Below are positions 1-51,061 of a stretch of DNA of 51,061 nucleotides, piece after piece (position 1 is the first letter of the stretch; each line of letters starts with the position of its first letter). The notes beneath the pieces were generated by a model. It saw only the letters and a program-made list of their open reading frames with translations, searched no databases and was not told the DNA's origin. Made by a program: the position numbers and the translations under genes. Origin of the DNA: Mycobacteriaceae bacterium (GTDB lineage: Bacteria; Actinomycetota; Actinomycetes; Mycobacteriales; Mycobacteriaceae); NCBI GenBank assembly GCA_028726465.1, contig JAQYQB010000023.1, positions 1 to 51,061 on the forward strand, given 5' to 3'.

Positions 1-4
1 AGTC

Positions 5-1009
5 ATGACAACGACAGCCATGGACACACTCAAAGCAGCGCACGCCATCTTCGCGGACGGGATTTCCTACCTGGACCTGTGCCGCCAGCTCAGCCTGCCC
101 GCTTTGAAGGCTGTCATGTCCGACGTGGCCGCCGCCGCGCACTTTCGTGCCTGCCAGACCTTCTTCGGGAAGACGTCCTTTACGCGCAAGCAGGCCGCCG
201 CCCGTCGAGCCGCCGCTTCTCAGGGCCACCACCTCGACACCCTCTTGGTGTTGGACAACGCCTTCCGCCGGGTGCGCCACCAGGGCGACGCCTGGGCTAT
301 GCTCATCGAACTGTGCAACACGCCCGGCACCACCACACAACTCCGCAAACTTGCCAACCAGAAAGTGCTGGAGCTCAACCGCCCGGCCCCACCCGCCGAA
401 GGCGTGCGCGTGACCCGCCGCAAAGACGGACCCAGTACTTTCTCTATCACCGGGGATCCGCAGCTGGTGGAAAACCTCTGGGCCAGCATTAAGACCATCC
501 CCGACGTGGAAGCCTTGTTCAGCGGAGGCCTAGAAAAACAACCCAAGACCACCCACGTGGTGATCTCCCTTCCCGACTGGGTGCGCATCCTTGCCGGCGA
601 CGGGGATGAGATCACCTTGCAGCTGAGCAACGGCACCACCATGACCGGTGCCGACTACGTCCGCCACTGCCTCCTGGATGCGGGCCTAGCCACGCTGGTG
701 GATCCGAGGCGCGGGCCGGTCAACCAATACCGCTACCAACGGCATGCCTCGCCGAAGCAGAAGGACATGGCCAAAGCCGAAACCACCACGTGCGCCTGGC
801 CAAACTGTAGGAAACCGGCGGATGAGTGCCAGGTCCACCACATCCACCCCTGGGCAGGCGGCGGTGAAACCAACCAAGAAAACCTGACACTGCTGTGCGA
901 GTTCCATAATTCCTGGAACGACGACGACCCCACCTACCCCAGACACGGCAGGGTCAACCGAAGAAACGACAAGGTGACATGGGACCCGCCCTGGGGCGGC
1001 GGCACCTAA
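5..1009 (+). CDS. HNH endonuclease, DUF222/13E12-like
   Basis: Predicted protein of 334 aa. The C-terminal part (about residues 262-305) carries an HNH nuclease module: CAWPNC, then VHHIHPWAGGG, then LTLLCEFHN. This is the Cys/His zinc-knuckle plus His-Asn-His metal site of the family. The N-terminal 200 residues look like the helical DUF222 region common in actinobacterial 13E12-type proteins, which often occur in several copies per genome. The natural target is unknown. The ATG at position 5 leaves only 4 nt of upstream sequence, so the true start could lie outside the window. The gene is convergent with the cys operon and separated from it by about 125 nt. The family call is firm; the biological role is not. 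Confidence 0.85.
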   Translation: MTTTAMDTLKAAHAIFADGISYLDLCRQLSLPALKAVMSDVAAAAHFRACQTFFGKTSFTRKQAAARRAAASQGHHLDTLLVLDNAFRRVRHQGDAWAMLIELCNTPGTTTQLRKLANQKVLELNRPAPPAEGVRVTRRKDGPSTFSITGDPQLVENLWASIKTIPDVEALFSGGLEKQPKTTHVVISLPDWVRILAGDGDEITLQLSNGTTMTGADYVRHCLLDAGLATLVDPRRGPVNQYRYQRHASPKQKDMAKAETTTCAWPNCRKPADECQVHHIHPWAGGGETNQENLTLLCEFHNSWNDDDPTYPRHGRVNRRNDKVTWDPPWGGGT

Positions 1010-1081
1010 CGGCTGACGGCGGACGGCTGAGACGGGGGCAGCCGCAAACCCAAGGGAACAAACCCCGCCAAAACACGCGAA

Positions 1082-1110
1082 AGGCGCCACGGACCACGTC
1101 CGTAGCGCCT
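1082..1110 (-). terminator. Possible terminator of the cys operon
   Basis: Hairpin with arms AGGCGC(C)ACGGAC and GTCCGT(A)GCGCCT around a 3-nt loop. On the minus strand it is followed by CTTTCGCGTGTTTT, which is only a weak T-tract. It lies 25 nt past the cysZ stop codon. Confidence 0.45.
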
Positions 1111-1136
1111 ACTCGGCGTGCCTACTCGGCGTGCCT
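1107..1136. repeat. 13-bp tandem duplication at the cysZ 3' end
   Basis: GCCTACTCGGCGT occurs twice head to tail (1107-1119 and 1120-1132), followed by a third partial GCCT that runs into the cysZ stop codon (1135-1137). It looks like a small slippage duplication. A 13-bp duplication also beginning GCCTACT lies at the 3' end of catC (50894). Confidence 0.8.
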
Positions 1137-2085
1137 AGCGACTGGAAGGCGCCGGCACGGGGTCGGTCGTCTCCACGGCCGGCGCCTGGTCGGCGGCGGC
1201 CTGCCGGTTGGTGCGGGCGCGCTTACGCCCCCGCAGGGTCAGGGCCACTCCCCCGGCGGCCAGCGCGAGGTAGAGGGCGATGGTGAGGGCGGTGGGCATC
1301 GTGAAGCCAAAGGCGTTCTCCGCCCCGTCCACGATGGTGCCGACGTTGAGCAGCACGATCGCGGTGCCCACGAACCCGCCCAGCACGATGGGGTTCAGCC
1401 GGCTAATCAGCCACGCCGCGACCGGGGCGGTCAGGCAGCCGCCGACCAACAGCGCCACGACGGCGGCCGCGTTCGAGACCAGGTCGTCCCACAGGCCCAC
1501 CACGAAGCCGAGCGTCGCGCCGAGGGTGACCAAAAACTCCGCGGTGTTGACCGTGCCCACGATGCGCCGCGGCTGCTGCTTGCCCAACGACAGCAGCGTG
1601 GACGTCGTGACGGGACCCCAGCCCCCGCCGCCGGTGGCATCGACGAAGCCGCCGACCGAGCCCAGGCCCAACAGGAACGGGGTGGAATGCGGGGTCTCGG
1701 TGAGCTTGCGCGTGACCCGCCCACGGGAGAAGCGCCAGACCAGGTTCAGGCCGACGGCGAAGAGAATGGTCGAGGTGATCGGCGCCGCGGCATCCAGCGA
1801 GAGGCTGGAGAGCACCGTCGCGCCGGCAAACGCCGCGATAGACCCTGGTACTGCCAGGCGCACGACGGTCTTCCAGTCGATATTGCCGAAGCGCCAGTGG
1901 CTGATCCCGGAGACCAGCGTGGTGCCCAGCTCCGCGGTGTGCACGACGGCAGAAGCCTGCGCCGGCCCGAGGCCGGCCAGGAAGATGAGGATGGTCGTCG
2001 ACGTCACGCCGAAGCCCATGCCGATGCCGCCATCGACCAGCTGGGCAGCCGCGCCGCCCACCGCAATCAAGAGCAATGCCGTCAT
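1135..2085 (-). CDS. cysZ: TauE/SafE-family permease, CysZ-like
   Basis: 316-aa polytopic membrane protein of the TauE/SafE (DUF81) family, with glycine-rich hydrophobic segments across the whole length (about eight helices). The N-terminal pattern GGAAAQLVDGGIGMGFGVTS and the mid-protein GFVDATGGGGWGPV are typical of this sulfite/organosulfonate transporter family. It is the last gene of the operon: its ATG (2085) directly follows the stop of the upstream gene, so translation is probably coupled. In C. glutamicum the homologous position (last gene of fpr2-cysIXHDNYZ) is cysZ, proposed to move sulfate or sulfite. Substrate and direction cannot be read from sequence; with no sulfate-activation genes nearby, sulfite is the simpler guess. 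Confidence 0.82.
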   Translation of the reverse strand: MTALLLIAVGGAAAQLVDGGIGMGFGVTSTTILIFLAGLGPAQASAVVHTAELGTTLVSGISHWRFGNIDWKTVVRLAVPGSIAAFAGATVLSSLSLDAAAPITSTILFAVGLNLVWRFSRGRVTRKLTETPHSTPFLLGLGSVGGFVDATGGGGWGPVTTSTLLSLGKQQPRRIVGTVNTAEFLVTLGATLGFVVGLWDDLVSNAAAVVALLVGGCLTAPVAAWLISRLNPIVLGGFVGTAIVLLNVGTIVDGAENAFGFTMPTALTIALYLALAAGGVALTLRGRKRARTNRQAAADQAPAVETTDPVPAPSSR

Positions 2086-2913
2086 CTAGACACCTACCTT
2101 CAACAGTTCCCGCGCCGGTAGCGTCTGGTGCTGCCTGTGCTTGTCGTGCTTATATGCGGCACCGTACCGCGCCGCGACGATGCCCGCGAGCGCAGCGCCC
2201 AGCGGCGGCCGGCAGGTCACGCTCGCGCCCGTCGCCGCCTCGATGTGCGGCACGGCCGCGGTCAGGCGGTCGAGCAGGAGGCCGTCGGTGACGAACATCG
2301 GCACCACGTGCAGGCGTGCGTGCTGCTGAGTGCGCTGCGGGGCGGGCTGTTGAGCCTGTTCCTGGGCGTTTTGCTGAGTGCACCGCTGGGCGTGCTTTCG
2401 GGCTAGGTGCTCCAAGCCGGCCGCACCCCGCGGGGCGTCCGGGGATGCCTTCGTTGCAAAGAGCGTGGACCAGCCCAGCTCAGACGCCAGGTCGGCCACG
2501 GCGGCGTTGGCCTGCGGGTCGGCAGAGCCCACCGCGTAGAGCACGCCGTGGCTACCTGCCGGGCAGCGCGGGGCCAACACGTCGGCAAGATCCGCGCCCG
2601 TGCCCAGGCCGGCGGCTGCCTTGAGGGGCAGGCCGGTGGCGGACTGGGCATCGGCGAGCACGGCTGGGTAGTCCACGCGCTGGTGGTAGCCGGGTGTGAA
2701 CAACAGCGACACGACGACGGCCTCGTCGGCCCCGCGATCGCGCAGGCGGGCGGCGGCGCTGGCCAGGTCCGGGTCGTTGAACTCCAGGTGCGCGGCGGCG
2801 GCCAACGGCACACCGGCCCGGCGCGCGGCGGCGGCCGTGAGCCGCTCGATGCCGGCGGCCGCCCCCGCCCGGCGCGAACCGTGGGCGAGGGTGATGAGGG
2901 CGCGGTTAGGCAT
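2086..2913 (-). CDS. cysY: Sirohydrochlorin chelatase-like protein (CbiX/SirB type), CysY
   Basis: 275 aa. The start at 2913 is chosen because MPNRALITLAHGSR is the canonical CbiX/SirB N-terminus. The chelatase histidines are visible in LAHGSR and in LLFTPGYHQRVD. The enzyme would insert iron into sirohydrochlorin to make siroheme, the cofactor of the sulfite reductase encoded upstream. A Gln-rich low-complexity stretch (about residues 177-198, with repeated QQ and AQ) interrupts the C-terminal half. The start overlaps cysX by 8 nt and the stop abuts the ATG of cysZ. The position matches cysY of C. glutamicum. The iron-chelatase role is inferred from family and operon. Confidence 0.8.
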   Translation of the reverse strand: MPNRALITLAHGSRRAGAAAGIERLTAAAARRAGVPLAAAAHLEFNDPDLASAAARLRDRGADEAVVVSLLFTPGYHQRVDYPAVLADAQSATGLPLKAAAGLGTGADLADVLAPRCPAGSHGVLYAVGSADPQANAAVADLASELGWSTLFATKASPDAPRGAAGLEHLARKHAQRCTQQNAQEQAQQPAPQRTQQHARLHVVPMFVTDGLLLDRLTAAVPHIEAATGASVTCRPPLGAALAGIVAARYGAAYKHDKHRQHQTLPARELLKVGV

Positions 2914-3169
2914 CGTTGGCCTCCTGCCGGGCCGTGGCGTGACCGTGCCGGCGCAGCGACTGCTGCAGCGCCTCCTGGGACGACGGAGCCGGCGACGGGG
3001 CGACCGGCGAGTCGTCCTGACCGTGGAAGCGCACCGAGAACACCCGGCGGCAGTCCTGGCAGTTCCAGGCAAAGTCGTCCTCGGTGTCCGGGAAGAGCTG
3101 CGTGCCGGCGCAGTAGGGGCAGTACGTCGGGTGGTTGCGGTTCGGGTTGGGCTGGCGGCGGAATCTCAT
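2906..3169 (-). CDS. cysX: Small zinc-ribbon/ferredoxin-like protein, CysX
   Basis: 87-aa protein starting MRFRRQPNPN. It has two Cys pairs, CPYC and CQDC, about 24 residues apart, with WNCQDCRRVFSVRF after the second pair. That is a rubredoxin- or zinc-ribbon-like knuckle. The ATG overlaps the cysI stop as ATGA (3166-3169), a classic coupled junction. In C. glutamicum a small cysX follows cysI and is considered an electron-transfer or accessory protein for sulfite reduction. Four cysteines could bind Fe or Zn; sequence alone does not decide. Confidence 0.75.
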   Translation of the reverse strand: MRFRRQPNPNRNHPTYCPYCAGTQLFPDTEDDFAWNCQDCRRVFSVRFHGQDDSPVAPSPAPSSQEALQQSLRRHGHATARQEANDA

Positions 3170-4845
3170 TGCAGGTCCTCGTCGTCCGCGCGCAGCACCC
3201 ACTGGCGGAACTGTTCGCCCTCGGTGCGCTGCTCCTTGAACTTGGTGACCACGCGGATGACGTAGTCGGTGACGTCGTCGGCCAGGACCTTGTGGCCGCG
3301 CAGCTTGCGCCCGAAGTCCGGGTCCAGGCCGAGCGCGCCGCCCAGGTGGACCTGGAAGCCCTCCACGCGGTTGCCGTCCGGATCGGTCAGGGTCTGGCCC
3401 TTGAAGCCGATGTCGGAGACCTGCGTGCGGGCGCAGGAATTCGGGCAGCCGTTGAGCGCGATGGAGATCGGCACGTCGAGGTCGTCGAGGGCGTCCTCGA
3501 GCTCGTCGACGAGCTGGATGGCGCGCGCTTTCGTGGTCACGTGGGCGAGCTTGCAGAACTCCAGGCCGGTGCAGGAGATGACGCCGCGACGAAACTCGGA
3601 GGGGTGCGAATAGAGGCCGGTGGCGTCGAGGGCATCGCTGAGCTCTGCGACCTGGTCCTCCGGCACGTCGAGGAAGAGCAGCTCCTTCATGGGCGTGGTG
3701 CGGATGCGGGTGAGCCCGAAGCGCTCGGCGACGTCGGCGATGGCGATGAGCTGCTCGCCGGTCGCATGCCCCACGGTGGGCTTGACGCCGACGTAGTAGT
3801 TGCCGTCCTTTTGCTGGTGCACGCCCAGGTGGTCGCGGCTGCCCGGGTTAATCGGCGTGGGCACGCCGTCGGCTAGCGGGGCATCCAGGTACTCGTCCTC
3901 GAGGACCTGGCGGAACTTCTCGACGCCCCACTGCGCGACCAGGAACTTCAGCCGCGCGCGGTTGCGCAGGCGGCGGAAGCCGTAGTCGCGGAAGATGCCG
4001 ACCACGCCGGCCCAGACCTCCGGCACGCGCTCCAGGGGCACGAAGGCGCCGAGGGAGCGGGAGAGCATCGGGTTGGTGGACAGGCCGCCGCCGACGAAGC
4101 AGTCGAAGCCCGGGCCGTATTCCGGGTGGTTGGTGCCGATGAAGGCGACGTCCTGGATTTCGTGGGTGACGTCCTGGCGCGCGTTTCCGGAGATGGCAGT
4201 CTTGAACTTGCGGGGCAGGTTCTGGAATTCCTCGCGGAGGAGGTAGTCGTCGACGATCTCCTCGATGGCGGGGGTGGCGTCGATGATTTCGTCGGCCGCG
4301 ACGCCGGCCACGGGCGAACCGAGGATGACGCGGGGGACGTCGCCGCAGCCCATGAGCGTGGACAGGCCGACGGCCTCGAGGCGGTCCCAGATTTCGGGGA
4401 CGTCCTCGATGCGGATCCAGTGCAGCTGGATGTTCTGGCGGTCGGTGAAGTCCGCGGTGGAGCGGGCGAAGTCGCGGGAGATTTCGCCCACCACGCGCAG
4501 CTGCTGCGGGGTCGCGCGGCCGCCGTCGAAGCGGATGCGCATCATGAAATATTCATCCTGCAGCTCGGAGTTGTCGAGCTGGCTGGTCAGCTCCCCGCCC
4601 AGGTTCTGCTTGCGCTGGGTATACAGGCCGAGCCACTTGAAGCGCGGGGCGAGGTCGTCGGCCGGGATGGAGGAGAAACCTTGTTTAGAATAGATGTCGA
4701 TGACGCGCTGGCGCGCCGACATGCCCCCGTCTTCCTGCTTGATGACCTCGTCGTTGTTGAGGGGCTTGTGGCCGTCGATTTTCCATTGGCCCTCGGGCTT
4801 TTTCGGCCGGGCGGATCGCTTTCGCTCTTTGACGTCGGTTGCCAT
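3166..4845 (-). CDS. cysI: Ferredoxin-dependent sulfite reductase
   Basis: 559-aa siroheme/4Fe-4S reductase converting sulfite to sulfide. The start at 4845 (MATDVKERKRS) has GAAAGG about 8 nt upstream, and the length then matches the family. The cluster/siroheme ligand motifs are visible: TGLEFCKLAHVTTKARA and LNGCPNSCARTQVSDIG carry the four Cys in the CxxxxxC...CxxxC pattern. The duplicated ferredoxin-like sulfite reductase half-domains span about residues 60-330 and 335-545. It is the first gene of the operon and is followed by cysX through an ATGA overlap. Assimilatory nitrite reductase is closely related, but linkage to CysX/CysY/CysZ favours sulfite. Confidence 0.93.
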   Translation of the reverse strand: MATDVKERKRSARPKKPEGQWKIDGHKPLNNDEVIKQEDGGMSARQRVIDIYSKQGFSSIPADDLAPRFKWLGLYTQRKQNLGGELTSQLDNSELQDEYFMMRIRFDGGRATPQQLRVVGEISRDFARSTADFTDRQNIQLHWIRIEDVPEIWDRLEAVGLSTLMGCGDVPRVILGSPVAGVAADEIIDATPAIEEIVDDYLLREEFQNLPRKFKTAISGNARQDVTHEIQDVAFIGTNHPEYGPGFDCFVGGGLSTNPMLSRSLGAFVPLERVPEVWAGVVGIFRDYGFRRLRNRARLKFLVAQWGVEKFRQVLEDEYLDAPLADGVPTPINPGSRDHLGVHQQKDGNYYVGVKPTVGHATGEQLIAIADVAERFGLTRIRTTPMKELLFLDVPEDQVAELSDALDATGLYSHPSEFRRGVISCTGLEFCKLAHVTTKARAIQLVDELEDALDDLDVPISIALNGCPNSCARTQVSDIGFKGQTLTDPDGNRVEGFQVHLGGALGLDPDFGRKLRGHKVLADDVTDYVIRVVTKFKEQRTEGEQFRQWVLRADDEDLQ

Positions 4846-4915
4846 AGTCGTGTGCCTTTCCGTGTGGCGCGGGGCGGGAAAATTGTGTGACCAAAGTCTA
4901 GCGAACAAACAGGTA

Positions 4916-4940
4916 CGGTCTAGCTAGACCGCTCGGTCTT
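4916..4940 (-). promoter_or_regulatory. Operator in the cysI promoter (McbR/CysR-type)
   Basis: Two overlapping palindromes lie 70-95 nt upstream of cysI: a perfect 16-mer CGGTCTAGCTAGACCG (4916-4931) and TAGAC-CGCTCG-GTCTT (4925-4940). The second matches the McbR consensus TAGAC-N6-GTCTA known from C. glutamicum sulfur metabolism at 9 of 10 defined bases. On the minus strand a TAGACC(-35)-N16-TAGACT(-10) promoter can be drawn through the site, so a bound TetR-type repressor would block it. Operator assignment is inference from the motif. Confidence 0.65.
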
Positions 4941-5064
4941 GGGTGGGCGTGGCGGATAAATATGCCCTGTACTGGGGTTTGCTCGGCGGCCCGGTTAGAA
5001 ATTAATTAACTCGGCGGGGCCACCTGAATTCGGTTAGCCAAAAGTTACGCGGGCCACAATCGCG

Positions 5065-5110
5065 AAAAACCCGCCCTGCGCTGGGTTAATCAGCGCCGGG
5101 GCGGGTTGTT
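5065..5110 (-). terminator. Terminator of the metallophosphatase gene
   Basis: GC-rich stem: AACCCGCCC plus GCGCTG pairing with CAGCGC plus GGGCGGGTT, followed on the minus strand by TTTTT (complement of 5065-5069). It sits 30 nt beyond the stop codon. The 4941-5064 stretch between it and the cysI operator holds nothing recognisable. Confidence 0.85.
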
Positions 5111-5140
5111 CTAGACGGCTTGGTATGCCGCGGGGGATGA

Positions 5141-7285
5141 CTAGCGCGGCAGGTGGATGCCGAACTTGTCCAGCTGGGCGGCAATCGTCCGCCAGTTGAA
5201 CGCCAGGCCGATGCCCGCCGCCAGAGCCGCGATAATCGCGACGATGGAGCCGGCCTTGCTGGAGCTGGAGTCAGAGCTGGAACCGTTGGAGCTCAGGTCG
5301 GAGCTGGAGCTGGAGCCGTAGCTGGAACCGTCGGAGCTGGAATCGGAGCTGGAGCCGTCGGCATCGCCGGCGTTGTGGGCGCGGGCGGTCAGCCACTCGT
5401 CCTCGCCGATGACGCTGTTGACCAGGCGGGTCTCGCCGATCCAGCCGTACCACGGGTCCTGCGGGCGCTTGTTGTCCATGCCCGCGCCCATGACCCAGCG
5501 CAGCTCGCGCGGCAGCAGGCCCTGCGCGCCGGCGGCGTTGCGCAGGATGGGAGCGCCGTTGATGAACATCTCGACAGTGTCGCGCTCCGGGTCGTTGACT
5601 ACGGCAACGTGCATCCACTCGTCGGTGGGCACCTCGTGGGACCAGACGGTGCTGCCACTGCCCTCCTCCGGCTCGGCCCACCAGCGCAGCTCGCGCAGGT
5701 TGGACACGCCCATCATCACGGTCGGGTCGGTGTCGGTGGAGCCCTCGACCAGGTCGGCGATGGAGGAATCGCGCGCGATGGCGTTGCCCCAGCCGTGCTT
5801 CTCGCCGTCGAAGTCGGCCGGCAGCTTCACGAAGGACTCGAAGGTGTAGCCGCGGGAGGTGTCGACGTTGTTGATGGCGGCATCGGGGGCGGACTTGAAC
5901 CAGGCCACGGCGGGCTTGCCGGCCGGGTCGGACCAGTAGAGGGAGCCGGCATCGGCGGACAGCGGGTGGTGCTCGGTGCTGTAGGTCACGCGGTTAGGCA
6001 GGCCGGACTCGCGGGTGAGATCGCCGTCGCCGTGGATGTCCGGGATGATAGCGCCGCGGCCGGCGGCCTCGCCCTCGGCCAGCTGCTTGCCGTCGAGGGT
6101 GGTCTGGCCCGGGCGCCAGTGGAAGACGGTGTCCTCGGCCTGGATGTAGTCGGCATCGTCCTGCGGCAGCTCGTCGTCGGTGATTTCGTAGGGCTTGTAA
6201 CCCTCCGCGACTACCTCCTTGGCCTTGCCGGCCAGGTCGCCTTCCTGGCCGTCGCCGGCCTCCCACTCGGGGGCGAAGCCGGCGAAGCGCTCCTTGAAGT
6301 TCAGCGGGATGTGGTAGCTGTCGCCCTCGCCGTCCAGGATGAGCTTGTCGAACTGGGTCAGCTCCTTGTGCGGCTTCTTGGCCACCCACGGCGACAGCGC
6401 GGCCATCTCCAGCTCGTTGCCGGCCAGGTCGAATTCCAGCACGCCCAGCAGGCCGTTGCCGCCCTGGTAGGCCATCTGGTAGTCCTGCAGGATGGAGACG
6501 ACCTCGTTGCCGGCGTCGTTGGTGTCCACGCGGTAGCCGGCGCCGTGGTGGTGGCCGCCCATGGTCAAAAAGATCTGGTCGTTTTTGCGGATGAACTTGT
6601 TCCACAGGCCGCGGCCGTAGTCGTCGGAGAAGTAGACCTGGCCCTGGCCGTCGATGTTGAGCACCTCGTGGGTGGTCAGGATGACCGGCAGATCGGGGTG
6701 GGCGTCGAGGACGCCTTGGGCCCAGTCCAGGGTGGCATCGTTAGCGCGCCAGGCCAGCGCCAGGACTAGGTACTGCTGGCCCTCGGCCTCGAAGATGTGA
6801 TACTCAGACTCCTGGTTGGGCACCTCGTGGCGCTCGCCGAAGGTGTCGTTGCCGGCCGCGCGGGAGGCCGGGAAGTGGGTGCTAAAGGGCGCGCCTTCGG
6901 CCATGTCGTGGTTGCCGGGCAGGATGGAGTAGTTCAGGTCGGAGTCGTCGAGGACCTGCATGGCCTTGTCGGCGACGTCCCACTCGCCGGCGACGTCGAC
7001 CTGGTCGACCACGTCGCCCAGGTGGGTGGCGAATTCCATGTTGAGGGCGTCCTGGTTGTCGGCCAGCCACTCCATCTGGGTCTGGTAGGGCTCGCTGCCG
7101 TAGCGCTCGCTGGCCAGGTTGCCGGTCTCCGGGGTGGAATAGCGCGAGTAGAACTGGGTGTCTGGGATGACGCCTAAGGTAAACCGGGAGCCGGTGTCCT
7201 CGGCGGCGGTAGCGGGGGCGATGACGACCAAAGAAGATGCCACCGCGGTGGAAACCACGGTGGCGGTGAAACGACGGTTCGGCAT
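5141..7285 (-). CDS. Secreted, C-terminally anchored metallophosphoesterase with LamG-like domain
   Basis: 714 aa, with AAAGGAAAGG as ribosome site. A Sec signal peptide spans residues 1-28 (cleavage after ATAA). The calcineurin-like phosphoesterase core shows GVIPDTQFY (Asp42), HLGDVVD (Asp91), GNHD (125-127), TTHEVL (His206) and GGHHHG (His245-247), a full dinuclear metal site. About residues 430-650 resemble a LamG/concanavalin-like beta-sandwich (SRGYTFESFVKL ... WYGWIGETRLVNSVI). A Ser/Gly/Asp-rich linker follows, then one hydrophobic helix (SIVAIIAALAAGIGLAF) and the tail IHLPR. The enzyme should act outside the membrane on phosphoesters; the substrate is unknown. The tail resembles that of the alkaline phosphatase at 29050, suggesting a shared anchoring signal. 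Confidence 0.88.
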   Translation of the reverse strand: MPNRRFTATVVSTAVASSLVVIAPATAAEDTGSRFTLGVIPDTQFYSRYSTPETGNLASERYGSEPYQTQMEWLADNQDALNMEFATHLGDVVDQVDVAGEWDVADKAMQVLDDSDLNYSILPGNHDMAEGAPFSTHFPASRAAGNDTFGERHEVPNQESEYHIFEAEGQQYLVLALAWRANDATLDWAQGVLDAHPDLPVILTTHEVLNIDGQGQVYFSDDYGRGLWNKFIRKNDQIFLTMGGHHHGAGYRVDTNDAGNEVVSILQDYQMAYQGGNGLLGVLEFDLAGNELEMAALSPWVAKKPHKELTQFDKLILDGEGDSYHIPLNFKERFAGFAPEWEAGDGQEGDLAGKAKEVVAEGYKPYEITDDELPQDDADYIQAEDTVFHWRPGQTTLDGKQLAEGEAAGRGAIIPDIHGDGDLTRESGLPNRVTYSTEHHPLSADAGSLYWSDPAGKPAVAWFKSAPDAAINNVDTSRGYTFESFVKLPADFDGEKHGWGNAIARDSSIADLVEGSTDTDPTVMMGVSNLRELRWWAEPEEGSGSTVWSHEVPTDEWMHVAVVNDPERDTVEMFINGAPILRNAAGAQGLLPRELRWVMGAGMDNKRPQDPWYGWIGETRLVNSVIGEDEWLTARAHNAGDADGSSSDSSSDGSSYGSSSSSDLSSNGSSSDSSSSKAGSIVAIIAALAAGIGLAFNWRTIAAQLDKFGIHLPR
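5260..5360. repeat. GGAGCT hexamer-rich tract encoding the Ser-rich linker
   Basis: Imperfect tandem hexamers of GGAGCT/GGAGTC/GGAACC type encode SSSDSSSDGSSYGSSS and related residues. The unit is six bases, so copy-number change would alter linker length without a frameshift. Confidence 0.7.
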
Positions 7286-7376
7286 GACGGCCTTTCCTTT
7301 TACTAGAACGGTTCAATACGCGATGAATATTAAAACCGGCTAGTAAACGGCTGGGGACGCCAGCGTGAACAGGAGC

Positions 7377-8744
7377 TTATGCGCGGATGAAGCTTAGGAC
7401 TTCCTGGACGATGCCGTCCACCTCGTCCTTGGTGGGCGCCTCCACGTTCAGGCGCAGCAGCGGCTCCGTGTTGGAGGCGCGCACGTTGAACCAGGCCGGG
7501 GTGTCCTTGAGATCCACGGTCACGCCGTCGAGGCGATCGACGCCGGCGATCTTGTCGGCCATGCCGTCCAGCACGGCCTGGGTGGCCGCGTCCTGGTCGT
7601 CGACGGTGGAGTTGATTTCGCCGGAGGCCTCGTACTTGAGGTAGTCGGCCATGAGCTCGCTGAGCGGCTTATCGCTGGCACCCAGGGCGGCCAGCACGTG
7701 CATGGCGGCCAGCATGCCGGAGTCGGCGTTCCAGAACTCCTGGAAGTAGTAGTGGGCGGAGTGCTCGCCGCCGAAGACGGCGTCGTGCTCGGCCATCTGG
7801 GCCTTGATGAAGGAGTGGCCCACCCGCGTGCGCACCGGCTTGCCGCCCTTGGCCTCGACCAGCTCCGGCACGGCGCGGGAGGTGATCAGGTTGTGGATGA
7901 TGGTCGCGCCCGGGAACTTGTCCAGGTAGCGCTCGGCGACCAGCGCGCAGATGGCCGACGGGGAGACCGGCTGGCCCAGCTCGTCCACGACGAAGCAGCG
8001 GTCGGCGTCGCCGTCGAAGGCCAGGCCGATGTCCGCGCCCTGCTCCTTGACGAAGGCCTGCAGGTCGACCAGGTTCTTCGGGTCCAGCGGGTTGGCCTCG
8101 TGGTTGGGGAAGGTGCCATCCAGCTCGAAGTAGAGCGGGCGGATGTCCAGGTTCAGCCCCTCCAGGACGGCGGGGACGGTGTGGCCGCCCATGCCGTTGG
8201 CGGCATCGACGGCGACGACGAGGGGACGGGTGTCGGACAGGTCGACGAGCTTGTTGAGGTAGGCGGCGTAGTCCTCTAGGACCTCGCGGGGCGTGGAGGC
8301 GCCCGGCTCGCCGTCGAAGTCCGGCACGCCGTTGACCAGCGCGTCCTTGATGTCGGCCAGGCCGGTGGCCTCGCCCACCGGCTTCGCGCCGGCGCGGCAG
8401 AGCTTGATGCCGTTGTACTTGGCCGGGTTGTGGGAGGCGGTAAACATCGCGCCGGCGCAGTCCAGGTCGCCGGAGGCGAAGTAGAGCTCGTCGGTGGAGG
8501 TCAGCCCCAGCATGACCACGTTGAGGCCCTGGGAGTTGACCCCCTCACCGAAGGCGGCGGCCAGCTCCGGCGACGACGGGCGCATGTCGTGGCCAATGGC
8601 GACGACGTGCTCGCCCTCGGCGCGCATCAGTGCCGCAAACGCCGCACCGACCTCGCGCACGAAGTCGACGTCGATGTCCTCGCCCACCACGCCGCGCACG
8701 TCATAGGCCTTGATTACTTGGTCCAGCTTTTCACGGTCTCGCAT
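7377..8744 (-). CDS. manB: Phosphomannomutase
   Basis: 455-aa alpha-D-phosphohexomutase that interconverts mannose-6-P and mannose-1-P, supplying GDP-mannose for lipomannan, PIMs and glycoproteins. Visible motifs: the active-site phosphoserine loop TASHNPAKYNGIKLC, the metal loop DGDADRC, the sugar-binding GGEHSAHYY and the C-terminal phosphate loop RASNTEPLLRLNVEAP. It is first in the conserved actinobacterial block manB - DUF3499 - DUF1025 - whiB2. TAGACT lies 8 nt before the ATG with no Shine-Dalgarno sequence, so the mRNA is probably leaderless. Confidence 0.93.
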   Translation of the reverse strand: MRDREKLDQVIKAYDVRGVVGEDIDVDFVREVGAAFAALMRAEGEHVVAIGHDMRPSSPELAAAFGEGVNSQGLNVVMLGLTSTDELYFASGDLDCAGAMFTASHNPAKYNGIKLCRAGAKPVGEATGLADIKDALVNGVPDFDGEPGASTPREVLEDYAAYLNKLVDLSDTRPLVVAVDAANGMGGHTVPAVLEGLNLDIRPLYFELDGTFPNHEANPLDPKNLVDLQAFVKEQGADIGLAFDGDADRCFVVDELGQPVSPSAICALVAERYLDKFPGATIIHNLITSRAVPELVEAKGGKPVRTRVGHSFIKAQMAEHDAVFGGEHSAHYYFQEFWNADSGMLAAMHVLAALGASDKPLSELMADYLKYEASGEINSTVDDQDAATQAVLDGMADKIAGVDRLDGVTVDLKDTPAWFNVRASNTEPLLRLNVEAPTKDEVDGIVQEVLSFIRA

Positions 8745-8835
8745 AAACGCCCAGTCTAGTCCGCCGCCGCGGCGACCGAGCCACGGGCCGGGCTCCCCAT
8801 GGGTTACTGCTAGCTAACTCACAGGCAACCGGAGG

Positions 8836-9288
8836 CTAGCTGTTGCTGCCCGGATCCGGGACCACGGACAGGTGGGCGCGGCGCTGCTGCTTGGCGGTGG
8901 CCACGCGGCGGGTGCGGAAGACGGGGTGGTTGGAGCGGGCCGGATCGGCGCCGTCGAAGGTGGGCGCGTAGTCGATGGGGTCCGCGCCGGAACCGGGCTC
9001 GCCGCCTTCGACCAGCCCGGTGGTCACGCGCCCGCCCTCGCGGACGGCCTCGGCGAGGGCCAGGAGATCATCGTCGTCTTCGATGTCGACCTGGTCGACG
9101 CGCAGCATCTCCCAGCCTTGTGGGGCGGTAATGCGCTCGGCGTGCTCGGCGCACAGGTCCCAGGAGTGCGGGTCTTCTTCTTCCACGAGCGGGCCGACGA
9201 CGGCGGTCTGCTCGGCGTAGGCGTAAGTCAACGTAGCCACGGCTTCACGGCCGCAGCCGGGGCGGGAACAACGTCGAGATTCAGTCAC
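8836..9288 (-). CDS. DUF3499 family protein
   Basis: 150-aa conserved actinobacterial protein. An N-terminal pair of cysteine motifs (CSRPGCGREAVATLTYAY, then SWDLCAEHAERI) forms a likely zinc-binding module. An acidic stretch EDDDDLLALAE follows, and the C-terminus is basic. The start GTG at 9288 is preferred because TAGACT lies exactly 8 nt upstream (leaderless pattern); a GTG at 9294 would add two residues. Next to manB it matches the Rv3258c position in mycobacteria. The function is unknown; co-location with envelope and WhiB2 genes is the only clue. Confidence 0.82.
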   Translation of the reverse strand: MTESRRCSRPGCGREAVATLTYAYAEQTAVVGPLVEEEDPHSWDLCAEHAERITAPQGWEMLRVDQVDIEDDDDLLALAEAVREGGRVTTGLVEGGEPGSGADPIDYAPTFDGADPARSNHPVFRTRRVATAKQQRRAHLSVVPDPGSNS

Positions 9289-9382
9289 AGCCACACAGTC
9301 TAGACCTCAAGTAGTCATTTAGACAGACTCCCACCGGCGCGCCCCGGAAAAATCCGCCGCGCGGGGCCCTAGAGTAAGCCTC

Positions 9383-9850
9383 ATGCCCGCTACCCCGCCG
9401 CTTTCCGTCCGCCGCGACCGCCACGGCCGCGGCCAGCGCGGCCCCCTGCTGCCGCAGCAGACGCCGCGTTTCCGCACGCGCGCCCAGAGCTTCGACATGG
9501 CCGTGTTGGAGGCCTACGCGCCCATCCAGAACGCCTTCGCCGACCAGCTGACCACCCTGGACCTGGCCGTCGATACCGTGCCGCGGATGCGTCTGCGCGC
9601 CGACATGACGGTGCTGCCCGACGAGATCATCGCGGACGGGCCGGTGCCGCTGGGGCGCATCGTGCCGGCAGGCGTGGATGCCAAGGGCCGGCCGACGCGC
9701 TCGCGGCTGGTAATTTTCCGCATGCCCATCGAAGCCCGCTGCACCACCCGCGAGGAGCGCAGCGAGCTCCTGTCGACCGTCCTGACCTCCCTGGTGGCCA
9801 ATTACTTGAACCTCAGCCCGCAGGACATCGACCCGCGGTTTAGCTGGTAG
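9383..9850 (+). CDS. DUF1025/metallopeptidase-family protein lacking HExxH
   Basis: 155 aa, homologous by position and pattern to mycobacterial Rv3259. The core DEIIADGPVPLGRIVPAG and RLVIFRMPIEARCTTREE are conserved. The helix that carries HExxH in zincin relatives reads VLTSLVANYLNLSPQDIDP here, so the metal ligands are absent and protease activity is unlikely. The N-terminus (about 35 residues) is Arg/Pro/Gln-rich. TAGAGT is 7 nt before the ATG with no Shine-Dalgarno sequence, so it is probably leaderless. It is divergent from DUF3499 and convergent with whiB2. Confidence 0.8.
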   Translation: MPATPPLSVRRDRHGRGQRGPLLPQQTPRFRTRAQSFDMAVLEAYAPIQNAFADQLTTLDLAVDTVPRMRLRADMTVLPDEIIADGPVPLGRIVPAGVDAKGRPTRSRLVIFRMPIEARCTTREERSELLSTVLTSLVANYLNLSPQDIDPRFSW

Positions 9851-9914
9851 CCGGTAGCCGACACCCGACAACCGGCACCCAGCGCCCGGCCGGGCCGCCC
9901 GCCCCAAAGATCTC

Positions 9915-9939
9915 AAAAACCCAGCCGGAGAAGGCTGGG
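9915..9939 (-). terminator. Terminator of whiB2
   Basis: CCCAGCC-GGAGAA-GGCTGGG hairpin; on the minus strand it is followed by TTTTTGAG. It lies 55 nt beyond the whiB2 stop and may also slow transcription from the convergent 9383 gene. Confidence 0.85.
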
Positions 9940-9993
9940 AGCGGGTGCACCCCGCGACGGACAAGGGCTCTGACCGGTTAGTTGACGTGCGGT

Positions 9994-10293
9994 TTAGCTG
10001 ATTTCGCGCTTCAGGCGGCGGCGTTCACGATCGGAGAGGCCACCCCAGATGCCAAAGCGCTCATCGTGCTCGAGCGCGTATTCCAGGCATTCGTCCCGTA
10101 CGGCGCAGGCCTGGCAGATTCGCTTCGCCTCCCGGGTGGAGCCGCCCTTTTCCGGGAAGAATGCCTCCGGATCGGTTTGCGCGCACAGCGCCTGGTCTTG
10201 CCATTCTTGCTCGACCGCCCCGAAAAGCTCGTCGATGGACATCTCTGCAGCAGCACCGCCACGGGGAATGGCGCCGTTAGCCATGTCTTTCAC
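9994..10293 (-). CDS. whiB2: WhiB-family iron-sulfur regulator (WhiB2/WhcD type)
   Basis: About 99 aa. It has the four-cysteine WhiB cluster (ALCAQTD, then ICQACAVRDEC), the tryptophan turn GIWGGLS and the basic C-terminal helix DRERRRLKREIS. The segment DPEAFFPEKGGSTREAKRIC is nearly identical to mycobacterial WhiB2, which acts in septation and cell division with WhiA. GTG at 10293 is chosen for its AAGGA at 6 nt; ATG at 10284 is the alternative. The context between DUF1025 and manC is the conserved whiB2 locus. Confidence 0.92.
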   Translation of the reverse strand: MKDMANGAIPRGGAAAEMSIDELFGAVEQEWQDQALCAQTDPEAFFPEKGGSTREAKRICQACAVRDECLEYALEHDERFGIWGGLSDRERRRLKREIS

Positions 10294-10677
10294 GCCTCGT
10301 CCTTCCTCCGTAGTTTGCAGTAGTTTAAAATTCGAACAATCTTCGCCGACCCCGCTAGGGGCCGACCCACACCATCCGCCGCGGTACTCACGGGACCGCG
10401 CCAAGTGGTTACTTACACTGTTGTTATTTCACACTGTATCACTAAATATCGTCAACCTGTCGGGAGCTAAATAACCGAAAAGATCCCGAAACCCCACGTC
10501 ACTATTCACATTTTTCACACTGACCACAGACGCGGCTTCCCCGGGGGAGATGGCGGGGGTACTACATATAGGGGCCACCCCGATCCCTGTTCACAATTCA
10601 CAGGAATCCCCGGCGTGTCGCTACCCTTTTGCCAGGTATTTACTTCTGGCTGCGGGGCGCCAGGTGGCATCGGCAGC
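10294..10677. other. whiB2 upstream region
   Basis: 384 nt without a gene. The 10400-10480 part is AT-rich (ACACTGTTGTTATTTCACACTG, over 10420-10441) and probably holds the whiB2 promoter on the minus strand. I see no convincing small ORF or RNA in the rest. Confidence 0.5.
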
Positions 10678-10707
10678 AAAAAAGCGGGCCACCAGCCGGT
10701 GGCCCGC
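10678..10707 (-). terminator. Terminator of manC
   Basis: Perfect 10-bp stem GCGGGCCACC/GGTGGCCCGC with a 4-nt loop, followed on the minus strand by TTTTTT (complement of 10678-10683). Confidence 0.93.
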
Positions 10708-10721
10708 CCCACGGGGAGGTT

Positions 10722-11825
10722 TTAGGCGTCGGAGGAGAAACGGACGCCGCGGTCCGGGATGACCACGCCCGGGAAGATGCGCATGCCGCCCTCGAGCTCG
10801 CAGCGGGCGCCGATCTGGGCGCCCTCGCCGATGACGCAGCCGTCGATGTGCGTGTTGGCGCCGATGTGCGCGCCGGAGGCGATAATCGAGTTCGTGATGA
10901 CTGCGCCCGGCTCGATGGTCACGCCGTCGAAGACCACGGTGCCGTCCAGGCGGGAGCCGGCGCCGACCTCGGAGCCGCGGCCCACGGAGGTACCTGACAG
11001 CAGGAGCGCTCCCCCAGCCACGCCGGCGGAATCATCCACGATGGCCTCGCCGGTGCGGCCCTCCAGCAGCGGCGAGGGGGCGATCCCGCGGACCAGGTCG
11101 GAGGAACCGCGCACGAAGTCCTCGGGGCGACCCATGTCGCGCCAGTAGGAATTGTCCACGTGCCCGATGACCTTGCGGCCGGCCTCGAGGACCTGCGGGA
11201 AGGTCTCGCGCTCGACGGAGACCACGCGCCCGGCCGGGATGGTGGCGATAAGCTCCTTGTCGAACACGTAGCAGCCGGCATTGATCTGGTTGGTCGGCGG
11301 ATCCTCGGTCTTTTCCAGGAAGGCGGTAACCTGGCCGTCGGCGTCGGTGGGCACGCAGCCGAAGGCGCGCGGATCGGCGACCTTGAGCAGGTGCATGGTC
11401 AGATCCGCGCCCTTGGAGTGGTGAGTTTCCAGGATGGAGTTGAGATCCATGCCGGAGAGCACGTCGCCGTTGAAGACCATGGCGGTGTCATGCCGCAGGT
11501 GGTCGTAGACGTTGCGGATGCCGCCGCCGGTGCCCAGGGCCTGCTCCTCGACGACGTACTCGATCTCCAGGCCCAGCTCGGAGCCGTCGCCGAAGTATTC
11601 CTCGAAGACCTCGGCCTTGTAGGAGGTCGACATGATGACGTGGGTGATGCCGGCGGCCTGGATGCGCGCCAGCAGGTGCTGCAGGAAGGGATAGTTGGCC
11701 GTCGGCAGCATGGGCTTGGGCGTGCCGATGGTCAAGGGGCGCAGGCGGGTGCCGCGTCCACCGACGAGGATCACGGCATCGGTAACCGCGCCCAGGTTCT
11801 CTGCGGCGGTCTCGTGCTCGGCCAT
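10722..11825 (-). CDS. manC: Mannose-1-phosphate guanylyltransferase
   Basis: About 367 aa. An N-terminal nucleotidyltransferase domain (AVILVGGRGTRLRPLT, then PKPMLPTANYPFLQHLL) makes GDP-mannose from Man-1-P and GTP. Asp in FNGDVLSG is the metal ligand. A C-terminal left-handed beta-helix of hexapeptide repeats (about 260-350: IVDDSAGV, AIITNSIIASGAHIGANTHIDGC pattern) follows. The start at 11825 is preferred over 11834 because AGAAAG is then 9 nt upstream. It corresponds to the Rv3264c position between whiB2 and wbbL. Glucose-1-P thymidylyltransferases look similar, but the locus supports GDP-mannose synthesis. Confidence 0.88.
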   Translation of the reverse strand: MAEHETAAENLGAVTDAVILVGGRGTRLRPLTIGTPKPMLPTANYPFLQHLLARIQAAGITHVIMSTSYKAEVFEEYFGDGSELGLEIEYVVEEQALGTGGGIRNVYDHLRHDTAMVFNGDVLSGMDLNSILETHHSKGADLTMHLLKVADPRAFGCVPTDADGQVTAFLEKTEDPPTNQINAGCYVFDKELIATIPAGRVVSVERETFPQVLEAGRKVIGHVDNSYWRDMGRPEDFVRGSSDLVRGIAPSPLLEGRTGEAIVDDSAGVAGGALLLSGTSVGRGSEVGAGSRLDGTVVFDGVTIEPGAVITNSIIASGAHIGANTHIDGCVIGEGAQIGARCELEGGMRIFPGVVIPDRGVRFSSDA

Positions 11826-11936
11826 AGAATCCATCTTTCTTTGGTTTAGGTAGAAATATTCTCGCCCGATTGTAGAGCCCCCGGCCCCAGCCGCCGCGCC
11901 TTGCCACGCGCGTGCCGCCGGCTTTTTACGTCACTC

Positions 11937-11956
11937 TCCCGCGCACTCGCGCGGGA
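11937..11956. repeat. Inverted repeat between wbbL and manC
   Basis: TCCCGCGC-ACTC-GCGCGGGA, a perfect 8-bp stem without a T-tract on either strand. It may be a weak terminator or processing site after wbbL. Confidence 0.4.
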
Positions 11957-12006
11957 ACACCGCACGCACGCTGGTCAAACGCCGCCAAAGAGGGGCCGTG
12001 GCGTGA

Positions 12007-12900
12007 CTAGACTTTGTCTGTACCTTTGGCCACAGCCAGCCCGGCGCGCAGGCGCAGCCCCGCCCGCAGCAGCCAGCGCAGGGGCGCTTGCCACACCGCG
12101 GGGTGCCTGTCCGCCTGGAAGCGGTAGGCCGAGTCGTGGTGGGCGCGCAGCATGGCCGCCGAGTGTGCCTTGGTGGAATGCCCCTGGGCGTGCTTGATGA
12201 CCGCCTCCGGGCAGAAGACGTTGCGGTAGCCGGCCCGAGCCAGGCGGTCGCCCAGGTCCACGTCCTCCAGGTACATGAAGTAGCGCTCGTCGAAGCCGCC
12301 GACGGCCCGGAAGGCCTCCCAGCTGACCAGGAGGCAGGAACCGGACAGCCAGCCGGCCTCGCGCTGGCGGGCCATGTCCTCGCCCGCGCGGTAGCGCGCC
12401 GACCACGGGTTGGACGGCCAGATATCGGAAAAGACTGCGTGGCCGACCCCGGTAAACAAACCCGGCACCGCGCGCGCCGAGGGATAGTTGCTGCCGTCCG
12501 GCTCAACGATGCGCGGTCCCACTGACCCCACCCGGTCCCAGGCCCGGGCGCACGCTAGGAGGGCATCGATGGAGCCGGGCGAAAACGCCACGTCCGGGTT
12601 GGACAGCAGCACCCAGTCCGGGTCGATCTCCCCGGCCGCGCGCAGCTTCTCTAGCGCCTTGACGCCGGAGTTCATGCCGCCGCCGTAGCCCAGGTTGCCG
12701 CCGGTCGGCACGAAGTCGACGCCGTCGCGCTCGCGCGCGGCCGCCTCCGGCACGCCGTCGGTGGAGCCGTTGTCGGCCAGCACGACGTGGGTCGGCTGGC
12801 TGCAGGCGCCGGCCAGCGAATCCAGGAAGTCCGCCAGGTAAGCGCCGGGCGAGTACGTCACGGTCACCACGGCCAGCGGGGTTTGGTTCTGAGTAGTCAC
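12007..12900 (-). CDS. wbbL: Rhamnosyltransferase of the arabinogalactan linker (WbbL)
   Basis: About 297-aa GT2 glycosyltransferase. It adds L-rhamnose to decaprenyl-PP-GlcNAc to build the linker between peptidoglycan and arabinogalactan. Visible motifs: VVTVTYSPG at the N-terminus, DNGSTDG, LLSNPDVAFSPGSIDALL (the DxD-like site), WLSGSCLLV, and GGFDERYFMYLEDVDLGDR with the catalytic ED pair. GTG at 12900 gives an N-terminus like mycobacterial WbbL, with TAGTGT 10 nt before; upstream GTG starts (12912, 12948) remain possible. It is divergent from lcpA. Confidence 0.9.
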   Translation of the reverse strand: MTTQNQTPLAVVTVTYSPGAYLADFLDSLAGACSQPTHVVLADNGSTDGVPEAAARERDGVDFVPTGGNLGYGGGMNSGVKALEKLRAAGEIDPDWVLLSNPDVAFSPGSIDALLACARAWDRVGSVGPRIVEPDGSNYPSARAVPGLFTGVGHAVFSDIWPSNPWSARYRAGEDMARQREAGWLSGSCLLVSWEAFRAVGGFDERYFMYLEDVDLGDRLARAGYRNVFCPEAVIKHAQGHSTKAHSAAMLRAHHDSAYRFQADRHPAVWQAPLRWLLRAGLRLRAGLAVAKGTDKV

Positions 12901-13058
12901 AATGGTTTCCACACTACCCACCCCGCCTGTCGCTCTCGCCCACGACACGACCCGGCCGGCCCGGCTTCGGGGATCTACCCGGTTTCGCCTAAACTGAGTG
13001 CTATTATTTCCCAGTTCCAGTACCCCTCGCTACCAGCAGTCCAACGGAAGTCGAACTC

Positions 13059-14702
13059 GTGAACAAAGAACTCGCCCGCCCCGTGCGCGATATTCAGGCC
13101 GCCCCCACGCGCGGTCCGCAGACCGCCCAGTCCGGGTCCACGGCGCTGAAGACCGTGCTGACCATCCTGTCGGTGATCGTGCTGGTTATCAGCGGCATCG
13201 GGTACGCCACCATCGGCCGCCTGGGCGGGGACCTGTCTTCGGTGTCCAACCTGCAGCTCGGCGGCGGGGGCGGCTTTAAGGATAAGGACGCCGCGGACGG
13301 CGCCGTCGATATCCTGCTGGTCGGCTCCGACTCCCGCTCGGACGCCCACGGCAACCGCCTGAGCGACGAGGAGCTGGAAAAGCTCCACGCCGGCGTCGAC
13401 GAGGGCGAGGAAAACACCGACACCATCATGGTCATCCGCGTTCCCAACGACGGCTCGCGGGCCTCCGCCGTGTCCATCCCGCGCGATACGTATATCTCCG
13501 ACGACGAGCACGGCAACATGAAGATCAACGGCGTCTACGCCGCGCACAAGGGCGCGATGACGGACCAGCTGCAGGCCGAAAACGACGAGGCCGAGGCCGC
13601 CGGCAAGTCCGCCCCGCACGACGCCAAGGAGATCGAGCAAAAGGGCGTCGAGGCCGGCCGCGCCGCCCTGCTGGAGGAGGTCCGGGATCTAACCGGCATC
13701 GAGATCGATCACTACGCGGAGATCGGCCTGCTGGGCTTCGTCCTGCTGACCGAGGCCGTCGGCGGCGTGGACGTCTGCCTGAACGAACCGGTCGACGACG
13801 ACATGTCCGGCGCCAAGTTCCCCGCCGGCGAGCAGACCCTGCACGGCGCCGACGCCCTGGCCTTTGTCCGCCAGCGCTACGGCCTGCCCCGCGGCGACCT
13901 GGACCGCATCACCCGCCAGCAGGCCTTCATGGCCTCCCTGGTCAACAAGATGCTGGATGCGGGCACCCTGACCAACCCGTCCAAGCTGGGCAAGATCTCC
14001 GAGGCGGTGGAGCGCTCCGTCGTCATCGATGAAAACTGGGACGTGATGAGCTTCGCCACGCAGCTGGCCGATCTGGCCGGCGGCAACGTCACCTTCAACA
14101 CCATCCCGGTGACCTCCGTGGACGGCACGGGCGACTACGGCGAGTCGATTATCACCATCGACGTCGCCGAGGTCCACAAGTTCATGGACGACCTGGCCCG
14201 CAGCCAGGAGGAAAAGGACCAGGAGGAGGCCCCGGCCGAGGACTCCGGCGACGGCGCGGGCGCGGGCGATGCCCCGGCCCACGTCGACGGCGTCGAGGTC
14301 CACGTCCTCAACGCCGGCTCGGTCTCCGGCCTGGCCGGCGGCGTGGGCTCCTTCCTGGAGGGCGAGGGCTACACCGTGGCGCGCACCTCGAACGCGCAGC
14401 CGGGGGTCTACGCCGAGTCCCAGGTCGTCGCCGCCGACGCCAACGACGAGAAGGCCAAGGCCCTGGCGGAGAAGCTCGGCGGCCTGCCGGTCACGGTCAA
14501 CGAGGGCCTGGATGATTCCACCCTCATCGTGGTCACCGCCGACGAGTACTCCGGCCCCTCCGACGAGGAGGCCCAGGGCCCGGCCGGCGAGGCCGACGCG
14601 GACGCCGATGCCCCCGTCGGCACCCCGGGCGGCGACTTCGGCACCGCCGAGGTCTCCCCGGAGATCGACGCCGGCGGCCACGGCCCGCGCTGCGTGAACT
14701 AG
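13059..14702 (+). CDS. lcpA: LytR-CpsA-Psr family ligase, LcpA
   Basis: 547 aa, GTG start with GGAAG 8 nt upstream. One TM helix (about residues 28-50) precedes an extracytoplasmic LCP domain: DILLVGSDSRSDA, DTIMVIRVPNDG, VSIPRDTYI, GVDVCLNEPV and FVRQRYG with LDRITRQQ supply the Asp/Arg residues that bind Mg and the polyprenyl pyrophosphate. An acidic linker leads to a C-terminal LytR_C domain (about 405-485). LcpA of C. glutamicum attaches arabinogalactan to peptidoglycan, fitting the wbbL neighbour. The tail is acidic and Ala-rich. Confidence 0.93.
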   Translation: MNKELARPVRDIQAAPTRGPQTAQSGSTALKTVLTILSVIVLVISGIGYATIGRLGGDLSSVSNLQLGGGGGFKDKDAADGAVDILLVGSDSRSDAHGNRLSDEELEKLHAGVDEGEENTDTIMVIRVPNDGSRASAVSIPRDTYISDDEHGNMKINGVYAAHKGAMTDQLQAENDEAEAAGKSAPHDAKEIEQKGVEAGRAALLEEVRDLTGIEIDHYAEIGLLGFVLLTEAVGGVDVCLNEPVDDDMSGAKFPAGEQTLHGADALAFVRQRYGLPRGDLDRITRQQAFMASLVNKMLDAGTLTNPSKLGKISEAVERSVVIDENWDVMSFATQLADLAGGNVTFNTIPVTSVDGTGDYGESIITIDVAEVHKFMDDLARSQEEKDQEEAPAEDSGDGAGAGDAPAHVDGVEVHVLNAGSVSGLAGGVGSFLEGEGYTVARTSNAQPGVYAESQVVAADANDEKAKALAEKLGGLPVTVNEGLDDSTLIVVTADEYSGPSDEEAQGPAGEADADADAPVGTPGGDFGTAEVSPEIDAGGHGPRCVN

Positions 14703-14725
14703 CCACCCAGCCGCACAGCCACACC

Positions 14726-14767
14726 GCCGTCTGCCACCGCCCCCCAGCGCCGTGGCAGGCGGCTTTT
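14726..14767 (+). terminator. Terminator of lcpA
   Basis: GCCGTCTGCCAC pairs with GTGGCAGGCGGC, followed by TTTT (14764-14767). Its presence shows that the next CDS starts at 14785 and not at the in-frame GTG 14752 inside the hairpin. Confidence 0.88.
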
Positions 14768-14784
14768 GCCTACCATGGGGTGCC

Positions 14785-15516
14785 ATGGATTTCGTCAAAG
14801 CTTTGCTGGACCAGGATCCGGCCGCCCCGCGCATTACCGTCTACACGGAGGCCACCGGCGCCCGCCTCGACTTTTCCGCCCAGACCCTGCAGAACTGGGT
14901 GGCGAAGATCGCCAACATGCTCGCCGAGGAGCTCGACCTGGAGCCCGGCGACACCATCGCCGTGAACCTGCCGGTCAGCTGGCAGGCCGCCGTCATCTGC
15001 CTCGGCGCCCTGGCCCGCGACGTCCGCGTGCAGCTATCCACCCACGCCAGCACCGGCACCACCGACGCCAGCGCCGGCGCCGACACAACCGGCCCCAGCA
15101 CCCCGCAGGTGGTCTTCACCAGCCCGGAGCGCTTCGAGGACTTCCCGGGCCGCGACGTCGTCCTAGTCACCGAGGACCCCTTCGGCCGCGGCGTGGTCGA
15201 GTCCGGCGGCGCGCTGCCGCTGGGCGCCATCGACTTCGGCCCCACCGTGCGCTTCTACGGCGATCAGTACTTCGAGCCGACCACTCCCCTGCCCGAGCTC
15301 GTGCCCACGAACGCGGCCGCGAACAACCCTGACAGCCACGGCGGCCACGGCGGACCCCGCGTGCTGAGCACCGGATGGCACGATTGGGACAGCTTCCGCG
15401 CGAATGTCTTGGAACCGCTGGCGTTGGGTGGGTCCGCGGTAGTGGTCTCGGGCCTAGCAGATGCCGCCCGTTTAGAGGAAATCCGGGCCAACGAAAAGGC
15501 CACTGAGCTGCACTAA
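14785..15516 (+). CDS. TIGR03089 family protein
   Basis: 243 aa, conserved in mycolate actinobacteria next to lcpA (Rv3268 position). It resembles an N-terminal fragment of an adenylate-forming (ANL) enzyme: FSAQTLQNWVAKIANMLAEELDLEPGDTIAVNLP mirrors the start of acyl-CoA ligases, but the ATP-binding P-loop and the C-terminal domain are missing. It is therefore probably not an active ligase. TACCAT is 8 nt before the ATG, a leaderless arrangement. The function is unknown. Confidence 0.82.
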   Translation: MDFVKALLDQDPAAPRITVYTEATGARLDFSAQTLQNWVAKIANMLAEELDLEPGDTIAVNLPVSWQAAVICLGALARDVRVQLSTHASTGTTDASAGADTTGPSTPQVVFTSPERFEDFPGRDVVLVTEDPFGRGVVESGGALPLGAIDFGPTVRFYGDQYFEPTTPLPELVPTNAAANNPDSHGGHGGPRVLSTGWHDWDSFRANVLEPLALGGSAVVVSGLADAARLEEIRANEKATELH

Positions 15517-15572
15517 CAAAAAGTTTGTGCTTTGGGCGTGCATTTTTTGCCGACCTACGTTAGTATCGTAAT

Positions 15573-15690
15573 TGCGAGGCAGCGTGGCGCCGGAACATCA
15601 CCCCCCGAGCGTTCCGGCCGCCCCACCTCGCACCCGTTGCCCCTCTGCCTATCACCCCCCGAGCAAGCGGAGGGGCAACTTCATGTCTTT
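15573..15690 (+). ncRNA. 6C small RNA
   Basis: Two hairpins each present the identical 14-nt loop ATCACCCCCCGAGC (15597-15610 and 15651-15664), with six cytosines in each loop, the defining trait of the actinobacterial 6C RNA. Hairpin 1: outer stem TGCGAGG/CCTCGCA (15573-15579 with 15626-15632) and inner stem CCGGAAC/GTTCCGG. Hairpin 2: a 10-bp stem GTTGCCCCTC/GAGGGGCAAC (15636-15645 with 15670-15679), followed by a U-rich TTCATGTCTTT that may end the RNA. Promoter elements such as TTGCCG (15547) and TAGTAT/TAATTG lie just upstream. The C-rich loops can pair with G-rich ribosome sites of target mRNAs; in mycobacteria 6C affects growth and DNA-replication genes. Confidence 0.92.
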
Positions 15691-15754
15691 AGCCCCTTCG
15701 CGGCGGGCACGCGCTGTCGAGCCAATGATATATGTCACCGTCGCGGGACTTTTA

Positions 15755-15777
15755 TTCTCCGGCGCGCGGCGTATATT
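15755..15777 (+). promoter_or_regulatory. Promoter of the APC transporter, probably leaderless
   Basis: TATATT (15772-15777) with a weak -35 region about 17 nt upstream. The TSS would fall at about 15785, right at the GTG 15786 start codon. No Shine-Dalgarno sequence is seen. Confidence 0.5.
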
Positions 15778-15785
15778 CCTTTGTC

Positions 15786-17615
15786 GTGGCAATGCATCTT
15801 CCCCGCCCGCACAAGCCAGTGCGGAGGGACAATTTTTCCTCGGACCCCATTCTTGAACGCACCTACCCGTGGTGGCAGGTGATGTGCCTGTCCGGGGTGG
15901 ACTATTTCTCCACACTGGGATACCAGCCCGGCATCGCGGTGCTGGCCGCCGGCGCACTGGCCCCGGCCGCGACCCTCATCCTCGTTGCCGTCACCCTGGC
16001 CGGGGCAGTGCCGGTCTACCGGCGCGTGGCGGCGCGCTCGCCGCACGGCCTGGGCTCCATCGCGATGATGGAGGCCCTCACCCACGGCTGGTGGGGCAAG
16101 TTGCTCGTGCTGGTGCTGCTGGGCTTTGCCGCCACGGATTTCATGGTCACCATCACGCTGTCGGCCTCCGATGCCTCCGCGCACCTCCTCGGCGCCACCG
16201 ACGGCCCGCACCAGCTGGCCGTGACCATCGCCCTGGTGTGCGCCCTGGCCGTGGTCTTCCTGGTCGGCTTCCGCGAGGCCGTCGGCGTGGCCGTGGCCCT
16301 GGTCGTCACCTACCTCGCGCTGACCCTGGTGGTCATTGGCGCCGGCTTCTGGCAGCTAGCCACCCACCCGGTCCTCCTGGGCGAATGGGCCACTACCCTT
16401 AACGCCCAGCACCCGCACCCGGTGGGCATGGCCGTGCTTAGCCTGATTGTCTTCCCGAAGCTCGCCTTGGGACTGTCCGGCTTTGAGACCGGCGTGTCCG
16501 TCATGCCACTTATCCGCTCGCAGTCCCTGCCGCAGCGCATCAAGCGCGCCCGCCGGCTAGTGACCACCAGCGCGGTGATTATGAGCCTGTACCTGCTGGC
16601 GACCTCCCTGCTGGTGACCACGCTTATCCCCACCGACCAGTTCGGCGCGGGCGGCAGCGCCGACGGGCGGGCGCTGGCCTGGCTGGCCGAGCACTACCTC
16701 GGGGCTTCCTTCGGGCAGTTCTATGGCTACGTCACCACGGCCATTCTGTGGTTCGCCGGTGCGTCGGCGATGTCGGGCATGCTCGCTTTGATCCCGAAGT
16801 ACCTGCCGCGGTTCGGCATGGCCCCGGAGTGGGCCAAGCGCTCTCGGCCGATGGTGCTGCTGCTCAGCGTTATCGCCGTCGGCATTACCTGCCTCTTCGA
16901 CGCGGACGTGGACAAGCAGTCCGGGGCCTATGCCACCGGCGTGCTGGTGGTGATTTTCTCCGGGGCCGTGGCGGTTACCTGCACTGCGCGCGCCAAGGCC
17001 TGGTTCGCCGCCATCGCGGTGGTTCTGGGGCTGACCCTTGCCGCCAACCTCGTGGAGCGCCCCGACGGCCTGCGCGTGGCCGGCTTTTTCATCGTGGCCA
17101 TTGTCTTGAGCTCGCTGGCCTCCCGCGCCGCGCGCTCCTACGAGCTGCGCGACAACGGCATCTGTTGGGACGCAGCCGCCCGGGCGTTGCTCGAGGTCCC
17201 CGGACCTAGCGTCCAGCTGATGCCGGCGGCCCCCTGCCCCGACCTGAGCACTAAGAAGCGGCGCGTCTGCCGCGCCCACCACCTGGCCGGCACTGCGGAG
17301 CTGGTGGCGCTGGAGATTTCCGTTCGCGATCCCAGCGCCTTCACCGAACCCTACACCGTGCGCGGCGTGGACGGCGCCCTGGTGGTCGAGGCAGCCTCGG
17401 TCTCCAACGCGGTGGCCGTTATCGCCCTGGACATCCAACGCCTCACCGGCAAGCCGGTGGAGGTCTACTTCGAGTGGGCCGACGACGGCCCGCTCAAGGC
17501 CGCCCTGCGCACCGTCTTCCTGGGCCGCGGCCAGGTCGCCACCGTCACCCGGGAGATCCTGCGTCGGACAAGTCTGGACACCGGCCAGCCCAGCCCCAGC
17601 GTGCACGTGGCTTAA
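15786..17615 (+). CDS. APC-superfamily transporter with cytoplasmic C-terminal domain
   Basis: About 609 aa. Roughly twelve hydrophobic helices (residues 35-455) begin with WWQVMCLSGVDYFSTLGYQPGIAVLAAG, the TM1 signature of a large actinobacterial APC subgroup that is distantly like potassium transporter KimA. A soluble domain of about 150 residues follows (VALEISVRDPSAFTEPYTVRG ... VYFEWADDGPLKAALRTVFLG). The substrate is unknown: amino acid or K+ are the candidates. Start GTG 15786 is inferred from a TATATT box 8 nt upstream; ATG 15792 is the alternative. 6C RNA lies directly upstream on the same strand but appears to be a separate transcript. Confidence 0.8.
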   Translation: MAMHLPRPHKPVRRDNFSSDPILERTYPWWQVMCLSGVDYFSTLGYQPGIAVLAAGALAPAATLILVAVTLAGAVPVYRRVAARSPHGLGSIAMMEALTHGWWGKLLVLVLLGFAATDFMVTITLSASDASAHLLGATDGPHQLAVTIALVCALAVVFLVGFREAVGVAVALVVTYLALTLVVIGAGFWQLATHPVLLGEWATTLNAQHPHPVGMAVLSLIVFPKLALGLSGFETGVSVMPLIRSQSLPQRIKRARRLVTTSAVIMSLYLLATSLLVTTLIPTDQFGAGGSADGRALAWLAEHYLGASFGQFYGYVTTAILWFAGASAMSGMLALIPKYLPRFGMAPEWAKRSRPMVLLLSVIAVGITCLFDADVDKQSGAYATGVLVVIFSGAVAVTCTARAKAWFAAIAVVLGLTLAANLVERPDGLRVAGFFIVAIVLSSLASRAARSYELRDNGICWDAAARALLEVPGPSVQLMPAAPCPDLSTKKRRVCRAHHLAGTAELVALEISVRDPSAFTEPYTVRGVDGALVVEAASVSNAVAVIALDIQRLTGKPVEVYFEWADDGPLKAALRTVFLGRGQVATVTREILRRTSLDTGQPSPSVHVA

Positions 17616-18264
17616 GCAGGCGCCACACAGGCTGCGTCAAACTCCCCCGCCCCGCCGCGCCCACCTGCACCGAGCCGCACAGGGCAGCAAAGCCGCAGCA
17701 AAGCCCCAAAACTCGCGGCAGCCTGCCACCTGCGACGGGCGAAACACCCCGAAACAGCTGTCCCAGTGCCCAGCTAGACCCAAGATTGCAAAACTTTCAT
17801 CACTCGCCACCCATCTACAGAGGTCAGCCTAACCAGCGTGACATAGTTAACCTTCCGTTAACTTGACGCATTAACCAAAATGATCCACAACCCTCGACGA
17901 TCTCGCAAGCTCCAGCTCAATAACGCTTTTTATCACTGTTTACCCGTTAGTAACGTCTGAGAGTTTCCTGATCAGCAAGCTTAATTTCACCCCCATATCG
18001 GTGTGCCGGCTATTTCTGGAAATTCCAATTGTATATACCTTTAAAGGTCCAGTAGATAATGATTTATCCCGCCGTAGCCAGCGAAAGTCCAGAAAAAGCT
18101 CAATAAAGGGTGAACCAGATGTCCGACCCTGAAAAACGATCATTTGTCTAGACATCTTGGCTATTGCGGTTCTTTCCAGCGGCCTTTACGTTGGATTCCA
18201 TCACGCCTTGAGGAATGCGTGTCGTACTGTCAAAAACCATCCCCTACTTCAGGAGACTTTCTTT
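17616..18264. other. Long AT-rich control region upstream of the secreted protein
   Basis: 649 nt with no convincing gene. From about 17780 the GC content falls well below the surroundings. It contains GTTAAC repeats, a 10-bp palindrome TGTCTAGACA (18145-18154) and a longer inverted pair GATGTC...GACATC around it. A small minus-strand ORF (17940-18155) has no recognisable product. The stretch probably holds the promoter, operators and leader of the 18265 gene; acquired or remnant DNA is also possible. Confidence 0.55.
17846..17875. promoter_or_regulatory. GTTAAC repeat cluster
   Basis: GTTAAC at 17846 and 17857 (start-to-start 11 bp, about one helical turn) plus ATTAAC at 17870. Phased repeats like this suit an OmpR-family response regulator (MtrA- or PhoP-like) or a dimeric repressor. 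Inference only. Confidence 0.35.
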
Positions 18265-19647
18265 ATGAATATCCGTCGTCGTTTTGCCGGCCTGACCGCT
18301 GGCATCATCGTTGCGGGTACCGCCCTGACCGCCCCGGTCGCCGGTGCCGCTACCCAGACCGAGTCCTACCCGGAGACCCCGGCGCTGAACCCGAAGCTGC
18401 CGATCATCCACACCACCCACGGCTCCGACCACATGAAGGCCAACGTGCTGAACCCGCGTCCGGTCTGCAACCCGTGGGAAGACCACCGCACCGTGGTCTA
18501 CAAGGCCACCGACACCTTCATGCCGGCCGGCACCATCTCCACCACCAACCAGACCAAGAAGGACATCCCGCTCAGCCAGGACCTGTCCAAGTCCCAGTCC
18601 ATCAACGTGGAGATCAACGGTGACCGCACCTCCACCACCTCCATGAACCTGGGTGGCGGCTACTCCAAGGACGGCGGCGAGTCCTCCGTCGGCATCTCCC
18701 ACTCCATCGCCACCAAGATTGGCGCTTCCGCTTCCTACTCCCTGTCCTGGGACGCTGGCCAGACCATTGGCCCGTACGACGTTCCGCCGAACCACACCGG
18801 TGAGGCCACCTACGGCTTCCGCGTCCTGAACATGACCGGCACCCAGCAGTACTGCAAGCCGAACGGCACCTGGTCCACCCCGACCTTCTGGTCCGCTCTG
18901 CAGCCGGTTAAGAACGAGGTCCGCGTCAAGCTGTACGACGACCTGGCTGACTCCTTCGCTCCGAACAAGGACGCTCAGAACACCACCGACGTCAACGACC
19001 CGAAGGTTGTCGAGGAAGACAAGGACCCGAAGGCTGACGCCGAGGTCATCGCCGAGAACGAGAAGCCGGTTAAGGAAGAGGTTGCTTCCGAGGCTGAGGG
19101 CGAGAAGGAAGAGGCTGCTGACAAGAAGAAGCAGGAAGAGGTCGACAAGGGCGAGGCCACCGAGGAAGACTCCGAGCTGGACCTGAAGCCGTTCATCAAG
19201 ACCTCCGACGCTAAGCACGCTGGCTTCGCCGGCACCGTCGCCATCGGCGCTGAGAACGTTGGTTCCAAGCGCTACTACGGCGAGTTCCCGGCCGTTCAGT
19301 TCCGCGTCGATGTCAAGACCGACAAGGGCCCGGAGGGCGTTGACCGCCTGATCACCCCGCGCTCCACCAACGGTGCTCACATCCGCGACCTGGGCTTCAA
19401 CGAGAAGACCTCCACCCGCTCCTTCGAGGTCAACCTGTCCAACCCGATCAACAAGGGTGACAAGCAGGAGCTGGCGTTCCTGGACTTCGGCGACGGCAAC
19501 ACCAAGGAAGGCCGCCTGAAGAACTACATCACCGTTACCCAGACCTCCCGCCTGGACGGTGACAACTCCAAGGGCAACGACCAGAACGTTGACTCCCGCA
19601 AGGTTGGCACCAACGACTTCGACAAGAAGCACAGCGGTCTGTACTAA
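18265..19647 (+). CDS. Secreted protein with aerolysin-like beta pattern
   Basis: 460 aa, AGGAGA 8 nt upstream of ATG. Signal peptide 1-28 (cleaved after AGA). Residues 80-225 alternate Ser/Thr and hydrophobics in long strands: TISTTNQTKKDIPLSQ, SINVEI, then the glycine-rich MNLGGGYSKDGGESSVGISHSI, then IGASASYSLSWDAGQTIGPYDVPP. This layout resembles the membrane-insertion and strand pairs of aerolysin/ETX-MTX2 proteins, although I cannot confirm homology. Only two cysteines (68, 197) occur, a probable disulfide. A Glu/Lys-rich, likely disordered or coiled segment (245-305) leads to a second beta domain (310-430). Codons are biased to a high-expression set (GGT, GCT, GTT, AAG), unlike neighbours. 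A strong terminator follows. The protein is probably abundant and extracellular; the role is unknown. Confidence 0.8.
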   Translation: MNIRRRFAGLTAGIIVAGTALTAPVAGAATQTESYPETPALNPKLPIIHTTHGSDHMKANVLNPRPVCNPWEDHRTVVYKATDTFMPAGTISTTNQTKKDIPLSQDLSKSQSINVEINGDRTSTTSMNLGGGYSKDGGESSVGISHSIATKIGASASYSLSWDAGQTIGPYDVPPNHTGEATYGFRVLNMTGTQQYCKPNGTWSTPTFWSALQPVKNEVRVKLYDDLADSFAPNKDAQNTTDVNDPKVVEEDKDPKADAEVIAENEKPVKEEVASEAEGEKEEAADKKKQEEVDKGEATEEDSELDLKPFIKTSDAKHAGFAGTVAIGAENVGSKRYYGEFPAVQFRVDVKTDKGPEGVDRLITPRSTNGAHIRDLGFNEKTSTRSFEVNLSNPINKGDKQELAFLDFGDGNTKEGRLKNYITVTQTSRLDGDNSKGNDQNVDSRKVGTNDFDKKHSGLY

Positions 19648-19721
19648 AGACCACTAAGTTCCTTAGGGACAGAGGAACTACATGGGACTAACTGCTCATC
19701 GCCCGCGGCGATGATGCACTA

Positions 19722-19791
19722 AACTCCCTTGGTTGCGCACTGAGAAAGTGATTCCTTCTCGCGCAACCAAGGGAGTTTTCTTTTTGTTTTT
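19722..19791 (+). terminator. Strong terminator of the secreted-protein gene
   Basis: Perfect 17-bp stem AACTCCCTTGGTTGCGC / GCGCAACCAAGGGAGTT (19722-19738 with 19761-19777), an inner GAGAA/TTCTC pairing in the loop, then TTTTCTTTTTGTTTTT. Confidence 0.96.
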
Positions 19792-19804
19792 CTTCCCAAT
19801 TGTC

Positions 19805-19833
19805 TTGGCCCGGCCCGGCTGGGGCCATAAAAT
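19805..19833 (+). promoter_or_regulatory. Promoter of the PTS gene (leaderless)
   Basis: TTGGCC (19805-19810), 17-bp spacer, TAAAAT (19828-19833), then 7 nt to the ATG at 19841. There is no Shine-Dalgarno sequence, so transcription likely begins at or next to the start codon. Confidence 0.65.
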
Positions 19834-19840
19834 TGGTTCC

Positions 19841-21922
19841 ATGTCCGATAACACTAAGAACCCGCCGCGCATCCTGGCGATCACCGCCTGCCCCACGGGC
19901 ATTGCGCACACGTATATGGCGGCCGAAAACCTCACCGCGGCCGCGCAAGAATTGGGTTTCGATCTTCAGGTCGAAACGCACGGTTCCATCGGCGTCGAGG
20001 GTACGTTCACCCCCGCTGATATTGAGGCTGCCGATGCCATCCTCATCGGCGCCGATACCGTCATCAACAAGGAGCGCTTCGTGGGCAAGCGCCTACTGGC
20101 CACCGGCGTCGACGACGCGATCAAGCGCCCGAAGGAGCTGCTGCGCCAGTCCCTGGAGGCCAACACCTTCACCGACCGCCAGCTGCAGAAGCAGCAGGCC
20201 GACCAGGACGCAGGCGCCGAGTCCTCATCCTCCGGCATCGCGGGCGTGGGCCAGACGATGTACAAGGCCCTGATGAACGGTGTCAGCCACATGATCCCGT
20301 TCGTGGTCACGGGCGGTCTGCTGCTGGCCGTGGCCCTGTCCATCGGCGGCACACCCACCCCGGAGGGCCTGGCCATCCCGGAGGACTCCTTCTGGTTCAC
20401 CATCTCTGAGCTGGGTACCCTGGCGTTTTCGCTGATGGTGCCGGTGCTGTCCGGCTATATCGCCGTCGGCATCGCGGACCGGCCCGGGCTGGCGCCCGGC
20501 CTGATTACAGGCTTTATCGCCACCACCGGCTCCCTCTACGGCTCGGAGGCCGGCGCCGGCTTCCTGGGCGGCATTGTCACCGGTATCTTGTCCGGCTACG
20601 TGGCCCTGGGGATTAGGAAGATCCCGGTCCACAAGTTCATCGCGCCCATCTGGCCCATCATCGTCATCCCGATCCTGACCACCCTCATCGTGGGCCTGGC
20701 CTTCATCTGGCTCATCGGCGCCCCGATTGCCAGCGTCTTCGCCGCGCTGACCGAATACCTCGCCGGCATGCAGGGCGCCTCGGTGCTGGTGCTGGGCGCC
20801 ATCATCGGCGCCATGATGGCCTTCGATATGGGCGGGCCCTTCAACAAGACCGCCTTCCTCTTCGGCGGCGGCATGATTGCCTCCGGCAACGCGCTGCCCA
20901 TGGGCATGGCCGCGGCCGCCATCGCCGTCCCTCCGCTGGCCGTGGGCCTGTCCACGCTCATCCGCCGCGCCTGGTTCACCAAGGCCGAGCGCGACTCCGG
21001 CATCGCCGCCCTCTTTATGGGCTTCTTCGGCATCACTGAGGGCGCCATCCCGCTGGCCGCGGCCCGCCCGCTGCAGGTCATCCCGGCCAACGTCGTCGGC
21101 GGCGCCATCGCCGGCGCCCTGGCCGGTGCCTTCGGCGCGGCCGACCACGTCATGCACGGCGGCCCCATCGTCGCCCTGCTGGGCGCCGTGGACAACGTCG
21201 TCGGCTTCTTCATCGCCATGGCTGCCGGCGTGGCCGCCACGACCATCCTCATCCTGGTCCTGGTGGGGCTGACGCAGAAGAAGAACCCCGCCACCACTGA
21301 AGAACAGAACACCGACGCCGACGCCGCCACCGACGCCACCAGCGCCCAGCCCGGCACTGAGACCACCGGCACCGAGACCACCGGGACCGACACCACCGGT
21401 GCCGCGGTCCCGGCCGGCGCCGCGGGTGCCACCACGGCCGCCACGAGCGCTACGGCGACTGCCACCACCCCCAGCACGCTCATCGACCCCTCGGTCGTGC
21501 TGCTGGAACCGGAGGCCGTCTCCAGCCGCGACGACGTCATCCGTGAGCTCGTCGCCGCCGCGGCCGCAAGCGGGCGCATCACCGACGCCGAGGCCGTCAT
21601 CGACGCTGCCCTCGCCCGGGAGGCCAAGCACTCGACCTCCGTGGGCAACGCCGTGGCCATCCCGCACGCCCGCGTGGCCGGCGTGGCCGCCCCGACGCTG
21701 GCCTTTGCCCGCCTGAACGAGCCCGGCATCCCCTGGGCCGCGGACGAGGGCCCCTCCCGCCTGGTCTTCCTCATCGCCGTGCCCGACGATGCCGGCAAGC
21801 AGCACCTCAAGCTGCTCTCCAAGCTGGCCCGCAGCCTGATGAAGCAGGACTTCCGCGACAAGCTCTACGCCGCCGCCGACCGCCGCGCCGTCGTCGCCCT
21901 CGTCGAAGAGGCCGTGGCCTAA
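19841..21922 (+). CDS. ptsF: PTS fructose-type permease EIIBCA
   Basis: 693 aa. Domain order: EIIB (about 8-105; phospho-Cys in ITACPTGIAHTYMAAENL), EIIC membrane domain (about 140-480; includes GGPFNKTAFLFGGGMIASGNALPMG split over two helices and MGFFGITEGAIPLA), a Thr/Ala/Gly linker with GTETT-type repeats (about 485-545), and EIIA (about 550-693; phospho-His in AVAIPHARVAG). It phosphorylates fructose (or a similar sugar) during uptake. No ptsI, ptsH, fruK or fruR is adjacent, unlike the fru-pts cluster of C. glutamicum. Leaderless start. Confidence 0.9.
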   Translation: MSDNTKNPPRILAITACPTGIAHTYMAAENLTAAAQELGFDLQVETHGSIGVEGTFTPADIEAADAILIGADTVINKERFVGKRLLATGVDDAIKRPKELLRQSLEANTFTDRQLQKQQADQDAGAESSSSGIAGVGQTMYKALMNGVSHMIPFVVTGGLLLAVALSIGGTPTPEGLAIPEDSFWFTISELGTLAFSLMVPVLSGYIAVGIADRPGLAPGLITGFIATTGSLYGSEAGAGFLGGIVTGILSGYVALGIRKIPVHKFIAPIWPIIVIPILTTLIVGLAFIWLIGAPIASVFAALTEYLAGMQGASVLVLGAIIGAMMAFDMGGPFNKTAFLFGGGMIASGNALPMGMAAAAIAVPPLAVGLSTLIRRAWFTKAERDSGIAALFMGFFGITEGAIPLAAARPLQVIPANVVGGAIAGALAGAFGAADHVMHGGPIVALLGAVDNVVGFFIAMAAGVAATTILILVLVGLTQKKNPATTEEQNTDADAATDATSAQPGTETTGTETTGTDTTGAAVPAGAAGATTAATSATATATTPSTLIDPSVVLLEPEAVSSRDDVIRELVAAAAASGRITDAEAVIDAALAREAKHSTSVGNAVAIPHARVAGVAAPTLAFARLNEPGIPWAADEGPSRLVFLIAVPDDAGKQHLKLLSKLARSLMKQDFRDKLYAAADRRAVVALVEEAVA

Positions 21923-21953
21923 AACCCGCACTACCCTGCCGGGTACAGAAAAC

Positions 21954-21997
21954 AGCGGCCGAGGACCGGATCCAGAATCCGACCCTCGGCCGCTTTT
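21954..21997 (+). terminator. Terminator of the PTS gene
   Basis: AGCGGCCGAGG pairs with CCTCGGCCGCT, then TTTT (21994-21997). It may also serve the convergent DUF2316 gene. Confidence 0.9.
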
Positions 21998-22030
21998 GTC
22001 ATTCCTGCGCTACCACCAGCGCGCGCCCGC

Positions 22031-22336
22031 CTAGTAGCGCAGGTGCTCCGGGCGCTGGTAGCCGAACCACTTGCCGGCGGCGTCCCGCATGGAATCCGCC
22101 ATCTTCGAGAACGGATAGGGCTCCGCGCCCGCGTCCACGACGGCCTTGACCACCGCGTCGCGCACCAGCCAGACATCCGCCGGGTCGCAGGCCGCAGTCA
22201 CGTTCAACGCCGCCGCAAAGCGCCCATCCGGCAAACCGGTCAGGGCCTGCAGCGCCGGCTCATCGATGCCCGCCCGCCGCAGGTTCTCCGCAATCTCCGC
22301 CGCAGCGGCCTGGCGTTCTTTGTTATTCAGACTCAT
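22031..22336 (-). CDS. DUF2316 family protein
   Basis: 101 aa starting MSLNNKERQ. The pattern fits DUF2316: N-terminal helices AEIAENLRRAGIDEPALQALTGLPDGRFAAAL look like a helix-turn-helix, followed by CDPADVWLVRDAVVKAVVDAG and EPYPFSKMADSMRDAAGKWFGYQ. Start 22336 has TACTCT 7 nt upstream and no Shine-Dalgarno sequence (leaderless). It is divergent from the restriction-modification gene with 100 nt between starts, so it could act as its controller; that is inference only. Confidence 0.75.
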   Translation of the reverse strand: MSLNNKERQAAAAEIAENLRRAGIDEPALQALTGLPDGRFAAALNVTAACDPADVWLVRDAVVKAVVDAGAEPYPFSKMADSMRDAAGKWFGYQRPEHLRY

Positions 22337-22409
22337 GGGAGAAAGAGTACTCCGGTTTAGAGGACTCCATTCCCTATCGAGCCGAGTCTCGAGTGTTTGC
22401 CCGACATGG

Positions 22410-22429
22410 TCGGCATACTTCGGCATACT
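22410..22429. promoter_or_regulatory. Tandem TCGGCATACT repeat before the restriction-modification gene
   Basis: TCGGCATACT occurs twice in direct tandem (20 nt). The second copy ends in CATACT, a plausible -10 box 7 nt before the ATG 22437 (leaderless). The repeat may be an operator for the divergent pair. Confidence 0.5.
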
Positions 22430-22436
22430 GTTAGAT

Positions 22437-25400
22437 ATGTCGTCGTTTGCTGATTCCGTCAAAGCCCTGCGTGATCTCCCCTCGGACGCCAAAGCGGGCC
22501 TCGCCTTCGAAAAGCTCATGGTCAACTACTTCACCGTCGACCCCGTTCTATCGAAGACCTACAAAAACGTCGCCCGCTTCAACGACTCCCCCCTTCTTTA
22601 ACGGCAAACCCGAAACAGGCATCGACCTGGTAGCCCAACGCGTCGATGACGACTCCTGGGCCGCGATCCAGTGCAAGTTCTACAGACCAACCACCACCCT
22701 GGCCAAAGGCAACCTCGACTCGTTCTTCGAGGCCTCGGGGCATACCTTCGACATCGACGGGGAGACGGTCGAATTCAAGCAGCGCATCATCATCGCTACC
22801 ACCGACAAGTGGAGTAAGAACGCCGAGGAGATGCTCAACGACCAGTCCATTCCTGTCTCGCGTATCGGTTTGTCAGACATCGCCGAATCCGAGATCAACT
22901 GGGACATCGCTTTCCCCGGCTCCGAGGTCACCATCAACCTCACCCGCCGACAGACCTTTGAGCCCCGACCTCACCAGATCGAAGCCATCGATGAATGCAT
23001 GGCCGGCTTTGCCACCCGCGACCGCGGCCAGCTGATCATGGCCTGCGGCACCGGAAAGACGTTCACCTCTCTGCGCCTAGCCGAGAAATTCGCGCGCGAA
23101 AACGGCGGACGCGCACGCGTGCTCTTCTTGGTTCCCTCGATCAGTCTTTTGTCCCAGTCCCTGCGCGGCTGGCACTCCCAGGCAGAGTTAGACCTTCGCA
23201 CTTTCGCGGTCTGTTCCGATAAGAAGGTCTCCCGCGACGCCGAAGACATCGCCACCTATGACCTCGAAGTCCCCGTGACCACCGACGGCAAAGTACTCGC
23301 CGAGGAACTCTCCCACCGAAAGCGCGCGGCAGGTCTGACGGTAGTCTTCTCCACCTACCAGTCCCTTCCCTCCGTCCACGACGCTCAAGCTGCCGGTGCC
23401 GATGACTTCGACCTGGTCATCTGCGATGAGGCCCACCGCACCACCGGGGTGACCTTGGACGGTGTGGACGCGTCGAACTTCGTTCGAATCCACGACGCCG
23501 ATTACATCAAAGCCCAGAAGCGGCTGTACATGACCGCCACCCCGAAGCTCTTCGACGATACGGTCAAGGGCAAGGCCGAAGAATACTCCGCCGAAATTGC
23601 CTCGATGGACGACGAGGCCGTCTTCGGCCCCGAATTCCACCGCCTCGGCTTCGGTGAAGCAGTCGAGCGCGGGCTTCTAACCGACTACAAGGTCGTGGTC
23701 ATGACCGTCGACGAGAAACTCGCCGCCGACGCGATGGCCAAGGTAACCATGGCTGAGGGATCCGAGATCACTCTCAACCTGGCAAGCGCCATGATCGGCA
23801 CGTGGAACGCGCTAGCCAAGCGCTCCGGTGACGAGCAGGACACCCGCTCCGGATTCTCCTCGAACGAGACCCCTATGCGGCGCACGGTCGCCTTCGCCAA
23901 GGACATCAAGACCTCCACTCGCATCGCCGAAATCTTTCCCCGGATTGTCGGCGCCTACACCGAGACGATGCGCTCGAAGGCAGTCGCCAATCCGCATGTC
24001 AGCCTGCACAACATTGACCTGACTGTCTCGTCGCGCCATGTCGACGGATCGATGAACGCGCTGAAGCGTAACAACCTTCTGACCTGGCTGAAAGCACCTA
24101 CCGGCGAAGAAGAATCGAAGCTTCTGTCCAATGCACGCTGCTTGGCCGAAGGCGTCGACGTGCCGGCGCTGGATGCGATCGTATTCTTCAACCCGCGCAA
24201 CTCCATGGTCGATGTCGTTCAGTCCGTCGGCCGTGTCATGCGTAAGTCCGAGGGCAAGGACTACGGCTACATCATCCTGCCTGTCGCCGTGCCGGCGGGC
24301 GCTTCCCCGTCGCAGGTACTCGACCACAACCAGCGCTTCAAAGTTGTCTGGCAGATCCTCAACGCCCTTCGTGCCCACGACGACCGGTTCAATGCAAAGG
24401 TCAACTCCATCAAACTCAACGAGGGCGACCCGGAGCTTCCCATCGTTGTCGATCCAGTCGTCGACCCTGACAAGGCCCTCGAGGAGAAAAAGCGTAAGGC
24501 CGAGGAGAAAGCCCGGCTTGCCGCGGAAGGCGACCACACCGACGACAAGTCGCCCGCGGACGAGTCGGACCTGGCTCAGCAGGTGCTGTTCTCCTTGGAG
24601 GAGTGGCAGGAGGCGATGTACACCAAGCTCGTCGACAAGGTCGGCGACCGCACCTACTGGGCGGACTGGGCCGACGACGTCGCCGACATCGCCCACGCTC
24701 AAACCGCACGCATCAACGCGCTTCTCGCCGACGCCAACCCGAAGCTGAAAAAGGAATTCGATCGCTTCGTCGAGGGGCTGCGCGGCAACCTCAACGAGTC
24801 GATCACCGCGGAAGAAGCGGTCAACATGCTCTCTCAGCACCTGATCACCGCCCCAGTGTTCAACGCGCTGTTCACCGAGGTCGAGTTCGCCGATCAGAAC
24901 CCGGTTTCCAAGGTCATGCAGACTATGGTCGACGCGCTTAACGACAAGCAGCTGGACAGCGAGACCGAGAAACTCGAAGGTTTCTACGAGTCGGTGCGCA
25001 AACGCGCCGGCGAGGTGACTTCGGCCTCCGGCAAGCAGCAGGTCGTCAAGGACCTCTACCAGCGCTTCTTCCAGAAGGCGTTCAAGAAGCAGTCCGAATC
25101 ACTCGGCATCGTCTACACCCCGGTCGAAATCGTCGACTACATACTTCGTGCCGCCGACGAGATCCTCAAAGCCCACTTCGGCAAGGGCCTGACCGACAAA
25201 GGCGTGCACATCCTCGACCCGTTTACCGGTACCGGCACGTTCATCGTGCGGCTAATCCAGTCCGGGTTAATCAAACCGGAGGATCTCGCGCGCAAGTACG
25301 CGACCGAGTTGCACGCCACGGAAATCATGCTGCTGGCCTACTACGTCGCTGCGGTCAACATCGAGACAACCTACAACGCCCTAGCGACCGAAGCCGCACA

Positions 25401-27468
25401 ACGCGAGAATCGTGAGGCTCCCGCCTATGTGCCGTTCGCGGGGATCGCTCTGGCGGACACGTTCCAGATCAGCGAGGAGGATGACACGCTGGATCTTGAG
25501 GTCTTCAAGGACAACAACGAGCGTATCCAACGTCAGCAGGACGCCCCGATCCACGTGGTGGTCGGTAACCCGCCGTACTCGGTCGGGCAGAGTAACGCGA
25601 ACGACCTCAACGCGAATCTGAAGTACCCGACACTCGACAGTCGAATCCGCGAAACCTATGCCAAGCTTTCCACCGGAGGCCGCAAAGCGCAGCTCTACGA
25701 CTCCTATATGCGAGCATTCCGGTGGGCGACCGACCGTATCGGGGACAAGGGTGTGGTCGCCTTCGTGTCCAACGGCGGATGGATCGACGGCAACACCGCA
25801 GACGGGGTACGGCTGTCCTTCACTGAGGACTTCAACGAGGTCCACGTATTCAACCTGCGCGGAAACATGAGGAATGCGAACTGGCGCGAGGAAGGCGGCC
25901 AAATCTTCAAAGGCGGCTCCCAGACCACGGTCGCGATCACCATCGGGGTCAAGGACCCGCAGGCGACCGGCTGCAGGATCTTCTACCGGGACATCGGTGA
26001 CTACCTGAGCACCGAGGAGAAGCTCGACATCGTCGACCATGCCGCCACCGCACTGGCCGACGATGCCGAATCCCACGGATGGTGGGCCATCACCCCGAAC
26101 AAATACGGAGACTGGGTGTCTCAGCGCCACGAAGAGTTCGAGACGTGGCCAGTCCTCGGATCCAAGAAGCCCGCGGAAGGCACGCCGATTTTCGGTAGAC
26201 ACTCCCTAGGCCTTGCGACTGCACGAGACGCGTGGTGCTACGGGCCTAATAGATCGAAATTGTTAAACAATATCGATCTTTTAGCTACCGCTTACAACCA
26301 AGCCCGAAATGACTTCCACGACTGGGCGGCGTCTGCGGGGCTTCAGAAGCTTACGGAGCGAGTCGTTGACGAGTTCCTCAATGAAAATCCTCAGTACACA
26401 GATCGATCGAAGATCTCCTGGGACAGCAACCTGAAGTCTAACTGCGCGCGTAACAAGAGCATTTCAGTATCTGCTCCATCCATCCAAAAGAGTTTGTACC
26501 GCCCGTTCACTAAGCAGAACGTCTACTACGACACCCATCTGAACCAACGCATTTACCAACTCCCACGGTTGTTCCCCACCCCGTACCACAAGAACATCGG
26601 CTACTACGTAGTCAACCCTGGTTCGGCCAAGCCGTTCAGCACCATCGCCACCAATCTCCTTCCGGATCTCGCGATGTGGGGGTCGAATGCTGGCCAGTTC
26701 TTCTCGCGCTTCACCTGGCAACCCGTCGACGCGCCCGAAGGCGAACTCAACCTCGACATGAATACCACCACCGAAGCCGAGGCGAGCGTCTACGGACAGA
26801 TCGGCGAGGTCGTCGACGGCTACCGACGCGTTGACAACATCACCGACGAGATCAAGACGATCTACCGGGACAGTCTCGGATCTGACGTCACCGGCGACGA
26901 CATCTTCCACTTTGTCTACGCCGTGCTGCACTCCCCCGACTACCGGGAGACGTACAAGACAGACCTGAAGAAGATGCTGCCTCACATCGAGACCCCCGCC
27001 GACCGGGACTTCTTCGACGCCTACGTCTCCGCCGGCAAGGAACTTCTCGACCTCCACGTCAACTACGAGGACGTCGAGCCCTGGCCCGTCGACGTGCAAC
27101 TCAAGAAGAACGCCGACCCCGACGACCCAGATACCTGGAAGGTCACCAAGCCGAAGTGGGCTAAGACCACCGACCCGGAGACCGGCAAGAAGGTCAACGA
27201 CACCACCCGGATGATCTACAACCCCAAGATCACCATCGCCGATATCCCCGCCGAGGCCGAGCGCTACCAGCTCGGCTCCCGCTCGGCGCTAGCGTGGATC
27301 ATCGACCGCTACCAGATTAAGAAGGACAAGGCCTCCGGCATCGTCAATGACCCGAACGACCTCGCTGCTGAAGCCGGGAACCCGCGCTACATCGTGGATC
27401 TGGTTGCCAAGGTCACTCGTGTCGCTATGGAGACGAACCGTATTGTCGACAATCTGCCTCAGCCGTAA
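22437..27468 (+). CDS. Single-chain (type ISP-like) restriction-modification enzyme, frameshifted near the 5' end
   Basis: An intact gene would give about 1676 aa from ATG 22437 (MSSFADSVKALRDLP). One extra C in a C6 tract (22588-22593) shifts the frame, and that reading stops at 22601 after 54 codons; the rest is open to 27468. Domains: Mrr-like PD-(D/E)xK nuclease (GIDLVA ... WAAIQCKFY, near 22620-22685); SF2 helicase/translocase (ACGTGKT near 23045, DEAH near 23425, YMTATPK, SVGRVMRKSEGK); helical coupler; N6-adenine methyltransferase (YTPVEIVDYIL, LDPFTGTGTF near 25215, NPPY near 25568); C-terminal target recognition domain (about 26100-27400). This is the LlaGI/LlaBIII plan: nuclease, translocase, methylase and specificity in one chain. 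Codon use at 26200-26520 is more AT-rich, as variable recognition domains often are. Confidence 0.88.
22588..22593 (+). repeat. C6 homopolymer at the frameshift
   Basis: GACT followed by six C then TTCTTTAAC. With five C the reading frame TCC CCC TTC TTT AAC GGC joins both parts of the gene; with six, a TAA follows at 22599-22601. It is a candidate slip site or a sequencing error. Confidence 0.85.
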
Positions 27469-27700
27469 AACAACGCAGCGCAGGCACGCTCCCTAAAGAG
27501 CACTCCTCAGTGGTCGTGACTGACTGGGGACTTACGGGTGTGGTTCTGGCACACCGCGTACACCGCGGTAAGAAGTTGCGGGTGTAACTGAGGCCTAGCC
27601 GGTTAACCCCGCCGCGCACATTATCGTTTACACCACAGTCTCCCTTCGGTAGGCTCCACATCACATTGTGGTTTCGTGGACGCGAGGAAAGGACGCTGTG

Positions 27701-28837
27701 ATGGTGGAGGCGGCAAAGCGCCGGGTTGGGTACGTGTGGGACACGCTTTATGGCTGGGTGGATACCGGCACCGGCGGGATGGAGGCCGCGGACCCGGCGC
27801 GGGGCCTGCAGCCTATTTCCCACCACGTCGCGCACGCGGATACTAAGCGCCGCTTCCACGAGCTGGTGCAGGTCAGCGCCTTGCGCGAGCACTTGACGCC
27901 GCTGCAGGCGCGGTACGCGAGCGAGGACGAGCTTGCGCGGGTACACACCCGCGAGCACATCGCGGAGATGAAGCGGCAGTCGCAGCTGCTGCGCGGGGGC
28001 GATGCCGGCGACGACGCCAGCCCGTTCGGCCGGGGCGGGTTCGACATCGCGCGCCTGGCCGCCGGCGGGGCGATCCGCACGGTGGAGGCCGTGGTCACCG
28101 GCGAGGTGGATACGGCCTACGGGCTGGTCAACCCGCCGGGCCATCACGCCGAGCGCGCCCGCGGCATGGGCTTTTGCCTGTTCGGCAACGCCTCCGTGGC
28201 GATTGCGCACGCGCGTGAAGTGCACGGGGTTCAGCGCGTGGCGGTGGTGGACTGGGACGTCCACCACGGCAACGGCACCCAGGATATCTGGTGGGACAAC
28301 CCGGAGGTGCTGACCATCTCCATCCACCAGCACAACAGCTTCCCGCCGCGCTCCGGGCACCGGGAGCACAACGGCACCGGCGCAGGTAAGGGCGCGGCGC
28401 TGAATATTCCCTTGCCGCCGGGCAGCGGCAACGCGGTCTACGACCTGGCTTTTGCGGACGTCGTGGTGCCTGCGCTCGAGCGCTTTAACCCCGAGCTCAT
28501 CGTGGTGGCCAGCGGCTTCGACGCCGCCGTCATGGATCCGTTGGCGCAGATGATGGTCACCCAGCGCGGCTTCAAGGCGCTTACCCGCCGGCTTTTAGCG
28601 GCTGCCGATGCCCTCTGCGGCGGCCGGATCGCCTTCCTCCAGGAGGGCGGCTACAGCCCGTACTACCTGCCCGTCTGCGGGCTGGGGGTCATCGAGGAGC
28701 TGACCGGCCGCGAGTCCGGCTTCGGGGACCCGCACGCGGCGAACCTGGACACCAAGGGCGTGGACGATCTCTACGATCACCAGCGCGCCGAGGTCGCCCG
28801 CGCCGCAGCGCTCGTCGAGCAGGTGCCGGCCGGCTAG
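27701..28837 (+). CDS. Class II histone deacetylase-like hydrolase
   Basis: 378 aa; GAGGAAAGGA about 8 nt before ATG 27701. HDAC/acetylpolyamine amidohydrolase fold: NPPGHHAERARGMGFCLFGNASVA holds the catalytic His pair, DWDVHHGNGTQDIW the zinc Asp and His, and GFDAAVMDPLAQM the second zinc Asp, and LQEGGYSPYYLP completes the site. It removes acetyl or similar acyl groups from amines (lysine, polyamines or small amides). No partner genes are adjacent; the 230 nt upstream from the restriction-modification gene hold only its promoter region. The substrate is unknown. Confidence 0.9.
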   Translation: MVEAAKRRVGYVWDTLYGWVDTGTGGMEAADPARGLQPISHHVAHADTKRRFHELVQVSALREHLTPLQARYASEDELARVHTREHIAEMKRQSQLLRGGDAGDDASPFGRGGFDIARLAAGGAIRTVEAVVTGEVDTAYGLVNPPGHHAERARGMGFCLFGNASVAIAHAREVHGVQRVAVVDWDVHHGNGTQDIWWDNPEVLTISIHQHNSFPPRSGHREHNGTGAGKGAALNIPLPPGSGNAVYDLAFADVVVPALERFNPELIVVASGFDAAVMDPLAQMMVTQRGFKALTRRLLAAADALCGGRIAFLQEGGYSPYYLPVCGLGVIEELTGRESGFGDPHAANLDTKGVDDLYDHQRAEVARAAALVEQVPAG

Positions 28838-28981
28838 TGCCCGGGGCGTGTTCCCGGGAGAGTTAACGCGAAGTTTTCTTTTCTGTCATCGTCCCGAGAT
28901 GTTCGGAAATTAGTGTTTCTTCACGTGCGGCTGTGATTGCCCTGTCAGAACCATAACGTCGTCCTTTGCGCGGCGTGGGGA

Positions 28982-29003
28982 CGCGGGCGAGCCACCGCCC
29001 GCG
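28982..29003. promoter_or_regulatory. Hairpin in the phosphatase leader
   Basis: CGCGGGCG-AGCCAC-CGCCCGCG (8-bp stem) about 47 nt before the phosphatase ATG, followed on the plus strand by CACTGTCTCTTTTGTCTC. It could be a weak terminator for the upstream gene or a leader structure. Confidence 0.4.
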
Positions 29004-29049
29004 CACTGTCTCTTTTGTCTCTATTCCGTCTTTGTGAAGGACTCTTCTT

Positions 29050-30612
29050 ATGCGTTTTTCTCTGCGCGCCGGCTCCGTGGCCGTTGCTGCTTCCCTGATT
29101 GCCGCGGGCGTTGCCCCGGCCACCGCCCAGGAATCCAACGGCCCGAAGAACATCATCTACATGATCGGTGACGGCATGGGCTACGGCCACGTCGCCTACA
29201 ACAACCTGTATGAAACCGGCCAGTCCAAGTACCTGGTCGACGGCGAATTCAGCGAAGCCGGCCCGCAGGAGCTGGACGGCGAGTCCGTCCAGGCCTACGA
29301 GGACTTCAACCGCCTGTCCATGTCCACCTACTCCCAGGGCGGTTCCTACGACCCGTCTAAGGCCTGGGCCACCCACGATTACGTGCAGAAGGGCATCATC
29401 ACCGACTCGGCTGCGGCAGGTACCGCCATGGCCACCGGCGTGAAGGTCGAAAACGGCGTCCTGGGTATGTCCAACTACGGCATGGCCCAGAAGAACTTCC
29501 AGGAGACCGCCATGGAGCAGGGCAAGTCCGCCGGCGTGGTTTCCTCCGTACCGTTCTCCCACGCCACCCCGGCCGCCTTCGCCGCCCACAACCAGGACCG
29601 CAACGCCTACGGCGAGATCGCCAAGGAAATGATCGACTCGGATCTCTCCGTCGTCATGGGCGCGGGCCACCCGTTCTTCGACAAGGACGCCCAGCCGACG
29701 GAGACCGGTTCCTTCGGCTACATCAACGAAGCCGACTACAACCGCCTGGCCGAGGGCGAGACCGACTGGGAGTACTTCGACTCCAACGACGGCTTCGCCA
29801 GCCTGGCCGAGGGCAACGTGGAAGAGGGCAAGAAGTACTGGGGCCTGGCTCCGGTCCACTCCACCCTGCAGCAGGAGCGCTCCGGCGAGGGCACCACCCC
29901 GTACTCCGATCCGCAGAACGACGTCGTTGACCTGCCGACCATGACCACCGGCGCCCTGAACGCCCTGGGCCAGGACGAGGACGGCTTCTCCGTGATGATT
30001 GAGGGCGGCGCCATCGACTGGACCGGCCACGCCAACCAGTCCGCCCGCGAGATCGAGGAGATGCAGGACTTCAACGCCTCCGTCGACGCCGCCATCCAGT
30101 GGGTCGAGGAGAACTCCAACTGGGACGAGACCCTGCTCATCGTCACCGCTGACCACGAGACCGGCTACCTGTCCGGTGAGAACGAGCCGGACGAGGGCCG
30201 CTTCAACCAGATGTCCGGCGACGCCGAGTCCCTGCCGAGCCACCAGTGGTACTCCGACGAGCACACCAACCAGCTGGTTCCGTTCTTCTTCAAGGGCGCC
30301 GGCTCCGAGGACATCATCTCCCGCGTCAAGGGCACCGACCCGGTCCGCGGCGACTACATCGACAACACCGACGTCGCCCAGCTGGCCATGAAGAACTGGT
30401 GGTCGGATGGTTCCGGGCAGCCGGGTGATGGCAACCAGGACGACAACGCTGGTGCCTCCCAGGGCAGCTCCAACGCCGCCTCCGGCCTGGCGGGCGCGGG
30501 CATCGTGGCCGCTATCTTCGGCGCCATCTTCGCCGCCGCGCAGGCAGCCGGCATCCTGAAGATTGACTTCTCCCCCATCCAGAAGCTGCTGCGCCAGATC
30601 GGCCTGGCTTAA
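29050..30612 (+). CDS. Secreted alkaline phosphatase, C-terminally anchored
   Basis: 520 aa with AAGGA upstream. Signal peptide 1-26 (ATAQ). Alkaline phosphatase superfamily: metal Asp41 in YMIGDGMGYGH, nucleophile Ser120 in ITDSAAAGTAMATG, EGGAIDWTGHAN (near 318-329) and TADHETGY (near 366-373) as zinc ligands, and a final His in HTNQLVPFF. It releases phosphate from monoesters outside the membrane. After the catalytic domain come a Ser/Asn/Gln linker (about 460-480), a hydrophobic helix (GLAGAGIVAAIFGAIFAAAQ) and the tail IQKLLRQIGLA, resembling the metallophosphatase at 5141. Phosphate regulation is likely from family, but I saw no certain Pho box. Confidence 0.92.
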   Translation: MRFSLRAGSVAVAASLIAAGVAPATAQESNGPKNIIYMIGDGMGYGHVAYNNLYETGQSKYLVDGEFSEAGPQELDGESVQAYEDFNRLSMSTYSQGGSYDPSKAWATHDYVQKGIITDSAAAGTAMATGVKVENGVLGMSNYGMAQKNFQETAMEQGKSAGVVSSVPFSHATPAAFAAHNQDRNAYGEIAKEMIDSDLSVVMGAGHPFFDKDAQPTETGSFGYINEADYNRLAEGETDWEYFDSNDGFASLAEGNVEEGKKYWGLAPVHSTLQQERSGEGTTPYSDPQNDVVDLPTMTTGALNALGQDEDGFSVMIEGGAIDWTGHANQSAREIEEMQDFNASVDAAIQWVEENSNWDETLLIVTADHETGYLSGENEPDEGRFNQMSGDAESLPSHQWYSDEHTNQLVPFFFKGAGSEDIISRVKGTDPVRGDYIDNTDVAQLAMKNWWSDGSGQPGDGNQDDNAGASQGSSNAASGLAGAGIVAAIFGAIFAAAQAAGILKIDFSPIQKLLRQIGLA

Positions 30613-30617
30613 GCTTT

Positions 30618-30661
30618 AAAAAAATTCCCATCGCCTCGCTGGAGGTGATGGGAATTTTTTA
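30618..30661. terminator. Bidirectional terminator
   Basis: AAAAAATTCCCATC.CCTC-GCTG-GAGG.GATGGGAATTTTTT. A-tract and T-tract flank the stem, so it ends both the phosphatase (plus) and dadA (minus). Confidence 0.93.
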
Positions 30662-30696
30662 TGCGCTCTTGCTCGTGCGCGCGCTGCGGGCGCCGC

Positions 30697-31932
30697 TTAG
30701 CGCAGCGGGTCGAACGGGTCCAGGATGGGATCGATAACGCCGGTGGCGATCTGCTTGGCCAGCAGCTTGCCGGAAATCGGGCCGAGCACGACGCCCCACA
30801 TACCGTGGCCGCCGCAGGTGTAGACGTTGGGCACCTGGGTCTGGCCGATAAGCGGCAGGCCGTCCGGGGTGACGGGCCGGGAGCCGACCCACTCGTCCTG
30901 GATGTCGTCCCAGTCGATGCCCTTGAACATCGGGGCGGTGACCTTGATCATGGACTCGATGCGGCCGGGCTGAAAGGCCTCGTCGGGGCCACGGAACTCC
31001 ATGGTGCCGGCGATCTGGAAGCGGCCGCGGGTCGGGGCCGGGGTGCAGGCCACGCGGGTCTCCGGGAGGTAAACCGAGTGCTTGGCCTCCTGCTCCGGCT
31101 TGACGGTGAAGGAATAGCCGCGGCCGGCCTGGACCATGGTGCGCACGCCCAGGGACTTGGCCAGCTTCGGCAGCCAGGCGCCGGTGGCGATGACCACCAC
31201 GTCGGCGGGCTTCCACTCGCCGGTGGCCAGCTGGATGGCCGGCTTGCGGGTGGACTGGACGTCGGTGACCTCCGCGCCGGTGGTAATCGTGCCGCCGCGG
31301 GCGACGAAGGACTCGGCGATGGCCTCGCAGAAGTACTGCGGCTCGATGTAGCGCTGGCCGCCCAGCTTGTAGACGGTCTGGACGCGCTCCGAGAGCATCG
31401 GGGCGTATTCCAGGGCCTGGGTGTGGTTGAGCTTGTCGAAGGGGATCTCCTGGCCGTGGCGGATGGCGCCCTCGACCTCGTCCAAGAAGCCCTTGGCCTG
31501 GTTATCGTTTTCGAAGCCGACGATGAACGGGCCCTCGTGGGTCACGGCGTCGACGCCGCCGTCGATGAGCTCGTCGTAGGCGCCCAGGGCGGCCTTGTCG
31601 ATGGGCGTCAGGGCCGCCATGGTTTTGTCCCAGGAGCGCTGGTTGGCCCGGGCCATGAACTGGGCGACGAAGGCCCACAGCTTCGGGTCGATGCGGGTGG
31701 GCACACTCAGCGCCGCATCTTTGTCGAACAGCGCGGTGGGGCCGTAGCCCCACAGGCTAGAATTGGACAGCGGGATGGTCTTGCCCGGCGCCAGCCAGCC
31801 GGCGTTGCCCCAGGACGCGCCGGCGGCGACGCCGATCTTGTCCACGATTTCCACGTCGTAGCCGTGTTCCTGCAGGTACCACGCCGTCGACAGGCCGGTC
31901 ATGCCGGCGCCTACCACAATAGCCTTAGTCAT
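30697..31932 (-). CDS. dadA: D-amino acid dehydrogenase (FAD-dependent)
   Basis: 411 aa, start at 31932 (MTKAIVVGAGMTGLSTAWYL) with AGGAGGAG 5 nt upstream. N-terminal Rossmann FAD site VGAGMTGLS; DAAO/DadA family body with GASWGNAGWL and the C-terminal FAD motif GSRPVTPDGLPLIGQT ... TCGGHGMWGVVLGP. It oxidises D-amino acids (typically D-Ala from cell-wall turnover) to 2-oxo acids, passing electrons to the membrane chain. It is divergent from an Lrp/AsnC regulator, a common pairing for dadA. Glycine or sarcosine oxidase relatives cannot be excluded. Confidence 0.87.
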   Translation of the reverse strand: MTKAIVVGAGMTGLSTAWYLQEHGYDVEIVDKIGVAAGASWGNAGWLAPGKTIPLSNSSLWGYGPTALFDKDAALSVPTRIDPKLWAFVAQFMARANQRSWDKTMAALTPIDKAALGAYDELIDGGVDAVTHEGPFIVGFENDNQAKGFLDEVEGAIRHGQEIPFDKLNHTQALEYAPMLSERVQTVYKLGGQRYIEPQYFCEAIAESFVARGGTITTGAEVTDVQSTRKPAIQLATGEWKPADVVVIATGAWLPKLAKSLGVRTMVQAGRGYSFTVKPEQEAKHSVYLPETRVACTPAPTRGRFQIAGTMEFRGPDEAFQPGRIESMIKVTAPMFKGIDWDDIQDEWVGSRPVTPDGLPLIGQTQVPNVYTCGGHGMWGVVLGPISGKLLAKQIATGVIDPILDPFDPLR

Positions 31933-32064
31933 GTGCTCCTCCTCACAGATGATTTGAATACCTATATCATCCACGGAGGATAGAGTGGGCGGGTATACAT
32001 TGGCGGGATCCCCCAGAATCCGCCCGATTTTGCAAGCATCCCCCACCGCGGAGAACAAAACCCC
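31933..32064. promoter_or_regulatory. Divergent dadA/lrp promoter region
   Basis: 132 nt holding the dadA Shine-Dalgarno sequence, an AT-rich core (GATTTGAATACCTATATCATCC), a GTATAC palindrome and ATCC...GGAT half-sites near 31968-31980. It is the likely binding zone for the Lrp-type protein encoded to the right. Confidence 0.5.
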
Positions 32065-32505
32065 ATGCAGCTGGATCAGATTGAGGCGGCCATCTGCCGC
32101 GAATTGGCTTCCGATGCCCGCCTACCCATCTCCGAACTCGCCCACCGCATCAACGTCAGCGAGTCCACCGCCCACCGCCGGCTGAACTCGCTCATCGCCC
32201 GCGGGGTCATCACCGGCTTTTCCGCACACGTGGACCCGGCGGCCCTGGGACTGGGCACGGAGGCGCTCATCCACATCCGCCTCCACCCCGGAGCCCGCGG
32301 CGCCCTGCGAGACTTCTACCACTACCTGCTGGAGCTAGAGCCGGTGCGCCACGTCTTCTTCGTGGCCGGCAACCAGGACTTTGTGGCGCACGTGCAGCTG
32401 GCCAGCGCGGCCGGCCTGCGCGATTTCATCTCGGACGTGGTCAGCGCACGCCCCGAGGTGGCCTCCACCAACACCTCCCTGGTCTTCGACCACCGGGCGG
32501 GCTAG
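32065..32505 (+). CDS. Lrp/AsnC-family regulator
   Basis: 146 aa. N-terminal winged HTH (ICRELASDARLPISELAHRINVSESTAHRRLNSL in two helices), linker, then an RAM/AsnC ligand domain (EALIHIRLHPGARGALRDFYHYLLE ... HVFFVAGNQDFVAHVQLA). Because it is divergent from dadA, it probably activates dadA in response to D- or L-alanine, as DadR does elsewhere. Its stop overlaps the convergent 32502 gene by 4 nt. Confidence 0.88.
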   Translation: MQLDQIEAAICRELASDARLPISELAHRINVSESTAHRRLNSLIARGVITGFSAHVDPAALGLGTEALIHIRLHPGARGALRDFYHYLLELEPVRHVFFVAGNQDFVAHVQLASAAGLRDFISDVVSARPEVASTNTSLVFDHRAG

Positions 32506-33191
32506 CCGTCCTCGCGCTTCGGCTTCGTCAGATCCTCCAGCGTGGGCAGGCCCAGCGCCTCGAGGATGCCGGCCAGGGCCGTAATATCGGCCTCCAGCTG
32601 GTCCAAGCGCGCGGCCTGGTTCTCGCTGAGCTTGCCGCACAGGGCCTTCAGCCGCGGGTAGCGGCCGGCCAGCAGGGTGCCCCAGTAGATGCGCAGGTCC
32701 AGGATCTCCTGGTTACCCGGCACCGGTTCGCCGTTGTGGAAGGCGACGATATCGCGCAGCTGCTCCTCCAACATGGACAGGTCCATGTCGGCGCCGGGCA
32801 GGCCGGCATCGTGAGCATAGGCGTTAACCCCGGTGGGCCGCGGCGGGTCCTCGGCGCGGTAGAAACGGTCCAGGGTCATGGCCTCGCGGGCCAGGACCGG
32901 GTCGTTGACAGGCAGGCGCGGGGCATCGTCCTCGCCCAGCAGCTGCCCGCGGCTTATCCGGATGAAGGTGCGCTGGTCCTCCATGCCCGGGCGGGTGCAC
33001 TGCAGGCCCACGCCGAAGGACTCCAGGTCCTCGGCCTGGAACATGTAGCCCAGGTAGCGGGCGCGCGGGTTGATCTCGAAGTCGTCCGGGGTGGCGCCCG
33101 GCAGGCGGAAGTCGACCTCGTGGAGGTAGTCGCGCACGCGCTGCTGCTGCTCGGGGCTTAGGAAAATGTCTTGGTATAACGCTCGTGACAT
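32502..33191 (-). CDS. Uncharacterised protein linked to the molybdopterin oxidoreductase
   Basis: 229 aa, soluble, acidic, with AAGGAGGA before the ATG; the Shine-Dalgarno sequence overlaps the stop of the upstream gene, so expression is coupled. I recognise no family. Visible features: N-terminal LYQDIFLSPEQQQRVRDYLHEVDFRLPG, a central TFIRISRGQLLG, and a C-terminal coiled segment (KLSENQAARLDQLEADITALAGILEALG). It has two Cys and no TM or signal peptide. As the third gene of the unit it may be a maturation factor or cytoplasmic partner of the oxidoreductase; inference. Confidence 0.7.
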   Translation of the reverse strand: MSRALYQDIFLSPEQQQRVRDYLHEVDFRLPGATPDDFEINPRARYLGYMFQAEDLESFGVGLQCTRPGMEDQRTFIRISRGQLLGEDDAPRLPVNDPVLAREAMTLDRFYRAEDPPRPTGVNAYAHDAGLPGADMDLSMLEEQLRDIVAFHNGEPVPGNQEILDLRIYWGTLLAGRYPRLKALCGKLSENQAARLDQLEADITALAGILEALGLPTLEDLTKPKREDG

Positions 33192-33203
33192 GGTGTGTCC
33201 TCC

Positions 33204-34697
33204 TTAGAGCATCTGCAGGCGGTCGTAGGAATCGGTGTCCTCGAAGAAGCCGCCCATCCCGTTGCCGATGATGTCGAAGCGGTTGACCACCTCGATCCGG
33301 TCCAGCCACTTCGCCGAGCGGAAACCGGTGGAGGTCTCCAGGCGCAGGCGCATGGGCGCGCCGTTCTTGATGGGGATCTCGTCGCCGTCGTAGCCAATGG
33401 CGATCAGCGACTGCGGCTGGCGGGCCTCCTCCATGGGCATGGACTCGTAGTAGTAGGAACCGTTGTAGTTATCGTCGTCGCGGGTCATGTTCTGGAAGCT
33501 GTGGACCACCACGTCGCTGGCCCCGTCCAGCGGGCCGGCCAGGTCGAGCAGCTTGTACAGCGGCACGCCGTCCCACTTGCCCACCGAGGAAAAGCCCTGC
33601 ACGCAGTGGTGGACGGTGTTCTGCGAGTGCCCGTCGGCGATCTTGCGGATATCCGCCATGGTCAGACGCATGGGCTTTTCGACGAATCCGCCGATTTCCA
33701 GCACGTAGTCATCCTCGTAGTCGTTGCAGACCAGGGACATATAGGCCTCCGTTGACGGCGGCATGCCCGAGGCGCGGTGGTGCGGCGCCTTGGTGATCTC
33801 GGCATCGCTGTAGGCGTTCTGGCGCGAGGGCAGCTTGCGCAGCGCGCGCGTGAGCGGGCGGACCACCACGTTGTGCAGGCGCTCGATGACCTTCGGGCGC
33901 TCCAGCGAGGTCTTCGTGGCCCAGACGTGGAAGGCGACGATGCCGACCAGGCCCAGGGTGAAGATCACGCCGCCGGCGATCGGGTTCTCCGCGTGGCCGA
34001 AGACCATCTTGGAGACCTCGTGGCCGTAGCCGTGCAGCACCACCATCGCGACGTGGACGACGATGAAGACCACGTAGGCGATAAGGCCCCAGAAGTGCAG
34101 GGTGCGGATGACCTGGCGGCCGCCCATCAGCTTGGAAATGCGCGGGAAGTGGTTGTTGATGGCCGGCGACTGGAAGGCGCCGGTGATGATCATCCACAGC
34201 GGGAGGATGAGCACCACGAAGCCGTAGGACAGCTGCTGGATGGCGTTGAAGGGGTAGCCGTCCATCGCCGGCGGGATCTGGAAGGCCAGGTAGTGGATGA
34301 GATCGTCCCAGGCCTGGGCGAAAACACCCCAGTCCTCCGGCCAGTAGCGGCGCCACTGCCCGGTGACCAGTAGCAGGCCCCAGTAGATGACCATCAGCAG
34401 CACCCAGCCCATCACGCTGATGAAGTGCCAGTAGCGGCCCTGGCCCAGGGCGCCGTAGCCCGGCAGCGAGATGATCGGGGAATAGTCGTCATACTCGCCG
34501 GAGACCGGGAAGTACTTGCGCTTGCGCTTTTGCTTAATGGAAAACTGCGCCCACTGCCCGCCCAGCGGGGTGTGCACGGAGCGGTGCAGCTTGGGGAAGG
34601 TGCCCAGGATTTCGATGCCGCTGCGGATAAACAGCGTCACGAACAAGATGTTGACGAAGTGCTCGACGCGGAGCCAGACCGGAAATTCTTCTAACAT
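33204..34697 (-). CDS. Cytochrome b561-like / molybdopterin (sulfite-oxidase fold) fusion oxidoreductase
   Basis: 497 aa. The N-terminal half (about 1-290) is a membrane cytochrome b: helices with heme-ligand His candidates in VEHFVNILFVTLF, RYWHFISVMGWVLL, RTLHFWGLIAYVV and VVHVAMVVLHG. The C-terminal half (about 330-490) is a sulfite oxidase-type Mo domain: SLVCNDYEDDYVLEIGGFVEKP, then HHCVQGFSSVGKWDGVPLYKLLDLAG, where the Cys is the expected Mo ligand, and PMRLRLETSTGFRSAKWLDRIEVV. This mimics YedY/YedZ (MsrPQ) in one chain with the order reversed. There is no Tat signal. The substrate is unknown; S-oxide repair or another oxyanion/oxide reduction are possibilities. Confidence 0.82.
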   Translation of the reverse strand: MLEEFPVWLRVEHFVNILFVTLFIRSGIEILGTFPKLHRSVHTPLGGQWAQFSIKQKRKRKYFPVSGEYDDYSPIISLPGYGALGQGRYWHFISVMGWVLLMVIYWGLLLVTGQWRRYWPEDWGVFAQAWDDLIHYLAFQIPPAMDGYPFNAIQQLSYGFVVLILPLWMIITGAFQSPAINNHFPRISKLMGGRQVIRTLHFWGLIAYVVFIVVHVAMVVLHGYGHEVSKMVFGHAENPIAGGVIFTLGLVGIVAFHVWATKTSLERPKVIERLHNVVVRPLTRALRKLPSRQNAYSDAEITKAPHHRASGMPPSTEAYMSLVCNDYEDDYVLEIGGFVEKPMRLTMADIRKIADGHSQNTVHHCVQGFSSVGKWDGVPLYKLLDLAGPLDGASDVVVHSFQNMTRDDDNYNGSYYYESMPMEEARQPQSLIAIGYDGDEIPIKNGAPMRLRLETSTGFRSAKWLDRIEVVNRFDIIGNGMGGFFEDTDSYDRLQML

Positions 34698-34699
34698 GA

Positions 34700-35188
34700 T
34701 TAATCCTCAAATCCTTGGGTATCCGGGTATGCCACCAGCACGCCGTAGTCCAGCGCCCAGTAGATAACGCAGTAGGCCAGGCTGGCGAAGAACATGGTGT
34801 TCCAGCCGGCCGCGAGGTAGACGCCCGCGCCGTTGCCCACGAACGGCGCGTGCCCGAACAGGCCGCCGATGTAGACCAGGATGCCGGCGGCGGCCACCAC
34901 GGTGCCAAAGCCCCAGATGCGCCACTTGGTCACCAGGCCCAGCACCAGGAAGATGGCGGCCAGGGCGATGACCAGGCCGAGCGCGATGTCGCTGCCGGCG
35001 AAGATATCGAAGCCGCTGGACAGCACGGCCCAGGCGCAGCCGCCGATAAGCGCCACGATCACCAGGATGGCGGCCTTGGTCAGGCGCGGCAGGTTAATGC
35101 GGATATAGCGGAAAAACGGCGCCCGCGTCTTTCCGGGTTTGACGTGGAGCTTAATGTCCTCGGTGTCCGGGTTCGGTTGCTGTGACAC
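34700..35188 (-). CDS. Four-helix membrane protein, first gene of the oxidoreductase unit
   Basis: 162 aa from GTG 35188, chosen for AAAGGAGC 5 nt upstream. A charged cytoplasmic N-terminus (about 35 residues) leads to four hydrophobic helices (ILVIVALIGGCAWAVL, IALGLVIALAAIFLVLGLV, GFGTVVAAAGILVYIGGLFG and FFASLAYCVIYWAL). It ends QGFED, 2 nt before the oxidoreductase ATG. No family was recognised. Tight coupling suggests a membrane subunit or assembly partner of the cytochrome b/Mo enzyme. Confidence 0.72.
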   Translation of the reverse strand: MSQQPNPDTEDIKLHVKPGKTRAPFFRYIRINLPRLTKAAILVIVALIGGCAWAVLSSGFDIFAGSDIALGLVIALAAIFLVLGLVTKWRIWGFGTVVAAAGILVYIGGLFGHAPFVGNGAGVYLAAGWNTMFFASLAYCVIYWALDYGVLVAYPDTQGFED

Positions 35189-35595
35189 GGCTCGGCTCCT
35201 TTTCTGTTCAGATTGTTCTTTATCGACTTCGTCTGGCGGCGCTTCGCGTGTGCGCCGGCCGGTGACGTCGTCCGTTAGGTTAAAGTTCCGTTCGGATTGT
35301 GCGGGAGGTGTTGAGGCCTTCCCCACGGGCGCGCGGGAGGCTATGTTGGGCCTCCGTGCCCATAACCCCAAGGTAGTTTAAGCTGGGCAAACGCGCTGAA
35401 TTGATCGTACGTTCAAGGGCGGGGCTATCCCATTTACCTGCGGTTTAGATCAAGCGTTCAAAACCGTATGCTCGTTCGACTTCGCATGGATTAAAAACCC
35501 AGCTTAGAGTCTATAAATGTAGCGCCCGCGGGGCGCTCCTGCGCGCGGCTAGTCGCGCTCCCATATCGCACACATTCTGAAAGGACCGTCGAACA
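35189..35595. other. Divergent regulatory region, oxidoreductase unit / small membrane proteins
   Basis: 407 nt. It contains a near-palindrome (listed separately), a TATAAA -10-like box at 35512-35517 for the rightward genes, and a GC-rich inverted repeat AGCGCCCGCGGGGCGCT (near 35521). No gene is seen. Confidence 0.5.
35401..35416. promoter_or_regulatory. Candidate TetR-type operator
   Basis: TTGATCGTACGTTCAA, palindromic at 14 of 16 positions. A related GATCAAGCGTTCAA lies about 45 nt to the right. The size and symmetry suit the TetR regulator encoded at 36334. Confidence 0.45.
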
Positions 35596-35868
35596 ATGTC
35601 AGCAATGGTCATCTTCGGGCTGATCGCCTCGGTCGCCCTGCTCTTCGCCTTCGCGATGCTCAACCTGGGCAAGTGGACGCCGGACGATTACCCCTACCAG
35701 ATCCTGAACTTCGTCGGCGCCGGCTTCCTGACCGCCTCTGCCGCCAACCCGTTCAACGCGGGCGTGTTCTGGACCGAGCTCATCTGGTCCCTGCTGGGCC
35801 TCTACGGCATCATCAAGATCTTCTTGAACCGCCGCAAGAACAACCAGTCCCAGTCCGCCACCGCCTAG
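35596..35868 (+). CDS. Small membrane protein, CBU_0592-like, copy 1
   Basis: 90 aa with GAAAGGA upstream. Three hydrophobic helices: MVIFGLIASVALLFAFAML, YQILNFVGAGFLTASAANPFN and FWTELIWSLLGLYGIIKIF. The YQxLNFxGA ... NPFN ... TExxWxxxxLxGxxKIF pattern is shared with the next gene and fits the CBU_0592-like family. The function is unknown. It is 27 nt from copy 2 and probably co-transcribed. Confidence 0.78.
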   Translation: MSAMVIFGLIASVALLFAFAMLNLGKWTPDDYPYQILNFVGAGFLTASAANPFNAGVFWTELIWSLLGLYGIIKIFLNRRKNNQSQSATA

Positions 35869-35895
35869 TCCGCAACGAACGAAAGGAATACCCTC

Positions 35896-36186
35896 ATGGC
35901 ACTCTCCTACGAAATTGGCATCATCGCCGGCATCTGCTTCGTCGTTGCCTTCGGCCTGCTCAACTTCAAGGTCCTGACCGCTACCTCCCCCATCTACCAG
36001 ACCCTGAACTTCTTGGGCGCGATGGGCTTCGTCTACACCGCCCTGTCCCCGTTCAACCCGGGCCTGTTCATCACCGAGGCTGTCTGGGCGATTGTCGCCC
36101 TGTTCGGCCTGTGGAAGATTTTCACCTCCTCCAGCAAGCGCAAGGCTGCCGAGGCCGTGCCGGATACCCGCCGCAACGAGGCCTAA
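35896..36186 (+). CDS. Small membrane protein, CBU_0592-like, copy 2
   Basis: 96 aa, paralogue of the preceding gene: IYQTLNFLGAMGFVYTALSPFNPGLFITEAVWAIVALFGLWKIF aligns helix for helix (split over three segments). GAAAGGA precedes the ATG. Tandem paralogues that keep the same motif suggest a heteromeric membrane complex, as in paired SMR-like proteins; inference only. Confidence 0.78.
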   Translation: MALSYEIGIIAGICFVVAFGLLNFKVLTATSPIYQTLNFLGAMGFVYTALSPFNPGLFITEAVWAIVALFGLWKIFTSSSKRKAAEAVPDTRRNEA

Positions 36187-36228
36187 GACTAAGCGCCTAA
36201 ATTTAACGCCACCACCCCCGACCCCTGC

Positions 36229-36256
36229 TTGCCGGTCCGGGGTGGGCAACTATACT
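36229..36256 (+). promoter_or_regulatory. Promoter of the TetR gene
   Basis: TTGCCG (36229-36234), 16-bp spacer, TATACT (36251-36256). The spacer region overlaps the right arm of a CCACCCCCGACC...GGTCCGGGGTGG hairpin (36210-36245). Confidence 0.65.
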
Positions 36257-36333
36257 TTCCCTAGCACACGGATTACTGCCGCGGCCGCCTGTTTTATTGT
36301 TGGCCGCGTTTCGGCTGCGTTGAGGAGCGATGG

Positions 36334-36897
36334 TTGCCCAAGAATAACCCCCAGTACGGCCCCCGACTGCGCATTATCGATGCCACCCTAGACTCCATCG
36401 TGCACAACGGAGTGGTCGGCACCACCATGCGCGTCGTCGCCGACAAGGCGGACGTGTCCTTGGGGTCCATCTCCTATTATTTCAACGACAAGGACGGCCT
36501 GCTGGCGGCGGCCTTTTCCGTCTTCGCGGAGCGATCCGTGGCGGATTTCGGCTCCTTTTTCACCGGCATCGACAGCCTTGCCGATGCCCGCGCCGCCCTG
36601 TCCCAGATGCTCATCGCGTCCGCGGCCTCCCGCAAGACGCTGATCCTGGGCACCGAGCTCTACACCCTGTCCCTGCGGCGCCCCCTGCACCGCATGAACC
36701 TGTTGGAGTGGACGCAGGGCTGCCGCAACGTGATGGGCCAGTACTTCGACGCCCACACCACCTACCTGCTCGACGCCTTCTACGAGGGCCTGCTGCTCCA
36801 CCGCAGCATGTCGCTCGGCGAGTTCACCGAGGACCGCATCAACCTGGCGATCACCCGGCTGACCCCGCCCGAAAGCTATATCGGGCCGGGCGCCTAG
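36334..36897 (+). CDS. TetR-family regulator
   Basis: 187 aa from TTG 36334, with GAGGAG about 7 nt upstream. HTH: IIDATLDSIVHNGVVGTTMRVVADKADVSLGSISYYFNDKDGLL (read as two helices plus the YYF motif). It has a BetI-like C-terminal ligand domain of about 130 residues. Neighbours: the two small membrane proteins (same strand) and pcaJ (convergent, 21 nt away). It probably controls the 35.2-36.2 kb genes rather than the pca genes, which have their own IclR regulator. Confidence 0.85.
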   Translation: MPKNNPQYGPRLRIIDATLDSIVHNGVVGTTMRVVADKADVSLGSISYYFNDKDGLLAAAFSVFAERSVADFGSFFTGIDSLADARAALSQMLIASAASRKTLILGTELYTLSLRRPLHRMNLLEWTQGCRNVMGQYFDAHTTYLLDAFYEGLLLHRSMSLGEFTEDRINLAITRLTPPESYIGPGA

Positions 36898-36918
36898 GGT
36901 GCTGGCCTTTCTAGCTTT

Positions 36919-37569
36919 CTAACCCGCTAGCCGGTCGCTGACGGCGAAGTCCGCGTCGGTCACCGCGCGCACGGAGTCCACGGTCTCGCCCTCGGCGACC
37001 TCGATGAGCGTGAGCCCCTCCTGCGGGTCCACGTGGAAGACCGCGTAGTCGGTGATGATCAGGTCCACGCACTGCGCGCCGGTTAGCGGCAGCTCGCAGG
37101 TGTTGAGCACCTTGGACGCGCCGTGCTTGTTGGTGTGCGACATCATCACCACGATCCGCTGGGCGCCGTGGACCAGGTCCATCGCCCCACCCATGCCGCG
37201 GACCGTCTTGCCCGGGATCATCCAGTTGGCCAGGTCGCCGTAGCGCGAGACCTCCATCGCGCCCAGGATGGCCACGTCCACCGCCCGCGAGCGGATCATG
37301 CCGAAGGAATCCGAGGAGGAGAAAAACGCCGCCCCCGGGTTGACCGTGATGGTCTCCTTGCCGGCGTTGATAAGCTCCGGGTCCACCTCGTCCTCGGTCG
37401 GGTACGGGCCCACGCCCAGCACGCCGTTCTCCGAGTGCAGGATGACCTCCGAATCCTCCGGCAGAAAGCCCGGCACCAGAGTGGGCATGCCGATGCCCAG
37501 GTTCACGTACTGCCCGTTGGTCAGTTCCTGTGCCGCGCGCGCGGCCATCTGTTCCCTCGTCCAGGTCAT
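36919..37569 (-). CDS. pcaJ: 3-oxoadipate CoA-transferase, subunit B
   Basis: 216 aa, class I CoA-transferase beta chain. Catalytic Glu in [23 protein letters not shown] and the C-terminal [16 protein letters not shown] are typical. With PcaI it transfers CoA from succinyl-CoA to 3-oxoadipate. The ATG directly follows the pcaI stop (TAAATG). SCOT or acetate CoA-transferases share the fold, but the cat/pca context is decisive. Confidence 0.92.
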
Positions 37570-38310
37570 TTACCTCACCGTCCTGTTTTCGATGCCCGTT
37601 TCCTGCGGTCCTACTTCCACCACTCGGTCGACGTGGATGCCGGGCAGGTGGACTTCGTCCGGGTCGAGCTGGTCGACCACGTGCTCGGCCTGCACGATGG
37701 TGGTCCGCGCGCACTGCGCGGCATCCGGGTTGAAGTTGCGGGCGGTCTTGGAAAAGACCAGGTTGCCCCAGCGGTCGGCGGTGTGCGCGTGGACCAGGGC
37801 GAAGTCGGCCACGATGGCCTCTTCCAGCACGTAGGTCCGGCCACCAAAGACGCGGGTCTCCTTCGGCTCGGAGACCTCGGCGACGGTCCCGTCCGGGTTG
37901 TAGCGCATGGGCAGCCCGCCGTCGGCGACCTGGGTGCCCACGCCCGCGGTGGTGTAGAAGGCGGGGATGCCCGCGCCCCCGGCGCGCATCTTTTCGGCCA
38001 GGGTGCCCTGCGGGGTGAACTCCACGGTCAGCTCGCCGGCTAGGTACTGCCGGGCGTATTCCTTGTTGGAGCCGATATAGGAGCCGATGGTCCGGGCAAT
38101 CCGGCCGTCGGCCAGCAGGAGGCCCAGGCCGAAGCCGTCGGTGCCGCAGTTGTTGGAGATAATCGTCAGATCGCTGGCGCCCTTTTCGCGGAGCGCGTCA
38201 ATGAGTCGGGCGGGGATGCCTACCAGGCCAAACCCGCCGACGGCCACCGATGCCCCATCCGGGATATCGGCCACCGCCGCGGAAATTTCGGGGAATGTCT
38301 TGTCAAACAT
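37570..38310 (-). CDS. pcaI: 3-oxoadipate CoA-transferase, subunit A
   Basis: 246 aa from ATG 38310 (MFDKTFPEIS). Alpha chain with the glycine-rich VAVGGFGLVGIPARLIDAL loop, ISNNCGTDGFGLG, and GNLVFSKTARNFNPDAA. It pairs with PcaJ. It is divergent from pcaR, so the 84-nt gap is the control point. Confidence 0.92.
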   Translation of the reverse strand: MFDKTFPEISAAVADIPDGASVAVGGFGLVGIPARLIDALREKGASDLTIISNNCGTDGFGLGLLLADGRIARTIGSYIGSNKEYARQYLAGELTVEFTPQGTLAEKMRAGGAGIPAFYTTAGVGTQVADGGLPMRYNPDGTVAEVSEPKETRVFGGRTYVLEEAIVADFALVHAHTADRWGNLVFSKTARNFNPDAAQCARTTIVQAEHVVDQLDPDEVHLPGIHVDRVVEVGPQETGIENRTVR

Positions 38311-38349
38311 GCCCCACAATGTACACTGATGTTCATACAGAGCACAAGG

Positions 38350-38364
38350 GTTCACCATGTGAAC
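38350..38364. promoter_or_regulatory. IclR-type operator between pcaI and pcaR
   Basis: GTTCAC-CAT-GTGAAC: perfect 6-bp arms centred in the pcaI/pcaR gap. A second half-like GTTCAT lies at about 38331. IclR-family pca regulators bind GTTCG/CGAAC-type palindromes, so PcaR is the likely ligand. Confidence 0.6.
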
Positions 38365-38394
38365 ACCCAGCACACACGCTTAGGAGCAACCACC

Positions 38395-39180
38395 ATGTCC
38401 ACCTCGACCACCCAGCCGGTCCAGTCCCTGGTCCGCGGGCTGCAGGTCATCCGGTCTTTCGGACCGAGCGCGCCCCGGCAATCCCTCTCCGAGGTCGCCA
38501 CCGCCACCGGCCTGGCCCGGGCCACCGCCCGGCGCTTCCTCCACACCCTGGTGGGGGAAGGCTACGCCGCCACCAACGGCTCCGAGTTCTGGCTAACGCC
38601 GAAGGTTTTGGAGCTCGGCTACAGCTTCGTCTCCGGGCTCGAGCTGCCGGCCCTGGCCCAGCCCCACCTGGAGGCGCTCTCCCAGACCATCGACGAGTCC
38701 AGCTCCCTGTCCGTTCTCGACGGCGCGGACGTGGTCTACGTCTGCCGCGTGCCCGTGCGCCGCATCATGACGGTCAACATCACCGTCGGCACCCGCTTCC
38801 CCGCCCACGCGACCTCCATGGGGCGCGTCCTGCTGGCCGGGCTTGACGATGCCTCCCTGGCCCAGCACCTCGACCACACCCAGCTCGCCCCGCTCACGCC
38901 GCGGACGGTCACCTCCCCGGCGCAGCTGCGCGAGATCCTGCACGAGGTCCGCCTGCAGGGCTACAGCCTGGTCGACCAGGAGCTCGAGCTGGGCCTGCGG
39001 TCCATCGCCGCGCCCGTAACCGATCCGGAAGGCAAGGTCGTAGCCGCGGTCAACATCTCCACCCAGACCGCCTCCTACGACCTCGAGCACATCGAGACCA
39101 CCCTCATCCCCGCGCTGCTGCGCACCACGCAGGCCATCAGCGCCGATATCACCCACGCGAAGGAGCCTTATCATGCCTAA
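38395..39180 (+). CDS. pcaR: IclR-family regulator of the beta-ketoadipate pathway
   Basis: 261 aa from ATG 38395 with AGGAG 8 nt upstream. N-terminal winged HTH (SLSEVATATGLARATARRFLHTL) and IclR effector domain (SLSVLDGADVVYVCRVP, TRFPAHATSMGRVLLAGL, SLVDQELELGLRSIAAPV). It is divergent from pcaIJ, and its stop overlaps the pcaF start by 8 nt, so it is co-translated with pcaF and pcaD. It probably responds to 3-oxoadipate. Confidence 0.9.
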   Translation: MSTSTTQPVQSLVRGLQVIRSFGPSAPRQSLSEVATATGLARATARRFLHTLVGEGYAATNGSEFWLTPKVLELGYSFVSGLELPALAQPHLEALSQTIDESSSLSVLDGADVVYVCRVPVRRIMTVNITVGTRFPAHATSMGRVLLAGLDDASLAQHLDHTQLAPLTPRTVTSPAQLREILHEVRLQGYSLVDQELELGLRSIAAPVTDPEGKVVAAVNISTQTASYDLEHIETTLIPALLRTTQAISADITHAKEPYHA

Positions 39181-40429
39181 GTCCACCGCCCACGACGTGA
39201 GCGATGCCAACGATGCCGACATCGTCATCTGCTCGCCCCTGCGCACCCCGGTCGGCCGCTTCGGCGGCGCCCTGGCCGCCGTGCCGGTCCAGGATCTCGC
39301 CTCCACCGTCGTGCGCGCCCTGGTCGAGCGCACCGGGCTGCGGACCGCCGACGTCGACGACCTCATCCTGGGCCAGGCCGCCCCGAACGGCGCCGCCCCC
39401 GCGCTGGGCCGCGTGGTGGCGCTGGACTCCGGCCTGGGCGAAAGCGTGCCCGGCATGCAGCTGGACCGCCGCTGCGGCTCGGGCCTGCAGGCGGTGACCA
39501 CCGCCGCCGCGCACGTGGCCACGGGGGCGGCCGACCTCATCATCGCCGGCGGGGCCGAGTCCATGTCCCAGACCGAATACACTGTCGACCCGTCCATCCG
39601 CACCGGGGTCAAGGCCGGCAACATGGTCCTGCGCGACCGCCTCCAGCAGGCCCGCGAGACCGCCGGCGGCAAGCACCACCCCATCCCCGGCGGCATGATC
39701 GAGACCGCCGAGAACCTCCGCCGCGAGGCCGGGCTAACCCGCAGCGCCCAGGACGAGCTGGCCGCCGCCTCCCAGCAGCGCGCCGTCGCCGCCCAGGAAG
39801 GCGGGCTCTTCGACGCCGAAATCGTGCCGGTGACCGTACCGGGCCGGCGCCGCAAGGACCCGGACGTCGTGGTCGAGCGCGACGAGCACCCGCGCCCGGG
39901 CACCACCGCGGACAAGCTCGCCGGCCTGCGCGCGGTCATGGGTTCCCAAGACCCGGAGGCCACCGTCACCGCCGGCAACGCCTCCGGCCAAAACGACGGC
40001 GCGGCCGCCATGATCGTGACCACCCGCGCCCGCGCCCGCGAGCTCGGCCTAACCCCGGCCGCCTGCCTGCGCGGCTGGGCCGTCGCCGGCGTCGAACCGG
40101 AGCGCATGGGCATCGGCCCGGTGCCCGCCACCGCCCGCGTCCTCGAGCGCCTCGGCTTGAGCCTTGACAACCTGGATCTCATCGAGCTCAACGAGGCCTT
40201 CGCCGCCCAGGCCCTGGCCTGCCTTCGCGAATGGGGCATTTCCGCCGACGACAAGCGCCTCAACCCGCTAGGCTCCGGCATCTCGCTCGGCCACCCCGTC
40301 GGCGCGACCGGCGCGCGCATGCTGGTGACCGCCGCCCACACCCTGGAACGCGAGGACCTGCACACCGCGCTGGTGACCATGTGCATCGGCGGCGGTCAGG
40401 GCCTGGCAGCCGTTATCACCCGCGACTAG
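39173..40429 (+). CDS. pcaF: 3-oxoadipyl-CoA thiolase
   Basis: 418 aa. Thiolase with nucleophile Cys101 (LDRRCGSGLQA), catalytic His in LGHPVGATGAR (near 375) and Cys in MCIGGGQG (near 404); NEAFAAQAL is also present. It cleaves 3-oxoadipyl-CoA to succinyl-CoA and acetyl-CoA. Generic acetyl-CoA acetyltransferase is the alternative, but the operon with pcaR and pcaD supports PcaF. ATG 39173 lies inside the pcaR end. Confidence 0.92.
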   Translation: MPKSTAHDVSDANDADIVICSPLRTPVGRFGGALAAVPVQDLASTVVRALVERTGLRTADVDDLILGQAAPNGAAPALGRVVALDSGLGESVPGMQLDRRCGSGLQAVTTAAAHVATGAADLIIAGGAESMSQTEYTVDPSIRTGVKAGNMVLRDRLQQARETAGGKHHPIPGGMIETAENLRREAGLTRSAQDELAAASQQRAVAAQEGGLFDAEIVPVTVPGRRRKDPDVVVERDEHPRPGTTADKLAGLRAVMGSQDPEATVTAGNASGQNDGAAAMIVTTRARARELGLTPAACLRGWAVAGVEPERMGIGPVPATARVLERLGLSLDNLDLIELNEAFAAQALACLREWGISADDKRLNPLGSGISLGHPVGATGARMLVTAAHTLEREDLHTALVTMCIGGGQGLAAVITRD

Positions 40430-40448
40430 CTCCCGAAAGGAAAAATCC

Positions 40449-41213
40449 ATGACCGTCTTGCACTATCACGACTTCCCCGGCACCCAGGACGCTTCCGCCC
40501 CGGTGCTCCTGCTGGGCTCTATCGCCTCCGCCACCGCGATGTGGGCGCCGGTCGCAGACGAGCTCGCCGGGACCCGCCGCGTTGTCGCCATCGACCACCG
40601 CGGCCACGGGCGCTCGCCGGATATCACGGAGCCTGCCAGCATGCAGCGCTTGGCCGCCGACGTGCTGGAGACGCTGGACGCAGCCGGCATCGATAGCTTT
40701 AGCGTGGTGGGCCTGTCCCTGGGCGGGGCGATCGCCCAGTACCTGGCCGCGACCTCGGAGCGCGTGGAGCGCGCCGCCTTCCTGTGCACCGCCTCCTATT
40801 TCGGCGGCCCGGACAAGTGGCTGCCGCGGGTCGAGCTGACCAGCCGCGAGGGCCTTGCCCCCATGGCCGAGTCCGTGGTCGAGCTCTGGCTGACTGAAGA
40901 CTTCCGCCGCACCCACCCGGCCACCACGGCCGCCTGCCTCGACATGGTGCTTGCCACCCGCGGGTCCGGCTACGCCAGCTGCGCCCAGGCGCTCGCCGAC
41001 TGGGACTTCACCGAGCAGCTCGCCGACATCACCTGCCCCGTACTCACCCTGGCCGGCGCCGACGATGCCTCCACCCCACCCGCCACCGTCCACTCCATCG
41101 CCGAGCGCGTGGCCGGGCCGGCCACCACCGTGACCGTGCCCGGCGCGCACGTGCCGACCCTGGAATCCCCCACGGACGTGACGAAGGCGCTGGCAGACTT
41201 CCTGCCCGCCTAG
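40449..41213 (+). CDS. pcaD: 3-oxoadipate enol-lactone hydrolase
   Basis: 254-aa alpha/beta hydrolase. Nucleophile elbow GLSLGGAIAQYLA (Ser), oxyanion LLGSIASATAMWAPV, RRVVAIDHRGHGRSPD, Asp in LTLAGADDASTPP and His in PGAHVPTLE. It hydrolyses the lactone made by CatC to 3-oxoadipate. It is not fused to PcaC. GAAAGGAAA precedes the ATG. The stop codon shares bases with the convergent catB stop (41210-41213). Confidence 0.92.
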   Translation: MTVLHYHDFPGTQDASAPVLLLGSIASATAMWAPVADELAGTRRVVAIDHRGHGRSPDITEPASMQRLAADVLETLDAAGIDSFSVVGLSLGGAIAQYLAATSERVERAAFLCTASYFGGPDKWLPRVELTSREGLAPMAESVVELWLTEDFRRTHPATTAACLDMVLATRGSGYASCAQALADWDFTEQLADITCPVLTLAGADDASTPPATVHSIAERVAGPATTVTVPGAHVPTLESPTDVTKALADFLPA

Positions 41214-42331
41214 TCGCGGGTGAAGAAATCCACCTTGTCCCAGTCCGGCTCGAGGCCCAGGCCCGGGCCCTGGGGCAGCTCGACCTTGCCGTCGCGGTAA
41301 ACCAGGTCCTCGGTGGTATAGGACTCGCGCAACAGCAGCGGCCCGAAAAGCTCGGAGCCGAAGTTAATCTCCGGGGTAGCGCACGCAAAGTGCAGCGAGG
41401 CCGCCGTGCCGAACGGGCCCTCCAGGCTGGTCGCGCCGTGGCAGGCCAGACCCGCGGCTGCGGCGACCGCCACGGTCTTCTTCGACTCCTGCAGCCCGCC
41501 CAGCTTGGTCGTCTTGATGGCCACGACGTCGGCGGCCTGCTCGCGTACGACGCGCAGGGCATCGGCCGGCGAGCACACCGACTCGTCCGCCATCACCGGC
41601 ACGCCTACCCGGGTGGTGATTTCGCGCAGGGTGGCCAGGTCGTCGGCCGGGGCGGGCTGCTCGAAAAGCTCCACGCCGGCCTCAGCCAGCCGCGGCAGGT
41701 AGCGCAGGGCCGTGAGCCGGTCCCAGCGCGCGTTGACGTCGATGCGCAGGCCCACCTCGCCGCCCAGGGCATCGGCCAGCTCCGCGATGCGCCCGGTATC
41801 CCGGTCCGGATCGCCCGCGCCCATCTTCAGCTTGAACGAGGTGTGCCCGAAGCGCTCGCGGCGGTCGTTGATTTCCTCCAGCGCTTCATCCAGCGGCAGC
41901 ACGCCGAGCGCCCAGGTCACGTCGATGGCCTCGCGCACGCGCCCGCCCAGCAGGTCCGTGACCGGCACGCCCAGCGCGCGGGCCCAGGCGTCGTGCATGG
42001 CGACGTCGCAGGCGGCCTTCGCGAAGCGCATATTCGCCACCGAGCGCTCGAAATCCGCCACGATGCCCGCCAGCTCGTTGACCGGCCGGCCCTCCATGTG
42101 CGGGCGCAGGTGGCCGTCGATGATGACCTTCATCGTCTCCGCCGACTCGCCGCCCCACCAGGGCCCGCCGGGCACCACGCCCTCGCCGTAGCCGACGATG
42201 CCACCCTTCAGCCGCACCATCACCAGCAGGATGGGCTGCGCCGTCGCCGTGTAGGTGGCGAAGCCGTGCGGGCGAAACAGCGGCACGTCCAGCAGGCGGG
42301 TTTCTACCTTGTCAATTATCAAATCAGTCAT
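41210..42331 (-). CDS. catB: Muconate cycloisomerase
   Basis: 373 aa, enolase superfamily. The catalytic Lys is in TSFKLKMGAGD (KxK motif), metal ligands are in IDVNARWD, FEQPAP and MADESV, and the opposite-face Lys is in VAIKTTKLGGLQ. It converts cis,cis-muconate to muconolactone. GAGGAGC precedes the ATG. It is downstream of catA but separated by a terminator-like hairpin. O-succinylbenzoate synthase and dipeptide epimerase share the fold; the context decides. Confidence 0.93.
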   Translation of the reverse strand: MTDLIIDKVETRLLDVPLFRPHGFATYTATAQPILLVMVRLKGGIVGYGEGVVPGGPWWGGESAETMKVIIDGHLRPHMEGRPVNELAGIVADFERSVANMRFAKAACDVAMHDAWARALGVPVTDLLGGRVREAIDVTWALGVLPLDEALEEINDRRERFGHTSFKLKMGAGDPDRDTGRIAELADALGGEVGLRIDVNARWDRLTALRYLPRLAEAGVELFEQPAPADDLATLREITTRVGVPVMADESVCSPADALRVVREQAADVVAIKTTKLGGLQESKKTVAVAAAAGLACHGATSLEGPFGTAASLHFACATPEINFGSELFGPLLLRESYTTEDLVYRDGKVELPQGPGLGLEPDWDKVDFFTRD

Positions 42332-42363
42332 TGCTCGCTCCTCGCTTCTAGTTTTAACGCACC

Positions 42364-42397
42364 AAAAGCCCCGCCGCGTCCGAGTGCGGCTGGGGCC
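42364..42397 (-). terminator. Terminator-like hairpin between catA and catB
   Basis: GCCCCGCCGC pairs with GCGGCTGGGGC (one bulge), followed on the minus strand by TTTTGG. It could reduce read-through from catA into catB, setting a lower CatB level. Confidence 0.7.
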
Positions 42398-42421
42398 AGG
42401 TGTTTTAAAGGTGCTAATCCC

Positions 42422-43796
<1,375 letters not shown>

Positions 43797-45278
43797 ATGA
43801 CTGCCCCCACCTCTTCTGCCCGCGAGGTCCTCTCCCGGGCGCTGGACAACCGCCCGGACGAGGGCATCGTTCGCGTGAACCGCGAGGTCTTCACCGACCA
43901 GGAGATCTACGACCTGGAGATGAAGTACATCTTCGAGGGCAACTGGCTGTTTTTGGCCCACGATTCGCAGATCCCCAACCCCGGCGACTACTTCACCACG
44001 AATATCGGCCGCCAGCCCGTCGTCATTACCCGCTCCAAAGACGGCGAGCTCAACTGCCTCATCAACGCCTGCTCCCACCGCGGCGCCATGCTCTGCCGCA
44101 AGAAGGTGGACAACCGCACCACCATCACCTGCCCCTTCCACGGCTGGACCTTCTCCAACGACGGCCAGCTCATCAAGGTCAAGGACGAAAAGGACGGCGG
44201 CTACCCGGACAACTTCAACACCGACGGCTCCCACAACCTGCGCCGCGTGCCCAAGTTCGCCTCCTACCGCGGCTTCCTGTTCGGCTCCCTGAACCCGGAC
44301 GTCGTCGACCTCGAAGAGCACCTGGGCGATGCCCGCGTCTTCCTCGACATGCTCATCGACCAGTCGCCAGAGGGCCTCGAGGTCCTAAAGGGCGCGTCCA
44401 CCTACACCTTCGACGGCAACTGGAAGCTGCAGGCCGAAAACGGCGCCGACGGCTACCACGTCTCCTCCACCCACTGGAACTACGCGGCGACCACCTCCCG
44501 CCGCGGCTCCGGCGAGTCCAAGAACGACACCAAGGCCATGGACGCCGGCAAGTGGGGCGAGCAGGGCGGCGGCTACTTCTCCTTCCCGAACGGCCACCTG
44601 GCCCTCTGGTCCACCTGGGCCAACCCGGAGGACCGCCCGCTCTACGACCGCCTGGACGCGCTGAAGGACCTGCACGGCGAGGAGCGCGCCAACTTCATGG
44701 TCGGTGCCTCCCGCAACCTGTGCCTGTACCCGAACGTCTACATCATGGACCAGTTCTCCACCCAGATCCGCCGCCTGGAGCCGAAGGGCGTGGACAAGAC
44801 CGAGGTGACCATCTACTGCATCGCGCCGAAGGGCGAGTCCGCCGAGGCCCGCGCCGCGCGCATCCGCCAGTACGAGGACTTCTTCAACGCCACCGGCATG
44901 GCCACCCCGGACGACCTGGAAGAGTTCCGCAGCTGCCAGAAGACCTACCAGGCCTCCGCCTTCCCCTGGAACGACATGACCCGCGGCCAGCAGCAGCAGT
45001 CCGCAGGCCCCAATGACAAGGCCAAGGAGCTGGGCATGAACGAGGTGCTCTCCTCCGGCGCCCGCACCGAGGACGAAGGCCTCTACCCGGTCCAGCACGG
45101 CTACTGGGAGCAGGTCATGGAAAAGGCCCTCGACCACGAGGAATCCGGCGCGGTTAAGCAGCGGGAGGACAACGAGGCATCGCAGGCCGCGACCGTCGAC
45201 TACGCCAAGCAGAAGGCCGCCGCCAAGGCCGAAGCCGCCGAGAACGCCCCCGCCCGCCGCCGTCGCCGCCGCCGCTAA
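43797..45278 (+). CDS. benA: Benzoate 1,2-dioxygenase, large subunit
   Basis: 493 aa. Rieske centre Cys92-x-His94 ... Cys112-x2-His115 (ACSHRGAMLC, TCPFHGWTF) and the mononuclear iron site with His221 and His226 (DGYHVSSTH). It forms the hexameric oxygenase with BenB that makes the 1,2-cis-diol from benzoate. The C-terminus is unusually long, with an Ala/Lys/Glu region ending in RRRRRRR-like basic residues. GAGGAAAGG precedes the ATG. First of benABCD. Confidence 0.95.
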   Translation: MTAPTSSAREVLSRALDNRPDEGIVRVNREVFTDQEIYDLEMKYIFEGNWLFLAHDSQIPNPGDYFTTNIGRQPVVITRSKDGELNCLINACSHRGAMLCRKKVDNRTTITCPFHGWTFSNDGQLIKVKDEKDGGYPDNFNTDGSHNLRRVPKFASYRGFLFGSLNPDVVDLEEHLGDARVFLDMLIDQSPEGLEVLKGASTYTFDGNWKLQAENGADGYHVSSTHWNYAATTSRRGSGESKNDTKAMDAGKWGEQGGGYFSFPNGHLALWSTWANPEDRPLYDRLDALKDLHGEERANFMVGASRNLCLYPNVYIMDQFSTQIRRLEPKGVDKTEVTIYCIAPKGESAEARAARIRQYEDFFNATGMATPDDLEEFRSCQKTYQASAFPWNDMTRGQQQQSAGPNDKAKELGMNEVLSSGARTEDEGLYPVQHGYWEQVMEKALDHEESGAVKQREDNEASQAATVDYAKQKAAAKAEAAENAPARRRRRRR

Positions 45279-45301
45279 ACAAGCCCCAAGGAGAAAAACC
45301 C

Positions 45302-45799
45302 ATGTCACAGAACATCACGCGCACGGAAATCGAAGACTTCCTCTACTACGAGGCCCGCCTGCTCGACGACCGCGACTTCGAAAACTGGCTCAACTGCTAC
45401 CGCGAAGACGCCGAGTACTGGATGCCCGCCTGGGACGTCGACGACGAACTTACCCAGGACCCGCAGCAGGAAATCTCGCTCATCTACTACCCAACCCGCG
45501 CCGGCCTCGAGGACCGCGTCTTCCGCATCCGCACCGAGCGCTCGTCGGCGACCTCCATCCCGGAGCCGCGCCACAACCACAACATCACCAACGTCGAAAT
45601 CCTGGAGCGCCGCGACGACGCCGTGGACATCCGCTTCAACTGGATTTCCTACTACTTCCGCTACAACACCACCGACCACTACTTCGGCACCACGTTCATC
45701 ACCCTGGATACCTCCCAGGAGGACCTCCAGATCGCCAAGAAGAAGATCGTGCTCAAAAACGACTACATCCACCACGTCGTGGACATCTACCAGGTCTAG
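45302..45799 (+). CDS. benB: Benzoate 1,2-dioxygenase, small subunit
   Basis: 165 aa, ring-hydroxylating dioxygenase beta subunit (NTF2-like): FLYYEARLLDDRDFENWLNCYREDAEYWMP at the N-terminus and a C-terminal DYIHHVVDIYQV. AAGGAG precedes the ATG, 23 nt after benA. Confidence 0.94.
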   Translation: MSQNITRTEIEDFLYYEARLLDDRDFENWLNCYREDAEYWMPAWDVDDELTQDPQQEISLIYYPTRAGLEDRVFRIRTERSSATSIPEPRHNHNITNVEILERRDDAVDIRFNWISYYFRYNTTDHYFGTTFITLDTSQEDLQIAKKKIVLKNDYIHHVVDIYQV

Positions 45800-45829
45800 A
45801 GACCCCGACACTAGGAAAGGTGAGAAATC

Positions 45830-46888
45830 ATGACTGCACCGCACAAGGTCGCGCTGGCCTTCGAGGACGGCGTCACGCGCTTCATCGACTGCGCGGAAAA
45901 CGAAACCATCGCCGATGCCGCCTACCAGGCCCGCATCAACATCCCCTTCGACTGCCGCGACGGCGCCTGCGGGACCTGCAAGTCCTTCTGCGACGCCGGC
46001 GACTTCACCGAGGGCGACTACGTCGACGAGGCGCTCTCCCCCGACGAGGCCGCGGAAGGCTACATCCTGGCCTGCCAGACCAAGCCGCTGACCGACATGG
46101 TCGTCCAAATCGCCTCCACCTCGGAGATGGCCAAGACCGGCGTCAGCGAGTTCGCCGGCGAGGTCGCCGCCCTGGACCGCCTGTCGGACTCGACCTTCAA
46201 GCTCTCGGTCAAGCTCGACGACCCGGCCGCCCTGCACTTTCTGGCCGGCCAGTACATCAACATCACCGTGCCGGGCAGCTCCGAGCACCGCTCCTATTCC
46301 TTCTCCTCCGACGTCTCCGACGAACTGGCGACGTTCCTCATCAAGCACACCCCCGGCGGGCTGATGTCGACCTACCTGGACGAGCGCGCCGCCGTCGGCG
46401 ACCGGCTGACGATGGCCGGCCCCGTCGGTTCCTTCTTCCTCCGCGAGCCGCTGGATCCCATCCTGCTGCTGGCCGGCGGCACGGGCCTGGCACCCATCAT
46501 GGCCATCCTGGAAAAGCTCTCCCGCGACGAGCTGCTGGACGTGCCCGTCCGCCTCATCTACGGCGCCACCTTCGACCACGACCTGGTGGAGTTGGAGCGC
46601 CTCGATGCCTTCCGCGACAAGCTGCCGGACTTCGACTACACCACCGTCGTGGCGGACCCGGAGTCCTCGCACGAGCGCCGCGGCTACGTCACCGACCACA
46701 TGGACATCAGCGAGCACCTGCACGACGGCGACGCCGACGTCTACCTGTGCGGCCCGCCGCCGATGGTCGAGGCCGTCCGCAAGTACCTGGACGGCCAGGA
46801 GACCCCGCCGCGCAACTTCTACTTCGAGAAGTTCAACCCGTCCACCACGGCGGAAAAGGCTAAAGAAACGGCAAAGGAGTCCGCCTAA
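45830..46888 (+). CDS. benC: Benzoate dioxygenase reductase
   Basis: 352 aa. N-terminal plant-type 2Fe-2S ferredoxin (CRDGACGTCKSFC ... LACQT), FAD domain (HRSYSFSS, GGLMSTYL) and NAD domain (LAGGTGLAPIMAIL ... VYLCGPPPMVEAV). It passes electrons from NADH to BenA. The coding 3' end supplies the ribosome site for benD. Confidence 0.94.
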   Translation: MTAPHKVALAFEDGVTRFIDCAENETIADAAYQARINIPFDCRDGACGTCKSFCDAGDFTEGDYVDEALSPDEAAEGYILACQTKPLTDMVVQIASTSEMAKTGVSEFAGEVAALDRLSDSTFKLSVKLDDPAALHFLAGQYINITVPGSSEHRSYSFSSDVSDELATFLIKHTPGGLMSTYLDERAAVGDRLTMAGPVGSFFLREPLDPILLLAGGTGLAPIMAILEKLSRDELLDVPVRLIYGATFDHDLVELERLDAFRDKLPDFDYTTVVADPESSHERRGYVTDHMDISEHLHDGDADVYLCGPPPMVEAVRKYLDGQETPPRNFYFEKFNPSTTAEKAKETAKESA

Positions 46889-46891
46889 ACC

Positions 46892-47740
46892 ATGTCTTCC
46901 ACGCAATCCGGGCCCGGCGAGGTCCCCGTCGGCAGCGAAGAGACCTCGCAGCTGTATACGCCCGACCGCTTCCGGGGCCGCAAGGTCGTGGTCACTGGGG
47001 CCGCGCAGGGGATTGGCCGGGCGGTGGCGCGGCGCATCGCGCGCGAGAACGGCTCCGTGTTCCTGGTGGACCGCTCTCCCATCGTGCACGAGGTCGCCGA
47101 GTCCCTGTGCGAGCTGACCCTGGGCGCGGTCGGCTCCGCCACCGCCGACCTGGAGGCCTTCGGCGGCGCCCAGGACGCGCTCGCGGAGGCCGCGGAGGCG
47201 CTCGGCGGGGTGGATACCGCCGTCAACAACGTCGGCGGCACCATCTGGGCCAAGCCCTACCAGCACTACACCGAAGAGGAGATCACGCAGGAGATCCAGC
47301 GCTCGCTGTTTACCACCCTGTGGTCGGTGCGCGCGGAGCTGCCCCTGCTTATCGATGCCGGCGGCGGCACCATCGTCAACGTCTCCTCCGTGGCCACGGC
47401 CGGCATCAACCGCGTGCCTTACGCCGCCGCCAAGGGCGGGGTCAACGCCCTGACCTCCGCCCTGGCGAAGGAGGCGGCCGGCCACAACGTGCGGGTCGTC
47501 GCCGCCGCGCCCGGCGGTACGCTGGCGCCCAAGCGGCAGGTCCCCCGCGGGCCGGGCCCCGGCAGCGAGCAGGAGAAGGCCTGGTACCAGGAGATCGTCG
47601 ACCAGACTATCGAGTCCTCGCTGGCCAAGCGCTACGGGACCCTGGACGAGCAGGCCGCCCCGATCGCCTTCCTCGCCTCGCCGGAGGCCTCCTATATCAA
47701 CGGCTCCGTCCTCCCGGTCGCCGGCGGGGATCAGGGCTAG
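46892..47740 (+). CDS. benD: Benzoate diol dehydrogenase
   Basis: 282-aa short-chain dehydrogenase: VVTGAAQGIGRAVARR (NAD site), NNVGGTIW, catalytic Ser in VNVSSVAT and YAAAK in PYAAAKGGVNAL. It oxidises the benzoate cis-diol to catechol with loss of CO2. It starts 3 nt after benC. Confidence 0.93.
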   Translation: MSSTQSGPGEVPVGSEETSQLYTPDRFRGRKVVVTGAAQGIGRAVARRIARENGSVFLVDRSPIVHEVAESLCELTLGAVGSATADLEAFGGAQDALAEAAEALGGVDTAVNNVGGTIWAKPYQHYTEEEITQEIQRSLFTTLWSVRAELPLLIDAGGGTIVNVSSVATAGINRVPYAAAKGGVNALTSALAKEAAGHNVRVVAAAPGGTLAPKRQVPRGPGPGSEQEKAWYQEIVDQTIESSLAKRYGTLDEQAAPIAFLASPEASYINGSVLPVAGGDQG

Positions 47741-47755
47741 AACAGCCCCGTGCCG

Positions 47756-47848
47756 GCCTAGCGCCTGCCCAGGGTGAACCTAGCGCCCGCCCGGGAAAGA
47801 CCGGGGCCGAGCTAGGGCAACGCTAGGCAAACCCACGACAGCCCTAGA
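47756..47848. promoter_or_regulatory. Cluster of CCTAGCG/CTAG elements before benR
   Basis: GCCTAGCG at 47756, CCTAGCG at 47779, CTAG at 47812, CGCTAGGC at 47821 and CCTAG at 47843. The first and fourth form a perfect 8-bp inverted repeat; the first two are in 14-bp near-identical direct repeats (CCTAGCGCCYGCCC). A candidate BenR or other operator array. Confidence 0.5.
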
Positions 47849-47884
47849 TCACGGCCTCGAGCAGAATCGGTAGACTCAGAACAC

Positions 47885-50548
47885 ATGCCCCACCCCACTA
47901 GTGATTCCCGTCACTCGCGCCGGCACCTGTTTTCAGCCTTGGGCCACTTGGGCCCGGGCGAAAGCCTCATCGCCAGCATCTCTGGCCCGGCCGGCGCGGG
48001 CAAGACGGAGCTGACCCGCCGCATCCTCCAGTCGCTGTCCGGCTGGTCCACGGTGCAGGCCGCCGCGCTGGACTGGGACGACACCCCGCTGCTCGACCTC
48101 ATCCGCGCCCGCCTGCTGGCCCGCTCCCGCCACCCGCACGCCAGCCTGGAAAGCGTGCTGGATACCCCTGATGCCGCCACGCTCATCATCGTCGACGACG
48201 CCCACTGGGCCGACCCGGAATCCCTCGAGCAGCTGGTCACCCTGGCCCGCCGCCTCACGGTGGGCACGATGTGCCTGGTCTTTACCATCGATGCCACCCA
48301 CTCCGGCACCAACCGCCTCCCGATGCCACGGCTGCGCGCCATCTCCGACGTCGTCGTCGACATCCCACCGCTGGGCGCGGAGGAGATCCAGTCTTTGGCG
48401 CTGACCCACCTGGGCGTGCACCTGTCCCCGCTGTCGGCGCTGAGCCTCCAGCACGTCTCCGGCGGGCGCCCGTCGCTGGTGCGCCAGCTCCTCGACGTGG
48501 CCGCGCCCGACCACTGGCGCGATCCGAACCCGCTCATCCGCCTGCCGGAGGCGTGGCACGGGGCGCTGGCGGCGCGCATCGACGGCCGTGACCTGGGCGA
48601 CCTGCTGCCCATTGCCGCCCTCGAGCACCTGCACCGCTCCAGCCTCGACCTGGGGCTTATCGAGCACCTCGACCCGCAGGCCGCCACCAACCTGGAGCCC
48701 GCCCTGGAGGCGGGCATCCTCGCGCTGGCCACCGACGACCACCAGCACAGCGTCTACTTCCGCCACCCCACCGACCGCGCCGTCGTCCGCTCCACCACGG
48801 ATCCCGCCCGCGCCCGCCGCCTGCACGCCCGCGCCGCGGACTACTACGCCGCCCGCGACGACATCGACGCCGCCACCTTCCACCGGGCTCTCAGCCAGCC
48901 CACCGACTCCGGCGCCACCGCCCCGCAGGACCTGGCTGAACGCGGCGCCGCCCTGGGACACGCGGGCCGCTGGCGGGCGGCCGCCGACTCCTACCGGCTG
49001 GCGGCGCACCTGGCGGACGGCGAGGAGGCATCGACAAGCAATACCCTGTCGGCCATCGAGGCGCTGATTGCCGGCTCCGACATCCGGCAGGCCAAGCTGT
49101 ACACGTCGCTGCTCAACTCCGCGGGCGCGGACCCCAGGGTGGACTCCGTGCGCGGCTACCTCGCCCTGCACGAGGGCCGGCGGACCGAGGCCCGCGGCGT
49201 CCTTGACCGCGCGTGGGACAAGCTCGAGCGCGACGACACCCCGGACCGCTCCCTGCGCGCCACCGTCGCCGCCCGCCACACCTTGTACTACCTTCACGAA
49301 TGGCGCCCCGAGCGGGTCCTCGACTGGGCCCAGACCACCGCCCAGTGGTCCCCGGCCAACGATGCCCCCAGCGCCGAAGCCCGCTACCTGTCCTCCTTCG
49401 CCCACGCCATCTTGACCGGCGCCGACCACGCCGGGCCCGCCCTCCCGCACGAAACCCCGGCCCTGGCACACCGGCGCGCGATGACGCAGGGCTGGCTGTC
49501 CGTCGTCCACGACGACCCCGTCACCGCCAGCCAGCTGCTGCGCACGACCTACCACGTGGAGGGCTCCGAGCGCATCGCGCTGTGGATGGACGCCTGGCAC
49601 GCCCGCGCCCTGCTGCTGATGGGGGACTTGGACGGGGCGCTGGGCATCGTCGAGCGGGGCCTGTCTCGGGCCGAGCAGTTCGGCATCCGGGTGCTGGAGC
49701 CGGTGCTGCTGTGGACTGGGTCCATCGTCGCGCACTACCGCGGCGACCGGGAGCTGGGGCGCGATTACACCAACCGGCTGACCCTGAGCCAGGACGCGTT
49801 TTTGATCCAGCGCATCCCGTCTGCGATGACCCAGATGCACTCGGCCGCCATGAACAAGGACTTCCCCGCCGCGGTGCGCTTCGGGCGCTCGCTGTACGAG
49901 ATGGGCCGGCTGGTCGACATCGGCCAGCCCGGGTTCTGGCCCTGGGAGGACATCTGGGCCCAGCAGCTCCTCCACGCCGGCGATGCCGACCTCGCCGAGG
50001 AAGTCACCTCCCGCGCCGAGGAACGCGCCGCCGGCAGCGACATCCTGTCCGTTGCCGCGAAGCTCGCCGTCCCGCGCGCCGGCCTGCTCATCCAGCGCGG
50101 CGAGACCGCCGCCGGATTGAAGCGGCTCGCCGATGCCGTCGAGATGATCGAGTCGCGCCCCCTGCCCTTCTACCAGTCGCGCATCCTGTTTGAGTACGGG
50201 CGCATCCTGCGCCGGCTGGGCCGGCGGCGCCACGCCGACGAGATCTTCGGCCGCGCCGGCGAAGTCTACGCCGCGATGGGCGCGCCCGAATTCGTCGAGC
50301 GCTGCAACCAGGAGCGCCGCGCCAGCGGGCTCGGACGGCGCACCACCGGCGCCGGCGGACTGACGCCGCAGGAGGAGGAGATCGCGAAGGCCGTCGCCGA
50401 CGGCGCCAGCAACCGGGAGGTCGCCGAGGAACTCTACCTATCGACCAAGACCGTCGAGTACCACCTGACGCGGGTCTACCGGAAGCTCGGCATCCGCTCG
50501 CGCAACGAACTTCCGCGTGCCCTCGCGCACGCGGGCCCCGACAATTAA
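47885..50548 (+). CDS. benR: LAL-type (large LuxR ATPase) regulator of benzoate genes
   Basis: 887 aa. N-terminal STAND/AAA ATPase: Walker A SGPAGAGKTEL (near 33-43) and Walker B LIIVDDAHWADPES (near 99-112). A long TPR-like helical middle follows. The C-terminal LuxR HTH is near 822-885 (LTPQEEEIAKAVADGAS, NREVAEELYLSTKTVEYHL, VYRKLGIRSRNEL). C. glutamicum carries a LuxR-type benR at the same position after benD. It probably activates ben in the presence of benzoate or a product. TAGACT is 8 nt before the ATG with no Shine-Dalgarno sequence: leaderless. Confidence 0.9.
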   Translation: MPHPTSDSRHSRRHLFSALGHLGPGESLIASISGPAGAGKTELTRRILQSLSGWSTVQAAALDWDDTPLLDLIRARLLARSRHPHASLESVLDTPDAATLIIVDDAHWADPESLEQLVTLARRLTVGTMCLVFTIDATHSGTNRLPMPRLRAISDVVVDIPPLGAEEIQSLALTHLGVHLSPLSALSLQHVSGGRPSLVRQLLDVAAPDHWRDPNPLIRLPEAWHGALAARIDGRDLGDLLPIAALEHLHRSSLDLGLIEHLDPQAATNLEPALEAGILALATDDHQHSVYFRHPTDRAVVRSTTDPARARRLHARAADYYAARDDIDAATFHRALSQPTDSGATAPQDLAERGAALGHAGRWRAAADSYRLAAHLADGEEASTSNTLSAIEALIAGSDIRQAKLYTSLLNSAGADPRVDSVRGYLALHEGRRTEARGVLDRAWDKLERDDTPDRSLRATVAARHTLYYLHEWRPERVLDWAQTTAQWSPANDAPSAEARYLSSFAHAILTGADHAGPALPHETPALAHRRAMTQGWLSVVHDDPVTASQLLRTTYHVEGSERIALWMDAWHARALLLMGDLDGALGIVERGLSRAEQFGIRVLEPVLLWTGSIVAHYRGDRELGRDYTNRLTLSQDAFLIQRIPSAMTQMHSAAMNKDFPAAVRFGRSLYEMGRLVDIGQPGFWPWEDIWAQQLLHAGDADLAEEVTSRAEERAAGSDILSVAAKLAVPRAGLLIQRGETAAGLKRLADAVEMIESRPLPFYQSRILFEYGRILRRLGRRRHADEIFGRAGEVYAAMGAPEFVERCNQERRASGLGRRTTGAGGLTPQEEEIAKAVADGASNREVAEELYLSTKTVEYHLTRVYRKLGIRSRNELPRALAHAGPDN

Positions 50549-50611
50549 ATAGACCATCCGCAACCTACCCCTGAACTGAACCCGGAACCTACAAGGAAAG
50601 GATTTTCCACC

Positions 50612-50902
50612 GTGCTGTTTCTTGCCCGAATGGACGTCACCTTCCCCGATCACCTAAGCCCCGAAGAGGTCGCCGATTTCCAGGCCCGCGAAAAGGAGTA
50701 CTCCGGCTCGCTCCAGACCGCCGGGAAAATGAAAGGCATCTGGCGCGTAGTCGGCGAGTACTCCAACTACTCCATCTACGACGCCCCCGACAACGATGCC
50801 CTCCACGACATCTTCGCCGGCTTCCCCATGTACAAGTACATGAAGATCCACGTCACCCCGCTGGCCAAGCACCCCAACTCCACCGACGCCGTCGCCTACT
50901 GA
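50612..50902 (+). CDS. catC: Muconolactone isomerase
   Basis: 96 aa, GTG start with AAGGAAAGGA upstream. The family pattern is clear: LFLARMDVTFPDHLSPEEV, EKEYSGSLQTAGKMKGIWRVVGEYSNYSIYDA (two segments) and FPMYKYMKIHVTPLAKHPN. It converts muconolactone to 3-oxoadipate enol-lactone, the PcaD substrate. It is placed after benR rather than next to catB. An IS3-type element starts about 25 nt past the stop. Confidence 0.95.
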   Translation: MLFLARMDVTFPDHLSPEEVADFQAREKEYSGSLQTAGKMKGIWRVVGEYSNYSIYDAPDNDALHDIFAGFPMYKYMKIHVTPLAKHPNSTDAVAY

Positions 50903-50927
50903 TTCCGCCTACTGATTCCGCCTACTG
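50894..50927. repeat. 13-bp tandem repeat at the catC stop
   Basis: GCCTACTGATTCC at 50894-50906 and 50907-50919, then a partial GCCTACTG (50920-50927). It covers the last codons and stop of catC and abuts the probable IS boundary. Confidence 0.8.
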
Positions 50928-51061
50928 GGGTTACCCGCAAATCGTGGACACGTTGTTAAGCTGCTTAGGGGTTAAGCAGCGGCCTTCTTATTACCATTTT
51001 GATCAGCGAGCTGGGCTTCGAAATCGACGGGGCTTACCATCCCGATGGACGAGTGGCGACG
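50927..51061 (-). mobile_element. IS3-family element, right end (runs out of window)
   Basis: The 3' end of an OrfB-type transposase plus about 45 nt of terminal sequence. The element probably begins TGGGGTTACCCGC at about 50926-50927 (a TG start is usual for IS3 ends). The other end lies outside, so inverted repeats and target duplication cannot be checked. Confidence 0.7.
50972..51061 (-). CDS. IS3-family transposase OrfB, C-terminal fragment (partial at window end)
   Basis: Minus-strand reading gives RHSSIGMVSPVDFEAQLADQ then NGNKKAAA and a TAA stop (50972-50974). HSSIGMVSPVDFE matches the conserved C-terminus of IS3/IS150-type OrfB proteins (HSxLGYxSPxxFE). The 5' part continues past the window. 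A hairpin GCTGCTTA-GGGGT-TAAGCAGC (50960-50980) overlaps the stop and may end the transcript. Confidence 0.82.
   Translation of the reverse strand, partial: RRHSSIGMVSPVDFEAQLADQNGNKKAAA

What the first reader, a model, noticed from the sequence alone, without database searches (positions are those of the whole stretch)
22437..22601. Frameshift in a C6 tract splits a type ISP-like restriction-modification enzyme
The correct N-terminus (MSSFADSVKALRDLP..., 54 codons) and the 4.9-kb remainder are joined only if the C run at 22588-22593 has five rather than six C. The break falls before the nuclease catalytic residues (GIDLVA ... QCK). Options are phase-variable restriction by slippage, a recent knockout, or a sequencing error. 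Six C is short for a contingency locus, but reversible loss would let cells accept DNA.
Basis: seen in the sequence. Interest (0 to 1): 0.72.

Follow-up and report, generated by a model that had tools for sequence, protein, structure and literature searches.

The report
Frame-broken single-polypeptide restriction gene
A large one-protein restriction-modification gene in an unnamed Corynebacterium is broken near its start by a frame change at a run of six C; this looks like an ordinary gene loss rather than a genetic switch, but related species do carry what look like length-variable switches inside the same gene.

Summary
ATG 22437 opens 54 codons ending at TAA 22599-22601; a C6 run sits at 22588-22593; the remaining ~4.87 kb is open in the +1 frame. 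The 54-aa piece is the N-terminus of a Type ISP (LlaBIII-like) enzyme: 48 of 49 non-identical homologues read through this stretch in one frame. Best explanation: a recent loss-of-function frameshift in a probably horizontally acquired, dispensable gene; sequencing error is the main rival. Against a switch at this site: only six C; none of the 49 has a tract here; the held genome (2.19 Mb, 90% complete) has no G/C run of nine or more; a Trp kept in 62 of 62 intact homologues is also lost beside the run. Sister genome G191 lacks the gene. The unexpected result lies in relatives: 12 of 79 full-length homologues are frame-broken and carry a G/C tract of 7-14. In four related genes (89-94% nt identity) the only frame-changing indels lie at one poly-C tract (9, 10, 11, 14), with dN/dS 0.04-0.14 on both sides. 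Phase-variable Type ISP enzymes therefore probably exist in this genus, but probably not here.

The parts
22410..22436 (+). Upstream region: tandem TCGGCATACT TCGGCATACT (22410-22429); CATACT could be a -10 box placed for a leaderless transcript starting at the ATG
   Evidence: Sequence; no Shine-Dalgarno-like motif found upstream of the ATG; the promoter reading is inference
22437..22601 (+). 5' piece: 54 codons plus TAA, the Type ISP N-terminus
   Evidence: homology to N-termini of Corynebacterium homologues
22588..22593 (+). C6 run where the reading frame changes
   Evidence: only homopolymer of six or more in the gene
22594..27468 (+). 3' piece in the +1 frame (open from 22447): nuclease, helicase, coupler, methyltransferase and specificity domains
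   Evidence: Pfam Mrr_cat_2, ResIII, Helicase_C, ISP_coupler, N6_Mtase, Type_ISP_C; LlaGI and LlaBIII in PDB; PADLOC REase_MTase_IIG best, REase_MTase_I second
22034..22339 (-). Upstream neighbour, DUF2316 protein
27701..28837 (+). Downstream neighbour, histone-deacetylase-like (acuC-like) gene; its 5' end is missing together with the ISP gene in sister G191
   Evidence: Pfam Hist_deacetyl

Best explanation
A Type ISP restriction-modification gene, probably acquired horizontally, has recently lost function in this lineage by a frame change at a C run near codon 51. Translation from ATG 22437 gives only a 54-residue peptide that ends before the nuclease signature. Because nuclease, translocase, methyltransferase and specificity parts share one polypeptide, a single break should remove cutting and protection together and so be harmless to the cell. 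Shown: the break in the assembled sequence, the homology of both pieces, the absence of other breaks downstream, and absence of the gene in the sister genome. Inferred: that the base is real, that the break is recent, that the gene is dispensable, and that no product is made from the 3' piece.
For: 48 of 49 homologues read through this stretch in one frame. The 3' piece has no further stop or frame break and a mid-range root-to-tip distance (0.694; range 0.333-0.862 over 63 tips). The Trp column (62 of 62) is lost at the same spot. Sister G191 (90-95% nt identity in the aligned blocks) lacks window 22388-27893, including the first 226 bases of the acuC ORF, which suggests deletion; its acuC also shows a candidate frame change at a G6 run, and no Type ISP gene was found elsewhere in it (best match E 2.3e-5). 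ISP G+C is 59.8% against 67.0% in both flanks. None of the 6 candidate frame switches in G000 (in 5 of 118 ORFs compared with G191) has a run of six or more at the junction, so there is no sign of systematic homopolymer error. Precedent: five independent inactivations of a 1541-aa restriction gene in Propionibacterium acnes, with two frameshifts (PMC4746626, passages read).
Against: No reads and no second strain of this species were available, so an error in this one place cannot be excluded. The 137 kb of aligned coding DNA of this genome holds 165 G/C runs of five and none of six, so a C6 in a gene is itself unusual here, as an error would be. Base substitutions beside the run mean the history is more than one slip. 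The 3' piece departs from 14 of 516 near-invariant columns, more than 58 of 62 intact homologues; those nearest in mean identity have 15, 10, 6 and 15 (just below) and 6, 5 and 7 (just above). This may mean somewhat relaxed constraint for longer than 'recent' implies.
Confidence: 0.55

Rival explanations
1. Sequencing or assembly error: the gene is intact in the organism and the frame change is an artefact.
For: The break coincides with the only homopolymer of six or more in the gene; the rest of the 4.9 kb is open; the genome is a draft, 32 contigs and 90.1% complete; no G/C run of six occurs in 137 kb of aligned coding DNA of this genome.
Against: None of 6 candidate frame switches in 118 ORFs compared with G191 lies at a run of six or more; the loss of an otherwise invariant Trp by substitution beside the run is not a homopolymer error.
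Confidence: 0.28
2. Phase variation: slow reversible slippage of the C run switches the enzyme on and off.
For: Type ISP genes of other Corynebacterium species carry long G/C tracts at or near the frame break, with lengths that differ between related species; 184 of 242 genomes of the genus have a G/C run of ten or more.
Against: Only six C; none of 49 homologues has a tract at this position; the held genome has no G/C run of nine or more; exactly-six G/C runs sit in frame in 12 of 62 intact homologues.
Confidence: 0.1
3. A product is still made: +1 ribosomal slippage at CCC-C, or an internal start giving a methyltransferase-specificity fragment without nuclease.
For: The zero frame reads TCC CCC CTT CTT TAA, where a P-site CCC could re-pair one base on (mechanism recalled). 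ATG 24616, residue 724 of the ORF, lies just before the coupler domain with an AGGAG motif upstream. In H. pylori the 3' fragment HP0669 of a broken Type ISP gene is an active methyltransferase when overexpressed in E. coli (PMC3936762, passages read).
Against: The slippery sequence is absent from all 49 homologue segments shown; the AGGAG motif has poor spacing (12 by the script) and lies inside coding sequence; no expression data.
Confidence: 0.07

Closest known systems
LlaGI / LlaBIII, Type ISP restriction-modification enzymes (PDB 5ffj, 4xqk)
   Same: Same domains in the same order and similarity over most of the 3' piece; the N-terminal piece matches through intact homologues, one of which (L009) aligns to the LlaBIII N-terminus.
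   Different: Here the reading frame is broken before the nuclease signature.
HpyAXVIII, HP0667-HP0668-HP0669 of Helicobacter pylori (PMC3936762, passages read)
   Same: A Type ISP gene silenced by frameshifts that the authors say are not due to sequence repeats.
   Different: Two frameshifts there, and the 3' fragment was shown to be an active methyltransferase; no activity data here, and here the break is at a C6 run.
Inactivated restriction gene of Propionibacterium (Cutibacterium) acnes (PMC4746626, passages and section 17 read)
   Same: A large (1541 aa) restriction polypeptide of an actinobacterium lost repeatedly, with two frameshifts among five events.
   Different: The paper calls it a type II restriction enzyme; its membership of Type ISP was not tested here.
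Phase-variable Type IIG enzyme of Campylobacter jejuni NCTC11168 (PMC4889913, search listing and start of abstract only)
   Same: A restriction-modification enzyme whose phase variation changes methylation.
   Different: Not compared by sequence here; the window has only a six-base run and no shown variation.

Membership tests
Type ISP restriction-modification enzyme | Mrr-type nuclease, SF2 helicase, coupler, N6-adenine methyltransferase and Type ISP specificity domains in that order | tested here: met
   Pfam matches in order over the 3' piece; N-terminus supplied by the 5' piece
Type ISP restriction-modification enzyme | One continuous polypeptide | tested here: not met
   As assembled, the frame breaks at 22588-22601: a broken relative, not a working member
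Type ISP restriction-modification enzyme | ATP-dependent cutting and methylation activity | not testable with these tools
   Needs biochemistry or modification calling
Phase-variable contingency locus | Long tract (about eight or more repeats; threshold recalled, compare 'long (>8 bp)' in PMC3936762) at the frame break | tested here: not met
   Run of six, longest in the gene
Phase-variable contingency locus | Run length varies between isolates or within a clone | not testable with these tools
   No second isolate and no reads; nearest homologue 68% identical
Phase-variable contingency locus | Tract kept at this position in relatives | tested here: not met
   None of 49 homologue segments has it
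Phase-variable contingency locus | Other long tracts in the genome | tested here: not met
   No G/C run of nine or more in the 2.19 Mb held, 90.1% complete

The most novel reading that the evidence does not exclude
Type ISP enzymes of Corynebacterium are a widespread class of phase-variable defence genes in which long G/C tracts have arisen repeatedly at different sites (near residues 216, 320, 553, 660-690, 990, 1120, 1548) and switch the whole single-chain enzyme on and off; the window's C6 would then be a young or worn-down tract at a further site. The probability given is for the whole statement including the window; for the relatives alone I would put it near 0.7.
Probability: 0.1. Interest if true: 0.7.

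Novelty: new member of a known kind. Interest (0 to 1): 0.4.

Why it matters
For the window itself, it illustrates how a one-chain restriction-modification enzyme could be lost safely in one step, since cutting and protection should vanish together. For the genus, the comparison exposed what look like length-variable switches in Type ISP genes of other species. The eight literature searches made here, in the held open-access library only and judged mostly from listings, showed no report of repeat-driven switching of Type ISP enzymes in Corynebacterium.

Tried and rejected
Phase variation at the window's C6: not the leading reading. Whole-gene decay: no other stops or frame breaks and ordinary branch depth, but departures at near-invariant columns are on the high side (14 of 516, more than 58 of 62 intact homologues), so mild relaxation is not excluded. 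Systematic homopolymer error in the assembly: no sign, though the test used crude stop-to-stop ORFs: 5 of 118 ORFs with candidate switches in G000 and 9 of 112 in G191, some at contig ends or in upstream extensions that may not be genes; only part of each genome was compared (394,237 bases of G000 with the window, 841,262 of G191). Relatives in viral contigs: none confirmed. Plasmids: 869 records match, 6 in the 60-80% identity band and the rest lower. A 15-C pattern in the own genome gave no match and was repeated with nine C. The Trp lost here is not universal in the wider family: the alignment of L009 to LlaBIII has another residue there. Literature: papers that hold both 'type ISP' and 'phase variation' were listed; only PMC3936762 was looked into (passages), the other seven were seen as listings only.

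Full report
What is there. The window is contig C23 of a 2.19-Mb, 32-contig, 90.1% complete genome. Its genus is Corynebacterium, judged from the named records of its nearest homologues. ATG 22437 opens 54 codons ending at TAA 22599-22601. A C6 run lies at 22588-22593, and the +1 frame is open from 22447 to 27468. The 3' piece carries, in order, Mrr_cat_2, ResIII, Helicase_C, ISP_coupler, N6_Mtase and Type_ISP_C, and its best solved relatives are LlaGI and LlaBIII. It is the only such gene found in the genome; the second match is a short, weak one over the helicase part.

Is the break real at the protein level? Yes, in the assembled sequence. The 54-aa piece matches Corynebacterium homologue N-termini at 40-60% identity, and 48 of 49 non-identical homologue segments are open in one frame through the stretch (these 49 are the loci among L003-L118 with an N-terminal match at E 1e-4 or better). 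The stretch around the run differs from homologues by more than run length: a Trp present in 62 of 62 intact homologues is absent, the one departure among 10 near-invariant columns in the 5' piece. In the alignment of homologue L009 to LlaBIII, LlaBIII does not have that Trp either, so its loss need not abolish function.

How old is the break? The 3' piece has no further stop or frame change and a mid-range root-to-tip distance. Against a very recent date, it departs from 14 of 516 near-invariant columns, more than 58 of 62 intact homologues, although homologues close to it in mean identity range from 5 to 15. The break is therefore recent, or not real, with mild earlier relaxation possible. 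The nearest homologue is only 68% identical, so selection on this branch cannot be measured directly.

The sister genome. G191 is 90-95% identical over the shared blocks and joins window 22387 directly to 27894, so it lacks the ISP gene and the first 226 bases of the acuC ORF; it has no better Type ISP match elsewhere than E 2.3e-5. The nine other relatives with acuC matches at E 1e-70 or better start at bases 47-70 of that ORF, so a deletion in G191 is more likely than an insertion here; this is inference. G191's acuC also shows a candidate frame change at a G6 run. The ISP gene has 59.8% G+C against 67.0% on both sides, which suggests horizontal origin.

Error or not? In 118 ORFs compared with G191, five in G000 showed a candidate frame switch (six events), none at a run of six or more. 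The 137 kb of aligned G000 coding DNA holds 165 G/C runs of five and none of six. There is no sign of general homopolymer error, but the same figure makes a C6 inside a gene unusual in this genome, and one wrong base cannot be excluded.

Switch or not? Six is short, none of 49 homologues has a tract here, 17 exactly-six G/C runs sit in frame in 12 of 62 intact homologues, and the held genome has no G/C run of nine or more, whereas 184 of 242 genomes of the genus, the own one counted among the 242, have one of ten or more. I judge phase variation here unlikely.

What relatives show. Of 242 genomes of the genus 120 have some match to the ORF; the longer matches were fetched, not every fragment. 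Of 103 non-redundant homologue loci, six overlapping or fragment rows were dropped before the census. Of the remaining 97, 13 were fragments or contig ends and 5 had long inserts. Of the 79 full-length genes, 59 were intact without a G/C tract of seven or more, 3 intact with one, 12 frame-broken with one somewhere in the gene, 1 frame-broken without, and 4 had a nonsense codon (one of these also has C10). In one search, 10 of 12 inspected junctions had a G/C tract of seven or more within 60 bases of the break. In the 62 intact genes G/C runs of six or more are fewer than in synonymous shuffles (20 against a mean of 63.1), but runs of nine or more are in excess (3 against 0.0 in 20 shuffles). 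Four genes at 89-94% nucleotide identity (L009, L120, L121, L122) have frame-changing indels relative to each other only at one poly-C tract, of length 10 (in frame), 14, 11 and 9 (out of frame); the pair L120/L122 has none because both are out by the same step, and L120 also has base changes just after its tract. Both sides of the tract are under purifying selection, dN/dS 0.036-0.144, also between out-of-frame copies. That is what reversible switching predicts; a functional split into two proteins would predict it too. Other tract groups are less clean: pairs such as L124/L125 and L013/L157 also show further non-triplet indels in the divergent 3' part. Cautions: one genome per species, long tracts are hard to sequence (L119 has a run of N between two copies of its tract), and in P. 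acnes variable tracts follow clades and were read as slow accumulation rather than active modification (PMC4746626, abstract passage and section 17 read).

Prior knowledge. Type ISP genes broken by frameshifts not due to repeats are known in H. pylori, where a 3' fragment still methylates (PMC3936762, passages read). Repeated inactivation of a large restriction gene is known in P. acnes. None of eight literature searches listed a paper that, from its title and abstract start, is about repeat-driven switching of Type ISP enzymes in Corynebacterium; only the held open-access library was searched and most listed papers were not opened.

Verdict. Probably an ordinary and fairly recent loss of a Type ISP gene, or a sequencing error in it; of modest interest by itself, raised by the genus-level tracts it led to.

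Noticed in passing
L009, L120, L121, L122 (also L053, L119), poly-C near residue 990: Type ISP genes of related species whose only frame-changing differences (first four) lie at one poly-C tract (9, 10, 11, 14), with purifying selection on both sides: likely phase-variable enzymes.
   Followed up: partly
L013/L129, L157, L065/L130, L045, L124, L125, L126, L080, L128, L079: Long G or C tracts at other positions of the Type ISP gene (near residues 216-223, 320, 553, 660-690, 1120, 1548): seven of these ten genes are frame-broken at or near the tract, three (L157, L045, L079) are in frame there.
   Followed up: partly
window 22388-27893 against L149:10497: Sister G191 lacks the ISP gene and the 5' end of acuC, lacks window 22011-22160 as well, and its acuC has a candidate frame change at a G6 run; the region appears to be eroding there.
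   Followed up: partly
window 22410-22429: Tandem ten-base repeat TCGGCATACT directly upstream of the start codon, with a possible -10 box placed for a leaderless transcript.
   Followed up: no
L137 and L138 (G089): A Type ISP gene apparently split into two parts about 27 kb apart on the same strand, as if by a large insertion.
   Followed up: no
genus-wide: G/C runs of ten or more occur in 184 of 242 genomes of the genus, a few with very high counts (G067, G076; overlapping matches counted), while G191 has none of ten or more and the window's genome none of nine or more.
   Followed up: no
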